A stretch of 64,000 nucleotides of DNA from Myxococcota bacterium (GTDB lineage Bacteria > Myxococcota > B64-G9), in the NCBI GenBank assembly GCA_022710975.1, contig JAKLGA010000017.1, forward strand, positions 124,001-188,000. The letters run 5' to 3'. Positions 1 through 64,000 of this stretch are shown here, one piece after another. Positions within the stretch are counted from its first letter, which is position 1, and every line of letters begins with the position of its first letter. The notes beneath the pieces are model-generated. The model was not told where the DNA came from. It saw only the letters and a list, made by a program, of their open reading frames with translations, and searched no databases. A program made the translations under genes and the position numbers.

Positions 1-263
1 TCGGTGTACACCTCGGGCGTGCGCACGTCGATGGTGATGACCTCCAGGCTGAGGATCTCGGCCTTCTGGATGCCTGGCCACACGAATGTGCCGCCGCCGT
101 GCACCACCTTGGGTACGCCCGCGGTGAACGCGCCGGAGATGATCATGGCCTCGTTGGGCCCGACCTTCATGTAGCGCTTGACCAGCAGCACGAGCAGCAG
201 GATCAGGCCCAGCACCGCCAGGCCGACCACCACCAGGATCGAAGTGTCCACGTTCTCCAGCAT
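1..263 (-). CDS. Flotillin / SPFH-domain membrane protein (C-terminus beyond window)
   Basis: Only the first 87 residues are inside the window; the rest lies to the left. The fragment has a short acidic N-terminus, one hydrophobic segment at about residues 8-28 (ILVVVGLAVLGLILLLVLLV), then a region with VGPNEAMIISG and EILSLEVITIDVRTPEVYT, which is the start of an SPFH domain as in flotillins (FloT/YuaG, YqiK). Flotillins are membrane scaffold proteins of ordered lipid domains. It follows an NfeD-like gene on the same strand by 56 bp, and the NfeD-flotillin pairing is well known (YuaF-YuaG, YqiJ-YqiK). The ATG at 263 places the membrane segment close to the N-terminus, as expected for the family. 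Confidence 0.85.
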   Translation of the reverse strand, partial: MLENVDTSILVVVGLAVLGLILLLVLLVKRYMKVGPNEAMIISGAFTAGVPKVVHGGGTFVWPGIQKAEILSLEVITIDVRTPEVYT

Positions 264-319
264 CAGGCTCCCTCCGTTGTCGATGCGGTTCTATGATCTC
301 ACGAGTCGGATCGTGTCTC

Positions 320-937
320 TCACGCGGGTTTGTCGGACGCGGGCACGTCGCGCAGCTTCTCGTCGGTGTGCTCGCGGACGTAGTACAGGCCGCCCACGAC
401 CCGGGTGATGGTCACCAGGGCGTGGCGCTTGATGTCCCGCTTGTCCTCGGAGCGGGCCGGACCGTTCATGCGCTGGGCCGGGCCGTCGAAGGAGATCTCG
501 CCCACGCCGCTGGCGGCGATGGGCTCGGTCACCTCGGCCAGCGCGCCCACCAGGTTCCGCACCCGGGCGACCGCGTTGGACTGGAGGTGCTTGTAGATCT
601 TCATCAGCAGCCAGCCTACCAGCAGGCCGATGCCCACGCCACAGGCCAGCGCGACCAGCACGCTCAGCACGGGCACCAGGAAGAAGACCTTGAGGCCGAT
701 CACCCCGCCCACGCCGAAGAAGGACACGAAGGAGGCGATCACCACCGGGCTGAAGAGCGGGAAGTGCACCTCGCCCGCGCCGGTGTCGCCGCCGGCGTTG
801 TCTCCGTCCGCGTGGCCCGCGTCCGCCCCGGCGTCCGCGCCGGCCTCCACGTGGGACTCGAAGCCGCCCGACAGGATGAAGGAGGCCACCGAGAACACCA
901 CGCCCACAACCACGCAGGCCAGGTAGAAGGTCAACAT
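320..937 (-). CDS. NfeD-like membrane protein (YqiJ/YuaF type)
   Basis: A 205-residue integral membrane protein. Residues 1-22 form one hydrophobic segment, residues 25-57 an Ala/Gly/Asp-rich linker, and about 60-113 two closely spaced membrane segments. A soluble tail from about 118 (VRNLVGALAEVTEPIAASGVGEISFDG, shown here in part) reads like the OB-fold domain of short NfeD proteins, which partner flotillins. The gene lies between the flotillin and the PspA block and is on the same strand, so it is probably co-transcribed with both. Its role in membrane-domain organisation is inferred from the family. The family call is reasonable, but no catalytic residues are expected that would test it. 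Confidence 0.75.
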   Translation of the reverse strand: MLTFYLACVVVGVVFSVASFILSGGFESHVEAGADAGADAGHADGDNAGGDTGAGEVHFPLFSPVVIASFVSFFGVGGVIGLKVFFLVPVLSVLVALACGVGIGLLVGWLLMKIYKHLQSNAVARVRNLVGALAEVTEPIAASGVGEISFDGPAQRMNGPARSEDKRDIKRHALVTITRVVGGLYYVREHTDEKLRDVPASDKPA

Positions 938-986
938 GGGTCGCCGTCCTTCCTCGCCCCGCTGCAGGTCCGGGGCTGCGTGAGCC

Positions 987-1709
987 TCAAGCGCCGATCC
1001 CCTCGCGCACCAGCGCCGCGATGTCCAGCAGGCGTTCGTCCAGGCGGCGCTGGGCGCCGCCGCACAGCGCCAGGCCGACCGCGGTCCAGCAGGCCGCCAG
1101 GCGCGTCCGGGCCTGCGCGGGCCGGCGGACCCCGCCGAGCTCCACGGCCGCCGCCCAGGCCGCGGGGCCGGCCCCGCGGGCCGCCAGGTTGCCCAGCAGC
1201 CGCCCGAGCCCTCGGCGGGCCGCGCCGGCCGCGTCGCCCAGGCCGAGGGCCGCGAGTTCCTCCGTCGCCGTCGCGGCCTGCTCGAGCTCCCGGGCCAGCT
1301 CCTGGGCCGGCATCGGCAGCGGGCCGCGCAGCCCTGCCCGGGCGAAGGCTGCGCCCTCGCGCAGCCGCACGGCGGCCTGGGCCAGGGCGACCGGGTGCAG
1401 CCGCCGGCCGGCCAGGGCCTGCAGGCCGTCGCGGGCCACCTGCCGCACCAGCAGGATGCGGCCGGCCAGCACCATCAGCCCGCCCTCGTCCAGCAGCATG
1501 CGCAGGGCCGAGTCCAGCCGGTCCAGCTCCACGCGCTCCTCGGCGGTGCGCCGGCCCTTGCCTGACAGGGTGAGGTAGCGATCGGTGATCTGGGCGTAGC
1601 GTTCGCACAGCGCAGCCGGCGTCTCCTCGTCGAGCGCCCGCAGCAAGCCCTCGAAGCCCACCCCGGTGAGCTGCGAGATGCGCTCCTCCTGTGCCACCAG
1701 ATCGATCAT
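987..1709 (-). CDS. Hypothetical Ala/Leu/Arg-rich helical protein of the psp-like cluster
   Basis: A 240-residue protein that I do not recognise. It is almost entirely predicted helix, rich in Ala, Leu, Arg and Glu, with no signal peptide and no membrane segment. The ATG at 1709 overlaps the stop of the upstream PspA-like gene (ATGA), so the two are probably translationally coupled. The 49 bp to the nfeD-like gene suggests one transcript through nfeD and flotillin. By context it may be a cytoplasmic partner of the PspA-like protein. No motif supports a specific function. An overlapping longer frame extends upstream over the PspA gene and is not used. Confidence 0.6.
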   Translation of the reverse strand: MIDLVAQEERISQLTGVGFEGLLRALDEETPAALCERYAQITDRYLTLSGKGRRTAEERVELDRLDSALRMLLDEGGLMVLAGRILLVRQVARDGLQALAGRRLHPVALAQAAVRLREGAAFARAGLRGPLPMPAQELARELEQAATATEELAALGLGDAAGAARRGLGRLLGNLAARGAGPAAWAAAVELGGVRRPAQARTRLAACWTAVGLALCGGAQRRLDERLLDIAALVREGIGA

Positions 1710-2392
1710 CGCGGCTCCGGCTCCGCTCGCTTCAGCCGAGCGAGCTCCTCGTCGATGCTGGCCTCGCGCCGGCGGCGGCGCGCGGCCGCCTCCAGCTTGA
1801 GCGAGCGCTCGTCCAGGTCCGCGCCCCCCAGATCCTCGAGCGCCTCGACGTTGCTCTCCAGTGCGGTCAGCCCGTCGCTGGCCTCGCTCACCACCGGCTC
1901 GTCCTGGCCGCGGTCCACTCGCTGGAGGGCCGACTGCAGCTCGGAACGGGCCTGCAGCATCTGGCGGCGGAAGCGCAGATCGCGCTGCTTGCGGGCCACC
2001 TCGCGCAGCCGCAGGCGCAGCGCCTCGAGGCTGTCTTCCAGGATGGCCAGGCTGGCCTCGCGCTGCTCGACCTCGATCGCCAGCTCGCGGGCCTCGTCCT
2101 GGAGGTCGAGCTTCTTGCCCAGCGCGCTGCGGGCCAGCTCCACGTCGCCGTGCTCCAGGCAGGCGCGGGCCTTGCTCTCCCAGGTGGTCTGGGCCGCGCG
2201 GGCATCCCGCAGCTTGCTCAGGTACAGGTCGCGTTCGGCCACCTCGGCCGCGCGTAGCCCGAGGGCCTCCTCCTCGACGGCACGCAGGTCGTCCAGGTAG
2301 GCCTCGAGCACCAGCTCGGGGTTGCGGGCCTTCCGAACCAGATCGTTCAGATCGGCGCGCACCGCGTGTCGCGTGCGTTCGAGGATGCCCAT
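1706..2392 (-). CDS. PspA/IM30-family protein (second copy)
   Basis: A 228-residue coiled-coil protein of the PspA/IM30 (ESCRT-III-like) family. It begins MGILERTRHAVRADLNDLV, close to the canonical MGIF-R---I---N-N-LL amphipathic helix that binds membranes, followed by long charged heptads up to the C-terminus. PspA proteins protect stressed inner membranes and can sequester a sigma-54 activator. The coiled-coil region is less canonical than in the neighbouring copy at 2496-3221. A separate sigma-70-like promoter can be seen at 2454-2481, so this copy may be expressed independently of the sigma-54 promoter as well as by read-through. Confidence 0.8.
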   Translation of the reverse strand: MGILERTRHAVRADLNDLVRKARNPELVLEAYLDDLRAVEEEALGLRAAEVAERDLYLSKLRDARAAQTTWESKARACLEHGDVELARSALGKKLDLQDEARELAIEVEQREASLAILEDSLEALRLRLREVARKQRDLRFRRQMLQARSELQSALQRVDRGQDEPVVSEASDGLTALESNVEALEDLGGADLDERSLKLEAAARRRRREASIDEELARLKRAEPEPR

Positions 2393-2453
2393 TGTCGTTC
2401 ACTCCCCGGGCCCCTCGGGACCAGCTCTCCGCCAGCTGCCCGAATGAGCCGAC

Positions 2454-2481
2454 CATATCGAGGCCGAATCGACAAAGTCAA
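2454..2481 (-). promoter_or_regulatory. Putative sigma-70 promoter for the second pspA-like gene
   Basis: On the minus strand TTGACT (2476-2481) is followed after 16 bp by GATATG (2454-2459), 62 bp before the ATG at 2392. The -35 matches consensus at five of six positions; the -10 is weaker. The site lies in the 103-bp gap between the two pspA-like genes, which otherwise shows nothing else distinct. Confidence 0.4.
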
Positions 2482-2495
2482 CCCGCCAGGCCGGC

Positions 2496-3221
2496 TCAGG
2501 AATTTCCCGCCGCGCCCGGCTTGGCCGCCATCTCGGCCTTGAGCTTCTTCAGGCGCGCCTCGAGGCCCGAGCTGCGCTCCATGGCGTGGAAGCGCGCGTC
2601 GAGCTCGAGGTCCTCGTCGCGGCGCTGGCCAGGGGCGGCCATCTCCTCGTAGGCCTCGACCTGCGACTCGAGCTCCAGCACGCGGTCCTCCATGCGGTCG
2701 AACAGATCAAAGGCCCGCGACTCCTTGGTGGTCTTTCCGGCCACCGCCTTGCCCAGGGCGGCCGAGGTCTGCTGGCGGGCGCGGGCGGCCTTGGCCCGAG
2801 CCAGCAGCGCGTCCTTGCGCGCCCGGGCGTCCCGCAGGCGCTCCTCCAGGGAGGTCAGGCTCTGCTTGAGCGCGCCCACGTACTCGCGCTGGACCTTGAT
2901 CTGCGCCTCCATGCTCCCGGCCTGGCCCTCGGCGTCGGCCGCGCGCGCCAGCGCCTGGGTGGCCAGCTCCTCGTCGCCGGCGCCCAGGGCCAGCTCGGCT
3001 CGGCGCTCCCAGCGCTTGGCGCCCTCCAGGAGCTGCAGGCGCTTCTTCTCCAGGGTCTTCTCGGCCGCGATGGTGTCGAGCACCTGCTTGCGCGCGACGC
3101 GCAGGTGCTCCTCCATGTCGAGGATGGCCTGCTTCAGGAGCTTCTCGGGGTTCTCCGCCTTGCTGACCAGCTCGTTCAGGTTGGAGCGGATGATGTCGTT
3201 GATCCTTCCCAGGACTCCCAT
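2496..3221 (-). CDS. pspA: PspA/IM30-family phage-shock protein
   Basis: A 241-residue PspA-family protein. The N-terminal amphipathic helix MGVLGRINDIIRSNLNELV and the following NPEKLLKQAILDMEEHL segment are typical. The rest is continuous coiled coil with high Glu, Lys, Arg and Ala, and the length is close to the usual 220-240 residues. PspA assembles on the inner membrane when the proton-motive force or membrane integrity is compromised. The gene is the first after a very good -24/-12 promoter (3279-3294), and upstream on the same strand lie a sigma-54 response regulator and its kinase. The whole arrangement resembles psp control by PspF, but with a two-component input. Confidence 0.9.
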   Translation of the reverse strand: MGVLGRINDIIRSNLNELVSKAENPEKLLKQAILDMEEHLRVARKQVLDTIAAEKTLEKKRLQLLEGAKRWERRAELALGAGDEELATQALARAADAEGQAGSMEAQIKVQREYVGALKQSLTSLEERLRDARARKDALLARAKAARARQQTSAALGKAVAGKTTKESRAFDLFDRMEDRVLELESQVEAYEEMAAPGQRRDEDLELDARFHAMERSSGLEARLKKLKAEMAAKPGAAGNS

Positions 3222-3278
3222 GGCCTTCTCCTTTCATCCGAGCGGGGCTTGGTTCGCGCTCTCGTTGCCGAGGTGGAC

Positions 3279-3294
3279 AGCAACCCGCGTGCCA
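3279..3294 (-). promoter_or_regulatory. Sigma-54 (-24/-12) promoter of pspA
   Basis: The minus strand reads TGGCACG-CGGG-TTGCT, an exact match to the sigma-54 consensus TGGCACG-N4-TTGCW. It ends 58 bp before the pspA ATG at 3221, leaving room for a normal leader. Sigma-54 promoters require an enhancer-binding ATPase, and the gene for one (3414-4811) lies immediately upstream. A perfect dyad at 3370-3397 sits about 75-100 bp upstream of the -24 element. Confidence 0.85.
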
Positions 3295-3369
3295 GCCCGG
3301 CCGGGGGTCGCCAAGCGGCGGGCCGCGCTCCGATCCCTCGGCCCTGGAGACGGATCCAGCCGGCGCATT

Positions 3370-3397
3370 TCGCCGATCGGGCGCCCGCGATCGGCGA
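3370..3397. promoter_or_regulatory. Perfect inverted repeat upstream of the sigma-54 promoter (candidate enhancer site or terminator)
   Basis: TCGCCGATC (3370-3378) and GATCGGCGA (3389-3397) form a perfect 9-bp inverted repeat around a 10-bp centre that is nearly palindromic itself (GGGCGCCCGC). It lies just downstream of the response-regulator stop at 3414 and about 75-100 bp upstream of the pspA -24 element. That is where an enhancer-binding protein would be expected to bind. A rho-independent terminator is the other possibility, but there is no T-run on either side. Confidence 0.5.
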
Positions 3398-3413
3398 GGA
3401 GCGCCGGCGCGGC

Positions 3414-4807
<1,394 letters not shown>

Positions 4808-4811
<4 letters not shown>

Positions 4812-6724
4812 GACATCGCTCCTCCTGGCTCGCCCGGCGCGCGTCGCAGCTCCGCCTCCAGGCGTTCGAGGGCCAGCTGGCCGAACGGCAGGCCGGGCTC
4901 GGGCGCGGGGGGCTGGGCGGCCGGCAACCGCAGGCTGAAGGTGGTCGGGCCTCCCGGCGCGCTGGCCAGGCCGAGCCGCCCGCCGTGCGCCTGCACCGCC
5001 CGCCGGGCGATGGCCAGGCCCAGGCCGGTGCCGTTCTCCTTGCTCGTGTAGCCCGACTCGAAGATGTGCTGGCGCTCCCCGGGCGGCACGCCGGGGCCCT
5101 GGTCGGTGACCACCAGCTCGATCCAGGCGTCGCCCTCGGGGCAGCGCACGGCCAGGCGAACCGGGCGATCGGGCGGGGAGGCCTCCAGCGCGTTGCCGAG
5201 CACGTTGGCCAGCGCGTCGCCGAGCTGCGTCTCGTCCCCGCGCAGCAGCGGCAGGCGCGCGGGCAGGTTCACCTCGACCCGCCCCGGCGGCGCGCCCACG
5301 CGCTCCAGGGCCAGGCGCACCAGCCGGGCCGGGGACAGCAGGCTGGGCGCCCGGGGCCGATCGCGGATGGTCTCCAGGAAGCGCACCCACTCGTCGAAGA
5401 GCTGTTGCAACCGGGCGCCCAGATCGTCCGCCCCGGCCTCCGGGGCGGCCCCGTCGGCAGGGCCCGCCCGGGCTGCCCCGACCGCAGAGCGGGTCGGGGC
5501 GGTCCGGGCCGCCAGGACGGCGATGCGGTTCTTCATCCGGTGGGCCTCGCGCTCCACGTCGCGGTTGGCCTCGTCCCGGCCGGCCTCCTGGACCTGACGC
5601 AGGAGCTGCGCCAGCAGGCGGGGCGCCCGCTGCGGCAGGCCCGCGACCAGCAGCCCCAGCCAGCGCGCGGCGGCCTCGTCGTCCGGCACGGCTGCCAGAG
5701 CGCGGGCCAGGGCCTCCAGGGTGCGCGGGCGCTCGGGGGCGAGCAGCGCGGCCCGCACCAGCCACGGCAGCGCGCGCGGCACCCGTCCGTGCTCGAGCAG
5801 CAGCCACCCCAGGCCGGTCAGGCCCTCCGCGTCGTCCGGGGCGAGCGCCAGGCCCTGCTGGAAGTGGGCCTCGGCGCCCTCGGGGCCCTCGTCCAGCCCG
5901 CCCGCCAGCCCGGCCAGCAGGAACTGGGCCTGGGCCCGGAGCGCGTCGGGGGGCGGCGGGTCCGCGACTGCGCCCGCCAGCGGCTCGAGCAGCTCGCGGG
6001 CCCGAGCCAGCGCCGCGGGGTCGGAGGAGGCACGGCTGGCCAGCCGGCGCGCCAGCGCCAGCCGCAGCCCGGCGTCCCCGGGCTGGCGGGCGACCCCTTG
6101 CGCCAGGGTGCGCTCCACCTCCTCCTCGGGCGCGCCGCTCTGCGCCAGGGCCTGCACCCGCAGCAACAGCCAGGCTGGACCCTCCCGATCGGCCGGCAGG
6201 CAGCCGAGATCCTCGAGGGCCGGGCCGGGCAAGCCGGCCTCGAGGCGCGCCGCAGCGCGCAGCAGCCGGGCGATCTCCTGGTCCGGCTGCGCGGCGAGCA
6301 GCCGATCCAGATCTTCGAGGGCCCGCAAGGGTTCGCCGGCGGCCAGCAGGGCCGACGCGCGCCGGAGCAGCGCCTCGGGCTGCCCGGGCGACCGAGCCAG
6401 GGTGCGGCTGAAGGCCTCGACCGCCTCGGGGTAGGCGCGCCGGTCCGCGTGCACCCGGCCCTCGAGCAGCGCGGCGGGCACCAGCTCCCGCAGCGGCGCC
6501 AGCCAGGCCAGGGCGCCCTGGAAGTCCCCCAGGTGGTACAGGCCGCGGGCCAGGGCCAGCCGGGCCTCGGGCGAGGCGGCGTCCAGCGCCAGGGCCTGGC
6601 GCAGCACGCCCTCGGCCGCCTGCGGGTTGCGCCCCGCCAGGTGGGCCACGGCCAGCTCGCGCAGCGCCGCCGCCCGGGCCGGCGCCAGGCTGCGCGCCGC
6701 GCACGTGCGCAGCGCGGGCCTCAC
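4808..6724 (-). CDS. TPR-repeat cytoplasmic sensor histidine kinase
   Basis: A 638-residue kinase partner of the response regulator it overlaps by 4 bp. About 400 N-terminal residues are TPR-like helical repeats with no signal peptide or membrane segment, so sensing is probably cytoplasmic and by protein contact. The phospho-acceptor His is about residue 395 in EREAHRMKNR. The ATPase core follows with N box NVLGNALEA, G1 DQGPGV and G2 GTGLGLAI. I chose the GTG at 6724, which has an AGGGGCG sequence upstream. A longer frame reaches 6925 but crosses the divergent holB promoter. A TPR input domain would suit sensing of assembled envelope machinery, but the signal is unknown. Confidence 0.85.
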
Positions 6725-6835
6725 GTACTCGCCCCTGCGCCGGTCCTGACCGGGAGCTCTGGTCGATCGGGCCACGGTGGCAGGATACCCGTCCGCGGCC
6801 GAGCGATGCAACCGTCGCGAGGGGAATGTTTCTCT

Positions 6836-6864
6836 TTGACAATCGGGGTGCTGTCGCGCAAAAT
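6836..6864 (+). promoter_or_regulatory. Sigma-70 promoter of the holB operon
   Basis: TTGACA (6836-6841), a 17-bp spacer and CAAAAT (6859-6864) lie 23 bp before the holB ATG. The -35 is perfect, the spacing optimal and the -10 matches at four of six positions. It also defines the right limit of the divergent histidine kinase gene. Confidence 0.7.
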
Positions 6865-6887
6865 GCCGCTCGCGGTGGTGTACCCCG

Positions 6888-7928
6888 ATGGCGTACGAAC
6901 ACATCCTGGGCCACACCCGGCCCATCGCCCAGCTCGAGCGCGCCCGACAGACGGGACGGGTGGCCCACGCCTACCTGTTCCACGGCCCGGCCGGGGTGGG
7001 CAAGGAGCGGGTGGCCCTGGCCTTCGCCACGGCGCTCAACTGCGCCGGGCCCGAGCCGCGGCCCTGCGGCGCGTGTGATCCCTGCGGCAAGATCGCCCGG
7101 GGGGTGCACCCCGACGTGCGCCTGCTGGCGTGCGAGGCGGAGCAGGTGCGGCGCGGCCTGGTGGAGGCCGGCAAGACCGCCCCCTCGAGCCAGATCAAGA
7201 TCGAGCAGCTCGACGAGCAGTCCGGCTTCTTCCGCCACGCGCCCTACGCCGGCCGGACCAAGGTGCTGGTGGTGGTGGACGCCGAGCGCATGAACCTGCA
7301 CTGCCAGAACCGCTTCCTCAAGACCCTCGAGGAGCCCAGCGCCGACACGCTGATCGTGCTCGTCAGCGCGCAGCCGGAGGCGCTGCTGCCCACCATCCGC
7401 TCGCGCTGCCAGGCGCTCGCCTTCGGGCCGCTGCCGCGCGAGCTGCTCGCCCAGCACCTGCACCAGGCGCGCGAGTTGCCGCTGGAGCGCGCCCGGGTGG
7501 TGGCCGCCATGGCCCAGGGCTCGCTGGGCCAGGCCCTGGCCCTGGCCGAGGAGGGGTACCTGGAGGAGCGCGATCAGCTCGTCCAGGGCCTGGGCCAGGC
7601 GCTGGAGGGCGATCTGGCCGACGCCCTGGAGGTGGCCGGCGCGATCGGCGAGGGGCGCGAGGCCCGCGAGCGGCTGGAGACCAGCCTGGGGCTGCTCGAG
7701 CTGTGGCTGCGCGACGTGATGCTGTGTGGCCTGGGGGTGAACCCGGGCCAGTGGGTGAACCAGGACCGGGCCGAAGAGCTCGGGCGCGCGGCGGCTCGCG
7801 TGGACCCGGCGCGCCTGCTCGGCTGGCTGGACCGCATTCGGGAGGTGCGCGCCTCCCTCAAGAGCAACGCCAACCCGCGGATGGCGATGGAGTCGCTGCT
7901 CCTGGCGATGAGGATGGTGTCAGCGTGA
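6888..7928 (+). CDS. holB: DNA polymerase III delta-prime subunit
   Basis: A 346-residue clamp-loader subunit. The N-terminus MAYEHILGHTRPIAQLERA leads to a Walker A GPAGVGKE at 33-40. A zinc module with CGACDPCG follows near residues 58-66, and then comes the sensor segment PTIRSRCQAL. In DNA replication the delta-prime subunit acts with tau/gamma and delta to load the beta clamp. The following ricT gene starts inside its stop codon (GTGA), and metG and tatD follow. The same order, holB-ricT-metG-tatD, occurs in many bacteria including Bacillus, which supports the call. Confidence 0.93.
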   Translation: MAYEHILGHTRPIAQLERARQTGRVAHAYLFHGPAGVGKERVALAFATALNCAGPEPRPCGACDPCGKIARGVHPDVRLLACEAEQVRRGLVEAGKTAPSSQIKIEQLDEQSGFFRHAPYAGRTKVLVVVDAERMNLHCQNRFLKTLEEPSADTLIVLVSAQPEALLPTIRSRCQALAFGPLPRELLAQHLHQARELPLERARVVAAMAQGSLGQALALAEEGYLEERDQLVQGLGQALEGDLADALEVAGAIGEGREARERLETSLGLLELWLRDVMLCGLGVNPGQWVNQDRAEELGRAAARVDPARLLGWLDRIREVRASLKSNANPRMAMESLLLAMRMVSA

Positions 7929-9604
7929 GCAAACCCGAGGAGCCCAAGGACCAGGCCGGCGTGGAAGACGCGGCCCGGGTGGACGGCGCGGACGCCGGCG
8001 AGGCGACCCCTACCCGCGCCGACGACCAGGCGCTGGCGGATCGGGCCGAGGACGAGCACGCCCAGGGCGGGCCCGCCGAGGACCCGCGCGCCGAGGACGA
8101 GCCGCTCGACCCCGGCCTGGCCGCCCTGGACGACGAGCCCGCCGAGGTGGCGCCGCCGCCGCCCAGGCCGGACGCCCGGCCGGAGCCCCGGCACGACGGT
8201 ACGGCGCCCGAGTGGATGGTGGGCGTGCGCCTGGCGGACGGCGAGGTGCTGGACTTCGATCCCCGCGATCTGAACCTGCGCCAGGGCGACATGGTGGTGG
8301 TGGACAACGAGCGCGATCTCAACCTGGGCCGGGTGGTCTACCGGACCCAGAACACCGGGCGCAGGTACCTGCGCCGGGTGGTGCGGCCGGTGAGCGGCCA
8401 GGATCTCCTGCTGCTGCGCAACCGCAAGCGGGAGGAGGAGGCCATCCACCTCTGCAACCGGTGCATCGCCGAGCGCGGCCTGGCGATGAAACTGGTGCGG
8501 GTGGCCTACCTGCACGGCGGCAACAAGGCCGTCTTCTTCTTCACCGCCGACGGCCGGGTGGACTTCCGCACCCTGGTGCGCGATCTCGCGCAGCAGCTGC
8601 ACGTGCGCATCGAGATGCGCCAGATCGGGGTGCGTGACGAGGCCCGCCTGCTGACCGGCTGCGGCATTTGCGGCCAGCCGCTGTGCTGCGCGCGCTACCT
8701 GCGCCGCTTCGTGCCCGTGTCGATCAAGATGGCCAAGAATCAGGGGCTGGCGCTCAACCCGCAGAAGGTCTCGGGGGTGTGCGGGCGCCTGATGTGCTGC
8801 CTGGTCTACGAGGACGCCGTCTACAAGGAGCTGCGGCAGGGCTTCCCCAAGGTGGGTAAGACCATCGAGACCCCCCGCGGTCCGGGCAAGGTCCTGGAGG
8901 CCGACGTGCTGGGCGGCAAGGCGCGGGTGCTGCTCGACGACGGCATCGAGACCTTCACCATCGAGGAGATCCGCTCGGGCAAGGCGGTCCCCCGCCAGGC
9001 GGAGCCGCGCGGCGGTCGGCCGCGGCCCACGGGCTCCATCGTCAGCCGGGTCCGGGAGCGCCTCCAGGAGGCCCGCAGCGGCACCCCCGGGCTGTCCCCC
9101 GAGGCCGAGGAGCCCCCCGCCCAGGCACTCCCGCCGGACGAGGACGTCCAGGCCCAGACCGCGCCCACGGCCCAGTCCCCGAAGCCGCCGGCCGCGCCTG
9201 GCGGCCGGGGCGAGCCTGCCGAGCGGACGGACGAGGCCGGAGAGCGTCGCGGCCGCCGCCGCCGTCGCCGCCGGCACGGTGCGCGGCCCGCGCAGGCGGG
9301 CGAGGCGGGCGGTGGGCAGGCCCCGGCCGAGCCGCGCCGGGACGCGCCACGCCGGGACGAGCCACGCCGGGATGGTCCGCGCAGGGAAGAGCGGTCGAGG
9401 GAGGGCCAACCTCCGGACGGCCAACCTCGGGATGCTCGACCCCAGCCAGCGGCCGAGGGCGCCTCCCCGGCCGGTCCGGGCGAGGGTGCGGCGCGCCGCA
9501 GCCGCCGTCGCCGCCGTCGCCGGCACCCGGGCGGCGGCGCACCCGGCGCCTCCAGCCCGGCGAACCCCAGCCCGGGCCCGGGGCCCACGCCCGCGGCCGG
9601 CTGA
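7925..9604 (+). CDS. ricT: PSP1-domain protein RicT/YaaT with long Arg-rich tail
   Basis: A 559-residue protein. After an acidic, Ala/Pro-rich N-terminal stretch (1-~95), the PSP1 core contains LCNRCIAERGL, CGICGQPLCCARY near 245 and GRLMCCLVYE near 290, the Cys pattern of RicT that binds a [4Fe-4S] cluster with RicA/RicF. In Bacillus that complex acts on RNA processing and on development. The start is the GTG at 7925, overlapping the holB stop. The last ~200 residues are unusual: low-complexity, with runs such as RRRRRRRHG and tandem RRDEPRRDGPRREE units, and could bind RNA. RicT proteins are usually under 300 residues, so both extensions are extra. Confidence 0.88.
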   Translation: MSKPEEPKDQAGVEDAARVDGADAGEATPTRADDQALADRAEDEHAQGGPAEDPRAEDEPLDPGLAALDDEPAEVAPPPPRPDARPEPRHDGTAPEWMVGVRLADGEVLDFDPRDLNLRQGDMVVVDNERDLNLGRVVYRTQNTGRRYLRRVVRPVSGQDLLLLRNRKREEEAIHLCNRCIAERGLAMKLVRVAYLHGGNKAVFFFTADGRVDFRTLVRDLAQQLHVRIEMRQIGVRDEARLLTGCGICGQPLCCARYLRRFVPVSIKMAKNQGLALNPQKVSGVCGRLMCCLVYEDAVYKELRQGFPKVGKTIETPRGPGKVLEADVLGGKARVLLDDGIETFTIEEIRSGKAVPRQAEPRGGRPRPTGSIVSRVRERLQEARSGTPGLSPEAEEPPAQALPPDEDVQAQTAPTAQSPKPPAAPGGRGEPAERTDEAGERRGRRRRRRRHGARPAQAGEAGGGQAPAEPRRDAPRRDEPRRDGPRREERSREGQPPDGQPRDARPQPAAEGASPAGPGEGAARRSRRRRRRRHPGGGAPGASSPANPSPGPGPTPAAG

Positions 9605-9626
9605 ACCTCAGCGAGGCCAGCGACCC

Positions 9627-11684
9627 ATGCCCAAGACCTTCTACGTGACGACCCCGATCTACTACGTCAACGACGTGCCGCACATCGGCCACGCCTACAC
9701 CACCATCGCGGCCGACTGCCTGGCCCGGCACCACCGCGCGCTGGGCGAGGACGTGCGCTTCCTGACCGGGACCGACGAGCACGGGCAGAAGATCGACAAG
9801 GCCGCCCACGTCCAGGGCCTGGAGCCCATCCAGCTCGCCGACCGGGTGGTGGAGCGCTTCCGCGCGCTGTGGCGGCGCTTCGGCATGAGCAACGACGACT
9901 TCATCCGCACCACCGAGCCGCGCCACATGCGCATGGTGCAGCTCCTGTTCGAGCGGGTGCGGGCCCAGGGCGACATCTACCTCGGATCGTACGAGGGGCT
10001 GTACTGCACCGGCTGCGAGGAGTACTACACCGAGACCCAGGTCCCGGACGGCCTGTGCCCGTACCACAAGAAGCCGCTCGAGCGCATGCTGGAGAAGAGC
10101 TACTTCTTCCGCATGTCCAAGTACCAGCAGCCGCTGCTCGAGCACATCGCCGCGCACCCTGAGTTCATCCAGCCGGAGATCCGCCGCAACGAGATCGTCA
10201 GCTTCGTCAGGGAGGGGCTGCGCGATCTCAGCGTCTCGCGCACCTCCTTCCGCTGGGGTATCCCGGTGCCCGGGGATCCGGCCCACGTGATCTACGTGTG
10301 GTTCGACGCCCTGTCCAACTACATCTCGGCCCTGGGCTGGGACGGCAGCCCGGGCGGCGGGGAGCCGTTCCAGCGCTACTGGCCGGCCGTGCACCTGATC
10401 GGCAAGGACATCCTGCGCTTCCACGCCGTCTACTGGCCCACCTTCCTCCTGAGCGCCGGGCTGCCGCTGCCGCGCCAGGTGTTCGCCCATGGCTTCTGGA
10501 CGGTGGGCGGCGAGAAGATGTCCAAGAGCCTGCGCAACGTGGTGGAGCCGAACGCGTTGCTGGACGCCTACGGCGCGGACGCGGTGCGCTACTTCCTGCT
10601 GCGGGACGTGCCCTTCGGCCTGGACGGCGACTTCAGCCACCAGGCCATCACCGGCCGGCTGAACGCCGAGCTGGCCAACGATCTCGGCAACCTGCTGCGC
10701 CGCGCGGTGACCATGTGCGAGAAGTACACCGACGGCCTGGTGCCGCCGTCCGGGGCCCCGGGCGGGCTGGAGCAGACGCTGGTGGAGACGGCGCTGCGCG
10801 CCGCGCAGGAGTCGGCCGCGCACCTGGAGGCGCTCGCCTTCCACAAGGCGCTCGGCTCCATCTGGGAGCTGGTGCGGTCGGCCAACCGCTACATCGACGA
10901 GGCCGGGCCGTGGACGCTCCACAAGAACGGGGAGCGCGAGCGGTTGCACACGGTCGTCTACCACATGCTCGAGGCGCTGCGCTTCACGGGCGTGCTGAAT
11001 GGACCGTTCATGCCCGGGGCCGCCCGGGGCATCCTCGAGCAGCTCGGCCTGGGTTCCGGGGACGAGGCGCTGCGCCGTGAGCGGGTGGCGGCCTGGGGCG
11101 GCCTGCCGGCCGGCACGCGGGTGCGGAAGGGCGCGCCCCTGTTCCCGCGCATCGAGCCCGAGCGGGCGGCCGAGATCGCCGCGCGTTTCCAGCCCGGAGG
11201 AGATCCCATGAGCGATGACAAGCCCAGATCCGACACCCCCGCCCAGCCCGCCGCCCCGGCGGCTGCCCCTGCCCTGGCTCCACCCGCGGCGCCCGCCCCG
11301 GCAGCGCCCGCGCCCGCCGCGCCAGCCCCTGGAGGTCCGGGGACTACGGGGCCGGTATTCCTCTCCATCGAGGACTTCCGCAAGGTGGACCTGCGCGTGG
11401 GGATGGTGCGCTCCGCCGAGCGCGTGCCCAAGAGCGACAAGCTGCTGAAGCTGATGGTGGACCTCGGCGAGGCCGAGCCCCGCCAGGTCGTGGCCGGCAT
11501 CGGCAAGGCCTACGCCCCGGAGAGCCTGGTGGGCAAGCGCATCATGGTGGTCGCCAACCTCAAGCCGGCCAAGCTGATGGGCCTGGAGTCGCGGGCCATG
11601 GTGCTGGCGGCCGGTCCGGGCGGGGAGCACGTGGTGATCGCCGAGTTCCACGGCGAGCTGCCGCCCGGCGAGTCGGTCCACTAG
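9627..11684 (+). CDS. metG: Methionyl-tRNA synthetase with C-terminal tRNA-binding domain
   Basis: A 685-residue class I synthetase that charges tRNA-Met. It has HIGH at 19-22, a zinc-knuckle region beginning CTGCEEYYTETQVPDGLC, and the KMSKS loop near 297-301. After the anticodon-binding domain, an Ala/Pro linker (about 535-575) leads to an EMAPII/Trbp111-type domain (FRKVDLRVGMV onward, about 580-685), used for dimerisation and tRNA capture. The ATG at 9627 begins MPKTFYVTTPIYYVNDVPH, the standard family start. An internal ATG at 11209 with GGAGGAG upstream could start a free tRNA-binding protein, but the frame is continuous with metG. Confidence 0.95.
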   Translation: MPKTFYVTTPIYYVNDVPHIGHAYTTIAADCLARHHRALGEDVRFLTGTDEHGQKIDKAAHVQGLEPIQLADRVVERFRALWRRFGMSNDDFIRTTEPRHMRMVQLLFERVRAQGDIYLGSYEGLYCTGCEEYYTETQVPDGLCPYHKKPLERMLEKSYFFRMSKYQQPLLEHIAAHPEFIQPEIRRNEIVSFVREGLRDLSVSRTSFRWGIPVPGDPAHVIYVWFDALSNYISALGWDGSPGGGEPFQRYWPAVHLIGKDILRFHAVYWPTFLLSAGLPLPRQVFAHGFWTVGGEKMSKSLRNVVEPNALLDAYGADAVRYFLLRDVPFGLDGDFSHQAITGRLNAELANDLGNLLRRAVTMCEKYTDGLVPPSGAPGGLEQTLVETALRAAQESAAHLEALAFHKALGSIWELVRSANRYIDEAGPWTLHKNGERERLHTVVYHMLEALRFTGVLNGPFMPGAARGILEQLGLGSGDEALRRERVAAWGGLPAGTRVRKGAPLFPRIEPERAAEIAARFQPGGDPMSDDKPRSDTPAQPAAPAAAPALAPPAAPAPAAPAPAAPAPGGPGTTGPVFLSIEDFRKVDLRVGMVRSAERVPKSDKLLKLMVDLGEAEPRQVVAGIGKAYAPESLVGKRIMVVANLKPAKLMGLESRAMVLAAGPGGEHVVIAEFHGELPPGESVH

Positions 11685-11694
11685 GGGCCCCTGG

Positions 11695-12357
11695 ATGGAC
11701 CCCTCCACCGTGCTGGCGCGCCTGGCCGATCCGGACCCCGTGCTGCGGGGCGAGGCCATCGACGCGTGGCTGGAGCTCGAGCCCCCGCGCCCGACGGCCG
11801 AGCTGCACCCGCTGGCGGCTGACACCGATCCGGTGGTGGCCTTCCGGGCGGGCGCGGCCCTGGCCTGGCGGGGCGACGCCCGGGGGCTGGCGGCCCTGCT
11901 GTGGGGCCTGTCGAAGCCCGACCTGTGCTTCATGGCGCTGGACGCGCTGACCGAGCTCGGCGCGCCGGAGGCTCGCGAGCCGCTGCTGCAGTTCTTCCGC
12001 CGGAGGTTCATCCACCCGCTCGAGCGCCTGCAGGCGGCCGCCGCCCTGCAGCGACTGGGCGCGCCCGAGGGCGCGGAGCACCTGGCGCGCTGCCTGGAGT
12101 CGCGCCGGCCCGAGGAGCGCGGCTTCGCGCTCGAGCTCAGCGGCCGGCTGAGGCTGCCCGGGGCGCTCGAGCGCCTGCAGACCACCCTGGCCGATCCGCG
12201 CCACCCCCACCGCCTGGACGCCGCGCGCGGGCTGGGCCTGCTGGGCGATGCACGCGCGCTGCCCTCGCTCGAGCGGGCCGCGCGCGACGGCGCCGATCCC
12301 GAACTGGCCGAGGTGGCGGCCCAGGCCGTGGCCCTGCTGCGCGAGCCGGGACCATGA
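11695..12357 (+). CDS. HEAT-repeat protein
   Basis: A 220-residue soluble protein made of about five to six HEAT-like helical pairs (LADPDPVLRGEAIDAWLEL, LADPRHPHRLDAARGLGLLG and similar). Such repeats usually form protein-binding scaffolds. There is no signal peptide. It lies 10 bp after metG, and its stop overlaps the ATG of the tatD-radical SAM gene (ATGA), so it is part of the holB operon. No specific partner is known, and the function cannot be inferred from sequence alone. Confidence 0.7.
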   Translation: MDPSTVLARLADPDPVLRGEAIDAWLELEPPRPTAELHPLAADTDPVVAFRAGAALAWRGDARGLAALLWGLSKPDLCFMALDALTELGAPEAREPLLQFFRRRFIHPLERLQAAAALQRLGAPEGAEHLARCLESRRPEERGFALELSGRLRLPGALERLQTTLADPRHPHRLDAARGLGLLGDARALPSLERAARDGADPELAEVAAQAVALLREPGP

Positions 12358-13814
12358 GCCCCGCACCCGGGGCCGGGCTGATCGACAGCCACGCCCACCT
12401 GGACTTCGAGTCCTTCCAGGCGGACCTGCCGGCGGTGCTCGAGCGCGCCTGGGAGGCCGGCCTCACGCACATCGTGGCCATCGGCGCCGGCCAGGGCAGC
12501 GAGGGCGCGCACCAGGCCGTGGCGCTGGCGGCCCGGGACGAGCGACTGTCCGCCACGGCCGGGGTCCACCCCCACGACGCCGCCCTGGGGCTCGCCTGGG
12601 GCGAGGACGCCGGGGCGCCCGTGCCCGCGGCCCTGCGGGCGGCCTGGGAGGCGCGCGCGGAGACCTGCCTGGAGCGCATGCACTCCCTGGCCCTGCACCC
12701 CCAGGTGGTGGCCATCGGCGAGGTGGGCCTGGACCACCACTACGACCACGCCCCCCGGGAGCTGCAGCGCGAGCTGTTCCGGCGCTTCGTGCGCCTGGCC
12801 CGGCGGGTGGGGAAGCCGCTGGTCATCCACGTGCGAGAGGCCGAGGCCGAGGCCGCGGGCATCCTGGAGGAGGAGGGCGCGGCCGAGGTGGGCGGGGTGA
12901 TCCACTGCTTCGGCGGCCAGCCGGCGCTCGAGCGCGCGGGTCTGGCGCTGGGCTTCTTCTTCGGCCTGACCGGCATCCTGACCTTCCCCCGGGCTCACGA
13001 GCTGCAGCGCACGGCGGCGACCCTGCCCCTCGAGCGGCTGCTGCTCGAGACCGACAGCCCCTACCTGGCGCCCGTGCCCCACCGCGGGCGGCGCTGCGAG
13101 CCGGCCCTGGTGGTGGAGACCGCCCGGGCCCTGGCCCGCCTGCGCGCGCTCCCGCTCGAGGAGGTCGTCCAGCGCACGGCCGAGAACACCCGGCGCCTGT
13201 TCCGGCTGGACGGACGGGCCCGGCTCGACGGGCGGGTGGCCTACCGGCTGGGCGACGGGCTGTACCTGAACCTGACCAACCGCTGCACGCTGGCCTGCCG
13301 CTTCTGCCTGAAGCGGGGCGGCGCCAGCCTGGGCGACATTCCGCTGGGGCTCCGCCGGGAGCCGGCGCCCGACGAGGTGCGCGCGGCGGTCGAGGCGGAG
13401 CTGGCCAGGGGGCCGGTCGCGGAGGTGGTCTTCTGCGGGCTGGGCGAACCGCTGCTCCGGCTGGAGGCCGTGCGCGAGCTGGGGCGCTGGCTGCGTGGGC
13501 GAGGGCTCCGGGTGCGGGTGAACACCGACGGCCTGGCCAGCCTGGTGCACGGCCGGGACGTGGTCCCGGAGCTGCTCGGCTCCGCCGACGCGCTGAGCGT
13601 CAGCCTGAACGCGCCCGACGCGACCAGCCACGCCCGGCTGTGCCCGTCGGTGTACGGGCCGGCCGCCTTCCCGGCGGTGTGCGCCTTCATTCGCCGGGCG
13701 GCCGAGCTGTTGCCGGAGGTGACCGCCTCGGTGGTGCGCTGCACGGGCGTGGACCTCGAGGCCAGCGCGGCCCTGGCGCGCTCCCTGGGCGCCCGGTTCC
13801 GCGTGCGGGGCTGA
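12354..13814 (+). CDS. TatD-family hydrolase fused to a radical SAM domain
   Basis: A 486-residue two-domain protein. Residues 8-290 are a TatD metal-dependent hydrolase with DSHAHLD (metal ligands H13, H15), GEVGLDHHYDHAP, VIHVREA, GVIHCFGG and LLLETDSPYLAP. From about 300 a radical SAM domain begins, with the cluster-binding motif CTLACRFC (C311, C315, C318) and VVFCGLGEPLLR. TatD acts as a DNase/quality-control hydrolase. The attached domain matches the TatD-linked radical SAM family, known both as a neighbour of tatD and fused to it, whose substrate is unknown. It is the last gene of the holB operon, coupled to the HEAT gene by ATGA. Confidence 0.9.
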   Translation: MSPAPGAGLIDSHAHLDFESFQADLPAVLERAWEAGLTHIVAIGAGQGSEGAHQAVALAARDERLSATAGVHPHDAALGLAWGEDAGAPVPAALRAAWEARAETCLERMHSLALHPQVVAIGEVGLDHHYDHAPRELQRELFRRFVRLARRVGKPLVIHVREAEAEAAGILEEEGAAEVGGVIHCFGGQPALERAGLALGFFFGLTGILTFPRAHELQRTAATLPLERLLLETDSPYLAPVPHRGRRCEPALVVETARALARLRALPLEEVVQRTAENTRRLFRLDGRARLDGRVAYRLGDGLYLNLTNRCTLACRFCLKRGGASLGDIPLGLRREPAPDEVRAAVEAELARGPVAEVVFCGLGEPLLRLEAVRELGRWLRGRGLRVRVNTDGLASLVHGRDVVPELLGSADALSVSLNAPDATSHARLCPSVYGPAAFPAVCAFIRRAAELLPEVTASVVRCTGVDLEASAALARSLGARFRVRG

Positions 13815-13825
13815 GCGGCCGGATG

Positions 13826-13834
13826 TGCTAGAAT
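13826..13834 (+). promoter_or_regulatory. Putative extended -10 promoter
   Basis: TGC followed by TAGAAT fits an extended -10 element. There is no good -35. Transcription would start around 13841, almost at the ATG codons 13842 and 13845, which would give a nearly leaderless mRNA for the lipoprotein. Confidence 0.3.
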
Positions 13835-15236
13835 GCCCTGGATGATGCGCGCTCCAGGGAAGGCCCTGCTCCTGTGCCTGTGCGCTGGCCTGGCTGCCTG
13901 CTCCTCGTCCCCAGGGGAGCCGGGCTGCCGGGTGGACGGGGACTGTCCGTCCGGGCGCTACTGCCTGATCGTCAGCCACACCTGCGTCTACGACTGCACC
14001 TTCGACAACGAGTGCGGGGCCGGCTACGAGTGCTCCGTGCGCGGCCGCTGCCAGCCGGAGCAGTGCCAGCCCTCGAACGGCGGGGTCGAGGACTGCAACC
14101 GGGTGGACGACGACTGCGACGGCGCCACCGACGAGGACCTCGCGGAGCGCGCCTGCCAGCGGCAGAACCAGTTCGGCACCTGCCCGGGGCTGGAGCGCTG
14201 CTCCGCCGGGGCGTGGGCCTGCGACGCCCGCGAGCCCGCCGCCGAGAGCTGCGGCGGGCAGGACGAGGACTGCGACGGCCAGCTCGACGAGGGCTTCTTC
14301 CTGGGCGAGGCCTGCGACGGGGTGGGGGAGTGCGGCGCGGGCGTGCTCGAGTGCGCCGGGCCCGGGGGTACGCACTGCTCCACCGACCCGGGCGGCAGCG
14401 CCAGCCAGGCCACGCCCGAGAGCTGCGACGGGCTCGACGACGACTGCGACGGGGCGACCGACGAGGACGCCCCGGCGGTCCCGACCTGCGAGACGGGCGC
14501 CCTGGCGGGCGACGGCCTGGACAACAACTGCAACGGCCTGGTCGACGAACCGGGCGGGTGCGTGGTGCATCAGCCCTTCCTGGGCAGCTACATCGACGCC
14601 TACGAGACCGTCCTGTTCGCGAACCCCGACTGCACCGGGACCCGTTACGGCGAGGACTGGGACGACTACCCGGCCGACTGGCCGGACGGGGACGTGGCCA
14701 CCGAGCGCAGGCTGTACGCTTGCTCGCTGCCCGGGCTCCGGCCGTCGCGCGCGCTGACCTGGCACCAGGCCAAGCGGGCCTGCGAGGACACGGGCAAGCG
14801 GCTGTGCACCAAGACCGAGTGGTCCCAGGCCTGCGGGGGGAGCCTGTACTGGAACTTCCCCTACGGCCAGGCCTATAGCCCAGGCGCCTGCAACACCTTC
14901 AGCGCCGGCTTCGGCGAGACGCGGCCCGGCGGCTCCCTGCCGGAGTGCGTGACCGAGCAAGGCGCGTACGACATGAGCGGCAGCCTGTGGGAGTGGATCG
15001 GGGACGAGTGCGACACCGGGGACGGCCGGAGGAGCATCCAGGGTGGCTCCTACTGGTGCGAGCTGGTCGATCCGGACTCGGGCCAGTGGGTGCTCTGCGA
15101 CCAGGACAACCCCGCCCACGCCGACGAGATCGCCGAGCGCCACGGCTGCCAGTACCCCATGGACCGGGGTTTCTGCGACTGGCCCACCACCGTCAGCTGG
15201 GGCACGGGCGTCCGCTGCTGCCTGGACGGGCGCTGA
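13833..15236 (+). CDS. Lipoprotein with MopE-like metal-binding repeats and a formylglycine-enzyme (FGE/sulfatase-modifying) fold domain
   Basis: A protein of up to 467 residues with a lipobox (AGLAAC) near residue 22. The first half is Cys-rich and carries repeats of the type VDDDCDGATDED, GQDEDCDGQLDEG and LDDDCDGATDED, matching the putative copper/calcium-binding MopE repeat. The second half resembles the FGE-sulfatase fold: ALTWHQAKRACEDTGKRLCT, AYDMSGSLWEWIGD, SIQGGSYW and a terminal GVRCCL. Catalytic cysteines of true FGE cannot be assigned, so a structural or binding role is more likely. Three ATGs (13833, 13842, 13845) are possible starts and none has a clear ribosome binding site; all leave the lipobox intact. 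It is convergent with the next gene, 8 bp away. Confidence 0.75.
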   Translation: MPWMMRAPGKALLLCLCAGLAACSSSPGEPGCRVDGDCPSGRYCLIVSHTCVYDCTFDNECGAGYECSVRGRCQPEQCQPSNGGVEDCNRVDDDCDGATDEDLAERACQRQNQFGTCPGLERCSAGAWACDAREPAAESCGGQDEDCDGQLDEGFFLGEACDGVGECGAGVLECAGPGGTHCSTDPGGSASQATPESCDGLDDDCDGATDEDAPAVPTCETGALAGDGLDNNCNGLVDEPGGCVVHQPFLGSYIDAYETVLFANPDCTGTRYGEDWDDYPADWPDGDVATERRLYACSLPGLRPSRALTWHQAKRACEDTGKRLCTKTEWSQACGGSLYWNFPYGQAYSPGACNTFSAGFGETRPGGSLPECVTEQGAYDMSGSLWEWIGDECDTGDGRRSIQGGSYWCELVDPDSGQWVLCDQDNPAHADEIAERHGCQYPMDRGFCDWPTTVSWGTGVRCCLDGR

Positions 15237-15244
15237 GGCGGACC

Positions 15245-17494
15245 TCACTCGGACAGCGTGGCGATCTGGATGAGCTTGCCCGTCTGGGTCTTGATGGTGC
15301 GGGTGGGGATGGTCTGCGAGGGATCGAACTTGTAGAGGCAGTCCTGCCAGGCGGCCAGCTCGAGGAAGGCCTCCTCGGCCTGCACCTCGCCCAGGATGGC
15401 CTGGAAGATGTGGCCCTTCTCGAAGAAGATGGTGCCCTTCTTCTCGCCCTGGCGCAGCGACAGCACCCCGGTCTTGCGCTTGCCCGACAGGGCCTTGATG
15501 AGCGCCAGCGCCCGCTTGCCCTCGAGCGTCCCGGACAGGATGCGCACCGAGGTGGTCACCACCCCTGCCATGGTGCCCTGCGGCGGCCCGGGGATGCCCG
15601 CGCTGGACACCTCGCCGAAGGGCGCGGTCAGATCGGGCCCCCCCACGGGCGGGGGCGTCTTGCGGGCGGGCCCGGGCGTCGCCTCGCCCAGCTCGCCGTC
15701 CAGCGGGTCGCGGGTCCCGCCGGCGTCCTCCAGCTCGATGGTCACGCCGGTCGAGATCTCCTCCCCCTCGGATGGGGAGACGTCCACCTCGACCTCCAGC
15801 TCGGGCTCTCCGGCGCCGGCCGCGGGGGGCGGCCCGAGGATGATCGGCTCGAGCATGTCCTGCGCCGTGGTGGCCGCGGGCGCCGGCTTGCCGGCCAGCT
15901 CCTTCTGCAGCTTGGCCAGCAGCACGTCGGGCAGGTAGGGCTTGGTCAGGAAGTCCACAGCGCCGCTCTTGAAGGCGCGGGTCACCACCTCGGGCTGCGG
16001 GTTGGAGGCGGTCAGGAAGGCGGGGGAGTCCGGGTGCAGCTTCTGGGCCAGCGAGAGGACGTGGAAGCCGTCCTCGGGCTCGAGCTGCAGATCCACGATG
16101 CAGGCCGCCGGCGACTCCGCCTGCAGGATGTCCTCGGCCGCGTGGCTGTCGCGGGCCACCCGCACCCGGAAGCCGTTCTTGACCAGCTTGAGCTCCAGGA
16201 CCGAGGTCGAGGCCGCGTCCCGATCGGCCAGCAGGACGAGCGGGCTGCCCGCCGTGAGCTGGGCCGTGCTCGCCTCGGCGCGCACGAGCTCCTCGATGGC
16301 GGACACGACGCGCGGCGAGAGCTGGCGTCCGGAGGCCGCGCGCAGCTCGGCCAGGGCCTGCTCCGGCTGGAGCTGCCGGCCGAGGTGGTTGGACGGGTTC
16401 TGCGTCAGATCCTCAAAGGCGTCGGCCACGGCGATGAGCTGGGAGCCCAGCGGTATTCCGTCGGCCTGGAGCTGCTCGGGCAGCCCGGTGCCGTCGTAGC
16501 ACTCGTACACGTGGGTGAGGATCTGGTTCACCTGCGGGGGCAGGTGGACGCTGTCGAACAGGCGCGCGGGGGTCAGGTGGTAGCGCTGGGCGCGCTCGCG
16601 GTGCTCGGGCTTGGCGGCGATGCTCAGCACGGTCAGGTGGAGGCTCGAGCGCTTGCCCAGATCGTGCAGGTAGGCGGCGATGATGTTGTGGTTGCGCTCC
16701 CGCTCCGTCAGGCCCAGCCGCTCCGACAGCCCCTTGACCGTCCTGGCCACCCGGGCCGAGTGCCCCTGCAGGGAGGCGCGCTGCACCTCCACCAGGCCGA
16801 CCAGGATGTTCAGCGTCTCGATGAAGTCGTTGTCCGAGACGAGCGAGCTGTCCCGCACGGCCTCGATCTGCCGGGTCCAGGAGGCCCCCTCGGCGGGCGC
16901 CTTGGCGCTCCGCTGCACGGCCGGTCCGCTGGCCTTGGGCTTGGCCTCGGTCTCGACGGTCAGCGTGTCCTCGCCGACCTGGGTGTCGTCGAGCGAGATC
17001 GGCCCGGGCGCGGCGGCGGGCCGGGCGGGCTGTTCGAGCTTGGTGAAGGCCTGCAGGTCGCCCTTGTAGTGCTTGCGGATGGCCGCCTGGATGGCCTCGC
17101 GCAGGGCCACGAACACCTGCAGCTTCTGCGACTGGGTCAGGGTGCGCAGCTCGTCGAGCGCGCGCTGGTCCTGGGGCTCGCAGCTCACCACGCCCAGCAT
17201 GCCCCGGGCCGGGTCGTGCTGGACCGGGAACAGCAGGTGCTCCTCGGCGAACCTGGCGGGCACCTTCTCCAGCAGGCTCGCGGGCGGGCTCAGCCTGGCC
17301 AGCTTGGCGGTGGACACGAAGCGGGTGCTGAACTCCGCGGCCAGGTACTTGAGCAGGACCTCCTCGGATATGTAGCCCAGCTCCAGCAGGGCCTCGCCGA
17401 TGCGCTGCCCGGTCTCGTTCTGGTGGCGCAGCGCGGCGTCGAGCTGGGCGGCGTCGATCAGCCGGGCCTGGATGAGTTTCTCCCCGAACTTCAC
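15245..17494 (-). CDS. Multi-domain signalling protein: MshEN - HD-GYP - receiver - DUF4388/PATAN
   Basis: A 749-residue cytoplasmic protein. Residues 1-130 resemble the MshEN/GspE N-terminal domain, known to bind c-di-GMP in some ATPases. Residues ~235-380 are an HD-GYP phosphodiesterase domain with HSARVARTVKGL, YLHDLGK and YDGTGLPE; the name motif GYP is GLP here. Residues ~415-530 are a receiver with IVDLQLEPEDGF and a TKPY lysine. The last 100 residues are a DUF4388 (PATAN) domain with GVLSLRQGEKKGTIFFEKG. Together this suggests c-di-GMP binding plus turnover under phosphorylation control. The GTG at 17494 was chosen because AGGGGTGAG lies 3-11 bp upstream, overlapping the stop of the preceding gene. 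Confidence 0.85.
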   Translation of the reverse strand: MKFGEKLIQARLIDAAQLDAALRHQNETGQRIGEALLELGYISEEVLLKYLAAEFSTRFVSTAKLARLSPPASLLEKVPARFAEEHLLFPVQHDPARGMLGVVSCEPQDQRALDELRTLTQSQKLQVFVALREAIQAAIRKHYKGDLQAFTKLEQPARPAAAPGPISLDDTQVGEDTLTVETEAKPKASGPAVQRSAKAPAEGASWTRQIEAVRDSSLVSDNDFIETLNILVGLVEVQRASLQGHSARVARTVKGLSERLGLTERERNHNIIAAYLHDLGKRSSLHLTVLSIAAKPEHRERAQRYHLTPARLFDSVHLPPQVNQILTHVYECYDGTGLPEQLQADGIPLGSQLIAVADAFEDLTQNPSNHLGRQLQPEQALAELRAASGRQLSPRVVSAIEELVRAEASTAQLTAGSPLVLLADRDAASTSVLELKLVKNGFRVRVARDSHAAEDILQAESPAACIVDLQLEPEDGFHVLSLAQKLHPDSPAFLTASNPQPEVVTRAFKSGAVDFLTKPYLPDVLLAKLQKELAGKPAPAATTAQDMLEPIILGPPPAAGAGEPELEVEVDVSPSEGEEISTGVTIELEDAGGTRDPLDGELGEATPGPARKTPPPVGGPDLTAPFGEVSSAGIPGPPQGTMAGVVTTSVRILSGTLEGKRALALIKALSGKRKTGVLSLRQGEKKGTIFFEKGHIFQAILGEVQAEEAFLELAAWQDCLYKFDPSQTIPTRTIKTQTGKLIQIATLSE

Positions 17495-17498
17495 GGGC

Positions 17499-18671
17499 TC
17501 ACCCCTGCTTGCCGCGATCGCGCTCACCGCCCAGGGGCAACGCGGGCTGGGTCGCCACCGCGGACTCCAGTGGCAGCCTGTGGGTCAGGGGCTTGTCCCG
17601 CTCGGGGCGGGCGCCGCGCGCCTCCCGGGGCTCTGGGTCGGGAGCGGCGGCAAGCTCGGGCGCTGCCTCGCCGGGCGCGGCCTCTCCGGCGCCGCCCAGC
17701 AGGAGGTAGCGGTCGAGCTGGCGCTGGAAGGAGGACCAGCGCTGGCCGCGCTCCCGCTGGGCCACCTCGCGGAAGGACTGGACCTTCGAGTCCAGCAGGT
17801 CGAGGTGGTGGATGATCAGCGCCTCGGTGAACAGCGGCAGCACCGGAGAGCCGTACTCCTTCTCTCCGTGGTGGGACAGCACGATGTGCTCCAGCTTCAG
17901 CAGGACCTCCGGGGACAGATCGGGCTGGGCCGCCGCCCAGGTGCGCAGGCTCATGGCGCCCAGCACCAGGTGACCCACCAGCCGCCCCTCGTCGGTGTAG
18001 TCGAAGCCCTGGCCCGCTCCCAGCTCCTCCAGCTTGCCGAGGTCATGCGCGAAGGCGCCGGCCAGCAGGAGATCCCGGTCGAGGTCGGGGTACAGGGCGG
18101 CCACCCGTTCGGCCAGCTCCGTCACGGACAGGGTGTGCTCCAGGAGCCCGCCGACGTAGGCGTGGTGGATGCTCTTGGCCGCCGGCGCCCGGCTCAGCCT
18201 GGCGCGGAAGTCGGGGTCCTGCAGGCGCGCGAGGAGCAAGCCCCGCAGGGGCGCGTCCGCGATGCTGGCCAGGAGCTCCTGCAGCCGGCCGAGCATCTCG
18301 GGCCGGTCCCGGGTGGTGGTCGGCAGGAACTCGTCCGGATCGATCTTCTCCGGTGCCAGGCGCTCGACCGTGTGCACCTTGAGCTGCATGCGCCCCTGGT
18401 ACTCGACCGCGTCGCCCTTCACCTCGACGAAATCGCCCGCCTCGAACGGGGGCAGCTTGTCCAGGTTGTCCCAGATGCGGCCCTCGGCGGAGCCGGTGCG
18501 GTCGGTGAGCACCAGCGCCATGTACGGCTTGCCGTTCTTGTTGAGCGGAGTCTGCTTGGACTGCACCAGGAAGTTGCCCACGGCCTGGACGGTCGCGCCC
18601 GGCCGGCTGCCTGCCCGCCGGGCCTGCTCGAGGCGTTTACGCAGATCCTCGATGAACACCTTGCCCGCCAA
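17499..18671 (-). CDS. YhaM-like 3'-5' exoribonuclease (OB-fold + HD domain)
   Basis: A 390-residue protein with an N-terminal OB-fold (about 25-105: VGNFLVQSKQTPLNKNGKPY onward) and a C-terminal HD hydrolase domain (about 165-290) containing LLEHTLSVTELAERV, AFAHDLGK and HIVLSHHGEKEYGSP. This is the arrangement of YhaM/Cbf1 nucleases, which degrade single-stranded RNA/DNA with Mn2+. The last 70 residues are a Pro/Ala/Glu-rich tail without family similarity. It is separated by 4 bp from the HD-GYP gene downstream and is probably co-transcribed with it. Confidence 0.85.
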   Translation of the reverse strand: MAGKVFIEDLRKRLEQARRAGSRPGATVQAVGNFLVQSKQTPLNKNGKPYMALVLTDRTGSAEGRIWDNLDKLPPFEAGDFVEVKGDAVEYQGRMQLKVHTVERLAPEKIDPDEFLPTTTRDRPEMLGRLQELLASIADAPLRGLLLARLQDPDFRARLSRAPAAKSIHHAYVGGLLEHTLSVTELAERVAALYPDLDRDLLLAGAFAHDLGKLEELGAGQGFDYTDEGRLVGHLVLGAMSLRTWAAAQPDLSPEVLLKLEHIVLSHHGEKEYGSPVLPLFTEALIIHHLDLLDSKVQSFREVAQRERGQRWSSFQRQLDRYLLLGGAGEAAPGEAAPELAAAPDPEPREARGARPERDKPLTHRLPLESAVATQPALPLGGERDRGKQG

Positions 18672-18774
18672 TACGAGACCTCCGTGGCCGCCCCCCGACG
18701 GCTTCAGGCGATGGCCGACCGGAGGCTCGGCCTGGCGCCCTCCGGCAGGGGAGCGCCCCGGACCGGGCGCGTCC

Positions 18775-19800
18775 TCAGCTCGCCGGCGGCTTGTCCTCCG
18801 AGCTCTCCTCGTCCTCCCCGCCGATGGCCGGGATGCTCAGCATGTCCAGGCCGTAGGAGAAGTTCACCAGGAAGCGGAAGCCCTCGAGGCCGCGGAAGTC
18901 CTCGTCCGCCACGGGGATCATGCAGGCGAAGCTCAGCAGGGCCGAGCTGCCCCGGGGCATGAAGCCGACGGCCGGGGTGACGAAGAGCTGGGAGCCCTCC
19001 GGGCCGAACACGCCGTTCAGCTCGACCATCAGCGCCGTGCGCTCGTAGACGAACGCGTAGGGCAGCGCCAGGTTGAAGAAGAAGGCGGCCTGGCTCTCCT
19101 CGGGCAGTTCGGTTCCCGCCGCGGGCAGCGCCTGGGTGACGTCGAAGGTCTGCTCGTTCAGCGTGAGCGCCGCGCCGAGCTGGAGCTGCGGGGAGAAGCG
19201 GCCGACGTTGTAGCCGAGCGCCACGTAGGGGTTGATGCGGTAGCCGTTCGAGCGGCCGGGCATGTTCTTGGGCGGCATGAAGTTGGTGGCCCACTTCTCG
19301 GTGAAGGGCAGGCTCACGTCCACGCCGACCGCCAAGATGAAGGGGTCCTTGCGGGGGTTGCCGAACACGTTGGCCTTCAGCCCCAGGAACAGGCCGGGCA
19401 TGTCGAAGTCCGGCGTGCCGTCCCAGGCGGGCGAGTCCTTGAGGCTCGGGTTGCGATCGGCCGCGTCGAGCTCCCGATCGCCGGTCTCGTCCGGGTTGAG
19501 CACCAGCGGGAAGCCCACGTTGAGCTCCAGCAGATCGAGCACCGACCAGGTGATGCCCGGGGTGAACACGAAGCCGACCTGCGCGCTCGGCCGCGACGGA
19601 GCGTTGGGCAGATCGAAGAGCACGGTGTTGAAGTAGACGCCCGTGCGCGTCCAAGCCGGTTCGGTGATCAACGGGCGGATGAAGTACACTTCGTTCTCGT
19701 CGTCCACCACGTTGGCCACGGCCGGGAGGGCGGTGGTGACGGTGGCCAGCAGGACGATCATGCTTGCGGTTCGAAGGTGCTGCAGGCGGGCCAGGTTCAT
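18775..19800 (-). CDS. Secreted outer-membrane beta-barrel-like protein
   Basis: A 341-residue protein with a signal peptide (ASMIVLLATVTTALPAVA, cleavage about residue 30). The mature part has alternating hydrophobic strands typical of a barrel (GVYFNTVLFDLP, FVFTPGITWSVL, YRINPYVALGYNVG, PYAFVYERTALMVEL). It has no recognised catalytic motif and ends with an acidic tail. Two ATGs are adjacent (19803 and 19800). GGGAGG upstream gives better spacing for 19800, which I use. It is the first gene after the divergent promoter region 19801-20043. The exact family is not recognised. Confidence 0.65.
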   Translation of the reverse strand: MNLARLQHLRTASMIVLLATVTTALPAVANVVDDENEVYFIRPLITEPAWTRTGVYFNTVLFDLPNAPSRPSAQVGFVFTPGITWSVLDLLELNVGFPLVLNPDETGDRELDAADRNPSLKDSPAWDGTPDFDMPGLFLGLKANVFGNPRKDPFILAVGVDVSLPFTEKWATNFMPPKNMPGRSNGYRINPYVALGYNVGRFSPQLQLGAALTLNEQTFDVTQALPAAGTELPEESQAAFFFNLALPYAFVYERTALMVELNGVFGPEGSQLFVTPAVGFMPRGSSALLSFACMIPVADEDFRGLEGFRFLVNFSYGLDMLSIPAIGGEDEESSEDKPPAS

Positions 19801-19879
19801 CATTCCTCCCGTGCTCCCGAGGGCTGCCGTGTGTCTCCCCTTTGCAGGGGAGGCCCCAGGGAGGCCTTCCGAGGCACAA

Positions 19880-19908
19880 CGAATAATATCCACCCCGGAG
19901 CAAGTCAA
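19880..19908 (-). promoter_or_regulatory. Putative promoter of the outer-membrane protein gene
   Basis: On the minus strand TTGACT (19903-19908) precedes an A/T-rich -10 region in the segment GGATATTATTCG. TATTCG at 19880-19885 gives a 17-bp spacer but a weak -10. TATTAT at 19883-19888 is better in sequence but 14 bp away. A TTGCTT at 19906-19911 would give 17 bp to TATTAT. The exact pair is uncertain. Confidence 0.4.
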
Positions 19909-19952
19909 GCAAAAACTGTTCGAGTTCCAGGGGGTTTGCGCGCACATGGGTC

Positions 19953-19982
19953 TTGACAGGCCCGCCGGGTTCATTCTATATG
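19953..19982 (+). promoter_or_regulatory. Sigma-70 promoter of the thrombospondin-repeat lipoprotein gene
   Basis: TTGACA (19953-19958) is followed by TCTATA (16-bp spacer, 19975-19980), with TATATG at 18 bp as an alternative. It lies about 60 bp before the GTG at 20044 and is divergent from the promoter at 19880-19908. Confidence 0.6.
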
Positions 19983-20043
19983 CCTATCCTGTTTTTCCCC
20001 GGCCTGCGGCCGACCGGCGGCCCTGGCTTCGAAGGAGGCTCGC

Positions 20044-21417
20044 GTGAACGGCCAGCTCCTGCGGACCCTGACCCTGACGATCCTCTCGACGCTGCTCCTC
20101 GGAACGAGCCTGTGGGGCTGCCGCCTCGGGCAGGGAGAGGAGTGCCTGACGGACTCCGACTGCGAGGAAGGCCTGGTGTGCGTTAAGAAGGTCCAGGTCA
20201 TTCACCGCACGAACTACGAGACCAAGTACGGGACCTGCTACCGGGATGACGACCTCGACGGCGTGCCCGACGATCACTTCCAGGACGGCAACGGGTTCGC
20301 GCGCGTCTGCGGCGTGCACGCCTTCCCCAACCCGGACACCGACGCCGAGGAGGTGCAGGAAGAGATCATCGGCAAGTGCAACGACAACTGCCTGGGCCAG
20401 CCGAACTTCAGCCTGATGCACTTCTTCGCCTGCTTCGCCAGGGATGCCTGCTGCCAGGCCCCGGCGGATCGCAAGGAGGACGCGTACAGCGACGACCTCT
20501 GCCAGGACATCACCGAGGAGCAGGACTCCTGCCAGGCCTGCCTGGAGGCCGGCATGCCGCCGAACTGCTACCTCGGCTCCGGCGAGTACCAGAGCTGGGG
20601 CGTGGCCATGGGGCTGGGGCTGGACCTCGACGCCAACGGCTGCGTGGTGTGTCGCCCGCTGTCGTACGCGGTGCCGTGCAGCTTCGAGGGCGGCGAGTGC
20701 GAGCAGGCCCTGGCCTCGGCCACCCTGCCCATGCCGGCCTGCTCGGGCGGGTGGAAGTGCTCCGCGGACGAGCGCAGGGACGGCTTCTGCTTCTTCGAGC
20801 CCATTATGCGCCAGGTCGACGAGGACCGCTGGCAGGTCATCTACCAGCTCGACATGGACGGGGACCAGGTGGGCGACGAGTGCGACAGCTGCCCGGCGCT
20901 GGCCAACGCCGACCAGGCCAACCGCGACGGCGATCGCTTCGGCGATCCCTGCGACCTGTGCCCGGACGTCTTCAGCCAGTCCAACAAGGACCTCGACCTG
21001 GACGGCCTGGGCGAGGGGTGCGATCCGGATGACGACGGCGACGGGTCGTGCGATCCAGGCCAGGTGTCCGCGACCTGCACGGGCAGCGACAACTGCCCGG
21101 CCGTGGCCAACGAAGATCAGGGCGACATGGACAACGACGACAAGGGCGACGCCTGCGACGCGGACCGGGACGGCGACAGCGTCAACCAGGATGGCAGCGA
21201 GAGCGGCGTGGTCGGCGACCTGCCCTGTCGCACGAACCAGACGAAGAAATGTGACGACAACTGCCCGGACGTGTCCAACAACCCCGAGGAAGGCGACAAG
21301 CAGCTCGACACGGATCGGGACGGCCGTGGCGACGCCTGCGACAACTGCCCGGACGTGGCCAACCCCGATCAGCTCGACTCGGACGGCGACGGCCTCGGCG
21401 ATCTCTGCGACAACTGA
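20044..21417 (+). CDS. Lipoprotein with thrombospondin type-3 calcium repeats
   Basis: A 457-residue lipoprotein. The signal peptide ends at the lipobox SLWGC (Cys about residue 20). The middle region is Cys-rich and unknown. From about residue 270 there are repeated Asp-rich units such as [46 protein letters not shown] and [14 protein letters not shown], the thrombospondin type-3 repeat that binds Ca2+ and stiffens in its presence. The protein is probably anchored in the outer membrane and exposed outside or in the periplasm. The GTG start has an AAGGAGG at 20031-20037, an excellent ribosome binding site. Confidence 0.85.
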
Positions 21418-21462
21418 GCGCGTCCGCGGGCGCGGGGTCGATCCGCGGGGAGGCGTCCTGCC

Positions 21463-22386
21463 ATGCCCTGGGACGAGCAGCTCCTGTCGCTCCGTCCGAC
21501 CAACGCCATGCATCCCCTGGGGGCTGGCAGCCGGGTCCCTCTGTTCAATGGCCGCCACCTGCTGGACGCCCTGGCCGACGGCCTGACCAGCCTGTGGCTG
21601 CCGCGCGTGGAGGCGCCCGCCGCCGTGGCCGGGCTGCTGCGCGCCGCGGCCCACGCGCGCGCCGCGCTGGGCCTGTGCCTGGGCAGCGACGCGCAGGCCG
21701 CGACCGACTGGCGCCACCAGGCCCGGCCCGGCGCGCTGCTCCAGGCGGTGCTGGACGGGCTGGCGGACCTGGACGACCCGCCGCCCTTGTGCCTGCACGT
21801 GGAGGCTCCGCCCGTCGAGGGAGCCGGGAGCCCCCAGGCGGACTCGGTCCAGGCCCACCTGGCCGCCTGCCTGGGCGCGGGCTTCACCTCCTTCGGGGTG
21901 GACCTCGGCGCCTGCCCGGAGCCCGAGCGGCCGGCGCTGGCCGCCAGGCTGCTCGAGCCGGCGCTGGATCTGGAGCTGGGCTGGTCGGCCCGCCTCCCGG
22001 CCGAGGGCGGCACGCGCGAGGCGCGCGTCGAGCACGTGGTCCGGCAGCACCAGGCGCTGCGGGCCGCGGGGCTGTCGCCCGACCTGGTGCTGCTGCCCGG
22101 ACCGGACGAGCTCGGGGACGAGGCCTGGTACCTGGCCGCCGGGGTCACGGAGCGCCTGGCGCCCTGCGGGGTGGCCTGGCGCTCGGCGGGCCGCAAGCTC
22201 AAGGCCCCTCCGGCCCAGGTCGGCGTGCGCGCGCTCCTGGGCGACGTCCGCCTGGCCCGAACGGGGCTGGCCGATCCCGACAAGCTCGAGGCGCTCGCCT
22301 ACCTCGACGGGCTGGAGTACCTCGAGGCGCTGGGCGCGCGCGGCTCCAGCCAGCGCGTGGCGGACTTCCTGGGGCGGCAGCATTGA
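21463..22386 (+). CDS. Hypothetical protein, TIM-barrel-like
   Basis: A 307-residue soluble protein with no signal peptide or membrane segment. Alternating strand/helix segments such as PPLCLHVEAPPV, CLGAGFTSFGVDLGAC, LRAAGLSPDLVLLPGP and LAPCGVAWRSAG suggest a TIM barrel. The pattern of an aldolase-like start (VPLFNGRHLLDALADGL) and the GAGFTSFGVDLG segment gives a faint resemblance to class II aldolase/KbaZ-type proteins, but metal ligands are not visible. Its stop overlaps the rsmD start, so it is coupled to rsmD. The function is unknown. Confidence 0.5.
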   Translation: MPWDEQLLSLRPTNAMHPLGAGSRVPLFNGRHLLDALADGLTSLWLPRVEAPAAVAGLLRAAAHARAALGLCLGSDAQAATDWRHQARPGALLQAVLDGLADLDDPPPLCLHVEAPPVEGAGSPQADSVQAHLAACLGAGFTSFGVDLGACPEPERPALAARLLEPALDLELGWSARLPAEGGTREARVEHVVRQHQALRAAGLSPDLVLLPGPDELGDEAWYLAAGVTERLAPCGVAWRSAGRKLKAPPAQVGVRALLGDVRLARTGLADPDKLEALAYLDGLEYLEALGARGSSQRVADFLGRQH

Positions 22387-22949
22387 GGATCGTGGGGGGC
22401 AGCGCGCGGGGCCGGAGGCTGGCCGCCCCGCCCGACCTCTCCATCCGGCCGACCGCCGACAAGGTGCGGGAGGCGGTCTTCGACCTGCTCGGGCCGGGCG
22501 CCCCCGGGACGCGGGTGCTCGATCTGTTCTCCGGCACCGGGGCCCTGGGGCTCGAGGCCGTGAGCCGCGGGGCGGCCCGGGCCGTGCTGGTCGAGCGCGA
22601 CCACAGGGCGCTCGCGCTCATCGCGGAGAACGCGCGCCGCTGCGGGTTCGAGGACCGGGTGGAGGTGGTCCGCGCGGACGCGCTCCGGCACCTGGCCTCG
22701 GCGCCGCCCGCCGGGGGCTACGACCTGGTGCTGCTGGATCCACCCTACCGCCAGGGGCTGGCCGCGGAGGCGCTCGCGCTGCTGGTGCGCCCGGGCTGGC
22801 TCGCGCCCGGCGCCCGGGTGGTGGTGGAGACCGAGGCCGGGCTGGAGCTCTCCCCCCCGCCGCCGCTCGCCCTCGACCGCTCCCGCCGCTACGGCGACAC
22901 GGCCGTGCACCTGCTCGAGGGTCCCGAACCGCCGGGGCCGATGGGTTGA
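22383..22949 (+). CDS. rsmD: 16S rRNA (guanine966-N2)-methyltransferase
   Basis: A 188-residue SAM-dependent methyltransferase. The N-terminus RIVGGSARGRRLAAPPDLSI and the segment RPTADKVREAVFDLL are diagnostic for RsmD. Motif I is VLDLFSGTGALGLEA and the catalytic motif is DPPY (LLLDPPYRQG). RsmD methylates G966 of 16S rRNA during 30S assembly. The start is the TTG at 22383, which shares bases with the upstream stop (TTGA); a GTG at 22392 would remove the conserved R-I-V start. coaD follows, as it often does in bacteria. Confidence 0.93.
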   Translation: MRIVGGSARGRRLAAPPDLSIRPTADKVREAVFDLLGPGAPGTRVLDLFSGTGALGLEAVSRGAARAVLVERDHRALALIAENARRCGFEDRVEVVRADALRHLASAPPAGGYDLVLLDPPYRQGLAAEALALLVRPGWLAPGARVVVETEAGLELSPPPPLALDRSRRYGDTAVHLLEGPEPPGPMG

Positions 22950-22974
22950 CAGGCGAGGGGCGGGGGCGTAGTTT
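22946..22974 (+). promoter_or_regulatory. Sigma-70 promoter of coaD
   Basis: TTGACA (22946-22951) overlaps the rsmD stop, followed after 17 bp by TAGTTT (22969-22974). It lies 32 bp before the coaD GTG. The match to the -35 is perfect and the spacing optimal. Confidence 0.6.
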
Positions 22975-23006
22975 CGTTCGCGAAACAACCCCTTGGAGAA
23001 CACGCC

Positions 23007-23507
23007 GTGACGCAACTGGCCATCTACCCCGGCTCCTTCGACCCCGTCACCAACGGCCACCTGGACCTCGTCCACCGGGCGCGGCGCATCTTTCCCCGCC
23101 TGGTGGTGGCGGTGGCCCACAACGTGCGCAAGACCCCCATGTTCACCGTGGAGGAGCGCCAGGAGATCCTGCGCGAGGTGCTCGCGGGCCAGTCGGGCGT
23201 CGAGGTGGACGCCTTCTCCGGGCTGCTGGTCGACTACGCCAAGCGCCGCCAGGCGACCGTGATCATCCGCGGCCTGCGGGCGCTGTCGGACTTCGAGAAC
23301 GAGTTCCAGATGGCCCACATGAACCGCCGCCTGGCGCCCGACCTGGAGACCTTCTTCATGATGACCGGCCAGGACCACTTCTACGTGTCTTCCCAGACGG
23401 TGAAGGAGGTGGCCTACCACGGCGGGGACATCCACGGCCTGGTGCCCGACCTGGTGATCGCCAGGTTGAAGCTCAAGAACGGTCAACCCCCGGCAGCCAG
23501 GGTGTGA
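23007..23507 (+). CDS. coaD: Phosphopantetheine adenylyltransferase
   Basis: A 166-residue enzyme of coenzyme A synthesis that joins ATP and 4'-phosphopantetheine to give dephospho-CoA. The nucleotidyltransferase motif is YPGSFDPVTNGHLDL (the T/HxGH signature), followed by VIIRGLRALSDFENEFQMA and the C-terminal VSSQTVKEVAYHGG, which replaces the usual I-S-S-S/T-x-V-K. The length is standard. The start is a GTG with GGAG 9 bp upstream. The aminotransferase gene begins 10 bp after the stop. Confidence 0.96.
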   Translation: MTQLAIYPGSFDPVTNGHLDLVHRARRIFPRLVVAVAHNVRKTPMFTVEERQEILREVLAGQSGVEVDAFSGLLVDYAKRRQATVIIRGLRALSDFENEFQMAHMNRRLAPDLETFFMMTGQDHFYVSSQTVKEVAYHGGDIHGLVPDLVIARLKLKNGQPPAARV

Positions 23508-23517
23508 GGTGCGAATC

Positions 23518-24708
23518 ATGCGGCTCTCCCAGCGAGTGCAGGCCATCCAGCCCTCGGTGACGCTCGCCATCACCGCCCGGGCCAAGGCCCTCCAGGCCGC
23601 CGGCGAGCGCGTGCTACCCATGGCCGCCGGGGAGCCCGACTTCCCCACGCCCGCGCCCATCCGCGAGGCGTGCGTGCGCGCGCTGGAGGCGGGCCACACC
23701 GGCTACGCCCCCTCGGCCGGCATCCCGGAGCTGCGCGCGGCCGTGCGCAAGCGGGTCCAGGCCGAGCTCGGGCTGGCCTACGGGGACGACCAGGTGGTGG
23801 TCTCCTGCGGAGCCAAGCACTGCCTGTTCAACGCCATGCAATCGCTGCTCGGCCCCGGCGATCGCGGCCTGGTGCAGTCGCCCTACTGGGTGTCCTACCC
23901 GGCCCAGATGGTGCTGGCCGGGGCCGAGCCGGTGCTGCTGCCCATCCCGGCCTCGGGCGCGGGCCTCAACCGCCCGGCCCTGGAGGCGGCGCTCGGCGAG
24001 CGCACGCGGGTGCTTGTGCTCAACAGCCCCTGCAACCCCAGCGGCCACGTGCTCTCGGCGGACGACATCGATTACGTGGCCGGGCTCGCCCGGCAGAACG
24101 ATCTCACGATCGTCTCGGACGACATCTACGACCAGCTCATCTACGGGCCCGAGCGCCCGGCCCACATCCTGCGCCGCCACCCCGACCTGCAGGACAGGGT
24201 GATCGTGGTGCACGGGGTGAGCAAGACCTACTCCATGACCGGCTGGCGCCTGGGCTACGCGCTCGGCCCCAAGCCCGTCATCGCGGCCATGCGCAAGGTG
24301 CAGGACCAGTCCACCTCGAACGCCACCACCTTCGTCCAGCACGCGGCCATCACCGCGCTCGAGAGCCCGCCTGCGCTGGTGGCCGGCATGCTGGCGGCCT
24401 TCGCGGAGCGCCGCAAGCGCATCGTGGCCGGGCTGTCCGGCCTGCCCGGGCTGCGCTGCCAGGCGCCCGACGGGGCCTTCTACGCCTTCCCGGACGTGTC
24501 CGGGCTGCTCGCGCGCTCGCTCGATGGCCAGGCTGTGGGCAGCGCGCTGCGCCTGGCCGAGTTGCTGCTCGAGCGCGAGCGGGTGGCGTGCGTGCCGGGC
24601 GAGGCCTTCGGCGCGCCCGGCTACCTGCGTTTCTCGTTCGCCTGTTCGCTCGAGGTGATCGACGAGGCCATCGTGCGACTCGGCCGATTCATCGCCCGGC
24701 TGGGCTGA
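23518..24708 (+). CDS. PLP-dependent class I aminotransferase (aspartate aminotransferase type)
   Basis: A 396-residue fold-type I aminotransferase. Conserved elements are AAGEPDFPTP, NSPCNPSGHVLS, the aspartate region IVSDDIYDQLIYG and the PLP lysine in VSKTYSMTGWRLGYA (K236). The C-terminus has YLRFSFACS with the carboxylate-binding Arg. This matches the Igamma subgroup, which includes aspartate/prephenate aminotransferases; the exact substrate cannot be read from sequence. The ATG at 23518 has GAGGTG upstream. A GTG at 23509 is in frame but has no suitable ribosome binding site. Confidence 0.88.
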   Translation: MRLSQRVQAIQPSVTLAITARAKALQAAGERVLPMAAGEPDFPTPAPIREACVRALEAGHTGYAPSAGIPELRAAVRKRVQAELGLAYGDDQVVVSCGAKHCLFNAMQSLLGPGDRGLVQSPYWVSYPAQMVLAGAEPVLLPIPASGAGLNRPALEAALGERTRVLVLNSPCNPSGHVLSADDIDYVAGLARQNDLTIVSDDIYDQLIYGPERPAHILRRHPDLQDRVIVVHGVSKTYSMTGWRLGYALGPKPVIAAMRKVQDQSTSNATTFVQHAAITALESPPALVAGMLAAFAERRKRIVAGLSGLPGLRCQAPDGAFYAFPDVSGLLARSLDGQAVGSALRLAELLLERERVACVPGEAFGAPGYLRFSFACSLEVIDEAIVRLGRFIARLG

Positions 24709-24738
24709 GCGGGCCGCGGTGCGCCTGGGAGGGACCGC

Positions 24739-26307
24739 ATGCCGAGGTGGACCGCCGTGGGCGCGCTCCGGGCAGGGCTGCTGCTCGCCCTCGTCTGCTG
24801 GGCAGGCCCGGCGGCGGCGGCCCCGGCCGAGCTGGAGTTCGCCAAGGGCGTGGTGGCCTACAGCCAGGGCCGGCTCGAGGAGGCCGAGGCGCGCTTCTCC
24901 GCGGTGCTGGCCCAGCAGCCGGACAACGTGCAGGCCCAGGCCTACCTGGGCCAGGTGGCCCTCGCGCGCGGAGAGGTGGCCCGGGCCATCGAGCTGCTCG
25001 GCCGGGTGGTCGAGCGTGCGCCCGACCAGGCCGGCGTGCGGCTGGACCTCGCGCTCGCGCTGGTCAAGGCGGGCCGGCTGGAGGAGGCCGAGTCCCAGCT
25101 CGCGCGGGCCTCGACGGAGCTCGACGAACGGGCCTCGGTGCACTTCTACCTCGGCACCTGCCGCTACCGGCTGGGCCGGCTGCAGGAGGCGCTGGCGCCG
25201 CTGCGGCGGGCCCAGCAGCTCGACGGCGGCTTCGCCGCGGCGGCCGGCTACTACCTCGGGCTGGTGCTGTACAGGCTGGGGGAGGCGGCCCAGGCCGAGG
25301 CTGAGTTCCGGGCGCTGGCCGGCCGCGGGGGAGAGGACTGGACCGCGGAGCTGGCGCGCGCGAACCTGGCCAGCCTGGGGCGCGGCGGTGGGGACGTCAG
25401 CCCGGCCCGCAAGCGCTGGGGGCTGTTCGCCTCGGCCGGGTTCCAGTACGACAGCAACGTGACGCTGAACCGCGAGCAGGCCAGCGAGGCCGACGCCGCC
25501 GGGGCCTTCCTGGCCGCGGGCGTGTTCGGCCTCCCGGTGGCCGGCGAGCATGACGCCCTCGAGCTGAGCGCCAGCGCCTACCGCTCCTTCTACTTCGAGG
25601 ACACCGCGGCCGACTTCGCCCTGACCGACCTGTCCGCCGTGGCCCGCTACACCCACGCCTTCGAGGCCGGCCACCAGCTCTCGCTCGGGTACCTGTTCGA
25701 CCTCGATCTGCTCGACGACCGCGGCGCGCTGGATCCCGCCGGTGCGAGCGATCCGGGTTTCGGCCTGTTCATGCACTCGCACACCGGCCTGGTGTCGGCC
25801 CGGTTCGCGGAGGGCCGGGCGGCCCGCACCGTGCTCGAGTACCGCTTCCAGGCGGCCTTCTTCTTCGAGACCGGCCGGGACGACTTCGGGCACGAGGCCG
25901 TGCTGCGCCAGGAGCTCGGCTTCCTCGACGGGCGCCTGCGCCTCGAGCTGGAGGCGGGCGGGCTGTACGAGGACGCCCGCGACCGCGACTGGGACCTGTG
26001 GGGGCTCCTGGCAGGGCTGGAGCTGCGCGGCCAGCCCGTGGAGGGGTTGAGCCTGTGGGCGCGCGGCGGCTGGCGCCGGGAGAACCACCACCGGTTCGTG
26101 GCCTACACCGGGGGCAGGGTGGACGATCTGGTCTCGGCCGGGGTCGGGCTGAGCTGGGAGGTCTGGGACCACATCAGCCTGGGCGCGAGCTACCTGTTCC
26201 TGGACAACCTGTCGACCGAGTTCAGCCAGGGGCCCGTCCAGGTGGCCGATGATCCCTACAGCTTCCTGCGGCACGTGGTGTGCCTCTCGGTGACCGGGCA
26301 CATGTAG
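24739..26307 (+). CDS. TPR-repeat outer-membrane beta-barrel protein
   Basis: A 522-residue protein with a signal peptide (GLLLALVCWAGPAAAAPA, cleavage near residue 29). Residues 30-220 are TPR repeats (EFAKGVVAYSQGRLEEAEAR, FYLGTCRYRLGRLQEALAPL). From about 230 the protein has barrel-like strands (FASAGFQYDSNVTLNR at its start, ending ISLGASYLFLDN and VVCLSVTGHM). The plan resembles surface lipoprotein assembly modifiers (DUF560/Slam-like) and the AlgE/PgaA-type TPR-barrel porins. It directly precedes two FecR-lipoprotein modules, so a role in exporting or displaying those lipoproteins is a testable inference, not a demonstrated one. GGGAGGGA precedes the ATG. Confidence 0.7.
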   Translation: MPRWTAVGALRAGLLLALVCWAGPAAAAPAELEFAKGVVAYSQGRLEEAEARFSAVLAQQPDNVQAQAYLGQVALARGEVARAIELLGRVVERAPDQAGVRLDLALALVKAGRLEEAESQLARASTELDERASVHFYLGTCRYRLGRLQEALAPLRRAQQLDGGFAAAAGYYLGLVLYRLGEAAQAEAEFRALAGRGGEDWTAELARANLASLGRGGGDVSPARKRWGLFASAGFQYDSNVTLNREQASEADAAGAFLAAGVFGLPVAGEHDALELSASAYRSFYFEDTAADFALTDLSAVARYTHAFEAGHQLSLGYLFDLDLLDDRGALDPAGASDPGFGLFMHSHTGLVSARFAEGRAARTVLEYRFQAAFFFETGRDDFGHEAVLRQELGFLDGRLRLELEAGGLYEDARDRDWDLWGLLAGLELRGQPVEGLSLWARGGWRRENHHRFVAYTGGRVDDLVSAGVGLSWEVWDHISLGASYLFLDNLSTEFSQGPVQVADDPYSFLRHVVCLSVTGHM

Positions 26308-26324
26308 CCTGGATCACACCGCTG

Positions 26325-26357
26325 GGAGAAAACCGGCCAGGGAACGGAAATCTGAGA
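26325..26357 (+). promoter_or_regulatory. Conserved element upstream of first FecR sigma-54 promoter (candidate enhancer site)
   Basis: GGAGAA, 15 bp, then GGAAATCTGAGA. The same pair (GGAGAA, 14 bp, GGAAATCCGAGA) occurs at 28303-28334 before the second FecR gene. The distances from element end to the -24 box are 84 and 85 bp. Conservation at fixed distance in otherwise diverged intergenic DNA is what an activator site would show. Confidence 0.45.
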
Positions 26358-26440
26358 GGCGGAGCGCGCAGACCCGGCGGACGGATGTTGTAGCAGGCTG
26401 GAATCAAGGCCGATTTTTCCCGGTTCCGGCGCCCGGGCGT

Positions 26441-26456
26441 TGGCACGTGGAGTGCT
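26441..26456 (+). promoter_or_regulatory. Sigma-54 promoter of the first FecR module
   Basis: TGGCACG-TGGA-GTGCT differs from the sigma-54 consensus TGGCACG-N4-TTGCW at one position. It lies 35 bp before the ATG at 26492. The invariant GG (-24) and GC (-12) dinucleotides are present with correct spacing. Confidence 0.75.
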
Positions 26457-26491
26457 TCTCCGAGGGCAGGACGGAGCCCGGGAGGTGCGAG

Positions 26492-27502
26492 ATGGAGCAC
26501 GCGATGAGGAGGAAGGTGGTGAGGCTGGGTTCGGTGGGCTGGGCGCTCGGCCTGGCCCTGCTCCTGCTCCTGCTTCCGGGGCTGTCGCGGGCGGACGAGG
26601 GGGCGGCCACCGGGTTCGTGGCGGCGGCGAAGGGCGAGGCGTTCGTGGTGCGCGGCGAGGAGCGGCAGCCGGCGCGGGTGGGGCTGGAGGTGAGGGTGGG
26701 GGACGTACTGGAGACGGGGCGCAAGGCGCGCCTGAAGGTCTTGCTGACGGACGACTCGGTGCTGTCGCTGGGCGGGGAGACGAGGCTCATGGTGGAGCAG
26801 CACCTGTTCGAGCCCGGTCGCGCGAGGGCGACGAACCTGAAGCTGATGGGCGGGCGGGCGCGGGCGCTGGTGCAGCAGGTGGTGGGGGGGAGCCGGGCCA
26901 AGTTCGAGATCTCGACCGGCACGGCGGTGGCCGGGGTGAGGGGGACGGAGTTCGTGGTGGAGAAGGGCGAGGGCGGGGAGCGGGTGGTGACGCTGAGCGG
27001 GTCGGTGGAGTGGCAGGCCGCGGGCGGGCAGCCGGTGCTGGTGGCGGCGGGGGAGGGCAGCGGGCTGGAGGGGGGCCGGGTGGGGCAGCCCACGGCGCTG
27101 GCGGCGGCGGAGCTCAGGGAGCTGAGGACGGAGACGGAGTCGGACAGCGGGCCGGAGGCGCTGGCCTGGAACCTGGGGCCGGCGGACCGGCTGTCCGGGC
27201 GCACGGGCCCGGCCGCGCCGGCCGAGGAGGCCGGCGGTGGGGACGACCGGCAGCCGGGCCGGCCGGGCAGCGGGTACGGGCCGGTCGTGCCGGACCTCAC
27301 CCTGGGCGACTACCAGGACGTCCGAAACCTCTCCGGCGGGATGGAGATCCCGCCCTCGGACCAGCTCTACGACGGTGGGATGTTGCCCGAGGCGAGCCTG
27401 CTCGAGGAGTGGCAGGACAGCTACCTGCTCGAACCCCCGCTGGCGGGAGCCGAGGGCACGAACCCGCTGCACCTCACGGTGCGGCTGATCGTCGGGAGGT
27501 GA
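26492..27502 (+). CDS. FecR-domain periplasmic protein, copy 1
   Basis: A 336-residue protein with a signal peptide (LGLALLLLLLPGLSRADE). Residues ~38-190 are a FecR domain: AAKGEAFVVRGEERQPARVG, VRVGDVLETGRKARLKVLL, DDSVLSLGGETRLMV and FEISTGTAVAGVRGTEFVVE. FecR domains in such proteins are secreted protein-interaction modules; here there is no TonB/sigma-19 context. The C-terminal ~100 residues are unique and end in a strand-like HLTVRLIVGR. I chose the ATG at 26492 because GGGAGG lies 6 bp upstream. Its core is almost identical in DNA to the copy at 28468. A lipoprotein gene follows by 4 bp. Confidence 0.85.
   Translation: MEHAMRRKVVRLGSVGWALGLALLLLLLPGLSRADEGAATGFVAAAKGEAFVVRGEERQPARVGLEVRVGDVLETGRKARLKVLLTDDSVLSLGGETRLMVEQHLFEPGRARATNLKLMGGRARALVQQVVGGSRAKFEISTGTAVAGVRGTEFVVEKGEGGERVVTLSGSVEWQAAGGQPVLVAAGEGSGLEGGRVGQPTALAAAELRELRTETESDSGPEALAWNLGPADRLSGRTGPAAPAEEAGGGDDRQPGRPGSGYGPVVPDLTLGDYQDVRNLSGGMEIPPSDQLYDGGMLPEASLLEEWQDSYLLEPPLAGAEGTNPLHLTVRLIVGR
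26539..27232 (+). repeat. Duplicated FecR core, copy 1 (pairs with 28527-29214)
   Basis: About 690 bp are nearly identical to 28527-29214. I count about five substitutions plus one 6-bp indel (an extra CTCCTG in the signal-peptide region here), roughly 99% identity. Identity stops abruptly on both sides within the coding sequence. The segment uses GCG, GGG and GTG codons heavily, unlike neighbouring genes that favour GCC and GGC. Confidence 0.95.
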
Positions 27503-27506
27503 GCCC

Positions 27507-28283
27507 ATGCGGTGCTTCACCCCGGTCCTGCTGGTGTGCGCGTGCCTCGGGCTGGGCAGCTCCGGCTGCTACCCCGACGAGACCGGCAGCGACCTCGCGC
27601 GAGGCCTGCGCATCCCGTTGGGCGCGCTCGACCAGCCGGTGAGCGACGCGGCCCTGGGCGAATGGATCAGCTACCTCCAGGACAGCGTGGCCTACGCGGA
27701 CTTCGACTTCAACGTGCCTGGCGCCGACTTCTTCCTCGGCCTGCACCTGATCCACGTCGTCAGCGCCGATCCGTTCCAGGAGGAGGAGCTCGCCTTCGGC
27801 GCGTCAGGCATCGAGGTCGTCAGCGATCCGGTCGGCGGCGAGCAAGCGCTGGAGATGGACCTGCTGTTGCCGGACTGCGACAGCTGCTACTTCACCCTGA
27901 GGCTCTACGCCCGGACACAGACCGGGATCCAGACCTTCCTGGGAAGCTCGGGCACCTTCGAGGTCGGGCCGAACCTGTCGCCCGGCCCGGTGGCCATGGA
28001 GGCGATTCTGGTGGGCGAGGGCCTGGCTCGCTGCGTGGACGACGCCGCGGCTCCGGCCAGCGTGCGGGTGTCTGCCCGGGACATGGAGGAGCGTGTGCGA
28101 CTGCCCGAGGTCGCGACCGCGGCCGGCCTCGGGGCCCCGGAGGCCCAGCTCGCCATTCCCGCGGTGGGGCCGTTCGAGCTGCAGTTCTTCAGCGACTCGC
28201 TCTCCCTCTGGAGGACCTTCGCGCAGGTGGCCTTCTCCTACGAGGACCAGGAGATCGAGGTCCGCTTCGATCACACCAAGTAG
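27507..28283 (+). CDS. Lipoprotein partner of FecR copy 1
   Basis: A 258-residue lipoprotein with lipobox GSSGC (Cys near residue 21), followed by YPDET. The mature domain is strand-rich (MDLLLPDCDSCYFTLRLYAR, GPFELQFFSDSLSLW) with one CDSC pair. No family was recognised. It starts 4 bp after the FecR gene with GGGAGGTG upstream, so both are made from the sigma-54 promoter. The protein at 29458 is a diverged paralogue with the same GCYPDE start, a CxxC in the same context and similar length. Together they define a two-gene FecR-lipoprotein module. Confidence 0.75.
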   Translation: MRCFTPVLLVCACLGLGSSGCYPDETGSDLARGLRIPLGALDQPVSDAALGEWISYLQDSVAYADFDFNVPGADFFLGLHLIHVVSADPFQEEELAFGASGIEVVSDPVGGEQALEMDLLLPDCDSCYFTLRLYARTQTGIQTFLGSSGTFEVGPNLSPGPVAMEAILVGEGLARCVDDAAAPASVRVSARDMEERVRLPEVATAAGLGAPEAQLAIPAVGPFELQFFSDSLSLWRTFAQVAFSYEDQEIEVRFDHTK

Positions 28284-28302
28284 GGTCCCGCCCCTGGCCC
28301 GC

Positions 28303-28334
28303 GGAGAATCACCGGGGGCCGTGGAAATCCGAGA
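28303..28334 (+). promoter_or_regulatory. Conserved element upstream of second FecR sigma-54 promoter (candidate enhancer site)
   Basis: GGAGAA, 14 bp, GGAAATCCGAGA; pairs with the element at 26325-26357. It lies 85 bp before the -24 element, just after the stop of the preceding lipoprotein gene. Confidence 0.45.
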
Positions 28335-28418
28335 CCACGCTCGGCTGTCCCACCCAGGCCTACCCTCCCAACCCCATGGAATCATGTTGCTCTGTGGCTG
28401 TCCGGGACCTCTGCCCGG

Positions 28419-28434
28419 TGGCACGTGTCTTGCT
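28419..28434 (+). promoter_or_regulatory. Sigma-54 promoter of the second FecR module
   Basis: TGGCACG-TGTC-TTGCT is an exact match to the sigma-54 consensus. It lies 33 bp before the ATG at 28468, the same position relative to the start as in the first module (35 bp). Confidence 0.85.
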
Positions 28435-28467
28435 GAATCAGGGGGGGTCCCGGAGGAGGAGCAGGCC

Positions 28468-29454
28468 ATGCCGATCGCCGAGATGAAGAAGATGAGCCGG
28501 AGGATGGCCAGGACGAGGATGATCGCCTGGGCGCTCGGCCTGGCCCTGCTCCTGCTTCCGGGGCTGTCGCGGGCGGGCGAGGGGGCGGCCACCGGGTTCG
28601 TGGCGGCGGCGAAGGGCGAGGCGTTCGTGGTGCGCGGCGAGGAGCGGCAGCCGGCGCGGGTGGGGCTGGAGGTGAGGGTGGGGGACGTGCTGGAGACGGG
28701 GCGCAAGGCGCGCCTGAAGGTCTTGCTGACGGACGACTCGGTGCTGTCGCTGGGCGGGGAGACGAGGCTCATGGTGGAGCAGCACCTGTTCGAGCCCGGG
28801 CGCGCGAGGGCGACGAACCTGAAGCTGATGGGCGGGCGGGCGCGGGCGCTGGTGCAGCAGGTGGTGGGGGGGAGCCGGGCCAAGTTCGAGATCTCGACCG
28901 GCACGGCGGTGGCCGGGGTGAGGGGGACGGAGTTCGTGGTGGAGAAGGGCGAGGGCGGGGAGCGGGTGGTGACGCTGAGCGGGTCGGTGGAGTGGCAGGC
29001 CGCGGGCGGGCAGCCGGTGCTGGTGGCGGCGGGGGAGGGCAGCGGGCTGGAGGGGGGCCGGGTGGGGCAGCCCACGGCGCTGGCGGCGGCGGAGCTGAAG
29101 GAGCTGAGGACGGAGACGGAGTCGGACAGCGGGCCGGAGGCGCTGGCCTGGAACCTGGGGCCGGCGGACCGGCTGTCCGGGCGCACGGGCCCGGCCGCGC
29201 CGGCCGAGGAGGCCCGGGGCGAGGACGAACGCCAGGCCGGCGGCGGCGGCGCGGCCGGAGAAGCCAGCACCGCCTTCGGTGGCATCCCGGTCGACGGGCA
29301 GGGCAACTTCGGCGGCCTCGGCATGGGCGCCCCGGTCGGGGATGAGCTCGGGGAGGACATCCGCGGGGCGGAGCTGGAGGCGGCGGGCCTGGTCCACATG
29401 AACGTGCTGGTGCATCTGCGCTGGGAAGCCCCCCGCCGCGGGGCGAGGAGGTAG
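28468..29454 (+). CDS. FecR-domain periplasmic protein, copy 2
   Basis: A 328-residue paralogue of the protein at 26492. The signal peptide (LGLALLLLPGLSRAGE) and FecR core (about 30-240) differ from copy 1 by only a few residues. The first ~20 residues and the last ~85 residues are different: here the tail is Gly-rich (GGGGAAGEASTAFGG, NFGGLGMGAPVG) and ends in VHMNVLVHLRW, which may be the equivalent of the HLTVRLIV strand in copy 1. The ATG has GGAGGAGG about 10 bp upstream. The constant FecR part with variable tail suggests a shared secreted scaffold presenting different C-terminal partners. Confidence 0.85.
   Translation: MPIAEMKKMSRRMARTRMIAWALGLALLLLPGLSRAGEGAATGFVAAAKGEAFVVRGEERQPARVGLEVRVGDVLETGRKARLKVLLTDDSVLSLGGETRLMVEQHLFEPGRARATNLKLMGGRARALVQQVVGGSRAKFEISTGTAVAGVRGTEFVVEKGEGGERVVTLSGSVEWQAAGGQPVLVAAGEGSGLEGGRVGQPTALAAAELKELRTETESDSGPEALAWNLGPADRLSGRTGPAAPAEEARGEDERQAGGGGAAGEASTAFGGIPVDGQGNFGGLGMGAPVGDELGEDIRGAELEAAGLVHMNVLVHLRWEAPRRGARR
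28527..29214 (+). repeat. Duplicated FecR core, copy 2 (pairs with 26539-27232)
   Basis: Second copy of the 688-694-bp near-identical segment. There are no flanking terminal inverted repeats, target duplications or transposase, so it is not a visible mobile element. Confidence 0.95.
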
Positions 29455-29457
29455 GCC

Positions 29458-30198
29458 ATGCGCCGTGCGACCTTCACCCTGGCCTGTGCGCTCGGCCTGG
29501 CGCTCTTCGGCTGCTACCCGGACGAGGCGGGCGACGGCCGGGCCGAGCTGCAGCTCGATCTGCAGCGCCTGGGCGTGACGCTGGACGACGCGGGCCTGGA
29601 CGCCTGGCTCGGCTGGCTGGACACGCGCGCCGGGCTGGGCCAGCTCACCCGGCCGCTCGAGTACGATCTGCTCCCCGACACGGCCCCGTTCTACCTGGAC
29701 CTGGTGTTGCGGGGCCGGGGCCCGTATGGCCCGCCGGTGCTGGTGGGCGACTCGGTGACCTCCCCGGACGATTCCACCCTGGACGTGAGCCTGTACCTCG
29801 GTGCGTGCCAGGGCTGCAGCCTCGAGCTGCTCCTGTTCGCCACCTCCCTCGAGGGCGAGGTGACCACCTTCACCGGGGTGAGCGCCGAGTTCGACGTCCA
29901 GGCCTTCGGCGCGGCCCGCACCCTCGACCTCGACGCCTTCCCCCTGCGGACGGGCAGCCTGCTCGTGCGCGGCGGTGAGCCCGGGCTGCTGGTGGCGGCG
30001 CAGGACGAAGCCAGCGAGGTGCGCTTCCCGCCGGCCGACTTCCCGGTCGCGGCCGGAGAGCTCGTGCTCGGCTCCATCCCCGTCGGCCGGCCGTTCCACG
30101 TCCAGGCCTTCGACCCGATCCTGGGCGACTGGGTCACGCAGGTCCCCGACGTGACCCTGGACGCCGCCGGCGAGCAGCGGGTCGTCCAGCTCCCCTGA
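29458..30198 (+). CDS. Lipoprotein partner of FecR copy 2
   Basis: A 246-residue lipoprotein with lipobox LALFGC (Cys about 19) and mature start YPDEAG. A Cys pair in CQGCSLELLLFATS corresponds to CDSCYFTLRLYAR of the 27507 protein, so the two are paralogues, but overall similarity is low. The body is strand-rich with no catalytic motif. It starts 3 bp after the stop of FecR copy 2 and ends the second module. It is convergent with the next gene (8 bp). Confidence 0.75.
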   Translation: MRRATFTLACALGLALFGCYPDEAGDGRAELQLDLQRLGVTLDDAGLDAWLGWLDTRAGLGQLTRPLEYDLLPDTAPFYLDLVLRGRGPYGPPVLVGDSVTSPDDSTLDVSLYLGACQGCSLELLLFATSLEGEVTTFTGVSAEFDVQAFGAARTLDLDAFPLRTGSLLVRGGEPGLLVAAQDEASEVRFPPADFPVAAGELVLGSIPVGRPFHVQAFDPILGDWVTQVPDVTLDAAGEQRVVQLP

Positions 30199-30206
30199 AC
30201 CTGCGC

Positions 30207-30761
30207 CTACTCGGTGACGGCCGTGACCAGCCAGGGCGCCTCGGCGCCCTCGTCCGGGTCCTTGACCGCGTCTTCGGGCTTGCCTCGAGGGTCGGGCGCC
30301 ACCGCCCTGGGGTTCCGGGTCAGCACGAGCAGGAAGCCCTTGCGGGCCTCGAAGGTGACCGCCACGAACATGCACCTGGGCAGCGCCAGGTGGGCCAGCT
30401 TGGCCGGCGCCGGGCCGAACAGCTCGAGCGCCTTGGCGTGGTCGAACACGGCCAGCTGCAGGCCTGGCTGCTCCGCCAGCTTGCCGGCCGGCCCGGACAG
30501 CATGCGCTGCCAGGTCCGCATGATCTCCTGGCGGCCCTTGACCACCCGGCCGTCGAAGGTGAACGGGTCCGTGCCCAGGGCAGCCAGGATGTCGGCCTTG
30601 CCCGCGAGCAGGACCTCCAGGTACTCCTCGGCCACCACGGCCACCTGCCGCTGCGTCTCCTGCTCCGGCGGGACCGCGGGCGGCCTGCCGGCCGGCTGGG
30701 CAGTGGCCGCGGCAGACAACCCCAGGACCAGGCATGCACAGGCCCAGGCGTGGCGGCTCAT
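30207..30761 (-). CDS. Secreted NTF2/SnoaL-like protein
   Basis: A 184-residue protein with a signal peptide (ACLVLGLSAAATAQPA). The mature region VAEEYLEVLLAGKADILAAL-DPFTFDGRVVKGRQEIM reads like the start of an NTF2-like (SnoaL/ketosteroid isomerase-fold) domain, though no catalytic residues are evident. Its ATG overlaps the purC stop (ATGA), suggesting coupling. A periplasmic function unrelated to purine synthesis is likely; the pairing may be only positional. Confidence 0.55.
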   Translation of the reverse strand: MSRHAWACACLVLGLSAAATAQPAGRPPAVPPEQETQRQVAVVAEEYLEVLLAGKADILAALGTDPFTFDGRVVKGRQEIMRTWQRMLSGPAGKLAEQPGLQLAVFDHAKALELFGPAPAKLAHLALPRCMFVAVTFEARKGFLLVLTRNPRAVAPDPRGKPEDAVKDPDEGAEAPWLVTAVTE

Positions 30762-31735
30762 GACGGCTGTCCTCCGGCCGGCAGCAGCCCGGCCCGGCGA
30801 AGGTTGTCCCGCAGGCGGGCGGCCGGATCGCCCGCGGGCAGCTCGGGCGGCCGTCCGGTCAGCCGCTCCTGGAGCCTGAGGTAGGTCGCGGCCAGCTCCA
30901 GGCGCACCTGGTCGGTCAGCGGCGGCGGCGCGCCCTGGCCCGAGAAGCCCCGCTGGAGCAGCCACTGGCGGATGTTCTCCTTGTCCAGCATGACCTGCGG
31001 CGCGCCGGCCTGGAATCGGGCCTCGTGGCCCTCGGCCTCCCAGTAGCGGCTGGAGTCCGGGGTGTGGATCTCGTCCATGACCCGCAGCTCCGTCCCGTCC
31101 AGGCCGAACTCGTACTTGGTGTCCACCAGGATGAGCCCCTGCGCACGGGCCTGCTCCTCGCCCCGGGCGAACAGGGCCCGGGCCGCGGTCTCCACCCGGC
31201 GCCAGGTCGCCTCGTCCACCAGCCCCTGGCGGACGATCTCGGCCGCGGAGATGGGCGCGTCGTGCTCGCCGTGGGCGGCCTTGGTGGTGGGGGTCAGGAT
31301 GGGCTCGGGGAAGCGCTCGTCCGCGCGCATGCCCGCCGGGATCTCGAAGCCGTAGGCCTCCCGGTTCCCGGCCTGCACCTCGCGCCACAGGCTGCCGGTC
31401 AGGTGGCGCCGGACCACCACCTCCACCGGCAGGGGGCGGAGCTTCTGGACCAGCATGGCGGCGGGGTCGGGCACGGCCAGCACGTGGTTGGGCACCAGGT
31501 CCCGGGTGCGCTCGAACCAGTGCGCCGCGATGGTGTTGAGCACCTGGCCCTTGCAGGGCACGGTGCCCAGCACCACGTCGAAGGCGCTGATGCGATCGGT
31601 GGTCACGATGAGCAGACGCCGGCCGAGGTCGTAGACGTCGCGCACCTTGCCCCGCGTCGGCGGCGGCAGGCCCGGCAACTCGGAACGCACCAGGGTGGAA
31701 TCCAAGTGTTTTCTGAGGTCGTCGAGGGTCGGCAT
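30758..31735 (-). CDS. purC: Phosphoribosylaminoimidazole-succinocarboxamide (SAICAR) synthase
   Basis: A 325-residue enzyme of purine synthesis that condenses CAIR with aspartate using ATP. Family motifs include RGKVRDVYDLGRRLLIVTTD, DRISAFDVVL, LVPNHVLAVPDP, VVVRRHLTGSLW, ILVDTKYEFGLD and VMDEIHTPDSSRYW. This is the longer (about 300-residue) form seen in yeast and some bacteria rather than the 240-residue E. coli type. The ATG at 31735 begins the family start MPTLDDLRKHLDSTL. Confidence 0.95.
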   Translation of the reverse strand: MPTLDDLRKHLDSTLVRSELPGLPPPTRGKVRDVYDLGRRLLIVTTDRISAFDVVLGTVPCKGQVLNTIAAHWFERTRDLVPNHVLAVPDPAAMLVQKLRPLPVEVVVRRHLTGSLWREVQAGNREAYGFEIPAGMRADERFPEPILTPTTKAAHGEHDAPISAAEIVRQGLVDEATWRRVETAARALFARGEEQARAQGLILVDTKYEFGLDGTELRVMDEIHTPDSSRYWEAEGHEARFQAGAPQVMLDKENIRQWLLQRGFSGQGAPPPLTDQVRLELAATYLRLQERLTGRPPELPAGDPAARLRDNLRRAGLLPAGGQPS

Positions 31736-31742
31736 GAGGGAC

Positions 31743-31771
31743 GAGTAGCATGCGCCTTCGAGGACCGTCAA
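31743..31771 (-). promoter_or_regulatory. Sigma-70-like promoter of purC
   Basis: On the minus strand TTGACG (31766-31771), a 17-bp spacer and CTACTC (31743-31748), ending 7 bp before the purC ATG. The -10 is weak. If used, the leader would be very short. It is almost back-to-back with the plus-strand promoter at 31776-31804. Confidence 0.4.
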
Positions 31772-31775
31772 GCCC

Positions 31776-31804
31776 TTGCGTTTCCGCTTGCGGCTGGGTA
31801 GTTT
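31776..31804 (+). promoter_or_regulatory. Sigma-70-like promoter of the 2-oxoacid oxidoreductase operon
   Basis: TTGCGT (31776-31781), a 17-bp spacer, TAGTTT (31799-31804), ending 28 bp before the ATG at 31833. Confidence 0.4.
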
Positions 31805-31832
31805 GGCCACGGCTGGAACGCGGGAGCGAGGC

Positions 31833-32996
31833 ATGCCGAAGGACGACTCCGCGGTGAAGGGCGCACAGGGCGCAGGACCTCGGCCGGAGCCCCAGGTGCT
31901 GATGGGCAACTACGCGGCCGCCGAGGGCGCCCTGGCGGCGGGCTGCGGCTTCTACGCGGGCTACCCCATCACGCCGTCCTCCGAGATCATGGAGGTGCTG
32001 GCCGAGCGCCTGCCCAGGCAGGGCGGGGTGTTCGTGCAGATGGAGGACGAGATCGCCTCCTTCGCCGCGGTGATCGGCGCCTCCTGGGCCGGGGCCAAGG
32101 CCATGACCGCCACGGCCGGGCCCGGGCTGTCTCTGATGCTGGAGGGCATCGGCTACGCCTCCTTCACCGAGACGCCGCTGGTGCTGGTGGACGTGCAGCG
32201 CGCCGGCCCGGCCACCGGCCAGGCCACGCGGGTGGGCTCGGGCGACGTGCTCCAGGTGCGCTACGGCGCCCACGGCGACACCTGCCCGATCGCGCTCTCG
32301 CCCTGGTCGGTGCAGGAGATGTACGACCAGGTCATCCGGGCCTTCAACCTGGCCGAGCGCTACCGCACGCCGGTGTTCGTCCTGGCCGACGAGGGCGTGG
32401 GCCACCTGCGCGAGACGGTCGTGCTGCACCGTGACTTCGAGCTGGTGGCACGGGTGCGCGGCAACGACCAGCCGCCCTTCGGCCACCCGGACCCGGACGG
32501 CGTGCCTCCCATGCCCATCTTCGGCGACGGGGCGAACCTCATGGTGACCGGCTCCACCCACGACGCCTGGGGCTTCCGCAAGGTGGACGACGCGGAGCCG
32601 CACGACCTGCTGGTGCGGCGCATCAACCGCAAGATCCTGGATCACGCCGAGGACATCTGCGAGGTCGACGGCCGCTTCCTGGATGACGCCGAGGTGGCCC
32701 TGGTGGCCTACGGCTTCAGCGGCCGCAGCGCGCTGGCCGCGGTCAAGGCGCTGCGGCGCGCGGGGGTGAAGGTGGGCCTGCTGCGGCTGAAGACGCTGTG
32801 GCCCTTCCCGGCCCGGCAGGTGGCCGAGCTGGGCAAGGCCGTGCGCCGCCTGGTGGTGCCGGAGATGAACCTGGGGCAGGTGGGCGGCGTGGTGCGGCAG
32901 CACGTGCGCTGCGACGTGGAGCTGCTCGGCCAGGTCAACGGGGAGGTGATCGAGCCCGAGGCCATCGAGCGCAAGGTGCGGGAGGTGCTGCCGTGA
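31833..32996 (+). CDS. 2-oxoacid:ferredoxin oxidoreductase, alpha subunit (KorA/VorB type)
   Basis: A 387-residue alpha subunit of a CoA-dependent 2-oxoacid:ferredoxin oxidoreductase. It has GNYAAAEGALAAGCGFYAG, YPITPSSEIMEVL, MEDEIASFAAVIGASWAGAK and GPGLSLMLEGIGYA, all typical of KorA/VorB. The C-terminal transketolase-like domain has VALVAYGFSGRSALAAVKAL. It lacks the gamma domain, which is a separate gene two positions on. The substrate (2-oxoglutarate, branched-chain oxoacid or pyruvate) cannot be fixed from sequence. The beta gene starts inside the stop (GTGA). The ATG has GGGAGCGAGG upstream. Confidence 0.88.
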   Translation: MPKDDSAVKGAQGAGPRPEPQVLMGNYAAAEGALAAGCGFYAGYPITPSSEIMEVLAERLPRQGGVFVQMEDEIASFAAVIGASWAGAKAMTATAGPGLSLMLEGIGYASFTETPLVLVDVQRAGPATGQATRVGSGDVLQVRYGAHGDTCPIALSPWSVQEMYDQVIRAFNLAERYRTPVFVLADEGVGHLRETVVLHRDFELVARVRGNDQPPFGHPDPDGVPPMPIFGDGANLMVTGSTHDAWGFRKVDDAEPHDLLVRRINRKILDHAEDICEVDGRFLDDAEVALVAYGFSGRSALAAVKALRRAGVKVGLLRLKTLWPFPARQVAELGKAVRRLVVPEMNLGQVGGVVRQHVRCDVELLGQVNGEVIEPEAIERKVREVLP

Positions 32997-33748
32997 CGCG
33001 CGCCATGGAGCACTGGCTGCGGGTGCCGCACACCGCCTTCTGCCCGGGCTGCGGGCACGGCATCCTGATGGGCGCCCTGGTGCGCGCCTGCGACGAGCTG
33101 GCGCTCGACCGCCGGCAGCTGCTGTTCGTGTCCGGGATCGGCTGCGCGGCCTGGATCCCCAGCCCCAACATCCGGGCCGACACGCTGCACACGCTGCACG
33201 GGCGGGCTGTGGCCTACGCCACCGGGGCCAAGCTGGCCAACCCCAAGCTCACGGTGATCGTGGTGTCCGGCGACGGCGACCTGGCCTCCATCGGCGGCAA
33301 CCACCTGATCCACGCCGCCCGCCGGGACGTGCCGCTGACCGTCGTCTGCGCCAACAACGAGATCTACGGCATGACCGGCGGCCAGACCGCGCCGACCACC
33401 CCGCTGGGGGCGCTGTCCGCCACCGACCCGCTGGGCAACCGCTACCGGCCCTTCGACCTGATCGCGCTGGTCAAGGGGGCGGGGGCGCGCTACGCCGCCC
33501 GCTGGCCGGTCACCCAGCCGCGGCCGTTGACCGACGCCCTGAAGCGCGCCATCACCACCCCTGGGTTCGCCTTCGTGGAGGCGATCTCGCCCTGCCCGAC
33601 CCAGTTCGGCCGGCGCAACCGGGTGGACGACGTGACCAAGCTCTACGACCAGATGGCAGGGACCTGCGTGACCCGCGAAGCGGCCCGGGCGCTCAGCCCG
33701 GCCGAGCGGGCCCGGTGTCTGGTCATCGGGGAGTTCATCGATGAGTGA
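32993..33748 (+). CDS. 2-oxoacid:ferredoxin oxidoreductase, beta (TPP-binding) subunit
   Basis: A 251-residue thiamine pyrophosphate subunit. It has FCPGCGHGILMGALVRA, GIGCAAWIPS and the TPP/Mg motif GDGDLASIGGNHLIHAARR followed by NNEIYGMTGGQ. The Cys in CPGCG and others coordinate the catalytic-side [4Fe-4S] cluster in relatives. The GTG at 32993 has GGAGG 7 bp upstream; the internal ATG at 33005 is too far from it. The gene overlaps the alpha stop by 4 bp and the gamma start by 8 bp, so three subunits are translationally coupled. Confidence 0.88.
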   Translation: MTRAMEHWLRVPHTAFCPGCGHGILMGALVRACDELALDRRQLLFVSGIGCAAWIPSPNIRADTLHTLHGRAVAYATGAKLANPKLTVIVVSGDGDLASIGGNHLIHAARRDVPLTVVCANNEIYGMTGGQTAPTTPLGALSATDPLGNRYRPFDLIALVKGAGARYAARWPVTQPRPLTDALKRAITTPGFAFVEAISPCPTQFGRRNRVDDVTKLYDQMAGTCVTREAARALSPAERARCLVIGEFIDE

Positions 33749-34349
33749 ACCCACACGGCATGCGGGCGAGCCGATCCGGGTGCGCTTCGGCGGGCTGGGC
33801 GGCCAGGGCCTGGTGACGCTCGGCGCGGTGCTGGCGGAGGCCGGCGCACGCAGCGGGCTGCACGTGGCCGCCTCCCAGGCCTACGGCTCGCGGGCCAGGG
33901 GCGGGGCGACCCGCGCGGACGTGATCCTCGCGTCCGAGCCGATCGACTTCCCCCACGTGCACCAGGCGGATCTCCTGCTGGTGCTGGCCCAGGAGGCCTA
34001 CGAGCTGTACCTGCCGCAGGTCGCGCCGGGCGGGGTGGTCCTGGCCGACGGTTTCTTCGTCAAGCTGGAGGAGCGCCCGGGCGTGCGGCAGCACTGCCTG
34101 GCGGCCACCAGCGCGGCCATGGAGCAGCTCGGCAACAAGGTGGCCGCCAACTTCGTGATGCTGGGCGCGCTGCTTGGCTTCGGGCGGGTGGTGGGGGAGG
34201 AGGCGGTGGGCGCGGCCATGCGCAACCTGGTCAACAAGCGCTTCCTGGAGGTCAACCGGAAGGCCTTCGAGCTCGGCTGCGGGCTGGGCGCCCGGCTGCG
34301 GGAGGATACCGGGTTGCGAGAGGGGGTGGGCCCGTGGCAGCGATCGTGA
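33741..34349 (+). CDS. 2-oxoacid:ferredoxin oxidoreductase, gamma subunit
   Basis: A 202-residue gamma-domain protein with RVRFGGLGGQGLVTLGAVLA, AYGSRARGGATRADVI and ANFVMLGALLGF, the usual signature of KorC/VorC/PorG. The gamma domain supports CoA binding in the complete enzyme. It overlaps the beta gene by 8 bp and the following flavoprotein gene by 16 bp. The compact order alpha-beta-gamma matches KorABC of many anaerobes. Confidence 0.88.
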   Translation: MSEPTRHAGEPIRVRFGGLGGQGLVTLGAVLAEAGARSGLHVAASQAYGSRARGGATRADVILASEPIDFPHVHQADLLLVLAQEAYELYLPQVAPGGVVLADGFFVKLEERPGVRQHCLAATSAAMEQLGNKVAANFVMLGALLGFGRVVGEEAVGAAMRNLVNKRFLEVNRKAFELGCGLGARLREDTGLREGVGPWQRS

Positions 34350-35746
34350 GGACCCACCGCCCGATCTGGCGGGCGGAGCGTTGCCTGCCCTGCCGCACCT
34401 GCACCCGGCGCTGCCCGACCGCGGTGTTCCCGGAGCAGGTCCTGGAGCCGGACTCGCTGCGCGGCCGCGTGGCCCGCGAGGTGGCCTTCCCGCCCGGGCG
34501 ACCGGACGTGCCCCCCTGCCGGGCGGCCTGCCCCATCGGCCAGGACGTGCCGGGCTACACGACCGCGCTGGCCCAGGGCGACTTCGCCCGGGCGCTGGCG
34601 GTGATCGCCAAGACCAACCCGCTGCCCTCGGTGTGCGGGCGGCTGTGCCTGCACGCCTGCATGCACGCCTGCGTGCGGGCCGGCCTGGACGCGCCGGTCG
34701 AGATCCGCGCCCTGAAACGCGCGGCGCTCGAGCACGGCGGCCCGCGGCCCGTGGCCCGCCCGGCCGCCGAGCGCGACGGCCGGGTGGTGGTCGTGGGGGC
34801 CGGGCCGGCCGGCCTGAGCGCGGCCTTCGCGCTGCGCCGGAACGGGTGGCAGGTCGAGCTGCGCGAGGCCGCCTCGGAGCCCGGCGGGCTGCTGCGCTGG
34901 GCGGTCCCGGCGTTCGATCTGCCGCGGGCCGCCTTGCAGGCCGAGATCGAGGCCGTGCTGGCCGCGGGCATCGCGCTCGAGCTGGGCGCGCGGGTGGGCT
35001 CCCTGGCCGAGCTGCAGGGTCTGCAGCGGGCCGGGGCCCGGGCGGTCTTGCTGGCGACGGGCGCCGGCCTGGGCCGGAGGCTGGGCATCCCGGGCGAGGA
35101 GCTGGTTGGCGCCGAGGACGGCCTGGGCTTCGCCCGCCGCCACGCGGACGGGCTCGGCCCGCGGCTGGAAGGTCCGCTGGTGGTCTACGGGGCGGGCCTG
35201 GTGGCCGTGGCCGCGGCCCGGCTGGCGGTGCGGGCGGGCGCCGGGCCCGTGCGGCTGGTGTTCACCCGGCCGAGCGCGGAGGCCCCGCGGACCGAGGCGC
35301 TGGACCGGGCCCGGGAGGAGGGCGTCGAGCTCGTGCCCGAGCGGCGCCCGGTGGAGCTGCTGGGCGAGGCCGGGCGGCTGCGGGCGGTCCGCCTGGCCCC
35401 GGCGCTGGTGGGCCCGCCGGACGGGGTCGGGCGCCGCTGGCCGGTGCTGGCCGGGGAGGCGCGCGGCGCGCTGCTCGAGCTCGAGGCGCGCGTCTTCGTG
35501 GCCGCCGAGGACCGCGCCCCGGACCTGGGCTGGCTCGCGGGCGCCCCGGGGCTGCGGCTCGGCCCGCTCGGACACCTGGAGGTCGAGCGCGGCAGCTACG
35601 CCACGGGCCTGCCGGGCGTGTTCGCCTGCGGAGAGGTGATGACCGGCCCGCGCAACGCCATCGAGGCCATCGCCACAGGCATCCGGGCGGCGGCGGCCGT
35701 CGAGCGGCACCTGCGCGCCGCGCAGGGCCAGGGAGGCGCGTCGTGA
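34334..35746 (+). CDS. GltD-like FAD/NAD(P)-dependent oxidoreductase with N-terminal Fe-S motifs
   Basis: A 470-residue flavoprotein. The N-terminus has CLPCRTCTRRCP (17-28) and, at about 57-115, the GltD-type segment with CRAACPIGQDVPGY and VCGRLCLHACMHAC, which binds [4Fe-4S] clusters. The FAD fold begins at about 153 (VVVVGAGPAGLSAAFALR), and GVFACGEVMTGPRNAIEA near 430 closes it. Family members move electrons between NAD(P)H and ferredoxin-linked partners (GltD, NfnB, PreT). Its overlap with the oxidoreductase genes suggests that it couples the 2-oxoacid enzyme to NAD(P). The GTG at 34334 was chosen; no alternative has a better ribosome binding site. Confidence 0.82.
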   Translation: MAAIVRTHRPIWRAERCLPCRTCTRRCPTAVFPEQVLEPDSLRGRVAREVAFPPGRPDVPPCRAACPIGQDVPGYTTALAQGDFARALAVIAKTNPLPSVCGRLCLHACMHACVRAGLDAPVEIRALKRAALEHGGPRPVARPAAERDGRVVVVGAGPAGLSAAFALRRNGWQVELREAASEPGGLLRWAVPAFDLPRAALQAEIEAVLAAGIALELGARVGSLAELQGLQRAGARAVLLATGAGLGRRLGIPGEELVGAEDGLGFARRHADGLGPRLEGPLVVYGAGLVAVAAARLAVRAGAGPVRLVFTRPSAEAPRTEALDRAREEGVELVPERRPVELLGEAGRLRAVRLAPALVGPPDGVGRRWPVLAGEARGALLELEARVFVAAEDRAPDLGWLAGAPGLRLGPLGHLEVERGSYATGLPGVFACGEVMTGPRNAIEAIATGIRAAAAVERHLRAAQGQGGAS

Positions 35747-36543
35747 GTCGACAGACGGCTGAGGGGCCCGCGGGCGAGGAGGTCCGCTTCCGGGCCGACG
35801 GACGAGAGCTCCGCGGCCGGCGGGGCGAGAGCCTGCTCGCGGCGCTCCGGCGGGCGGGGCTCGAGGTGCCCTCCCTGTGCTTCCTGGAGGGGCTGCCGGC
35901 CTACGGCGCCTGCCGGCTGTGCCTGGTGGAGGTCAAGCGGGGCCGCAGGGCCCGCCTGGCCACCTCGTGCGATCACCCGGTGCTGGAGGGGCTGGAGGTC
36001 CGCACGGACACCCCCGCCGTCCTCGAGCACCGGCGGGTGGTGCTGGAGCTGCTGCTGGCCAGGGCGCCCCAGGTCGAGGCCCTGCGCGCGCTCGCGCGGC
36101 GCCACGGGGTCGAGGCGAGCCGCTTCGAGGCGCGCGCGCAGCGCGGCGATCCCGCCGAGGACGACTGCATCCTGTGCGGCCTGTGCGTGCGGGTCTGCCG
36201 CGTGGGGGCGCGGGCCGAGGCCCTCTGCCTGGCGGGCCGCGGGCGGCACAAGCGCCTGGGGGCGCGGCCCTTCGGCGAGCTCCCGGAGCGCTGCATCGGC
36301 TGCGGGGCCTGCGCCTGGGTGTGCCCCACCGGTGCCATCCACATGGAGGCGGAGGCGGTGCGGAGGCTGCGCGAGCGCTGGGGCTCCGAACGCCCCTGTC
36401 GCTACGCCCTGCTGGGCCTGGCCACCGGCTCGGTGTGCGAGAACGACTACCAGTGCGCCCGCTGCGAGCTGGACCAGCGGCTGGTCGATCGGGCCGGCGG
36501 CCGCCACCCGGTGGTGCTGCTGCTCGAGGGGAGGCGGCCATGA
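35743..36543 (+). CDS. NuoG/HoxU-like [2Fe-2S]/[4Fe-4S] electron-transfer subunit
   Basis: A 266-residue iron-sulfur protein. The N-terminal [2Fe-2S] ferredoxin domain has VPSLCFLEGLPAYGACRLC and TSCDHPVLEGL. Next is the His/Cys segment with DCILCGLCVRVCR, and a ferredoxin-like CIGCGACAWVCP near 187. A further CENDYQCARC occurs near the C-terminus. This is the arrangement of the NuoG N-terminal part and of HoxU or formate dehydrogenase accessory subunits. It begins with GTG overlapping the flavoprotein stop and is probably an electron relay in the same complex. Confidence 0.82.
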   Translation: MSRQTAEGPAGEEVRFRADGRELRGRRGESLLAALRRAGLEVPSLCFLEGLPAYGACRLCLVEVKRGRRARLATSCDHPVLEGLEVRTDTPAVLEHRRVVLELLLARAPQVEALRALARRHGVEASRFEARAQRGDPAEDDCILCGLCVRVCRVGARAEALCLAGRGRHKRLGARPFGELPERCIGCGACAWVCPTGAIHMEAEAVRRLRERWGSERPCRYALLGLATGSVCENDYQCARCELDQRLVDRAGGRHPVVLLLEGRRP

Positions 36544-36863
36544 GCTCCCGCGTGTGCTACCCCCCCGGCGCGGGCGAGGTGCGCGAGCGGCCCCGGCCGG
36601 CCGCCGAGCGGGCCGCGGACTTCGTCGAGGCCGTGCCCGGCCTGTCGGCCGCCGAGGCCCGCGCGGCCGCGGAGCGCTGCCTGGCCTCCCAGACCTGCAC
36701 CTTCTGCGAGGTGTGCCAGCTCATGTGCCCGGACCTGTGCATCACCCGTGATCCGCAGGGCGGCCACATCCTCATCGACCTCGATCACTGCAAGGGCTGC
36801 GGCCTGTGCGCCCACTTCTGCCCCAAGGGCGCCCTCGAGATGCAGGTCGAGCAAGGCGGCTAG
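36540..36863 (+). CDS. Ferredoxin-type 2x[4Fe-4S] protein (delta subunit-like)
   Basis: A 107-residue protein with two Cys clusters: CTFCEVCQLMCPDLC and CKGCGLCAHFCPKGA. These are typical of PorD/KorD-like delta subunits that accept electrons from 2-oxoacid oxidoreductases. Its ATG overlaps the preceding stop (ATGA). It is the last of six coupled genes, and a strong hairpin (36858-36900) begins at its final codons. Confidence 0.85.
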   Translation: MSSRVCYPPGAGEVRERPRPAAERAADFVEAVPGLSAAEARAAAERCLASQTCTFCEVCQLMCPDLCITRDPQGGHILIDLDHCKGCGLCAHFCPKGALEMQVEQGG

Positions 36864-36900
36864 GTTCTCGAGCGTCGGCAGACGCGAAGAGAACCTAGCC
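36858..36900 (+). terminator. Long hairpin at the end of the oxidoreductase operon
   Basis: GGCTAGGTTCTC (36858-36869) and GAGAACCTAGCC (36889-36900) form a perfect 12-bp stem, with an inner stem GCGTC-GGCA-GACGC. The stop codon is inside the left arm. There is no T-run, so termination may need Rho or rely on stem strength. It lies before the convergent aldo/keto reductase gene. Confidence 0.55.
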
Positions 36901-36925
36901 CCGTGTCGCTCCGCGCCACGGGACA

Positions 36926-36962
36926 AGCAATTCTTCGCCCTGGGAATCGGGCTCGAATTGCT
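36926..36962 (-). terminator. Second hairpin between convergent genes
   Basis: AGCAATTC (36926-36933) and GAATTGCT (36955-36962) form a perfect 8-bp stem with an inner GCCC/GGGC pair. The right arm includes the stop of the aldo/keto reductase gene. A small CCGTG/CACGG stem at 36901-36921 lies between this and the previous hairpin. Confidence 0.4.
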
Positions 36963-38076
36963 AGCCCTGCAGAGCGGCCAGGAAGTCCTCGGGGGTGAGC
37001 GGGGGGAGCTCGCCGAGCGCGAGATCCTCCTCCACGTGCGCCGGGGCCTTCATGCCCACCAGGGCGGTGGTCACCCCCGGCGTGGAGCGGGCGAACTGCA
37101 GGGCCCGCTGGGCGTCGCTGCGGAGCGCCTGCCCCAGCCGGGCGGTGAGCGCCGCGGGCAGCCTGCCGAGCAGCCGGCCCTGCGCCAGGGCGGCGCTGGC
37201 CACCACCGTCAGCCCCAGCGCCCGGGCGGCCTCCAACGCGGGCACGAGCTCCTTCCCCAGCGGCTGGGTGGCGAGCAGCGCCTCGGGCATCCCCAGGTTG
37301 ATGGGTAGCTGGATGAAGGCCAGGTGATCCGGTCCGCCCCCGGTCGCGGCCGCCGCCTCCCCGGCCAGGGCCTTGACCTCCTCGAGGGCCACGTGCTCGG
37401 GGTGGCCGGGCGGCACCCGGAGCGCACCCCAGGTGGCCAGGCCGTAGGCGCGCAGCCGCCCGGCGCGCTGCTCGTCCTCCAGGGCTGCGAAGGCGGTGCG
37501 CAGCCGGGCGCGGAAGGTCTTGCGGTCCAGGGTGCCGAGCTGGGTCTCCGGGTTGTGCACGTAGTAGACGTCGACGGTCGCCAGGCCGAGGTTCTCCAGG
37601 CTCCGCCGGAGCTGGTCGCGCAGGTAGTCCGGGTGCAGGCAGTGGCAGCCGGCCACCAGGTCCGAGGGCCTGAGCGGGCTGGGGCCGGCCAGGTAGGTCT
37701 CGCGGAACCAGGCCGGGCCGTCGGGGGCCGGCACGAACCCGGCCTTGGAGCACACCAGCAGCTCGTCCCGGGCCGCGGCCCCGCGCCCGACGAGGTCCGC
37801 CAGGGCCGCGCCCAGGGCGCGCTCCGCCCGCTGCATCCGGTAGTTGATGGCCGTGTCCAGGACGTTCCAGCCGGCCTCCACGGCCCGGCTGGCGGCCGCG
37901 GAGACGCGCTGATCGGTGCCCTCGTCGGCCGCCCCCAGGTAGGTGCCCAGCCCCAGGGAGCCCAGCGCCAGCCCCTGGGCCAGCCGGAAGTGGCCTGCGG
38001 CCAGGCCGGCCTGCGTGCGCGCGGCGTAGCGCGCGGTGCCCTCGGGCGTGGCGTGACCGGGGATGGGTGGCGCCAT
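36961..38076 (-). CDS. Aldo/keto reductase family oxidoreductase
   Basis: A 371-residue NAD(P)H-dependent oxidoreductase. It has LGLGTYLGAADEGTDQRVS, DTAINYRMQRAERALG (catalytic Asp and Tyr), LLVCSKAGF (catalytic Lys), VDVYYVHNPETQ and the C-terminal GVTTALVGMKAPAHVEEDL, which binds the cofactor phosphate region. The barrel is complete and somewhat longer than the 310-340 typical because of an insert near 120-145. The substrate is unknown. It is a single gene on the minus strand. No clear promoter was seen in the 157-bp gap to gdhA, apart from that of gdhA itself. Confidence 0.85.
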   Translation of the reverse strand: MAPPIPGHATPEGTARYAARTQAGLAAGHFRLAQGLALGSLGLGTYLGAADEGTDQRVSAAASRAVEAGWNVLDTAINYRMQRAERALGAALADLVGRGAAARDELLVCSKAGFVPAPDGPAWFRETYLAGPSPLRPSDLVAGCHCLHPDYLRDQLRRSLENLGLATVDVYYVHNPETQLGTLDRKTFRARLRTAFAALEDEQRAGRLRAYGLATWGALRVPPGHPEHVALEEVKALAGEAAAATGGGPDHLAFIQLPINLGMPEALLATQPLGKELVPALEAARALGLTVVASAALAQGRLLGRLPAALTARLGQALRSDAQRALQFARSTPGVTTALVGMKAPAHVEEDLALGELPPLTPEDFLAALQG

Positions 38077-38172
38077 GGATTCTGCTCCTCCAGGCTACCC
38101 TTCGTAGCAGGCCTCCCGCCAGGGGGTCAACTGCCCTCCGCCAGCCTGGTGACGCGTCCGGCCGAACGCCCC

Positions 38173-38200
38173 TTGACATAAATAGCCAAGGAGGTATGGG
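38173..38200 (+). promoter_or_regulatory. Putative promoter of the glutamate dehydrogenase gene
   Basis: TTGACA (38173-38178) and TATGGG (38195-38200) with a 16-bp spacer, 33 bp before the ATG at 38234. The -35 is perfect; the -10 is weak. Confidence 0.45.
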
Positions 38201-38233
38201 TTGCACAGGACAAATTACCCAGAGGGAGAGCCC

Positions 38234-39523
38234 ATGAGTCATAGCGGCGCTTTCAACCCATTCGATATGGCCCGGTCCCAGTTCGACAAGATCGCCGAGT
38301 CGATCGGCCTGGACGCGGGCACCCGGGAACTGCTGCGTTCCCCCATGCGCGAGTACCACTTCAGCATCCCGGTGCGCATGGACGATGGGCAGTTCAAGGT
38401 GTTCAAGGGCTTCCGCTGCCAGCACAACGACGCCCGCGGCCCCTGCAAGGGCGGCATCCGCTTCCACCCGCAGGAGACCGTGGACACCGTCCGTGCGCTG
38501 TCGATGTGGATGACCTGGAAGTGCGCCGTGGTGGACATCCCGCTGGGCGGCGGCAAGGGCGGGGTGATCTGCGATCCGCACAACCTGAGCCCGCGCGAGC
38601 AGGAGCAGATCTGCCGCGGCTTCGTGCGTCAGATCGCCTACGACGTCGGCCCCGTCACCGACGTCCCGGCGCCCGACGTGATGACCAACGGCCAGCACAT
38701 GCTGTGGATGATGGACGAGTACGAGACCATCCACCGCGGCCGCTACCCCGGCTGGATCACCGGCAAGCCGGTGGGTATGGGCGGATCGCTGGGCCGCACC
38801 CAGGCCACGGGCTACGGCGCGGTGTACACGCTGCGCGAGGCGCTCAAGGGGCTCAAGATCGACCCCAAGAACACCACCGGCAGCGTGCAGGGTTTCGGCA
38901 ACGTGGCCCAGTACTGCATCGAGCTCTACCACAAGCTGGGTGGCAAGGTGATCAGCGTGGCCTGCTGGGATCAGCACGACAAGGCCTCCTACGCCTTCCG
39001 CAAGAAGGACGGCGTGGACCTCGGGCAGCTGCGCTCGATCACCGATCGCTTCGGCGGCATCGACAAGGTCAAGGCCAAGGAGGCCGGCTACGAGATCCTG
39101 CCGGGCGACACCTGGATCGAGCAGGACGTGGACATCCTCTTCCCGGCCGCCATGGAGAACCAGATCACCGGCGAGAGCGTGAAGAAGATCGGCAAGAAGG
39201 TCAAGGTGGTGGTCGAGGGCGCCAACGGCCCGAGCACGCCCGAGGCGGACGCGGTGCTGCACGAGCGCAAGATCTTCCTGATCCCCGACTTCCTGTGCAA
39301 CGCGGGCGGCGTCACCTGCAGCTACTTCGAGCAGGTGCAGTGCAACATGAACTACTTCTGGGACGAGGCCGAGGTGCTGTCCAAGCTGGATCACAAGATG
39401 ACCTCCGCCTTCCACGCGGTGCGTGAGCTGGCCGAGAAGAAAAAGCTGTACATGCGCGACGCGGCCTACCACATCGCCATCGACCGGGTGGCGAGCGCCT
39501 GCCGCCAGCGCGGCTGGATCTGA
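38234..39523 (+). CDS. Glutamate (Glu/Leu/Phe/Val family) dehydrogenase
   Basis: A 429-residue enzyme that reversibly deaminates glutamate to 2-oxoglutarate. Key segments are KVFKGFRCQHNDARGPCKGG (the first catalytic Lys is in CKGG), the active-site PLGGGKGGV, APDVMTNGQHMLWMMDEY, and the nucleotide-binding SVQGFGNVAQY. The sequence AACDxxGALT of many families is replaced by a longer C-terminal region, but overall order is normal. The length is close to the 420-450 of hexameric enzymes. GAGGGAGAG lies before the ATG at 38234. It is a single gene with its own promoter and a strong terminator. Cofactor preference cannot be read safely. Confidence 0.9.
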   Translation: MSHSGAFNPFDMARSQFDKIAESIGLDAGTRELLRSPMREYHFSIPVRMDDGQFKVFKGFRCQHNDARGPCKGGIRFHPQETVDTVRALSMWMTWKCAVVDIPLGGGKGGVICDPHNLSPREQEQICRGFVRQIAYDVGPVTDVPAPDVMTNGQHMLWMMDEYETIHRGRYPGWITGKPVGMGGSLGRTQATGYGAVYTLREALKGLKIDPKNTTGSVQGFGNVAQYCIELYHKLGGKVISVACWDQHDKASYAFRKKDGVDLGQLRSITDRFGGIDKVKAKEAGYEILPGDTWIEQDVDILFPAAMENQITGESVKKIGKKVKVVVEGANGPSTPEADAVLHERKIFLIPDFLCNAGGVTCSYFEQVQCNMNYFWDEAEVLSKLDHKMTSAFHAVRELAEKKKLYMRDAAYHIAIDRVASACRQRGWI

Positions 39524-39550
39524 GCTTCCGCCCGAGGCGAGTGAACCCAC

Positions 39551-39590
39551 GGCCCGCCCCTTCGACGAGGGGCGGGCCTTTCTCTTTTCT
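39551..39590 (+). terminator. Rho-independent terminator after glutamate dehydrogenase
   Basis: GGCCCGCCCCT (39551-39561) and AGGGGCGGGCC (39568-39578) form a perfect 11-bp stem with a 6-base loop, followed by TTTCTCTTTTCT. This is the clearest intrinsic terminator in the window. Confidence 0.9.
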
Positions 39591-39610
39591 GGGCGCAGGG
39601 TGGACGAACG

Positions 39611-42600
39611 ATGAGCGACAAGCCGCGCGACGTGGACGAGATATTGCTGGCCCTGCGCGAGCGGGCCAAGGAGCTGAGCTGCCTGTACGCCGTCGAGGAG
39701 GCGCTGGCCCAGCCCGACCGGCCGCTCGACGAGGCGCTGGCCCAGGTGCTGCGGGCCCTCGGGCCCGGCCTGAAGTACCCCGAGGTGGCCGCCGCGCGCA
39801 TCGAGCTGGAAGAGCGGCTCCACCAGCTCGGCGACTTCGCCCCGACGCCCTGGGAGCTCAGCGCGGAGCTCGTCGCGGGCGGGCGGCGGCTGGGCCGGCT
39901 GCGGGTGTTCTACCTGGCGGAGCGGCCGGCCGCGGACCAGGGGCCCTTCCTGAACGAGGAGGTGCGCCTGGTGCGCACGGTCGCCGAGCGGCTGGCCCAG
40001 GCCCTGGAGCAGCGCCGGCTGCGCGAGCCCGGCCGGGGCGCGAGCGCCGAGCCGGCGCTCTCCTGGCGGGCCTCGCTGGAGCTGCTGCGCCGCACCGACA
40101 AGGGCCTGTACCTGCGCATCGTGCGCAAGCTGGTCAACCACCTGTGGGGGGCCGGCAACCGTGAGGCGCAGACGCTGCTCGACCTCGTGCCGGGCGAGGA
40201 CGAGGTGCCCCGGGAGACGAACCAGCCCGGCCAGCGCAAGCGGCTGGACGACGCCGTGCTGCTCGGCGAGCGGCCCCTGGAGATCGCCGCCCGGGCCCTG
40301 CCGGCCGAGGAGCTGCTGGGGCTGGTGCAGAAGTGGATGAAGGAGGACAAGGCCTCCTTCTTCCTGAAGGTGCTCGACCGCTTCTCCTCCACCCAGCCGG
40401 AGATCGCCGACGCGCTGCGGCGGTTCCACGAGGTGCTGGCGGGCGGCGGAGAGATCTCCCAGAACGTGGTCAACGGGCTGCGCGTGTCCCTCATCCGGCG
40501 GCTGCTGACCGAGCAGCTCGAGTACATCGTGGTGGCCAAGGAGTACCTGGAGACCCGGGACTTCGAGGCCCTGTTCGACCACCTGGTGGTGGCGGCCGAG
40601 AGCCACGGCAAGGTGGGCGGCAAGAGCGCCGGGCTGTTTCTGGCCCAGCGCATCCTCGACAAGGTGCGGGTGTGCGACGACTCGGTCTCCTGCACCCGCA
40701 TCCCCAAGACCTGGTACGTGGCCTCCGACGGCCTCAACGCCTTCATCCGCCACAACGACCTCGAAGAGGTCATGGAGCAGAAGTACAAGCCCATCGACCA
40801 GGTCCGGCGCGAGTACCCGAACCTGGTGCAGCTCTTCAAGAGCTCGCGCTTCCCGCCCGAGCTGGTGCACGGGCTGGCCCTCGCGCTCGACGACTTCGGC
40901 GACAGGCCGCTCATCGTGCGCTCCTCCTCGCTGCTCGAGGATCGCCTGGGCACGGCCTTCTCGGGCAAGTACAAGAGCCTGTTCCTGGCCAACCAGGGCG
41001 AGCGGCAGGACCGCCTGGCGGCCCTGGTGGACGCGGTGGCCGAGATCTACGCCTCGGTCTTCTCGCCCGACCCGATCGAGTACCGCCGGGACCGGGGGTT
41101 GCTGGACTTCAACGAGGAGATGGGCCTGCTGCTGCAGGAGGTGGTGGGCCGGCGGGCGGGTGACTACTTCCTGCCGGCCTTCGCCGGCGTGGCCTTCTCC
41201 AACAACGAGTTCCGCTGGTCGCCGCGCATCAAGCGCCACGACGGGCTGGTGCGTCTGGTGCCCGGCCTGGGCACGCGGGCGGTGGATCGCGTGCCTGACG
41301 ACTACCCGGTGCTGGCCGTGCCCCGCCAGCCCGCCCTGCGCTCGACGGTCTCCACCGACGAGCGCGTGCGCTACGCGCCGCAGAAGGTGGATCTGATCAA
41401 CCTGCGCACGAACTCCTTCGAGACCGTCGCGGTGGAGGAGCTGATCCGGCAGGTGGGCACCGACTACCCCGGCCTGGAGCAGGTCTTCTCCGTGCTGGAG
41501 GGCGACCTGCTGAAGCCCGCCAGCCGCATGCTCACCGACCCGGCCCGCGATCGGTTGGTGGTCACCTTCGACCGGTTGCTCGGCGGCGCACCCTTCCTCC
41601 GCCAGGTGGGGCGCTACCTCGAGCTCCTCGAGGAGCGGCTGGGCACACCCGTGGACATCGAGTTCGCCCACGACGGCACGGACTTCTACCTGCTGCAGTG
41701 CCGCCCGCAGTGCCACGCGGATGACAGCCTGCCGGCGCCCATCCCGCGGGACGTGCCCCGCGAGGACATGATCTTCGGCGCCCGGCGCCACGTGTCCAAC
41801 GGCTGGGTGCCGGACATCACCCACGTCGTGTACGTGGATCCGCAGGCCTACGGCGAGTTGCCAAGCCGCGCCGAGCTGATCGCGGTGGGCCGGGCCGTGG
41901 GCAAGCTCAACCAGCTCCTGCCCAAGCGGCGCTTCATCCTCATGGGGCCGGGCCGCTGGGGCAGCCAGGGCGACATCAAGCTGGGCGTGAACGTGACCTA
42001 CTCGGACATCTCCAACACCGCCATGCTGATCGAGATCGCCCGGCGCAAGGGCAGCTACCTGCCCGATCTCAGCTTCGGCACCCACTTCTTCCAGGACCTG
42101 GTGGAGGCGCGCATCCGTTACCTGCCGCTCTACCCGGACGAGGACGGGGTGCCCTTCCACGAGGAGTTCCTGCGCGGCTCGCCCAGCGTGCTGGAGGAGC
42201 TCCTGCCCGAGTACGCCCACCTGGCCGGGTGCCTGCGGGTGATCGACGTGCCCGGAGCCACCGGCGGCAAGGTGCTGCGGGTGCTGCAGAACGCCGAGCA
42301 GGAGCAGGCCCTGGCCTTCCTGGCCGAGCCCGGCGGCCAGGACCGGCCCACCGCGGCCGGCGGCGCCGTGGACCCCGCCTCGCCGCTCTCCGCGCCTGCG
42401 AACCACTGGAGCTGGCGCCTGCGCATGGCCGAGAGCCTGGCCGCCGCCGTGGACCAGGCGCGCTTCGGCGTGGCCGCCATGTGGGTGTTCGGCAGCACCA
42501 AGAACGGCACGGCCGGCCCGGGCAGCGACATCGATCTGCTGATTCACTTCCGAGGCGACGGGGCCCAGCGCGAGGCCCTGCTGGGCTGGCTGGACGGCTG

Positions 42601-42784
42601 GAGCCTGGCACTGGCCGAGGTGAACTTCCTGCGCACGGGCGTGCGGCTGCCGCGGTTGCTGGACGTGGTCCTGGTGGGCGACGACGAGGTGAAGAGCCGG
42701 GCGGCCTTCGCCCAGAAGATCGGCGCGGTCACCGATCCTGCCCGGCCGCTGCCGCTCGGCCAGACCATCCCGCCACCGCCCTGA
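39611..42784 (+). CDS. GAF-like - PPDK N-terminal (ATP-grasp) - nucleotidyltransferase fusion protein
   Basis: A 1,057-residue cytoplasmic protein. Residues ~10-140 resemble a GAF-type sensory domain (ELSCLYAVEEALAQ, FLNEEVRLVRTVAERLAQAL). From ~330 to ~700 it follows the ATP-binding domain of PEP synthase/pyruvate phosphate dikinase: KVGGKSAGLFLAQRIL, RPLIVRSSSLLEDRLGTAFSG, LLLQEVVGRRAGDY and FYLLQCRPQ. The phospho-His and PEP domains are absent. At ~950-985, AMWVFGSTKNGTAGPGSDID fits a DNA polymerase beta-type nucleotidyltransferase (GS...DxD). A signalling or modification role is more likely than central metabolism. A pathway cannot be named. The ATG lies after AGGGTGGA and downstream of the terminator at 39551. 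Confidence 0.8.
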   Translation: MSDKPRDVDEILLALRERAKELSCLYAVEEALAQPDRPLDEALAQVLRALGPGLKYPEVAAARIELEERLHQLGDFAPTPWELSAELVAGGRRLGRLRVFYLAERPAADQGPFLNEEVRLVRTVAERLAQALEQRRLREPGRGASAEPALSWRASLELLRRTDKGLYLRIVRKLVNHLWGAGNREAQTLLDLVPGEDEVPRETNQPGQRKRLDDAVLLGERPLEIAARALPAEELLGLVQKWMKEDKASFFLKVLDRFSSTQPEIADALRRFHEVLAGGGEISQNVVNGLRVSLIRRLLTEQLEYIVVAKEYLETRDFEALFDHLVVAAESHGKVGGKSAGLFLAQRILDKVRVCDDSVSCTRIPKTWYVASDGLNAFIRHNDLEEVMEQKYKPIDQVRREYPNLVQLFKSSRFPPELVHGLALALDDFGDRPLIVRSSSLLEDRLGTAFSGKYKSLFLANQGERQDRLAALVDAVAEIYASVFSPDPIEYRRDRGLLDFNEEMGLLLQEVVGRRAGDYFLPAFAGVAFSNNEFRWSPRIKRHDGLVRLVPGLGTRAVDRVPDDYPVLAVPRQPALRSTVSTDERVRYAPQKVDLINLRTNSFETVAVEELIRQVGTDYPGLEQVFSVLEGDLLKPASRMLTDPARDRLVVTFDRLLGGAPFLRQVGRYLELLEERLGTPVDIEFAHDGTDFYLLQCRPQCHADDSLPAPIPRDVPREDMIFGARRHVSNGWVPDITHVVYVDPQAYGELPSRAELIAVGRAVGKLNQLLPKRRFILMGPGRWGSQGDIKLGVNVTYSDISNTAMLIEIARRKGSYLPDLSFGTHFFQDLVEARIRYLPLYPDEDGVPFHEEFLRGSPSVLEELLPEYAHLAGCLRVIDVPGATGGKVLRVLQNAEQEQALAFLAEPGGQDRPTAAGGAVDPASPLSAPANHWSWRLRMAESLAAAVDQARFGVAAMWVFGSTKNGTAGPGSDIDLLIHFRGDGAQREALLGWLDGWSLALAEVNFLRTGVRLPRLLDVVLVGDDEVKSRAAFAQKIGAVTDPARPLPLGQTIPPPP

Positions 42785-42802
42785 GCCCCCCGGTCAGGGC
42801 GG
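42776..42802. terminator. Bidirectional hairpin containing both convergent stop codons
   Basis: CCGCCCTGA (42776-42784) and TCAGGGCGG (42794-42802) form a perfect 9-bp stem with a 9-base loop. The plus-strand TGA stop (42782-42784) and the minus-strand TGA (42794-42796) are the loop-closing pairs. There is no T-run. Confidence 0.5.
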
Positions 42803-45277
42803 GGGCGACTGCAGCAGGATCGCCGCCCAGGGGGTCTGGCCGGCGTTGCGCCAGCCCACGGCCAGATCGATGAGCCCGTCCTGGTTCAGGTCGGCCGCGG
42901 CCACGGCGCGGGGCTCGAGCCCGACCGCGAAGTGCAGCGGGGCCAGGAGCCCGGCCGCCCCCGCGAGCACCACCAGCTCCTGATCGCCCAGCCGCGGAGA
43001 CACCGCCAGGTCCGCCCGGCCGTCGCGGTCGAGATCCGCCGCGGCCAGCGCCAGCACCTCGTCGTCGAGCTCGAGCACGCTCCAGGCGCTGAAGCCGCCC
43101 GCGCCATTCCCCTGCCAGGCGATCAGCCGCGCACCGGCGGCCACCACCACGTCAGGAACGGCGTCCCCGTTCACGTCGCCCACGGCCACCGCGCGGGTGC
43201 CGCCCAGCCCCACCGCCTGACCGAAGCCGCCCAGGCCGTCCCCGAGCAGGACCGCCTGCGGCAGGGCCAGGTCCAGATCGGCGTCCCCGTCGAGGTCGTG
43301 GAGCCTCAGGCCCTGGACGTCCAGCCCCGCGGCCGCCGCCACGCTGGCGGCGTCGGCGAAGTGCGCCGACCCGTGCCCCAGGTGCACCACGACTCCCTGG
43401 GCGGCGCCGACCACCAGGTCCGGGATGCCGTCGCCGTCGAGCAGACCGCAGGCCAGCGCGCGGGGGGTGGTGGCGGTCAGGGTGGCGCCCGCCGGCGAGA
43501 AGCCTCCCAGGCCGTCCCCGAGGTAGTGGCGCGCCCGCGGACCGTTGAGGCCCGCGTCCAGCGCCGTGAGATCCAGGTGGCCGTCGCCGTCGAGATCGCA
43601 CAGCGCGACCGCCACGGGCTGGAAGGCCACGCTGATCGGCAGGTCGGTGAAGCCGCCCAGGCCGTCGCCCAGCAGCACGGCCAGCTTGCCGTCGCCGCTG
43701 GCCACGCCCTGCATGGCGACCACCAGGTCGAGATCGCCGTCGTGGTCGAGGTCCGCGACGGCCATCTCCTCCGGATCGCTGCCGGCGAGCTCCGCCTGGC
43801 GGGCCGGGGCGAAGGCCAAACCCGTCACCCCGTCCGGTGCGCACAGGCCGGCCGAGCAGATCAGGCCCGCGCCGCAGCTCCCGCAGCTCCCGCCGCAGCC
43901 GTCCGGACCGCATTCCAGGCCCGCGCAGCTCGGCTGGCACGTCACGCAGACCCCGTCCAGGCAGCCGTTCGCGCAGACCTGGGCGAGCTCCTGGGCCAGT
44001 CCGCAGGAGTCGAACCACCACACGTCCGCGCCCTGGCAGGCCTGGCTGGCGTGGGGCAGGCAGGCGCACGCGCCGGCGCTGCAGGTGGCGCCGGCCTGAC
44101 AAGCGCCGCAGGTGCCGCCGCAGCCGTCCGGGCCGCACTCCGCGCCGGCGCAGTCCGGCTGGCAACCCAGGCAGGCCCCGTCCAGGCAGCCGTTCGCGCA
44201 GACCTGGGCGAGCTCCTGGGCCAGGCCGCAGGAGTCGAACCACCACAGCTCCGCGCCCTGGCAGGCCTGGCTGGCGTGGGGCAGGCAGGCGCACGCGCCG
44301 GCGCTGCAGGTGGCGCCGGCCTGACAAGCGCCGCAGGAGCCGCCGCAGCCATCCGGGCCGCACGCGAGGCCCGCGCAGTCCGGCTGGCAGCCCAGGCAGG
44401 CTCCGTCCTGGCAGCCGTTCGCGCAAGCCTGGGCCAGCTCCTGGGACAGGCCGCAGGAGTCGAACCACCACAGCTCGGCCCCCTGGCAGGCCTGGCTGGC
44501 GTGGGGCAGGCAGGCGCACGCGCCGGCGCTGCAGGCGGCGCCGGCCTGGCAGGAGCCGCAGGAGCCGCCGCAGCTGTCCGGGCCGCACTCCGCGCCGGCA
44601 CAGTCCGGCTGGCAGCCCAGGCAGGCCCCGTCCTGGCAGCCGCTCGGGCAGACCTGCCCGAGCTCCTGGGGCAGGCCGCAGGAGTCGAACCACCACAACT
44701 CCGCGCCCTGGCAGGCCTGGCTGGCGTGGGGCAGGCAGGCGCACGCGCCGGCGCTGCAGGCGGCGCCGGCCTGGCAGGAGCCGCAGGAGCCGCCGCAGCT
44801 GTCCGGGCCGCACTCCGCGCCGGCACAGTCCGGCTGGCAACCCAGGCAGGCCCCGTCCTGGCAGCCGCTCGGGCATACCTGCCCGAGCTCCTGGGGCAGG
44901 CCGCAGGAGTCGAACCACCACAGCTCCGTACCCTGGCAGGCCTGGCTGGCGCGCGGCAGGCAGGCGCACGCGCCCGCGCTGCAGGCGGCGCCGGCCTGGC
45001 AAGCGCCACAGGATCCACCGCAGCCGTCCGGGCCGCACTCGAGGCCCGCGCAGTCCGGCTGGCAGGCCAGGCAGCTCCCGGCCTGGCAGCCGAACGGGCA
45101 CGGGTTGGCCAGCTCCTCGAGGCTCCCGCAGGAATCGGCCCACCACAGATCCTCGCCCTGGCAGACCTGACTCGCGCGGGGCTGGCAGACGGGCTCCCCG
45201 CCTGAGTCGCAGGCCGCCAGGGTCAGGGCGATCATCCAACCCAGGATGGGGAAGAGGGCTCCCAGTCGTCGAAGCAT
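42794..45277 (-). CDS. Cys-rich repeat lipoprotein with FG-GAP/VCBS calcium repeats
   Basis: An 827-residue lipoprotein (lipobox LTLAAC, Cys about 23). Residues ~31-480 are six near-identical 75-residue Cys-rich repeats (ACQGAELWWFDSCGL, CQPDCAGAECGPDSCGGSC, AGAACSAGACACLP). Residues ~490-820 contain about seven FG-GAP-like units with calcium-binding loops, such as DLDHDGDLDLVVA, DLDGDGHLDLTAL and DLNQDGLIDLAVG, which suggests a beta-propeller. The protein is probably surface-exposed and may bind sugar, protein or metal. It is the last gene of the operon that starts at 54989. GGGAGG precedes the ATG. Confidence 0.85.
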   Translation of the reverse strand: MLRRLGALFPILGWMIALTLAACDSGGEPVCQPRASQVCQGEDLWWADSCGSLEELANPCPFGCQAGSCLACQPDCAGLECGPDGCGGSCGACQAGAACSAGACACLPRASQACQGTELWWFDSCGLPQELGQVCPSGCQDGACLGCQPDCAGAECGPDSCGGSCGSCQAGAACSAGACACLPHASQACQGAELWWFDSCGLPQELGQVCPSGCQDGACLGCQPDCAGAECGPDSCGGSCGSCQAGAACSAGACACLPHASQACQGAELWWFDSCGLSQELAQACANGCQDGACLGCQPDCAGLACGPDGCGGSCGACQAGATCSAGACACLPHASQACQGAELWWFDSCGLAQELAQVCANGCLDGACLGCQPDCAGAECGPDGCGGTCGACQAGATCSAGACACLPHASQACQGADVWWFDSCGLAQELAQVCANGCLDGVCVTCQPSCAGLECGPDGCGGSCGSCGAGLICSAGLCAPDGVTGLAFAPARQAELAGSDPEEMAVADLDHDGDLDLVVAMQGVASGDGKLAVLLGDGLGGFTDLPISVAFQPVAVALCDLDGDGHLDLTALDAGLNGPRARHYLGDGLGGFSPAGATLTATTPRALACGLLDGDGIPDLVVGAAQGVVVHLGHGSAHFADAASVAAAAGLDVQGLRLHDLDGDADLDLALPQAVLLGDGLGGFGQAVGLGGTRAVAVGDVNGDAVPDVVVAAGARLIAWQGNGAGGFSAWSVLELDDEVLALAAADLDRDGRADLAVSPRLGDQELVVLAGAAGLLAPLHFAVGLEPRAVAAADLNQDGLIDLAVGWRNAGQTPWAAILLQSPPP
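43838..45187. repeat. Six tandem 225-bp coding repeats
   Basis: The unit containing GGCCTGGCTGGCG recurs at about 44041, 44266, 44491, 44716, 44941 and 45166, exactly 225 bp apart (75 codons). The four inner units are most alike and the outer two more diverged, as expected for expansion by unequal crossing-over from the centre. All lie within one gene and remain in frame. Confidence 0.9.
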
Positions 45278-45311
45278 GGCGGGCCTCCCTGCCGGGGACG
45301 GTCGCGGACCC

Positions 45312-45761
45312 TCACTGCACGACGAGATTCCGCGCCTGGAGCGGACCGAGCTCCAGGTCCACCCGGTCCCCGGGCGCGAGCCGTCCGCCTCGGTTCGCGA
45401 ACAGGACGAAGTAGGTCCGCCCGGCCTGGGGCGTCCCGCGAGGACGCATGGGGCCGGTGAACGGCGAGCTCTGCACCTGCAGGCGCCCGCCGTCCCGCGG
45501 GTCGATCAGCGCCGCCGCCCGGTCGCGGGCGAACAGGGTCGCGGCCTGGTCCGGGTCGGTGATCCGGAAGCGGACGTCCACCATCTGCCGCCCCGCCGTC
45601 AGGCGCACGGACTCGAGCTGGACGCCGTGGCCCGTCGGCAGGGTCCGGGGGCCCGCCCCGGGCGCGGCGCCCTCCGGCACGCAGGCCGGGAGCGCCAGCG
45701 CCAGGGCCAGGCAGAGCAAGGCGGCGGGCGCGCTGGCCCGCGTCAGCGCACCGGGGACCAT
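45312..45761 (-). CDS. Small lipoprotein of the multicopper-oxidase operon
   Basis: A 149-residue lipoprotein with lipobox ALALPAC (Cys about 27). The mature part has VQLESVRLTAGRQMVDVRFRI near the N-terminus and ends with RLAPGDRVDLELGPLQARNL; it is strand-rich and likely a small beta-sandwich. I do not recognise the family. It overlaps the preceding multicopper-oxidase-like gene by 19 bp and leads by 34 bp to the Cys-rich lipoprotein, so it is part of the same transcript. It could be an accessory or assembly factor for the oxidase-like proteins. Confidence 0.65.
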   Translation of the reverse strand: MVPGALTRASAPAALLCLALALALPACVPEGAAPGAGPRTLPTGHGVQLESVRLTAGRQMVDVRFRITDPDQAATLFARDRAAALIDPRDGGRLQVQSSPFTGPMRPRGTPQAGRTYFVLFANRGGRLAPGDRVDLELGPLQARNLVVQ

Positions 45762-47257
45762 GGATTGCCTCGCGCGACCTCGTGCGCCAGCCAGTCGATC
45801 AGCCGCAGGAAGAAGGCCTGCGGGCTGGTGAGCCGGGAGAGCGACACCCGCAGGACCGCCAGGCGCCGCGCCTGGCTGGGCTCGAGGCCCGGGGTCCCCG
45901 CCGCGGCCAGCGTCGGGCGGAGCGCGGGCTCGAGGCCCCCGGCCCTGGCCAGGCGCCCGCCGTCGGCGACCACCGGGGCCGGGCGGAGGCCCGAGCGCGG
46001 GCCGGCGCTCAGGCCGCCGACCTGGATGTCGACCCGCACGGGGGCCGAGTCCTGCTCGCCGTCGGAGAGCATGTAGCTGAAGCTGTCCAGGCCCTGGAAA
46101 CCGGCCTCGGGCCGGTAGGTGAACGAGCCGTCCAGCGACTGCGCCAGCGTGCCGTGCGCCGGGCTGCTCAGATCCACCGCCATGACCTCGCGCTGGCGGG
46201 GGTAGGCGTCGTTGGCCATCACGCCCGGCGCCGCCACGGACAGGAGCTGGCCGGCCCGGGTGATGTAGGCGTCGGGCACCGCCAGCGGCGCGGCGGCCGG
46301 CGCGGTCACGTCGAGGGACACCAGCATGCCGCCGTTGAGCCCGCTGCCCAGGAACAGGCGGCGGTCGTAGAGCGCCCAGCGGCCGACCTCGAGCACGACC
46401 AACGCGTCGAGGGACTTGGCGGCCGCCAGCAGGGGGGAGACCTCCGGGCGGGCGAAGCGCAGCGGGAAGGCGTCCTCGGCCACGATCGTCAGCAGGTGCC
46501 CGACCAGGGTGGGCACGTGGCTGCGCTGGCCTGCGTTCACCAGGCGCAGCAAGGTGCGCTCGCCGGCCACCGGGGCGTGGTCCAGCGCGGCCGTCGCGGC
46601 GGGGGCCGGGAGGCCGTTGACCAGGAACACGCTGGGCTTGAAGTCCACGGTGGAGGTGACCGCGCCCGCCGGGCCGAAGTCGCCCGCGGCCACGGCCGCG
46701 TTGAGCGCGGGATCGAGCTCGGAGTAGACCAGCAGCGCCTCGTTGTCGTAGAGCAGGCCGGGGTAGGCCTCGCCGACCGCGAAGTCGTGCGTCACCGCGC
46801 CCACCAGGCCCATGGGGAGCTGCACGGCCGGGTGCGAACCGCTGGCGTACAGGTAGGTGCCCGGGCGCAGGGGCTGGAAGGTGTAGGTGCCGGTCGCGCC
46901 CGGCGCCGTCTCGACCTGGAAGGAGCGGATCCGCTCCCGGCCCTGGGCGTCGAGGAAGCGCACCGGCGCGAGCCCGCCGGTGTGTCCGAAGACGACCAGG
47001 GACACGGGCTCGCTGAGCTCGTTGGTCAGGTTGACCACCAGCGTGTCGTCCCCGGGCGGGACGACCAGGCGCGGACCGGGCAGGCTGATCGGCCCGCCGA
47101 CCAGGCCGAAGCCCCAGATCGGCACCACCTGACCGTCGGGCAGCGTGAGCGAGTCCGCCGCCGCCCGCAGGTCGTACTGCACCGCGCTCGCGGGGCCTGC
47201 CCACAGCAGGGACGCGCCGAGGAGCGCCAGGACCAGGATCGTGTGCTGGGTTCTCAT
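45743..47257 (-). CDS. Multicopper-oxidase-like protein with degenerate ligands and a cadherin-like C-terminal domain
   Basis: A 504-residue secreted protein (signal peptide ILVLALLGASLLWAGPASA). Two cupredoxin domains (about 25-175 and 195-325) keep the multicopper-oxidase fold hallmarks (PGPRLVVPPGDDTLVVNLTN, GTYLYASGSHPAVQLPMGLV), but the His-x-His copper motifs are missing: the HWHG motif is absent and HCH is replaced by SGSH. Residues ~325-405 resemble a cadherin/Ig-like domain (VMANDAYPRQREVMAVDLS, GSFTYRPEAGFQGLDSFSY). The protein is probably a structural or binding paralogue of the next two genes upstream. It lies 25 bp after the 47283 gene. Confidence 0.75.
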   Translation of the reverse strand: MRTQHTILVLALLGASLLWAGPASAVQYDLRAAADSLTLPDGQVVPIWGFGLVGGPISLPGPRLVVPPGDDTLVVNLTNELSEPVSLVVFGHTGGLAPVRFLDAQGRERIRSFQVETAPGATGTYTFQPLRPGTYLYASGSHPAVQLPMGLVGAVTHDFAVGEAYPGLLYDNEALLVYSELDPALNAAVAAGDFGPAGAVTSTVDFKPSVFLVNGLPAPAATAALDHAPVAGERTLLRLVNAGQRSHVPTLVGHLLTIVAEDAFPLRFARPEVSPLLAAAKSLDALVVLEVGRWALYDRRLFLGSGLNGGMLVSLDVTAPAAAPLAVPDAYITRAGQLLSVAAPGVMANDAYPRQREVMAVDLSSPAHGTLAQSLDGSFTYRPEAGFQGLDSFSYMLSDGEQDSAPVRVDIQVGGLSAGPRSGLRPAPVVADGGRLARAGGLEPALRPTLAAAGTPGLEPSQARRLAVLRVSLSRLTSPQAFFLRLIDWLAHEVARGNPWSPVR

Positions 47258-47282
47258 GATCTCACCTCCGCCCCGGGCCTGG

Positions 47283-48587
47283 TCACGGCATCGGGGTGCC
47301 AGGCGCCTCGACCATGAGCATGGTCATCATGCCGCCCGGGAAGACGTCGTTGTTGGTCATCTCGCGCTCGGTGTGGGAGTGCCACATGTGGACGAAGGCG
47401 CCGCCGGGGTTCAGGCCGCCCTCGCCCGGCGGCAGCTCGGCGCCCGCGGACAGGAAGGGGCTGCCGCTCCAGAACCCGCCGTAGGCCATCTCCTGGTCGC
47501 CGGGCATCACGGTGGGTAGCACCTTGCCGTGATCCGGGCAGTACTCCCGGGTGTGGTCGTCGAACTGGTCCCCGTCGTGATCCATGCAGTCGTGGGCGAC
47601 CTCGGTCCCGTAGATGTCCCAGCCCAGCTTCTCTCCGGTCCAGGAGAAGATGGCGTCCGTGGTCGCGCCCGGCACGCTCTGGACGGTGAACACGTCCATG
47701 GCCAGGTCCGCCCCGGCGCCGACCGCGCTGGAGAGCAGCTGCCCGTCCCTGGCGATCACCCGGGCGTGGTTGCCGTGGTGGTGGAAGGGGTGCAGGTCGC
47801 GGCCGGCGCCGATCACCCGCATCAGCAGGCGCTCGCCCGGCATGGTGTGGGTCATGGCGCCGTACGGCTGGGTGGGCAGCCAGGGCACCAGGTCGTCGGC
47901 CATGGTGTCCGGGGCGGCCCGACCGTTGATGAACCAGTAGACCGGCTGGAAGTCGGCCAGGAGCGCGTCGAGGCCGGGGGCCAGGGGCCCCTCGAACAGC
48001 ACCATGTCGTGCACGCGCATGTCCAGCTCGGTCAGCAGGAACAGGTTCTCGCGCTCGTAGGCCGTGTCCGCGGAGGGGTAGGCCTGCGGGCTGAGGGGGT
48101 TGAACCCGGCGGGGCGCACGATCAGCGCCCCCACCAGGCCCATCTCGATCTGCAGATCGGGCCGGCTGCCGGCCTGGTACAGGTAGGTCCCGGCCGCCTC
48201 GGCCACGAAGGTGTAGGTGACCGTCTCGCCCGGCGCGGCCTCCTGCGCCAGCGGGCCGGGCGCGCCGCCCACGGCCTGCACCCCGCGCTGGCCGGGGAAG
48301 GTGAGCGAGGTCGCCACGGGCAGCTCGTTGGTGAGCTGGACGCTGACCGTGGCGCCCTGGGGCACGATCAGGGTCGGGCCGGGGTACTGCGTCAGGGTGC
48401 CGTCGGGCGCGAGGCCCCAGAACAGGAAGGCGCCGCCGTCCGGCGTGCTGAGCACGTCCTCGCGGGCCACCAGCCAGAAGGCGGTGCCCTCCAACCCGGG
48501 GATGGCGGCCTGGGCCGGCGCGACCGCCAGCAGCAGGGCCAGCGCCGCCAGGCCCAGGTGCAAGCGCGACAGGATTCTCGGGTTCAT
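47283..48587 (-). CDS. Multicopper-oxidase-like protein with ligands only in the C-terminal cupredoxin domain
   Basis: A 434-residue secreted protein (signal peptide LGLAALALLLAVAPAQAA). The first cupredoxin domain (~30-170) has lost its His motifs (GTYLYQAGSRPDLQIEMGLV). The second domain keeps two clusters: DLHPFHHHGNHARVIARDG (like the third motif, HPxHxHG) and FVHMWHSHTEREMTNNDVFP followed by GGMM, like the last motif but with Ser in place of the type 1 Cys (HSH for HCH). The N-terminal half therefore cannot bind the trinuclear cluster alone. It lies 10 bp from the 48598 gene, whose N-terminal domain has the complementary motifs. Confidence 0.82.
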   Translation of the reverse strand: MNPRILSRLHLGLAALALLLAVAPAQAAIPGLEGTAFWLVAREDVLSTPDGGAFLFWGLAPDGTLTQYPGPTLIVPQGATVSVQLTNELPVATSLTFPGQRGVQAVGGAPGPLAQEAAPGETVTYTFVAEAAGTYLYQAGSRPDLQIEMGLVGALIVRPAGFNPLSPQAYPSADTAYERENLFLLTELDMRVHDMVLFEGPLAPGLDALLADFQPVYWFINGRAAPDTMADDLVPWLPTQPYGAMTHTMPGERLLMRVIGAGRDLHPFHHHGNHARVIARDGQLLSSAVGAGADLAMDVFTVQSVPGATTDAIFSWTGEKLGWDIYGTEVAHDCMDHDGDQFDDHTREYCPDHGKVLPTVMPGDQEMAYGGFWSGSPFLSAGAELPPGEGGLNPGGAFVHMWHSHTEREMTNNDVFPGGMMTMLMVEAPGTPMP

Positions 48588-48597
48588 GGCCGCCTCC

Positions 48598-49809
48598 TCA
48601 GCGCACGATGATCTCGGCCATCATGCCGCCGAAATCCTCGTCGCCATTGCTCAGATAGCTCAGGTTCGTGGTGAACAGCGGGTAGGTGCCGGGCGGGACC
48701 TGGCTGGTGTCCAGGATCACGTCCGCGGACTCACCGCCGCCCAGGGTGACCGACTGGGTCAGGTAGCTGAGATCCTGACCGGCCGGGCTGCGCAGCAGCC
48801 GCGCGCTCCAGCCCACCACCTTCATGGGCAGGCCGAGCGTGGCCAGCGTGTAGAGCTGGGTCACGCTCAGGTTGGACAGGCGCAGCAGCACGCGCTGGCC
48901 CTGGGTGGCCTCGATCACCGTGCTCACCCGCTGGGACTGCTTGCCGCCGTTCTCGACGGGGGCCGGCAGGGCCCCGGGCCGGGTGGTGTCGGGGTAGCCG
49001 CGACCGTTCAGCATGGCGTAGCGATCGCGCATGGCCGCGAAGGGCAGCGGCTGGACGTTCTCGGAGGCGTCGTGGAAGGCGGGGTCGAACGAGCCCATCT
49101 GCACCGGCACGTCCAGATCGTAGCGGGTCGAGCCGTCCCCGTCGTTGTAGGCGTAGGTGAAGCCCGTGTGGTGGACGAAGCCCTGGAGGTCGGTCCCGTC
49201 CGGGAGGCGGTTCTGGGCCGGCCGCACGTACAGGTTGCCCAGCATGCCCATCTGCATGTGCTCGGTGGCCTCCACGTGGCAGTGGTACATGTACGTGCCC
49301 GGCTGCACGACGTTGTAGTAGTAGGTCAGGCTCGAACCCATGATGATGGAGATGGAGGCGTCGGGGTTGCCGTCGTAGACCGGAGCGGCCTGGGGGAAGC
49401 CGTGCCAGTGCACCGAGTGGGGATCGAAGAGGTCCGGGCGCATGAGCATGCCCACGTTGGTGAGCGTCAGGTAGACCTCGTCGCCCTCGTCGGCCATCAG
49501 GGTGGGGGCGGGGAAGTTGGCCCCCAGCATGCCCGCGTGCATGGCGTGCTCGGGCATGAGCCCGGTCAGGTCGGAGAAACCGAACATGTACATGGGTCGG
49601 CCGTCGGCCATGGTGATGTAGCCGTCGCCGGCCCCCAGGTGGAAGCACCTGGCGTTCGGGTGAGCCGGGTCGATCACGTCGATGACCGCGTCGCCGTTCA
49701 GATCGCCCGGGCACTGCACCTTCACCCCGGCCGTGGCCGGACCCGCCGCCAGGAGCGCGGCCAGGGCCAGGGCTGGAGTCAGCACGTGGAAGAGAGTGGT
49801 TCGCAACAT
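48598..49809 (-). CDS. Multicopper-oxidase-like protein with ligands only in the N-terminal cupredoxin domain
   Basis: A 403-residue secreted protein with a signal peptide (ALALAALLAAGPATAG) and a short dockerin/Ca-binding-like stretch (CPGDLNGDAVIDVIDPAH). The first cupredoxin domain has DPHSVHWHGFPQ and YMYHCHVEATEHMQMGM, the HWHG motif and a Cys-containing His cluster that could form a type 1 site. In the second domain the expected His clusters are replaced (LRLSNLSVTQLYTL; PLFTTNLSYLSNGDEDFGG). I used the ATG at 49809 with GGAGGGA upstream, giving the signal peptide a normal position. It follows the giant gene by 29 bp. Confidence 0.82.
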   Translation of the reverse strand: MLRTTLFHVLTPALALAALLAAGPATAGVKVQCPGDLNGDAVIDVIDPAHPNARCFHLGAGDGYITMADGRPMYMFGFSDLTGLMPEHAMHAGMLGANFPAPTLMADEGDEVYLTLTNVGMLMRPDLFDPHSVHWHGFPQAAPVYDGNPDASISIIMGSSLTYYYNVVQPGTYMYHCHVEATEHMQMGMLGNLYVRPAQNRLPDGTDLQGFVHHTGFTYAYNDGDGSTRYDLDVPVQMGSFDPAFHDASENVQPLPFAAMRDRYAMLNGRGYPDTTRPGALPAPVENGGKQSQRVSTVIEATQGQRVLLRLSNLSVTQLYTLATLGLPMKVVGWSARLLRSPAGQDLSYLTQSVTLGGGESADVILDTSQVPPGTYPLFTTNLSYLSNGDEDFGGMMAEIIVR

Positions 49810-49838
49810 GGCTTGGTCCCTCCGTGGCCTCGAGGCCC

Positions 49839-52800
49839 TCACAGCGGGCTCTCGTCCGCCCCGATGTCGGGCGCGTAGATGCCGAAGATGTTCATCGAAC
49901 GGCCCTGCCCATCAACGTCGAACAGCAGGCTGGGCAGCTGCACCAGCAGGCCGAAGTCGAGGTAGGCGCGGTTGAGCGCCGCGCTGCCCGACACCAGGTG
50001 GAGATCGGCGAACGGCTCGTTCGTCACCGGGTCCCGCAGGGTCAGCGGTCCGAAGCTCAGGCGGATGAAGTTGCCGCCCTCGTCGAAGGCCGGTGGGGCC
50101 TGGATGCCGGTGGTCACCTCCGGGATCACCAGGTGCCCCCGGGAGCCGTTGACGTACCAGGCCTGGAAGCTCGGGTCGCCGCTCACGTTGCTCGCGTGGT
50201 AGCCGCTCGTGTCGGTGAGCAGGGAGTAGCGCGGATCGAGGCTGGCCGGCACGGCGGTGCCGATCACCGCGAGGTCCCAGTAGGTCGGGGCGTCACCCGC
50301 GAACACGTCCGGCAGCAGGCGGTAGCTGGCCGGCGTGGTGGTGTTGTCGGTCTCGAAGTGCAGCGACAGGTTCTGCCAGATGATGTTGTTCTGCATGAGC
50401 GGGTTGGAGAACTCGCGGTAGGGCAGGGTGCCCGGCCGGGTGCCGAAGGCCGCCCGCAGCGCGGCGCTGTGCGCGTAGCTCACGACGCCAGCCGGCTGCG
50501 CCGCGGAGATGTTGGGATCGCCCAGGCTGAAGGCCGCGCCGGCCGTGGCCGTGCTGATGTTGTGGGCGATGGTGTTGTGCGCGATGCGCACCCGGGCCGC
50601 GTCCTGCAGCGAGAGCCCGCCGCCGGCCATGGCCGCCACGTTGTTGGAGATCAGGTTGTTGGTGAGATTGACGGTGTGCCAGGTGCGCCCCAGCGCGTCC
50701 ACGCCGTTGACCAGCGCCAGGCGGATGGCCCCGCCGTCGCCGGCGCCGGCCGAGTTGCCCAGCAGCACGTTGCGGTCGACGAGCACGTTGCCGGCCCCCT
50801 CGGTCAGGACCTGGCCGATCAGCGGCGGCTGGCCGCCGATGAAGATGCCGCCGCCCGAGGTGGGCGCGCCCTGGTTGAACACCTCGTTGAACACGATCCG
50901 GTTGCGCTCGATCCGCCCGCGCCGGCTGAGCCCCAGGTGGCCGACGCCGCCACCATCGCCGAGGTTGAAGTTGCCGCAGATGAAGTTGTCGGCGATCAGG
51001 TAGTCGTCGGCGCCGGTGTGCATCGATACGCCGGCGCCCGCGCCGCCCTGGCCGCCGTTCAGCGCGATCTGGTTGCGGCGCACCTTGACGAAGCGGCTGG
51101 CGGCGCTCACGTACTCGCCGTCGGCGGTGAGCTGGGGGTGCCCGATGCGCACGCCGCCGCCGAAGAAGCCGGTGTTGTTGGTGATGCGGTTGTTGGCGAT
51201 GTCAAGCTGGCGGGCGTAGCCGTTGACCGTCACGCCGCCGCCGTGATCGGCGCCGGTGATGGTGAAGCCGTCGATGCGCGCGTTGGGCAGCCCCTGCCGC
51301 AGGCCGAAGCCGCCCTGGTTGACCCCGACGTTGCGGCCGAGCACCAGGACGCCCGCGCCCTCCTCGGTGAACAGGGCCTCCGGCTCGAGGCCCGCCAGCA
51401 CCTGCTCCTGGCCCGGCAGGAGCTCGATCAGGCCGTCGGCGATGAGCTGGTCTACCTTCAGCCGCCAGGCGGTCAGCTTCTCGGCCGGCGCCTTGACCGC
51501 GTTGATGATGGTCGAGCCCGCGCCCGCGCCCTGCAGGCGCACCGGCTTCCACATGATCACCATCTCCTCGTAGATCCCCGGCGGCACCAGGATGAGATCG
51601 CCTGGCTTGGCCGCGTCGATGGCCGCCTGGATGGTGCCTCTGCGGGGCACCCGCAGCACGCTGTAGTTGTCGCCGGCCTGGGCCACGGTCACGGTGATGC
51701 CGTGGACGGTGGACTGGCCGTTGTCGCCGCGGGTGACCACCAGGTCGCCCGTGCGGGCGGCCGCGGGGATCACCACCCGGAGGGAGTCGGGCGACCAGAG
51801 GCTCCCGGGCGCGAGCGGGAGCTGCACGCCGCCCAGGGTGACCTGGCCGGGCGAGGCGCCGAAGCCGAAGTCGCGCAGGATCAGGCGCGGCTCAGCCGAG
51901 AGCGGGCCGCCGTACACCGGGTTGGGCACGAACACCGAGCCCTCGGAGGTGATGGTCAGCACCTGCCCGGCCCGCAGGTAGGGCCCGCCGTCGGGTCCGT
52001 CCACCGTGTCCAGGCGGGGGGTGCCGTCCGGGTACTCGCAGTCCACCTGGAGCTTATCCGGCCCGGTGAAGGCCGAGACCGGCAGCACCGGGGTGTCCAG
52101 GTAGGTCGTGGTCCCGGGCATGTACTGGAACGTGTAGCAGAACTGGCTGTAGCGCCGATCGAAGAAGGGGTCCATGACCATGCGGCCCGGCCGGCTCGCG
52201 TCGGGGATCGGGCCCGGGTTGTTCAGGCACACGGTCATCATGCTTGGCGCCACGCCGCTCGGGCTGGGCACGTTGGTGGTGTAGGTGGACGGGACCAGGG
52301 CGTTGTAGGTGCCCCACATGTCCGTGTACACCCGGCTGATCTCGCGCCCGGTCCAGTCGCGGATGGAGACGGGCATCCAGGGCGGGGCGTACTTCTCGCC
52401 GAACTGGGGCGAGGTGGGATCGAACTCGTTGGACAGATCGTCCAGCACGAAGCCGACGATGTGCCCGGCCACCGGGACCTCGGTGAACAGGGCGAAGTCC
52501 GCGGCCGCGTTCTGCCGGTCGCGCAGCGCGACCTGCTTGCGGTCGCACAGGGGGCGCAGCTGGCCGGCGTAGGCGCTCGGCACGCCCGGGAACAGGCTCA
52601 GCTCGTCCGGCACCAGGTGGTCGTCGCCCACGCAGGGCGGCACCAGCAAGGGATCCAGGCTGATCTTGCCCTTGGCGCCCAGCTTGGTGGCCGGGTTGTA
52701 GCTGTCGCCGAAGTCGACGTTCTTGTCCTCCTCCTTGACCAGCTCGTAGGTCGGGCTGCCGTCCGGGCCGCGCGGCAGGGCGGCCTCCACGATGTACACG

Positions 52801-54989
52801 CCGGCGGGCAGGCCGGTGAAGGCGTAGCCGCCGTCGAACACGCCCGGCCGGAGCTGGTTGAAGTTGCGCAGTCCGTCGTAGCAGTCCGTGGGCACGCCCA
52901 GGTGCGTGAACACGGGGCCCACGCAGCCCGAGGGCGCGCTGTCGTCGAAGCTGTCGGTGGTCACCACGTCCAGCGCGTCGCCGAGATCGAACAGCCCGTC
53001 CCCGTTGCGGTCCACGTCCTCGGGCCCGGGCGGCGTGGCCAGGGCGCCGTCGACCGCGCGGAAGCCGAAGGGCGCGTTGTCCACGTCTGCGTAGGTGGGC
53101 AGGCCGTCGCCGTCCACGTCGTCCACCACCCCGTCGCTGGCGTCGAACACCCCGTCGGCGTCCCAGTCGAGGTCCTCGGCGGCGGGGAAGTTCCCCATCG
53201 GCGCCATGTCGCGATCCCCGTCGGCGTACAGGGCCACCTGGACCCTGGGGATGCCAGGCTCCCAGTTCTCGCCCGCGGTCCAGCGGGGATCGTTCTCGGC
53301 GCGGGTGGTGGCGTAGCGCACGATGCCCGAGATGCCGCCGTTCTCCCCGGCGGCGTAGGGCGCCTTGCCGAAGAAGGCCACGTTGGTCTGGCCCAGGAAG
53401 GCCTGGAAGGCCTCGAGCAGCACTGGGCCGGTCTCCGTGCGGTAGGGCAGGCTGGCGCCTGGGTTGGCCGGATCCGCCTGCGGCTGCGGGGAGAGCTGGC
53501 CGCCGAACGACCAGGGATCGGCCGGGTCGATGGCCCCGCCCGCGTCCACCACGAAGGTGCCGCCGGTCGCCTTGAAGCGGGTGAAGTCCACCTCGAGCAC
53601 CAGCCAGTTGAAGAAGGGGAACACCTCGTCGAAGGGCACGAAGCCCTCGAGGTCCGTGGGGAAGGACTGGTAGATGGTGCCGTCCCGGAAGCGGATGTTG
53701 AGAGGCACGTCGGGGATGCCGATCTCGCCCGGGTCCGGGAAGCCGTTCTGGTTGGCGTCCAGGAACACGTGGCCCTCCAGGCGCGCGAACCACTGGAACA
53801 CCGAGACGTCGCCCAGATCGATCGTGCCCGCGCCGTCGGGCACGGTCAGCAGCTTGAAGGCCACGATCTGATCGAGCTGGGTGTCGAAGATCACCAGCTC
53901 GTAGTTCCCGGCGGGCACGTTCGGGATGGCGAACGCGTTGCCGTCCAGGCAGGGCTGGGCGAACACGCCGCGGCCCGTGCCCACGCCCATCTCGTTGAGC
54001 CCCACCCAGCAGGTGGTGTGCGCGAGGGGGGCGCCGAGGAAGAAGCCGACCTCGGGGGGGCGGGCGGTGTGCAGGTTCACCACTCGGCCGGTCAGGGTGG
54101 CCGAACCGTCCAGCACGCTGGTGTCGTTCATCGGCCGCACGAAACCCACGTCCACGTGCCAGCTCGGGGGTCCGAACTCCATGAAGTAGCCGGGCTCGTT
54201 GGACTTGACCCAGGCGTCGATCACCTTGGTGCCCTCGATGGTCGCGGTCTGCTGCCACTGCTGGCCCGCGGGCGGCACGGCCTGGACGCCGTACTTGCCG
54301 GGCGCCAGGTTCTTGATGACCGCCTCGCCGTTCGCGTCCGTGAGGATGACCCCCGTGCCCATCTGGACCACGCTGCCGTCCGCGGCGTAGGTGGTGCCCA
54401 GCGGGTTGCCGAACGCGTCCGTGGAGAGCTGCCCTCCGTTCTGCCCGTAGCGTCCACCCGCGTCCTCCAGCATGATGGTGAAGCCCGCCAGCCCGGTCTC
54501 CGCGGGCAGGTCCGGGATGTTGTTGATCGGCAGGACGTCCTCGTAGACGAACACCGTGATCTGGGCGGTGGGCAGGGGAAGGGGCTGGACCAGCACCGTC
54601 AGCTGCGCCTGGTCGCCGCGCAGGCGGCCGCCGCCGATGGAGAAGCCCGCGGCAGGCAGCACCGACACGTAGTAGTGCTTGGTGGGATCCAGGACCAGTC
54701 CGCTCGGCGGTGTGAGCTCGTCGCCCTTGGCGACCAGGGGCATGTAGCTCTGGTGGAAGCGCACCGCCAGGGTGAGCGGATCGAGGACCCCTGGCTGGAC
54801 GTTGTAGGTCGAGTCCTCCTCGACCAGCCAGCGGTAGGCGGTGACCGGCTCGCCCGCCGGTCCGCTGACCGTGAGCTCGAAGGCCCCCGCCAGCGGCGCG
54901 ACCAGCAGCCCGAACAAGAGAACTCCCCAGAGCTCCAGCCGGGTCGCGTGGGACCCGGTCGGGCGCGGCCGTCCAACTCGGCTATCCAT
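49839..54989 (-). CDS. Giant secreted protein with SdrD B-like, calcium-rich, IPT and parallel beta-helix regions
   Basis: A 1,716-residue protein with a signal peptide (LWGVLLFGLLVAPLAGAF). In order: beta-sandwich repeats (~30-390), an SdrD B-like domain (ARLEGHVFLDANQNGFPDPG, ~400-455), Asp-rich calcium loops (DLDWDADGVFDASDG, DVDRNGDGLFDLGDALDV, ~595-680), an IPT/TIG-like domain (~1010-1095), and from ~1115 to ~1660 a right-handed beta-helix (AAIDAAKPGDLILVPPGIYE, then many N-x-I-x-x-N rungs such as LDIANNRITNNTG). It is likely a long fibrous surface protein. The ATG at 54989 has a perfect AAGGAGGT ribosome binding site. It is the first gene of the operon, and a palindrome lies at 55017-55028. 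Confidence 0.85.
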   Translation of the reverse strand: MDSRVGRPRPTGSHATRLELWGVLLFGLLVAPLAGAFELTVSGPAGEPVTAYRWLVEEDSTYNVQPGVLDPLTLAVRFHQSYMPLVAKGDELTPPSGLVLDPTKHYYVSVLPAAGFSIGGGRLRGDQAQLTVLVQPLPLPTAQITVFVYEDVLPINNIPDLPAETGLAGFTIMLEDAGGRYGQNGGQLSTDAFGNPLGTTYAADGSVVQMGTGVILTDANGEAVIKNLAPGKYGVQAVPPAGQQWQQTATIEGTKVIDAWVKSNEPGYFMEFGPPSWHVDVGFVRPMNDTSVLDGSATLTGRVVNLHTARPPEVGFFLGAPLAHTTCWVGLNEMGVGTGRGVFAQPCLDGNAFAIPNVPAGNYELVIFDTQLDQIVAFKLLTVPDGAGTIDLGDVSVFQWFARLEGHVFLDANQNGFPDPGEIGIPDVPLNIRFRDGTIYQSFPTDLEGFVPFDEVFPFFNWLVLEVDFTRFKATGGTFVVDAGGAIDPADPWSFGGQLSPQPQADPANPGASLPYRTETGPVLLEAFQAFLGQTNVAFFGKAPYAAGENGGISGIVRYATTRAENDPRWTAGENWEPGIPRVQVALYADGDRDMAPMGNFPAAEDLDWDADGVFDASDGVVDDVDGDGLPTYADVDNAPFGFRAVDGALATPPGPEDVDRNGDGLFDLGDALDVVTTDSFDDSAPSGCVGPVFTHLGVPTDCYDGLRNFNQLRPGVFDGGYAFTGLPAGVYIVEAALPRGPDGSPTYELVKEEDKNVDFGDSYNPATKLGAKGKISLDPLLVPPCVGDDHLVPDELSLFPGVPSAYAGQLRPLCDRKQVALRDRQNAAADFALFTEVPVAGHIVGFVLDDLSNEFDPTSPQFGEKYAPPWMPVSIRDWTGREISRVYTDMWGTYNALVPSTYTTNVPSPSGVAPSMMTVCLNNPGPIPDASRPGRMVMDPFFDRRYSQFCYTFQYMPGTTTYLDTPVLPVSAFTGPDKLQVDCEYPDGTPRLDTVDGPDGGPYLRAGQVLTITSEGSVFVPNPVYGGPLSAEPRLILRDFGFGASPGQVTLGGVQLPLAPGSLWSPDSLRVVIPAAARTGDLVVTRGDNGQSTVHGITVTVAQAGDNYSVLRVPRRGTIQAAIDAAKPGDLILVPPGIYEEMVIMWKPVRLQGAGAGSTIINAVKAPAEKLTAWRLKVDQLIADGLIELLPGQEQVLAGLEPEALFTEEGAGVLVLGRNVGVNQGGFGLRQGLPNARIDGFTITGADHGGGVTVNGYARQLDIANNRITNNTGFFGGGVRIGHPQLTADGEYVSAASRFVKVRRNQIALNGGQGGAGAGVSMHTGADDYLIADNFICGNFNLGDGGGVGHLGLSRRGRIERNRIVFNEVFNQGAPTSGGGIFIGGQPPLIGQVLTEGAGNVLVDRNVLLGNSAGAGDGGAIRLALVNGVDALGRTWHTVNLTNNLISNNVAAMAGGGLSLQDAARVRIAHNTIAHNISTATAGAAFSLGDPNISAAQPAGVVSYAHSAALRAAFGTRPGTLPYREFSNPLMQNNIIWQNLSLHFETDNTTTPASYRLLPDVFAGDAPTYWDLAVIGTAVPASLDPRYSLLTDTSGYHASNVSGDPSFQAWYVNGSRGHLVIPEVTTGIQAPPAFDEGGNFIRLSFGPLTLRDPVTNEPFADLHLVSGSAALNRAYLDFGLLVQLPSLLFDVDGQGRSMNIFGIYAPDIGADESPL

Positions 54990-55016
54990 GATAACCTCCT
55001 TCGCTCCTGCGATTGG

Positions 55017-55028
55017 CTGTGTACACAG
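55017..55028. promoter_or_regulatory. 12-bp perfect palindrome upstream of the giant gene (possible operator)
   Basis: CTGTGTACACAG is a perfect palindrome 28-39 bp before the ATG at 54989, upstream of the ribosome binding site. In this G+C-rich genome such an A/T-containing palindrome is unexpected. The rest of the 233-bp gap (54990-55222) has a GGACG-GGCT-CGTCC stem at about 55100 and an A/T-rich stretch with repeated GATGAT at 55141-55172. No convincing -35/-10 pair was seen. Confidence 0.35.
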
Positions 55029-55222
55029 AGCCCTCACGACCCCCCCTGCGGATTCAGGGTAGGATTCCTTCTGCTCCTGTAGTCCATCGAGCGGCGTGGA
55101 CGAGCCCGTCCAATGAACGGTTCAGAGTCGGGCGGCGTGTGATGATGATTACATCGCGGTGATGATCATTTCTCGAGGACGAGGAGCGGAGGACGGCGCG
55201 GAGGCGGGCGAGCCGAGGCGGG

Positions 55223-55816
55223 CTACTGGACGACCATGGCCAGGCGCAGGATGCGCGCGTCGAGCCTGGCGCCCTGGGCGCTGGCGGCCTTGAGGTTGAC
55301 GAGGATCTTGGGCTTGGCGTCCTTGGCGATGGCGCCGATGGCGGCCCCGGCCTTCACCATGTCGAGCTCACCGGCCATCAACAGCATGCCGCGCTCGGAG
55401 GCCGCCGCCACCAGCGACTCCTGGAGCCCGCCCAGGCCGGAGCACAGGTAGAGCACGTTCAGGTTGAGGTCGGTGGCGGCCTTGGTGAGGTCGGCCGAGC
55501 TGGTCACGTTCACCGGGAAACCCTGGATGGAGTGGGACTTGACCGTCTTGGTGGAGACGCTGCGGAGCTGATCCAGCATGTCCTTGGCGTCCTGGACGCT
55601 GGTCGGGTTGTCTGCCTTGCCGACCACGCCGATGCGCAGCCCGGTGCCCTGGAAGCGGTCGATGTTGGTGTCGTAGGACAGCACCGTGAGCAGGATGGTC
55701 ACGCGCTCCTTGCTGGGAAGCCGCTCGTCCGCGGACGCACTCGAAGGAGCCAGCCAGAGCGCAAGCAGCGTGCCCGCGCAGAGCCAGGCAGACAGTCGCA
55801 GGATTGGAACTCGCAC
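55223..55816 (-). CDS. YfiR-like (DUF4154) secreted protein
   Basis: A 197-residue protein with a signal peptide (LSAWLCAGTLLALWLAPSSASA). The mature part is compatible with DUF4154/YfiR: LLTVLSYDTNIDRFQGTGLRIGVVG (given here in segments), a central conserved region and PKILVNLKAASAQGARLDARILRLA at the C-terminus, which is where YfiR has its K-x-x-x-N-x-x-x-A pattern. YfiR-type proteins are periplasmic regulators of diguanylate cyclases. The GTG at 55816 was chosen because GGAGGT lies 6 bp upstream. The promoter at 55872-55900 gives it its own transcript. Confidence 0.6.
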   Translation of the reverse strand: MRVPILRLSAWLCAGTLLALWLAPSSASADERLPSKERVTILLTVLSYDTNIDRFQGTGLRIGVVGKADNPTSVQDAKDMLDQLRSVSTKTVKSHSIQGFPVNVTSSADLTKAATDLNLNVLYLCSGLGGLQESLVAAASERGMLLMAGELDMVKAGAAIGAIAKDAKPKILVNLKAASAQGARLDARILRLAMVVQ

Positions 55817-55871
55817 CGCTCGACCTCCATGCGGCACCCCCGGGCCGGGGGGGTGCTCAGCGCGTCGACGT

Positions 55872-55900
55872 ATCGTAGCTCTCCCCCAAGTGGAGCACAA
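55872..55900 (-). promoter_or_regulatory. Sigma-70-like promoter of the YfiR-like gene
   Basis: TTGTGC (55895-55900), a 17-bp spacer and TACGAT (55872-55877) on the minus strand, 56 bp before the GTG start at 55816. Both boxes match the consensus at four of six positions. Confidence 0.45.
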
Positions 55901-55955
55901 GGGTTACTTGCACCTCGTGTGGTCCTGCGGGTAGCGGGTCCGGCGGGCGCCGGGC

Positions 55956-57602
55956 TCAGGGAGGCGGGAGGCTCAGCCGCCTGGCGCGCTGGTCCTCGTA
56001 GAGCGAGACGGGTCGCAGGCCGTCGCCCTGGTCCAGCCCCTCGACCCAGTCCAGGGGCTCGGTGCCCGCGGCCTGCCCGGCCAGATCGCCGAGCAGGTCG
56101 TCGGCCGGATCCGTGTATACGATGGCCCCGCGCGTGCCGATCACGAAGCCCCAGCCGTACTGGTAGGAGCGCAGGAGCCCGCCCTGGACGTTCCAGAAGA
56201 CGTCCTGGGTGGCGCTGTGGCCGGCCCCGGAGCTCTCCTGCCCGCGGTTGACCGCGCCCCACCCGTCGTCGCTCACCGCCCCGTCCACCAGGTTGGCCAT
56301 GGCCAGGGAGTGGTGGTACTCGCTCAGCCCGGTCACCGCGCCCAGCTCGCTCTCCGCCAGGCCGCCCCGGCTCTCGACGCGCAGGAAGACGCAGCCCGAG
56401 GTGCCGAAGTCCCAGTTCTGGATGAAGTTATGGCGCCCGTCGAGCCCCTGGCAGTCGCGCACCAGGACCTCGCCCGACTGCATGAGCTCGAACAGGTAGC
56501 CGTTGCCGCCCGAGCCGCGGTTCTGGGCGCGCTCGAGGACGGTGTCCAGCACGCTCACCCGCTTCGAGCGCTGGACCAGGATGCCGCCCGACTGCAGGTG
56601 GCGCCCGCCCTCCCCGGCGGTCGAGGCGAAGGAGGCCACCCGGCGGACCCAGGCGTCCTCCACCTGATCCAGCAGGAGCACGTGGGCCCGATCGCTCGCC
56701 CGGGCGCTGGCCAGGTCGACCGCGTTGGACAGCGCCAGATCCTCCACGCCGACCTCGGCCAGGAGGCCGTCCACCGCGCGCAGGCTGGCGCCGTCGCGGG
56801 TCTTCAGGGGGTAGCGCACGGGCGCGTCCAGCCGGACCGTGAAGGGGGGGGCCGAGCCCTCCACGGCGGCCACCGTGCGGCGGAAGAAGGCTCGCCACTG
56901 GCCGGCCGAGGCTTGCCACACCCCGGTCATGCCGTGCTCCGCGATGAAGTCGCCGGTGATGACCGCGCCCAGCTCCACGTCGTCGCCGGGCGCGAGGCCC
57001 GCGGGGTCCTGGACGCGCACCTCGAGGGACCGCGGGCTGGCGTCCTCGGCGAGCGGCAGGTCCGGCCCCAAGGTCGGCTGGCCCTGGAAGCTGAGGCTGG
57101 CCAGGCCGCTCATGTCGCCCGCGCGGGTGAAGTACACCCGGGTGAGCCCGGCGCCCGCCCCGCGCAGCACCACCCCGGAGCGCCTCACCACGAGCAGCCC
57201 GTCGCAGCGGTACAGGCCCTCTGGCAGCTCGACCACGCCGCCCCCGGCCTGTCCGGCCTGGTCCAGGGCGGCCTGGAGCGCGGCCGTGCTGTCGGTCTGC
57301 CCGCTCGGGTCCGCGCCTTGGTCGAGGGCCGACACGCGCGGGCCCGGCGGCTCGGCGGGCGGCTCGGCCTCGCCCAGGTGGTAGCCGGCGTAGGAGAAGT
57401 CGTGCAGGAAACGCCCCTCGGCGTCCGTGGAGGCGGGCGTCCAGTCCTCCGGGTAGAGGCTCGAGCGCCAGCAGCCGGGGCAGTCCGTGGCGCCGTCCTG
57501 GTCCGCGTCCCCGCCGGCGTCGGGTCGCGCGCCGCCGTCCTGGCAGGCGGGGGCGAGGCACAGCGCGGCGAGCAGCAAGCCGGCGGGGAGCAGGCGTGGC
57601 AT
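55956..57602 (-). CDS. Pectate-lyase-3-fold lipoprotein
   Basis: A 548-residue lipoprotein with lipobox LAPAC (Cys about 20) and a short Asp-rich spacer (DAGGDADQDGATDCPGC). From ~85 it follows the pectate-lyase-3 (parallel beta-helix) pattern: DQGADPSGQTDSTAALQAAL, GGGVVELPEGLYRCDGLLVV and SGVVLRGAGAGLTRVYF. Rung-like repeats continue to about 450. No catalytic triad was assigned. The protein is probably outer-membrane anchored and may bind or cleave polysaccharide. It lies 53 bp after the enoyl-CoA hydratase gene on the same strand, but the two have no obvious shared function. Confidence 0.8.
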   Translation of the reverse strand: MPRLLPAGLLLAALCLAPACQDGGARPDAGGDADQDGATDCPGCWRSSLYPEDWTPASTDAEGRFLHDFSYAGYHLGEAEPPAEPPGPRVSALDQGADPSGQTDSTAALQAALDQAGQAGGGVVELPEGLYRCDGLLVVRRSGVVLRGAGAGLTRVYFTRAGDMSGLASLSFQGQPTLGPDLPLAEDASPRSLEVRVQDPAGLAPGDDVELGAVITGDFIAEHGMTGVWQASAGQWRAFFRRTVAAVEGSAPPFTVRLDAPVRYPLKTRDGASLRAVDGLLAEVGVEDLALSNAVDLASARASDRAHVLLLDQVEDAWVRRVASFASTAGEGGRHLQSGGILVQRSKRVSVLDTVLERAQNRGSGGNGYLFELMQSGEVLVRDCQGLDGRHNFIQNWDFGTSGCVFLRVESRGGLAESELGAVTGLSEYHHSLAMANLVDGAVSDDGWGAVNRGQESSGAGHSATQDVFWNVQGGLLRSYQYGWGFVIGTRGAIVYTDPADDLLGDLAGQAAGTEPLDWVEGLDQGDGLRPVSLYEDQRARRLSLPPP

Positions 57603-57655
57603 GACCCATCCCTAGAACAGCCGGCGGCGGACCGCAAGGTGGGCCGTGACGGCGG

Positions 57656-58441
57656 TCACCGGCCCTGGAACTTCGCCTCGCGCTTCTCCAGGAAGGCGGA
57701 CACCCCCTCCTGCTTGTCCTGCGTGGCGCAGCTGAGCGCGTGGAGGTAGCTCTCGTGGGCCAGGCCCTCGGCCAGCGAGCCGTCCGCCGAGCGCAGCACG
57801 GCCTCCTTGGCGTACTGCAGCGCGAGCCTGGGGAGCTTCGCCAGGGAGAGCGCGAGCCGCTTGGCCTCTTCCATCAGCGCGGCCGGCTCCACCACCCGGT
57901 TGACCAGGCCCATGGCCAGCGCCCGCTCCGCGTCCACCGGCTCGCCCGTCAGCACGAGCTCGAGCGCCCGCCCGACGCCCACCAGGCGCGGCAGGCGCTG
58001 GGTGGCCCCGGCGCCCGGGATGATGCCCAGCTTCACCTCGGGCTGCCCGAGCTTGGCGGTCCTGGCCGCCAGCCGGAGCGTGCAGGCCATGGCCAGCTCC
58101 AGCCCGGCGCCCATGGCGAAGCCGTTCACCGCGGCGATGGAGGGGATGTCGAGGGACTCCAGCCGGGTGAGCACCTCCTGGCGGCGGCGGGTGACCGCCC
58201 GGCCGCGCACCAGATCCCGGACCTGGAGCTCCTTGATGTCCGCCCCGGCCACGAAGGCCTTGTCGCCCGCGCCGGTGACGATGAGCGCCCGCAGCTCGGC
58301 GTCCTGCTCGACCTGGGCCAGGGCCTGGTCGAGCTCCTCGATGGTGGCGTCGTCGACGGCGTTCCGGACCTGGGGCCGGTTCACCGTCAGGATGGCGATC
58401 GGGCCTTGCTTCTCGAACAGGAGATTCTGGAACAAGTTCAC
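57656..58441 (-). CDS. Enoyl-CoA hydratase / crotonase
   Basis: A 261-residue crotonase-fold enzyme that hydrates trans-2-enoyl-CoA to 3-hydroxyacyl-CoA. It has [29 protein letters not shown] (oxyanion-hole region), [20 protein letters not shown] with the first catalytic Glu, and [20 protein letters not shown] with the second. The length is standard. It is the last of the acyl-CoA set, separated by 199 bp from the hydroxyacyl-CoA dehydrogenase gene; that gap contains small stems but no clear promoter. Confidence 0.92.
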
Positions 58442-58576
58442 CTCCGCGTCGCTGCTGGACCGCTCGGCCGCAGCCTTCCGCCGCCTGCGGAACTCGCCAT
58501 CACCATGACGCTCCGCCGCTCCGGTCCAGGGATTCCCTGCGCGGCGTCGCGTCGGGCTGGGGTCGGCTCAGACAGT

Positions 58577-58604
58577 CCTCGGCGGCTACAGGCTGGGGCC
58601 GAGG
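58577..58604. terminator. Hairpin in the hbd-crt gap
   Basis: CCTCGGC (58577-58583) and GCCGAGG (58598-58604) form a 7-bp stem 37 bp after the dehydrogenase stop. A second, 6-bp CCGCAG/CTGCGG stem lies at about 58470-58492. Neither has a T-run. They might attenuate read-through into the hydratase gene. Confidence 0.3.
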
Positions 58605-58640
58605 CGTCCTGCGGCCGAAGGACGCACCCCGGGAAGATGC

Positions 58641-59507
58641 TCACTTCTTCTCTTCGCTGTAGTCGTAGAAGCCCTTGCCGCTCTTCTTGCCCAGCTTGCC
58701 CTCGGAGATGAGCTTGTCCACCACCGGCGGGTGCTGGTAGCGCGGATCATTCAGCTCGCGCCTCAGGGTCTGCATCTTGGCCCGGTGCACGTCGAGGCCG
58801 ATCATGTCCACCAGGGCCAGCGGGCCCATGGGGTGGTTGGCGCCGAGCTTCATGGCCTTGTCGATGTCGGCCGGGGCGGCCACGCCCTGCTCCACCAGCC
58901 AGGTGGCCTCGTTCAACAGCTGCCCGAGCACGCGGCTGACGATGCCGGCCGGGGCCTCGGTGTGGCAGACGACCGGATCCTTGTCGAGCCGCCTGGCCAG
59001 CTCCTCGGCCGCCTGCAGCGTCTCCTTGGAGGTCTTCTTGCCCGGCATGATCTCGCACAGCTTCATCACCACCGGCGGGTTGAAGAAGTGCATCTGCACC
59101 ACCTTGTCCGGGCGCCTGGTGGCCGCGGCGATGGCGCTGATGCTCATGGAGGTGGTGTTGGTGGCCAGGACGACGCCGGGGCGGGCGTGCTTGTCCAGCT
59201 CGGCGAACACCTTCTTCTTGATGTCCAGATCCTCCAGCACGCTCTCGATGACGAAGTCCGCCTCCTTGGCCGCCTCCAGCGAGCCCCCGGTGCGGATGCG
59301 GCCGAGGATCTCGTCCGCCTCGGCCTGGGTCAGCTTGCCCTTCTCCACCCGCCCGGCCAGGCCCTTGGCGAGCTTGGCCTTGCCCTTGTCCGCGAGCGCC
59401 TGGTTCACGTCCACCAGGATGGCCTGGAACTTCTGCTGCGCGGCCAGCTGAGCCACGCCCGCGCCCATGGTGCCGGCGCCGACGACGAGGATGGTCTTGA
59501 TCTCCAT
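58641..59507 (-). CDS. 3-hydroxyacyl-CoA (3-hydroxybutyryl-CoA) dehydrogenase
   Basis: A 288-residue NAD-dependent dehydrogenase. The Rossmann motif is VVGAGTMGAGVAQLA, followed by VIESVLEDLDIKKKVFAELD, NTTSMSISAIA, MHFFNPPVVMKLCEI (catalytic His) and NHPMGPLALVDMIGLD. This is the short single-function Hbd type used in butyrate and fatty-acid routes, interconverting acetoacetyl-CoA and 3-hydroxybutyryl-CoA. The ATG at 59507 lies 17 bp after the thiolase stop and begins MEIKTILVVGAG, typical of the family. Confidence 0.93.
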   Translation of the reverse strand: MEIKTILVVGAGTMGAGVAQLAAQQKFQAILVDVNQALADKGKAKLAKGLAGRVEKGKLTQAEADEILGRIRTGGSLEAAKEADFVIESVLEDLDIKKKVFAELDKHARPGVVLATNTTSMSISAIAAATRRPDKVVQMHFFNPPVVMKLCEIMPGKKTSKETLQAAEELARRLDKDPVVCHTEAPAGIVSRVLGQLLNEATWLVEQGVAAPADIDKAMKLGANHPMGPLALVDMIGLDVHRAKMQTLRRELNDPRYQHPPVVDKLISEGKLGKKSGKGFYDYSEEKK

Positions 59508-59524
59508 GGCTGCCTCCCGCGCGC

Positions 59525-60703
59525 CTAGACGCGCTCGATCACCACGGCCGCGCCGTTGCCGCCGCCGATGCAGGCCGAGGCCACGCCCAGGCTCTTGTTG
59601 CGATCCTTCAGGGCGTGGATCAGCGTGGTCAGGATCTTGGAGCCGGTGGCCGCCACCGGGTGGCCGAGCGCGATGGCCCCGCCGTGCACGTTGACCTTGG
59701 CGCGATCGAGCCCGAGCGCGCGCTCGCAGGCCAGGTACTGGGCGGCGAAGGCCTCGTTGAGCTCGATGAGGTCCATGTCCTTGAGCTGCAGGCCGGCCTT
59801 CTTGAGGGCCGCGGGGATGGCCTTGGACGGCGACAGCCCGAAGCGCTTGGGCTCGTAGCCCACGAAGGCGTAGCCCTTGAGCTTGGCCACCGGTTTCAAC
59901 CCCAGCTCCCTGGCCCGCTCGGCGTCCATGAGCACCTGGGCGGCGGCCGCGTCGCACAGCGCGCAGGCGTTGGCCGCGGTGATGCCGCCGTCCTTGCGGA
60001 AGACCGGCTTCAGCTTGGCCATGCCCTCCAGGGAGGCGTCGGTGCGGACGATCTCCTCCTCGGTGAACTGGGTCGGGCCCTTCTTGCCCGGCACCTCGAT
60101 GGCCACCACCTCGTCCTTGAACTTGCCGGCCGCGACCGCCGCGGCCGCCTTCTGGTGGCTCTCCACCGCGAACTGGTCCTGCTCCTTGCGGGTGATGTCC
60201 AGCTCCTTGGCGAGGTCGTCGGTCAGCTCGCCCATCAGCCCGCCGCCCAGCGGGCACTTGAAGCCGTCCTTGTGCATCAGGTCGATGATCTCCGAGGCCC
60301 CCATGCGGTAGCCCCAGCGCGCGCCGGGCAGCGCGTAGGGGATCTGGCTGGAGCTCTCGGTGCCGCCCACCAGCACCGCGCGCACGTCGCCGGCCTGGAT
60401 GGCCTGGGCGCCGAAGATGAGCGCCTGCAAGGAGGAGCCGCAGCGCACGTTGACCGACACGGCCGGGGCGTCCACCGGCACGCCTGCGTTGACCGCGGTG
60501 ATGCGGGCCGGGTTCGGGCCCACGCCCGCCTGCCAGGCGCTGCCGAACACGGTCTGCTCGATCACCTTGGGGTCGATGCCCGAGCGCGCCAGCATGCCGC
60601 GCACCAGCTGGGCCCCGAACTCCGTGGCGGCGAGGTTCTGCAGGGCCCCGCCGAACTTGGCGCCCGCGGTGCGGGCCGTGGCGACGATGACGATGTCCTT
60701 CAT
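59525..60703 (-). CDS. Acetyl-CoA C-acetyltransferase (thiolase)
   Basis: A 392-residue thiolase. The nucleophilic Cys88 lies in NVRCGSSLQA. NEAFAAQYLACERALG, VHGGAIALGHPVAATGS (catalytic His) and CIGGGNGAAVVIE (second Cys) complete the active site. The enzyme condenses or cleaves two-carbon units in butyrate/PHB or beta-oxidation routes. It lies 22 bp after the acyl-CoA dehydrogenase and 17 bp before the dehydrogenase, indicating one transcript. The direction (synthesis or oxidation) cannot be fixed from sequence. Confidence 0.94.
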   Translation of the reverse strand: MKDIVIVATARTAGAKFGGALQNLAATEFGAQLVRGMLARSGIDPKVIEQTVFGSAWQAGVGPNPARITAVNAGVPVDAPAVSVNVRCGSSLQALIFGAQAIQAGDVRAVLVGGTESSSQIPYALPGARWGYRMGASEIIDLMHKDGFKCPLGGGLMGELTDDLAKELDITRKEQDQFAVESHQKAAAAVAAGKFKDEVVAIEVPGKKGPTQFTEEEIVRTDASLEGMAKLKPVFRKDGGITAANACALCDAAAAQVLMDAERARELGLKPVAKLKGYAFVGYEPKRFGLSPSKAIPAALKKAGLQLKDMDLIELNEAFAAQYLACERALGLDRAKVNVHGGAIALGHPVAATGSKILTTLIHALKDRNKSLGVASACIGGGNGAAVVIERV

Positions 60704-60725
60704 GACTTCCTCCGTGAGCGGGCGG

Positions 60726-61883
60726 TTAGCGGTTGGCCTTGCGGATGCCGAGCTGATCCGTGCCGATGATCATCTTCTGGATGTTCGTGGTGCCCTCGAC
60801 GATCTGGTACAGGATCGCGTCGCGGAAGTAGCGCGCCACCGGGTACTCGGTCGAGTAGCCGTAGGCCGAGAGCGTGCGCATGGCCTTCTCGGCGCACTCG
60901 GTCACCACCCGGCCGGCGGTCAGCTTGGCCATGCTGGTCTCCAGCACGTTGTTGAGCTGGCCCTGGTCCTTGAGCCAGGCGGCCCGGTAGGTCAGCAGCC
61001 GGGCGGCCTCGATGTCGGTGGCCATCTCGGCGATGAGCGCCTGGTTCATCTGGAACTCGCCCACCGGCTTCTCGAACTGCGAGCGCTCCTGGCAGTACTT
61101 GACCGCCGCCTCCAGGCAGGCCTGGGCCAGGCCCACGCCGCCGGCCGCGCAGGACAGCCGCGTCTGGTTGAGCGAGCCGAAGACGATCTTGACGCCGTCG
61201 CCCTCCTTGCCCAGCAGCGCGTCCTTGGGGATGCGCGCGTCCTCGAAGGCGATCTCCGAGGTGGGCGAGGAGCGCGTGCCGAGCTTGTCGAGATCGCGGG
61301 TGCTGATGCCCGGGGTGTGCATGTCCACCACGAAGGCGGACAGGCCCTTGGCGCCCGCCTCGCGGTTCGTGTAGGCGTACACCATGGCGAGATCCGCCTT
61401 GGAGGCGAACGAGATCCAGGTCTTGCCGCCGTTGAGCACGTAGTGATCACCGTCCTTGCGGGCGGTGGTCTTCAGCGACACCACGTCCGAGCCGGCGTTG
61501 GGCTCGGTGATGGCGAAGCAGCCGATCTTGCGGGCCGAGATCAGCTCCGGAATCCAGCGCTTCTTCTGCTCGTCGGTGCCGTGGCGCAGGATGGAGAGCG
61601 CGGTGCCCAGGTTCTGGGTGTTGAAGGCCACCCGCACCGAGGAGGAGCCGCGCGAGATCTCCTCGCAGATCATGGTCAGCGCCAGGTAGCCGCAGCCCGT
61701 GCCGCCGTACTCCTCGGGGATGGTGCAGCCGAAGTAGCCGAGCTCGCCCATCTTCTTCACCACCTCAAGGGGGAAGTGGTGCTCCTCGTCCCACTTGTCG
61801 GCGAAGGGGATGATCTCCTTCTCGGCGAAGTCGTGGGCCGAATCCTTCATGAACTGAAGCTCTTCGGTGATCTTGAAGTCCAT
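60726..61883 (-). CDS. Acyl-CoA dehydrogenase (short-chain, butyryl-CoA type)
   Basis: A 385-residue FAD enzyme that oxidises acyl-CoA to enoyl-CoA. It has CFAITEPNAGSDVVSLKTTA, the FAD-binding WISFASKAD, GTRSSPTSEIAFEDARIPKD, and near the C-terminus YPVARYFRDAILYQIVEGTT, which includes the catalytic Glu (the family's Glu367). The length is normal. It is the first gene of the acyl-CoA operon. No etfBA genes are in the window. A promoter is visible at 61939-61967, and the divergent decarboxylase operon begins 165 bp away. Confidence 0.93.
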   Translation of the reverse strand: MDFKITEELQFMKDSAHDFAEKEIIPFADKWDEEHHFPLEVVKKMGELGYFGCTIPEEYGGTGCGYLALTMICEEISRGSSSVRVAFNTQNLGTALSILRHGTDEQKKRWIPELISARKIGCFAITEPNAGSDVVSLKTTARKDGDHYVLNGGKTWISFASKADLAMVYAYTNREAGAKGLSAFVVDMHTPGISTRDLDKLGTRSSPTSEIAFEDARIPKDALLGKEGDGVKIVFGSLNQTRLSCAAGGVGLAQACLEAAVKYCQERSQFEKPVGEFQMNQALIAEMATDIEAARLLTYRAAWLKDQGQLNNVLETSMAKLTAGRVVTECAEKAMRTLSAYGYSTEYPVARYFRDAILYQIVEGTTNIQKMIIGTDQLGIRKANR

Positions 61884-61938
61884 GGGCGCTCTGCCTCCGG
61901 CGACGGGTATGCGTTCGACCTACCTTTGGACCGCCGGT

Positions 61939-61967
61939 AGAATGCCGCCCGCCCTGGAGGGTGTCAA
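61939..61967 (-). promoter_or_regulatory. Sigma-70-like promoter of the acyl-CoA operon
   Basis: TTGACA (61962-61967) and CATTCT (61939-61944) on the minus strand with a 17-bp spacer, 56 bp before the ATG at 61883. The -35 is perfect. Confidence 0.5.
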
Positions 61968-61992
61968 GGGAGGAGGGGACGGGCGCGGCGGG

Positions 61993-62021
61993 TTGACTTC
62001 CAGCTTTGCTGCGGGCATGTT
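61993..62021 (+). promoter_or_regulatory. Sigma-70-like promoter of the decarboxylase operon
   Basis: TTGACT (61993-61998), a 17-bp spacer, CATGTT (62016-62021), 28 bp before the oadG-like ATG at 62049. It is divergent from the acyl-CoA promoter 26 bp away, so a shared regulator is possible. Confidence 0.45.
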
Positions 62022-62048
62022 GGGGCCGCCAAACCGGAGGAGCACAGC

Positions 62049-62435
62049 ATGCTCGACGGGCTCGTCATCCTCGCCATCGGCATGGGCGTGGTGTTCAGCT
62101 TCCTGATCCTGCTCATCTTCGTCGTGCATGGCCTGCACCGTTTCGAGCGCCTGCTCTCCGGCGCCAGGCCTGGCCCTGCCGTCCTCCCGGACAGCCCGCC
62201 GGAGGAGGCCTGCGGCGAGGCGGCCGCGGGCCCGGCTGCTACGCCTGCCGAGGACGAGGACGAGGGCAAGCGCCTGGCCGCGGCCCTGGCCGTGGCGTTC
62301 GCCCTGGAGACCCAGGGCGCCGCGCGTCCGCCTACCGAGGCCGCGGGCGAGAGCGGGGGGGCCTGGCGGCGCGCGGGTCGGCTGATGCTCATGCAGCCGC
62401 CGGCCCGGGTCGCGCGCCGGGGAGGCCAGCCATGA
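62049..62435 (+). CDS. OadG-family gamma subunit of Na+-translocating decarboxylase
   Basis: A 128-residue protein with a single N-terminal membrane segment (LVILAIGMGVVFSFLILLIF, residues 5-24) followed by VVHGLHRFERL and an Ala/Glu-rich soluble part. This is the plan of OadG/MmdG, which helps assemble and stabilise the membrane complex. It has GGAGGAG before the ATG. The oadB-like gene begins within its stop (ATGA), so the two are coupled. The C-terminal zinc-binding His tail known in OadG is not evident. Confidence 0.82.
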   Translation: MLDGLVILAIGMGVVFSFLILLIFVVHGLHRFERLLSGARPGPAVLPDSPPEEACGEAAAGPAATPAEDEDEGKRLAAALAVAFALETQGAARPPTEAAGESGGAWRRAGRLMLMQPPARVARRGGQP

Positions 62436-63595
62436 GCCTGCCCGCCGCCGCGCAGCCGGCCCTCCAGGGCGGCATGCACATGGCCGACGCGGTCGGCCGC
62501 TTCATCGACACCACGGGCGTGCTGCTCTTCGACTGGCGCACGCCGGTCATGTGGGCCATCGCCGGGGTGGTCATCTTCCTGGCCATCCGCAAGAAGTACG
62601 AGCCGCTGCTGCTGCTGCCGATCGGCTTCGGCTGCCTGCTGGCCAACATGCCGGGCTCGGGCATGATGGAGCCGGGCGGGTTCCTGCACACGATCTACGG
62701 CTTCGGCGTGGTCAACGAGCTCTTCCCGCTGATCATCTTCGTGGGCGTGGGGGCGCTGACCGACTTCGGCCCGATGCTGGCGAACCCCAAGACCATCGTG
62801 CTGGGCGCGGCCGCCCAGCTCGGCATCTTCACCAGCCTGCTGGGCGCGGTGGCGCTAGGCTTCGACCTGCGCGAGGCGGCCTCCATCGGCATCATCGGCT
62901 CGGCCGACGGGCCCACCACCATCTACACCGCCTCCTCGCTGGCCCCGCACATCCTGGGGCCGATCGCGCTGGCGGCCTACTCCTACATGGCGCTGGTGCC
63001 CATCATCCAGCCGCCCATCATGCGCCTGCTGACGACCCCCAGGGAGCGCGCGACGAAGATGGAGCAGCTCCGGGAGGTGCCGCGGCGCACCCGCATCCTG
63101 TTCCCCATCGTGGTGTGCCTGTTCTGCGCGCTGCTCATCCCGGCGGCCACCCCGCTCATCGGCATGCTCATGTTCGGGAACCTGCTGCGCGAGTCCGGGG
63201 TGGTGGAGCGCCTGGCCCGGACCGCGCAGAACGAGCTCATCAACATCACCACCATGCTGCTCAGCCTGTGCGTGGGCGCCACCATGGTGGCCAAGGACTT
63301 CCTGACCCCGCAGACGCTCGGCATCCTGCTGCTGGGGCTGGCCGCCTTCGCCGTGTCCACCGCCGGCGGGGTGCTGTTCGGCAAGCTGATGTACTGGTGG
63401 ACGGGCGGCAAGGTGAACCCGCTGATCGGCGCGGCCGGGGTGAGCGCGGTGCCCATGGCCGCCCGGGTGGTGGAGATCGAGGGACAGCGGGCCAACCTGG
63501 ACAACCACCTGCTGATGCACGCCATGGGCCCCAACGTGTGCGGCGTGATCGGCTCGGCCATCGCCGCCGGCGTGCTGCTGGCGCTGCTGCGCTAG
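62432..63595 (+). CDS. Na+-translocating decarboxylase beta subunit (OadB/MmdB)
   Basis: A 387-residue polytopic membrane protein. It has LLLPIGFGCLLANMPGSG, FPLIIFVGVGALTDFGP, the conserved GIIGSADGPTTIYTAS (with the Na+-linked Asp), and the C-terminal GVSAVPMAARVVEIEGQ and HAMGPNVCGVIGSA. OadB/MmdB/GcdB use the free energy of decarboxylation of biotin-bound carboxyl groups to export Na+. Which acyl group is used depends on the following carboxyltransferase. The ATG at 62432 has GGGGAGG upstream. Confidence 0.93.
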   Translation: MSLPAAAQPALQGGMHMADAVGRFIDTTGVLLFDWRTPVMWAIAGVVIFLAIRKKYEPLLLLPIGFGCLLANMPGSGMMEPGGFLHTIYGFGVVNELFPLIIFVGVGALTDFGPMLANPKTIVLGAAAQLGIFTSLLGAVALGFDLREAASIGIIGSADGPTTIYTASSLAPHILGPIALAAYSYMALVPIIQPPIMRLLTTPRERATKMEQLREVPRRTRILFPIVVCLFCALLIPAATPLIGMLMFGNLLRESGVVERLARTAQNELINITTMLLSLCVGATMVAKDFLTPQTLGILLLGLAAFAVSTAGGVLFGKLMYWWTGGKVNPLIGAAGVSAVPMAARVVEIEGQRANLDNHLLMHAMGPNVCGVIGSAIAAGVLLALLR

Positions 63596-63621
63596 CGCGC
63601 CCGGGCTGAGGAGACAGGACG

Positions 63622-64000
63622 ATGAAGACGGTCAAGGAGCGCATCGAGGGGCTGCGGCAGCGGGAGCAGAAGGCCCTCGAGCTGGGCGGCGAGAAGGCGG
63701 TGGCCAAGCACAAGACCGGCGGGCGGCTCACGGCCCGCGAGCGGCTGGCGGCGCTGTTCGACCCGGGCAGCTTCCAGGAGATGGACATGTTCGTGCGCCA
63801 CCGTTGCCAGGACTTCGGCATGGACAAGACCGAGGTGCCTGGCGACGGGGTGGTGACCGGCTCCGGCCTGGTGGACGGGCGGCGGGTGTTCGCCTTCGCC
63901 CAGGACTTCACCGCGCGGGCCGGCACCATGAGCGAGTACCAGTCGCAGAAGATCTGCCGGGTGATGGACCTGTCGCTGAAGACCGGCGCCCCCTTCGTGG
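63622..64000 (+). CDS. Acyl-CoA carboxyltransferase subunit (methylmalonyl/propionyl/glutaconyl-CoA type; C-terminus beyond window)
   Basis: The first 126 residues are inside the window. They read MKTVKERIEGLRQREQKALE, KTGGRLTARERLAALFDPGS, then VVTGSGLVDGRRVFAFAQDF and TARAGTMSEYQSQKI, the N-terminus of PccB/MmdA-type carboxyltransferases. The family's CoA-site GGS is AGT here (ARAGTMSE). Together with oadG and oadB it suggests a biotin-dependent Na+-translocating acyl-CoA decarboxylase. GAGGAGACAGG lies upstream of the ATG, and the gene follows the beta subunit by 26 bp. A biotin carrier is expected downstream. Confidence 0.85.
   Translation, partial: MKTVKERIEGLRQREQKALELGGEKAVAKHKTGGRLTARERLAALFDPGSFQEMDMFVRHRCQDFGMDKTEVPGDGVVTGSGLVDGRRVFAFAQDFTARAGTMSEYQSQKICRVMDLSLKTGAPFV

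Follow-up and report, generated by a model that had tools for sequence, protein, structure and literature searches.

Multicopper Oxidases with Two and Six Cupredoxin Domains

Two-domain multicopper oxidases are trimers, with a trinuclear copper centre held by residues of two protomers, and those of type C hold the type-1 (T1) copper in domain 1 (PMC13151041). Six-domain oxidases are considered fusions of three two-domain units, of which one trinuclear site has survived; in the bacterial forms this site is reported to lie between domains 2 and 3, and the T1 copper in domain 2 (PMC3600357).

A further system of interest is the gene cluster Slit_1812-1818 from Sideroxydans lithotrophicus ES-1. 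The passages of the report that deal with it describe two proteins with canonical oxidase motifs, a larger motif-less third protein with adhesin/lyase-like domains, two small proteins, an SCO1 protein, and a cytochrome, and clusters of this type are also reported there from Paraburkholderia, Ralstonia, and Anaeromyxobacter (PMC12016527). Levels of the three ES-1 cupredoxins (Slit_1816-1818) on magnetite exceed those on Fe(II)-citrate, according to the same passages, which contain no mention of half a site in each of the two motif-bearing proteins (PMC12016527). A survey also lists three tandem oxidase genes in ES-1 (PMC5566968).

The locus described here, from a Myxococcota bacterium, carries the ligands expected of one trinuclear centre on two adjacent genes. 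To our knowledge, every characterised multicopper oxidase takes its trinuclear centre from one gene product, acting as a monomer or a homotrimer, and no case is known to us in which two gene products together form such a centre. Limited exact-phrase text searches for heteromeric oxidases among open-licence papers returned no paper.

Copper-Site Ligands Distributed between Two Adjacent Genes

The window (the whole stretch of DNA analysed) comprises 64,000 nt of assembly GCA_022710975.1, contig JAKLGA010000017.1, positions 124,001-188,000. Its minus strand holds a run of genes separated by short gaps or overlapping, in the order giant, A, B, C, and D. The giant protein (49839..55037), of a surface or secreted type, has 1732 residues as its longest frame, with an uncertain start codon, and contains SdrD_B-like and beta-helix regions. 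Gene A (48598..49809) encodes a two-domain cupredoxin of 402 residues with a Sec-type signal peptide, and gene B (47283..48587) another of 434 residues. Gene C (45743..47257) encodes a third two-domain cupredoxin, followed by a Big_9 Ig-like domain, and gene D (45312..45761) a small, lipoprotein-like product, two of whose homologues match no Pfam family. The initial annotation of this DNA dealt with A and B; the paralogue directly downstream, the giant upstream (which is fused to C elsewhere), and the small conserved gene D were absent from it.

Both Pfam and PDB comparison place A and B in the multicopper oxidase family over both halves, and for each the top-matching PDB sequence is that of the two-domain oxidase 3g5w. 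For C, Cu-oxidase_3 matches domain 1, and domain 2 is matched weakly in Pfam. In profile comparison, the alignment of C with B covers domain 1 and the first part of domain 2 (E 5.5e-38), and that of C with A begins late in domain 1 and runs through the rest of domain 2 (E 2.6e-13); these alignments show A, B, and C to be collinear paralogues. Membership of A or B in the copper nitrite reductases was rejected, since their TIGR02376 scores (31.8 and 38.8, respectively) are far under the curated cut-off of 296.

Protein A holds a complete T1 site and four of the eight histidines of a trinuclear centre, all of them in domain 1. The first motif, H131-S-V-H134-W-H136 (49402..49419, minus strand), provides H131 to the T1 copper and H134 and H136 to the trinuclear centre, while in the second, H176-C177-H178-x5-H184-x4-M189 (49243..49284, minus strand), H176 and H178 are trinuclear ligands and C177, H184, and M189 belong to the T1 site. 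Domain 2 of A is dead, with no HxH pair at the places aligned to ligands. Protein B shows the complementary pattern: its domain 1 is dead and reads S-L-T-F-P-G and Y-Q-A-G at the ligand places, and its domain 2 keeps the other four trinuclear histidines, two in H266-P-F-H269-H-H271 (H269 and H271; 47775..47792, minus strand) and two in H403-S-H405, which is preceded by a tryptophan (47373..47381, minus strand). In C, ligands are absent from both domains. The complementary motifs had already been read in the initial annotation, and that reading is correct residue by residue, with both open reading frames on the minus strand at the coordinates given above; it had also assigned the cysteine of the HCH cluster to A alone of the pair, and the live domain of B indeed has no such cysteine; the Cys position is a serine in 84 of 85 B proteins.

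Type-C two-domain oxidases, such as 3g5w, resemble A and B in their two cupredoxin domains and in their HxHxHG, HCH-x5-H, and HxH motifs, and they hold the T1 copper in domain 1, as does A (H131, C177, H184, and M189) and as B and C do not. However, in this class one gene carries both halves of the trinuclear site and there is one kind of subunit (PMC13151041), whereas here the halves belong to two genes and a third paralogue has neither. Judging from these ligands, neither A nor B could form a complete site as a homotrimer.

Conservation of the Split among Distant Relatives

Relatives of B were collected by a scan with one genome per species, of which the best 80 of 317 were kept. Together with the window, two Myxococcota genomes (G017 and G021), Cupriavidus metallidurans, and Paraburkholderia, they yielded 83 A, 85 B, and 56 C proteins from up to 85 loci. 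The relatives span Anaeromyxobacter, other Myxococcales, Acidobacteria, Burkholderiales, Sideroxydans, Gallionellaceae, and Ferrovum, among others. Hosts of the trio include soil and iron-cycling bacteria with only distant kinship. Gene A lies directly before B on every contig that extends far enough, and B is followed by a C match in 56 loci, the B profile used for this search not scoring C in many of the others. In all loci examined, A, B, and C are three separate genes with their own stop codons.

The ligands are invariant throughout this set. In A, the H131/H134/H136 motif is present in all 81 rows that reach it, and H176, C177, H178, H184, and M189 in 83 of 83, while no conserved histidine occupies any of the four trinuclear ligand places of domain 2 in the 83 aligned proteins. 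In B, H266, H269, H271, H403, and H405 are kept in all 85 proteins, and domain 1 mostly reads T-S-I-L-F-P-G and Y-Y-S-G-T. Neither domain 2 of the 83 A proteins nor domain 1 of the 85 B proteins has regained a copper site, and both domains of C are dead in the 56 proteins aligned. Both trinuclear halves are never found in one gene: in all rows, four histidines are provided by domain 1 of A only and four by domain 2 of B only. A further histidine, at position 385 of A (conserved in 82 of 83 proteins, and a tyrosine in A of the window), appears to be the counterpart of a histidine of 3g5w that is not a trinuclear ligand.

As a positive control, these searches also recovered complete two-domain oxidases (L195-L199), in which a single chain carries every motif; the motif scheme therefore does detect complete enzymes. 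The invariance of the ligands across 83 A and 85 B proteins, together with dead domains in which no site has been regained, indicates that the split is not due to chance. The initial annotation had proposed that homologues with all ligands in one protein, and random losses in the other, would speak against its interpretation; the opposite was found, with a split that is invariant in distant bacteria.

This pattern also bears on the possibility that A and B are decaying pseudo-oxidases, non-catalytic and complementary merely as a relic. C shows that ligand loss does occur in the family, and multicopper-like proteins without ligands are known, as stated in published abstracts. Nevertheless, the losses in A and B complement each other exactly and have stayed fixed across distant phyla, and decay would not leave the remaining ligands invariant, so this explanation was rejected as very improbable.

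Co-Occurrence of A and B

Co-occurrence had been suggested as a check in the initial annotation, and its outcome favours a functional pair. Among 195 Myxococcota genomes, A is found in 13 and B in 14, and all 13 are common to both; the sole B without an A (G090) is truncated by the edge of its contig, where it begins at base 46. Similarly, strong matches of A and B occur in exactly the same 6 of 250 genomes of the order to which Glaciimonas (G204) belongs. Genomes with several sets hold equal numbers of both genes, for example five A and five B in Acidobacteria bacterium AB60 (G201, locus L099), a genome with five complete A/B sets. A and B are thus obligate adjacent partners.

Two genomes are informative with respect to C. 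A very divergent version of the system (G083) retains the A-B-C order and the split, and holds a twin-arginine signal on A. In another genome (G153), the third protein consists of two cupredoxin domains and nothing more, which suggests that these domains, and not the modules attached to them in other lineages, are the essential part of C.

A Second Family of Split Pairs

A distinct pair of proteins, of approximately 320-390 residues each and encoded in the order B' then A', was reached through weak matches in 8 loci (L207-L214). In 8 of 8, A' holds a live domain 1 (HT(I/V)HxHG and HCH-x5-H-x4-M) and a dead domain 2, and B' lacks the ligands of domain 1 but has a pair of HxH motifs in domain 2. 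As with A and B, the two profiles match the same genomes, in this case 4 of the 250 of the order of G204. No C-like gene is present in the stretches read around these 8 loci, and a three-part ring is therefore not the sole arrangement compatible with the split.

In six of the eight loci, B' starts with a twin-arginine signal (RRxF), and in the same six loci A' shows no hydrophobic signal in the open frame upstream of its fold. Complexes exported by the Tat pathway carry bound subunits out, as established for hydrogenases. With the signal on B' alone, the simplest reading would be that A' is exported from the cytoplasm bound to B'.

The second family, like the adjacency of A and B, weighs on the alternative that the two partners serve one pathway without sharing a centre, with A being a T1 electron-transfer cupredoxin, or holding a type-2-like copper site as in nitrite reductases, and B a separate histidine-only copper protein. 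This is in keeping with the complete T1 site that A has on its own, and the domain-1 part of A does score weakly against copper nitrite reductase. Nevertheless, it is improbable, because all eight trinuclear histidines are invariant and are divided four to four at exactly the positions lying opposite one another in two-domain oxidases, A and B are obligately adjacent and equal in copy number, and one partner alone carries the Tat signal in the second family.

Proposed Origin and Architecture of a Probable Heteromeric Oxidase

In a maximum-likelihood tree, A, B, and C form one clade each; B and C are sisters (100/99), and A groups with the complete two-domain oxidases (88/87). Deep G083 forms are drawn at the base of each of the three clades, which places the three-way division before the spread of the family. 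A' and B' form separate clades in the same tree, and their grouping with each other is weak, so that the split may have arisen more than once, in the A-B-C trio and in the B'-A' pair.

The ancestor would be a homotrimeric type-C two-domain multicopper oxidase with three trinuclear sites per ring, each lying where domain 1 of a subunit adjoins domain 2 of its neighbour. Gene duplication would have been followed by degeneration of the sites until one was left, with A retaining the T1 copper and the domain-1 half, B the domain-2 half, and C neither. The product is probably a hetero-oligomeric oxidase of the type-C two-domain kind, in which domain 2 of B and domain 1 of A share the trinuclear centre, the only one of the complex, at their contact. 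The heteromeric oxidase put forward in the initial annotation thereby gains strong comparative support: the invariant split, co-occurrence, adjacency, paralogy with the homotrimeric two-domain oxidases, and a second family with the same split all argue for it. It was incomplete in one respect, since C was missed, and C suggests a three-component ring over a simple pair.

The most likely form of such a complex would be a ring in which A, B, and C, at 1:1:1, supply six cupredoxin domains, and the chances that C completes a ring of this ceruloplasmin-like kind are even or slightly better. Its contacts would be domain 2 of B with domain 1 of A, domain 2 of A with domain 1 of C, and domain 2 of C with domain 1 of B, an arrangement that would leave ligands at the first of these interfaces only. 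Ceruloplasmin and MnxG hold six cupredoxin domains and one trinuclear site in one polypeptide instead of three genes, and the ligand count of A, B, and C together fits exactly one trinuclear site. MnxG is not alignable to A or B by PDB sequence search, and the comparison with it is drawn from the published description, in which the bacterial six-domain site between domains 2 and 3 would correspond to a B-A-C order (PMC3600357). The T1 copper differs in place, since domain 2 of the bacterial six-domain forms would be domain 2 of B, whereas here the T1 site is in domain 1 of A.

A simpler composition would be a heteromer of A and B only (such as A2B, AB2, or A2B2), with C acting as a separate surface anchor. 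The second family, with just two genes, provides a precedent, and the fusion of C to the giant in most lineages would suit an anchor. However, C is itself a two-domain paralogue with collinear domains, groups with B as its sister, and is encoded in the same operon, and C of G153 is just two cupredoxin domains; an A-B heteromer without C is accordingly rather unlikely.

If the centre is indeed divided between obligate paralogues, a textbook class of enzymes would gain a new architecture, and the passage from homotrimer to heteromer through complementary losses of active sites would have a natural example; ceruloplasmin came to that outcome by fusion. Neither A nor B expressed alone could then yield an active oxidase, the annotation of either as a complete oxidase would be misleading, and the magnetite-induced Slit_1816-1818 proteins would be testable as one enzyme.

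The Giant Protein, Gene Neighbours, and Possible Function

Nearly the entire giant can be aligned to residues 611-2551 of C from a Sideroxydans metagenome-assembled genome (MAG), at 1005 bits, and other long C proteins align with it as well. C and the giant form one polypeptide in many lineages and are two genes in the window. The giant is separate and upstream of A in the window and in L161 and L162, and elsewhere it is the C-terminal part of C (for instance, L039:11484-19187), which implies a fusion or fission accompanied by a change in gene order. Since they are fused in many lineages, C and the giant are expected to work together; C would carry or recruit this adhesin-like protein, which perhaps holds the enzyme outside the cell. 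OmpB and MofA are also extracellular bacterial oxidases with adhesion-type modules and with SCO1 and cytochrome neighbours, although they differ in being single large proteins (PMC5566968).

Small D-like genes, recognised by eye, follow C in several lineages. The run of the Sideroxydans MAG continues with a LolA-like gene, assigned on a sub-cut-off Pfam match of its L040 homologue, and with SCO1/SenC-like and c-type cytochrome genes, both identified by eye. The content described for Slit_1812-1818 is thus complete in this MAG (L039 and L204, with SCO1 and the cytochrome recognised by eye), whereas the window holds the giant, A, B, C, and D only of that content, and SCO1 was not found in its genome. 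By all signs, the published ES-1 cluster and the A-B-C trio are the same system, matched by order and content as described and not by the ES-1 sequences.

Upstream of the trio, Cupriavidus metallidurans holds secretins and a pseudopilin-type protein, and a Nitrosomonadales MAG a secretin. In two loci (L031:2376-5111 and L040:3062-6837), the genes immediately before the trio encode secretins of the type II/III secretion type, one of which bears a cohesin-like domain, as well as prepilin-like proteins. These proteins possibly constitute a dedicated secretion route for it.

Oxidation of Fe(II) or Mn(II) outside the cell by the trio is plausible, given that the content of the cluster matches the description of the magnetite-linked Slit_1812-1818. 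Many hosts of the trio are not known to be iron oxidisers. Electrons from an extracellular donor, which could be Fe(II), Mn(II), or phenolics, would be taken up by the T1 copper of A and, by way of the HCH bridge, reach O2 where A and B meet. In a broader sense, the trio and the second pair may exemplify a widespread class of obligately heteromeric oxidases whose centre comes from two gene products, maybe with several origins, in which the ring of the trio would be an unfused counterpart of ceruloplasmin on a giant extracellular scaffold for metal oxidation; this general picture is as probable as its opposite.

Structure Modelling, Covariation, and Flanking Genes

In 17 loci (L035, L038, L044, L045, L049, L053, L054, L055, L057, L061, L062, L075, L085, L105, L159, L161, and L162), A and B share a reading frame in which one stop codon separates the two open frames, probably a chance result of their tight spacing. 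AlphaFold was run on A and B joined, taken from loci of this kind, with the stop read as Gly; this is a device to obtain one chain, which implies no claim of read-through and whose linker biases the geometry. Two plasmid-collection rows were left out of an alignment for structure modelling. The confidence rose from pLDDT 56 with 16 rows to pLDDT 79 (pTM 0.64) with 94 rows, and the latter model is confident within most domains and not on their arrangement. The top Foldseek matches of the 94-row model are mostly six-domain proteins (factor V and ceruloplasmin), with MnxG (9bxa) at rank 18, but at a TM of about 0.3 and an rmsd above 11 Å (the first, poorer model of 16 rows gave about 0.4), so that the placement of A relative to B is unreliable. 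A mutual-information analysis of covariation among the domains of the three proteins (A, B, and C) gave nothing interpretable.

The surroundings of the run in the window, also on the minus strand, include at 42794-45277 a putative lipoprotein with Cys-rich repeats (of the type C-x-P-x-C-A-G-x-E-C-G-P-D-G-C-G-G) followed by FG-GAP repeats, and at 57656-61883 genes of the enoyl-CoA hydratase, thiolase, and glutaryl-CoA dehydrogenase types, which form an ordinary acyl-CoA degradation cluster.
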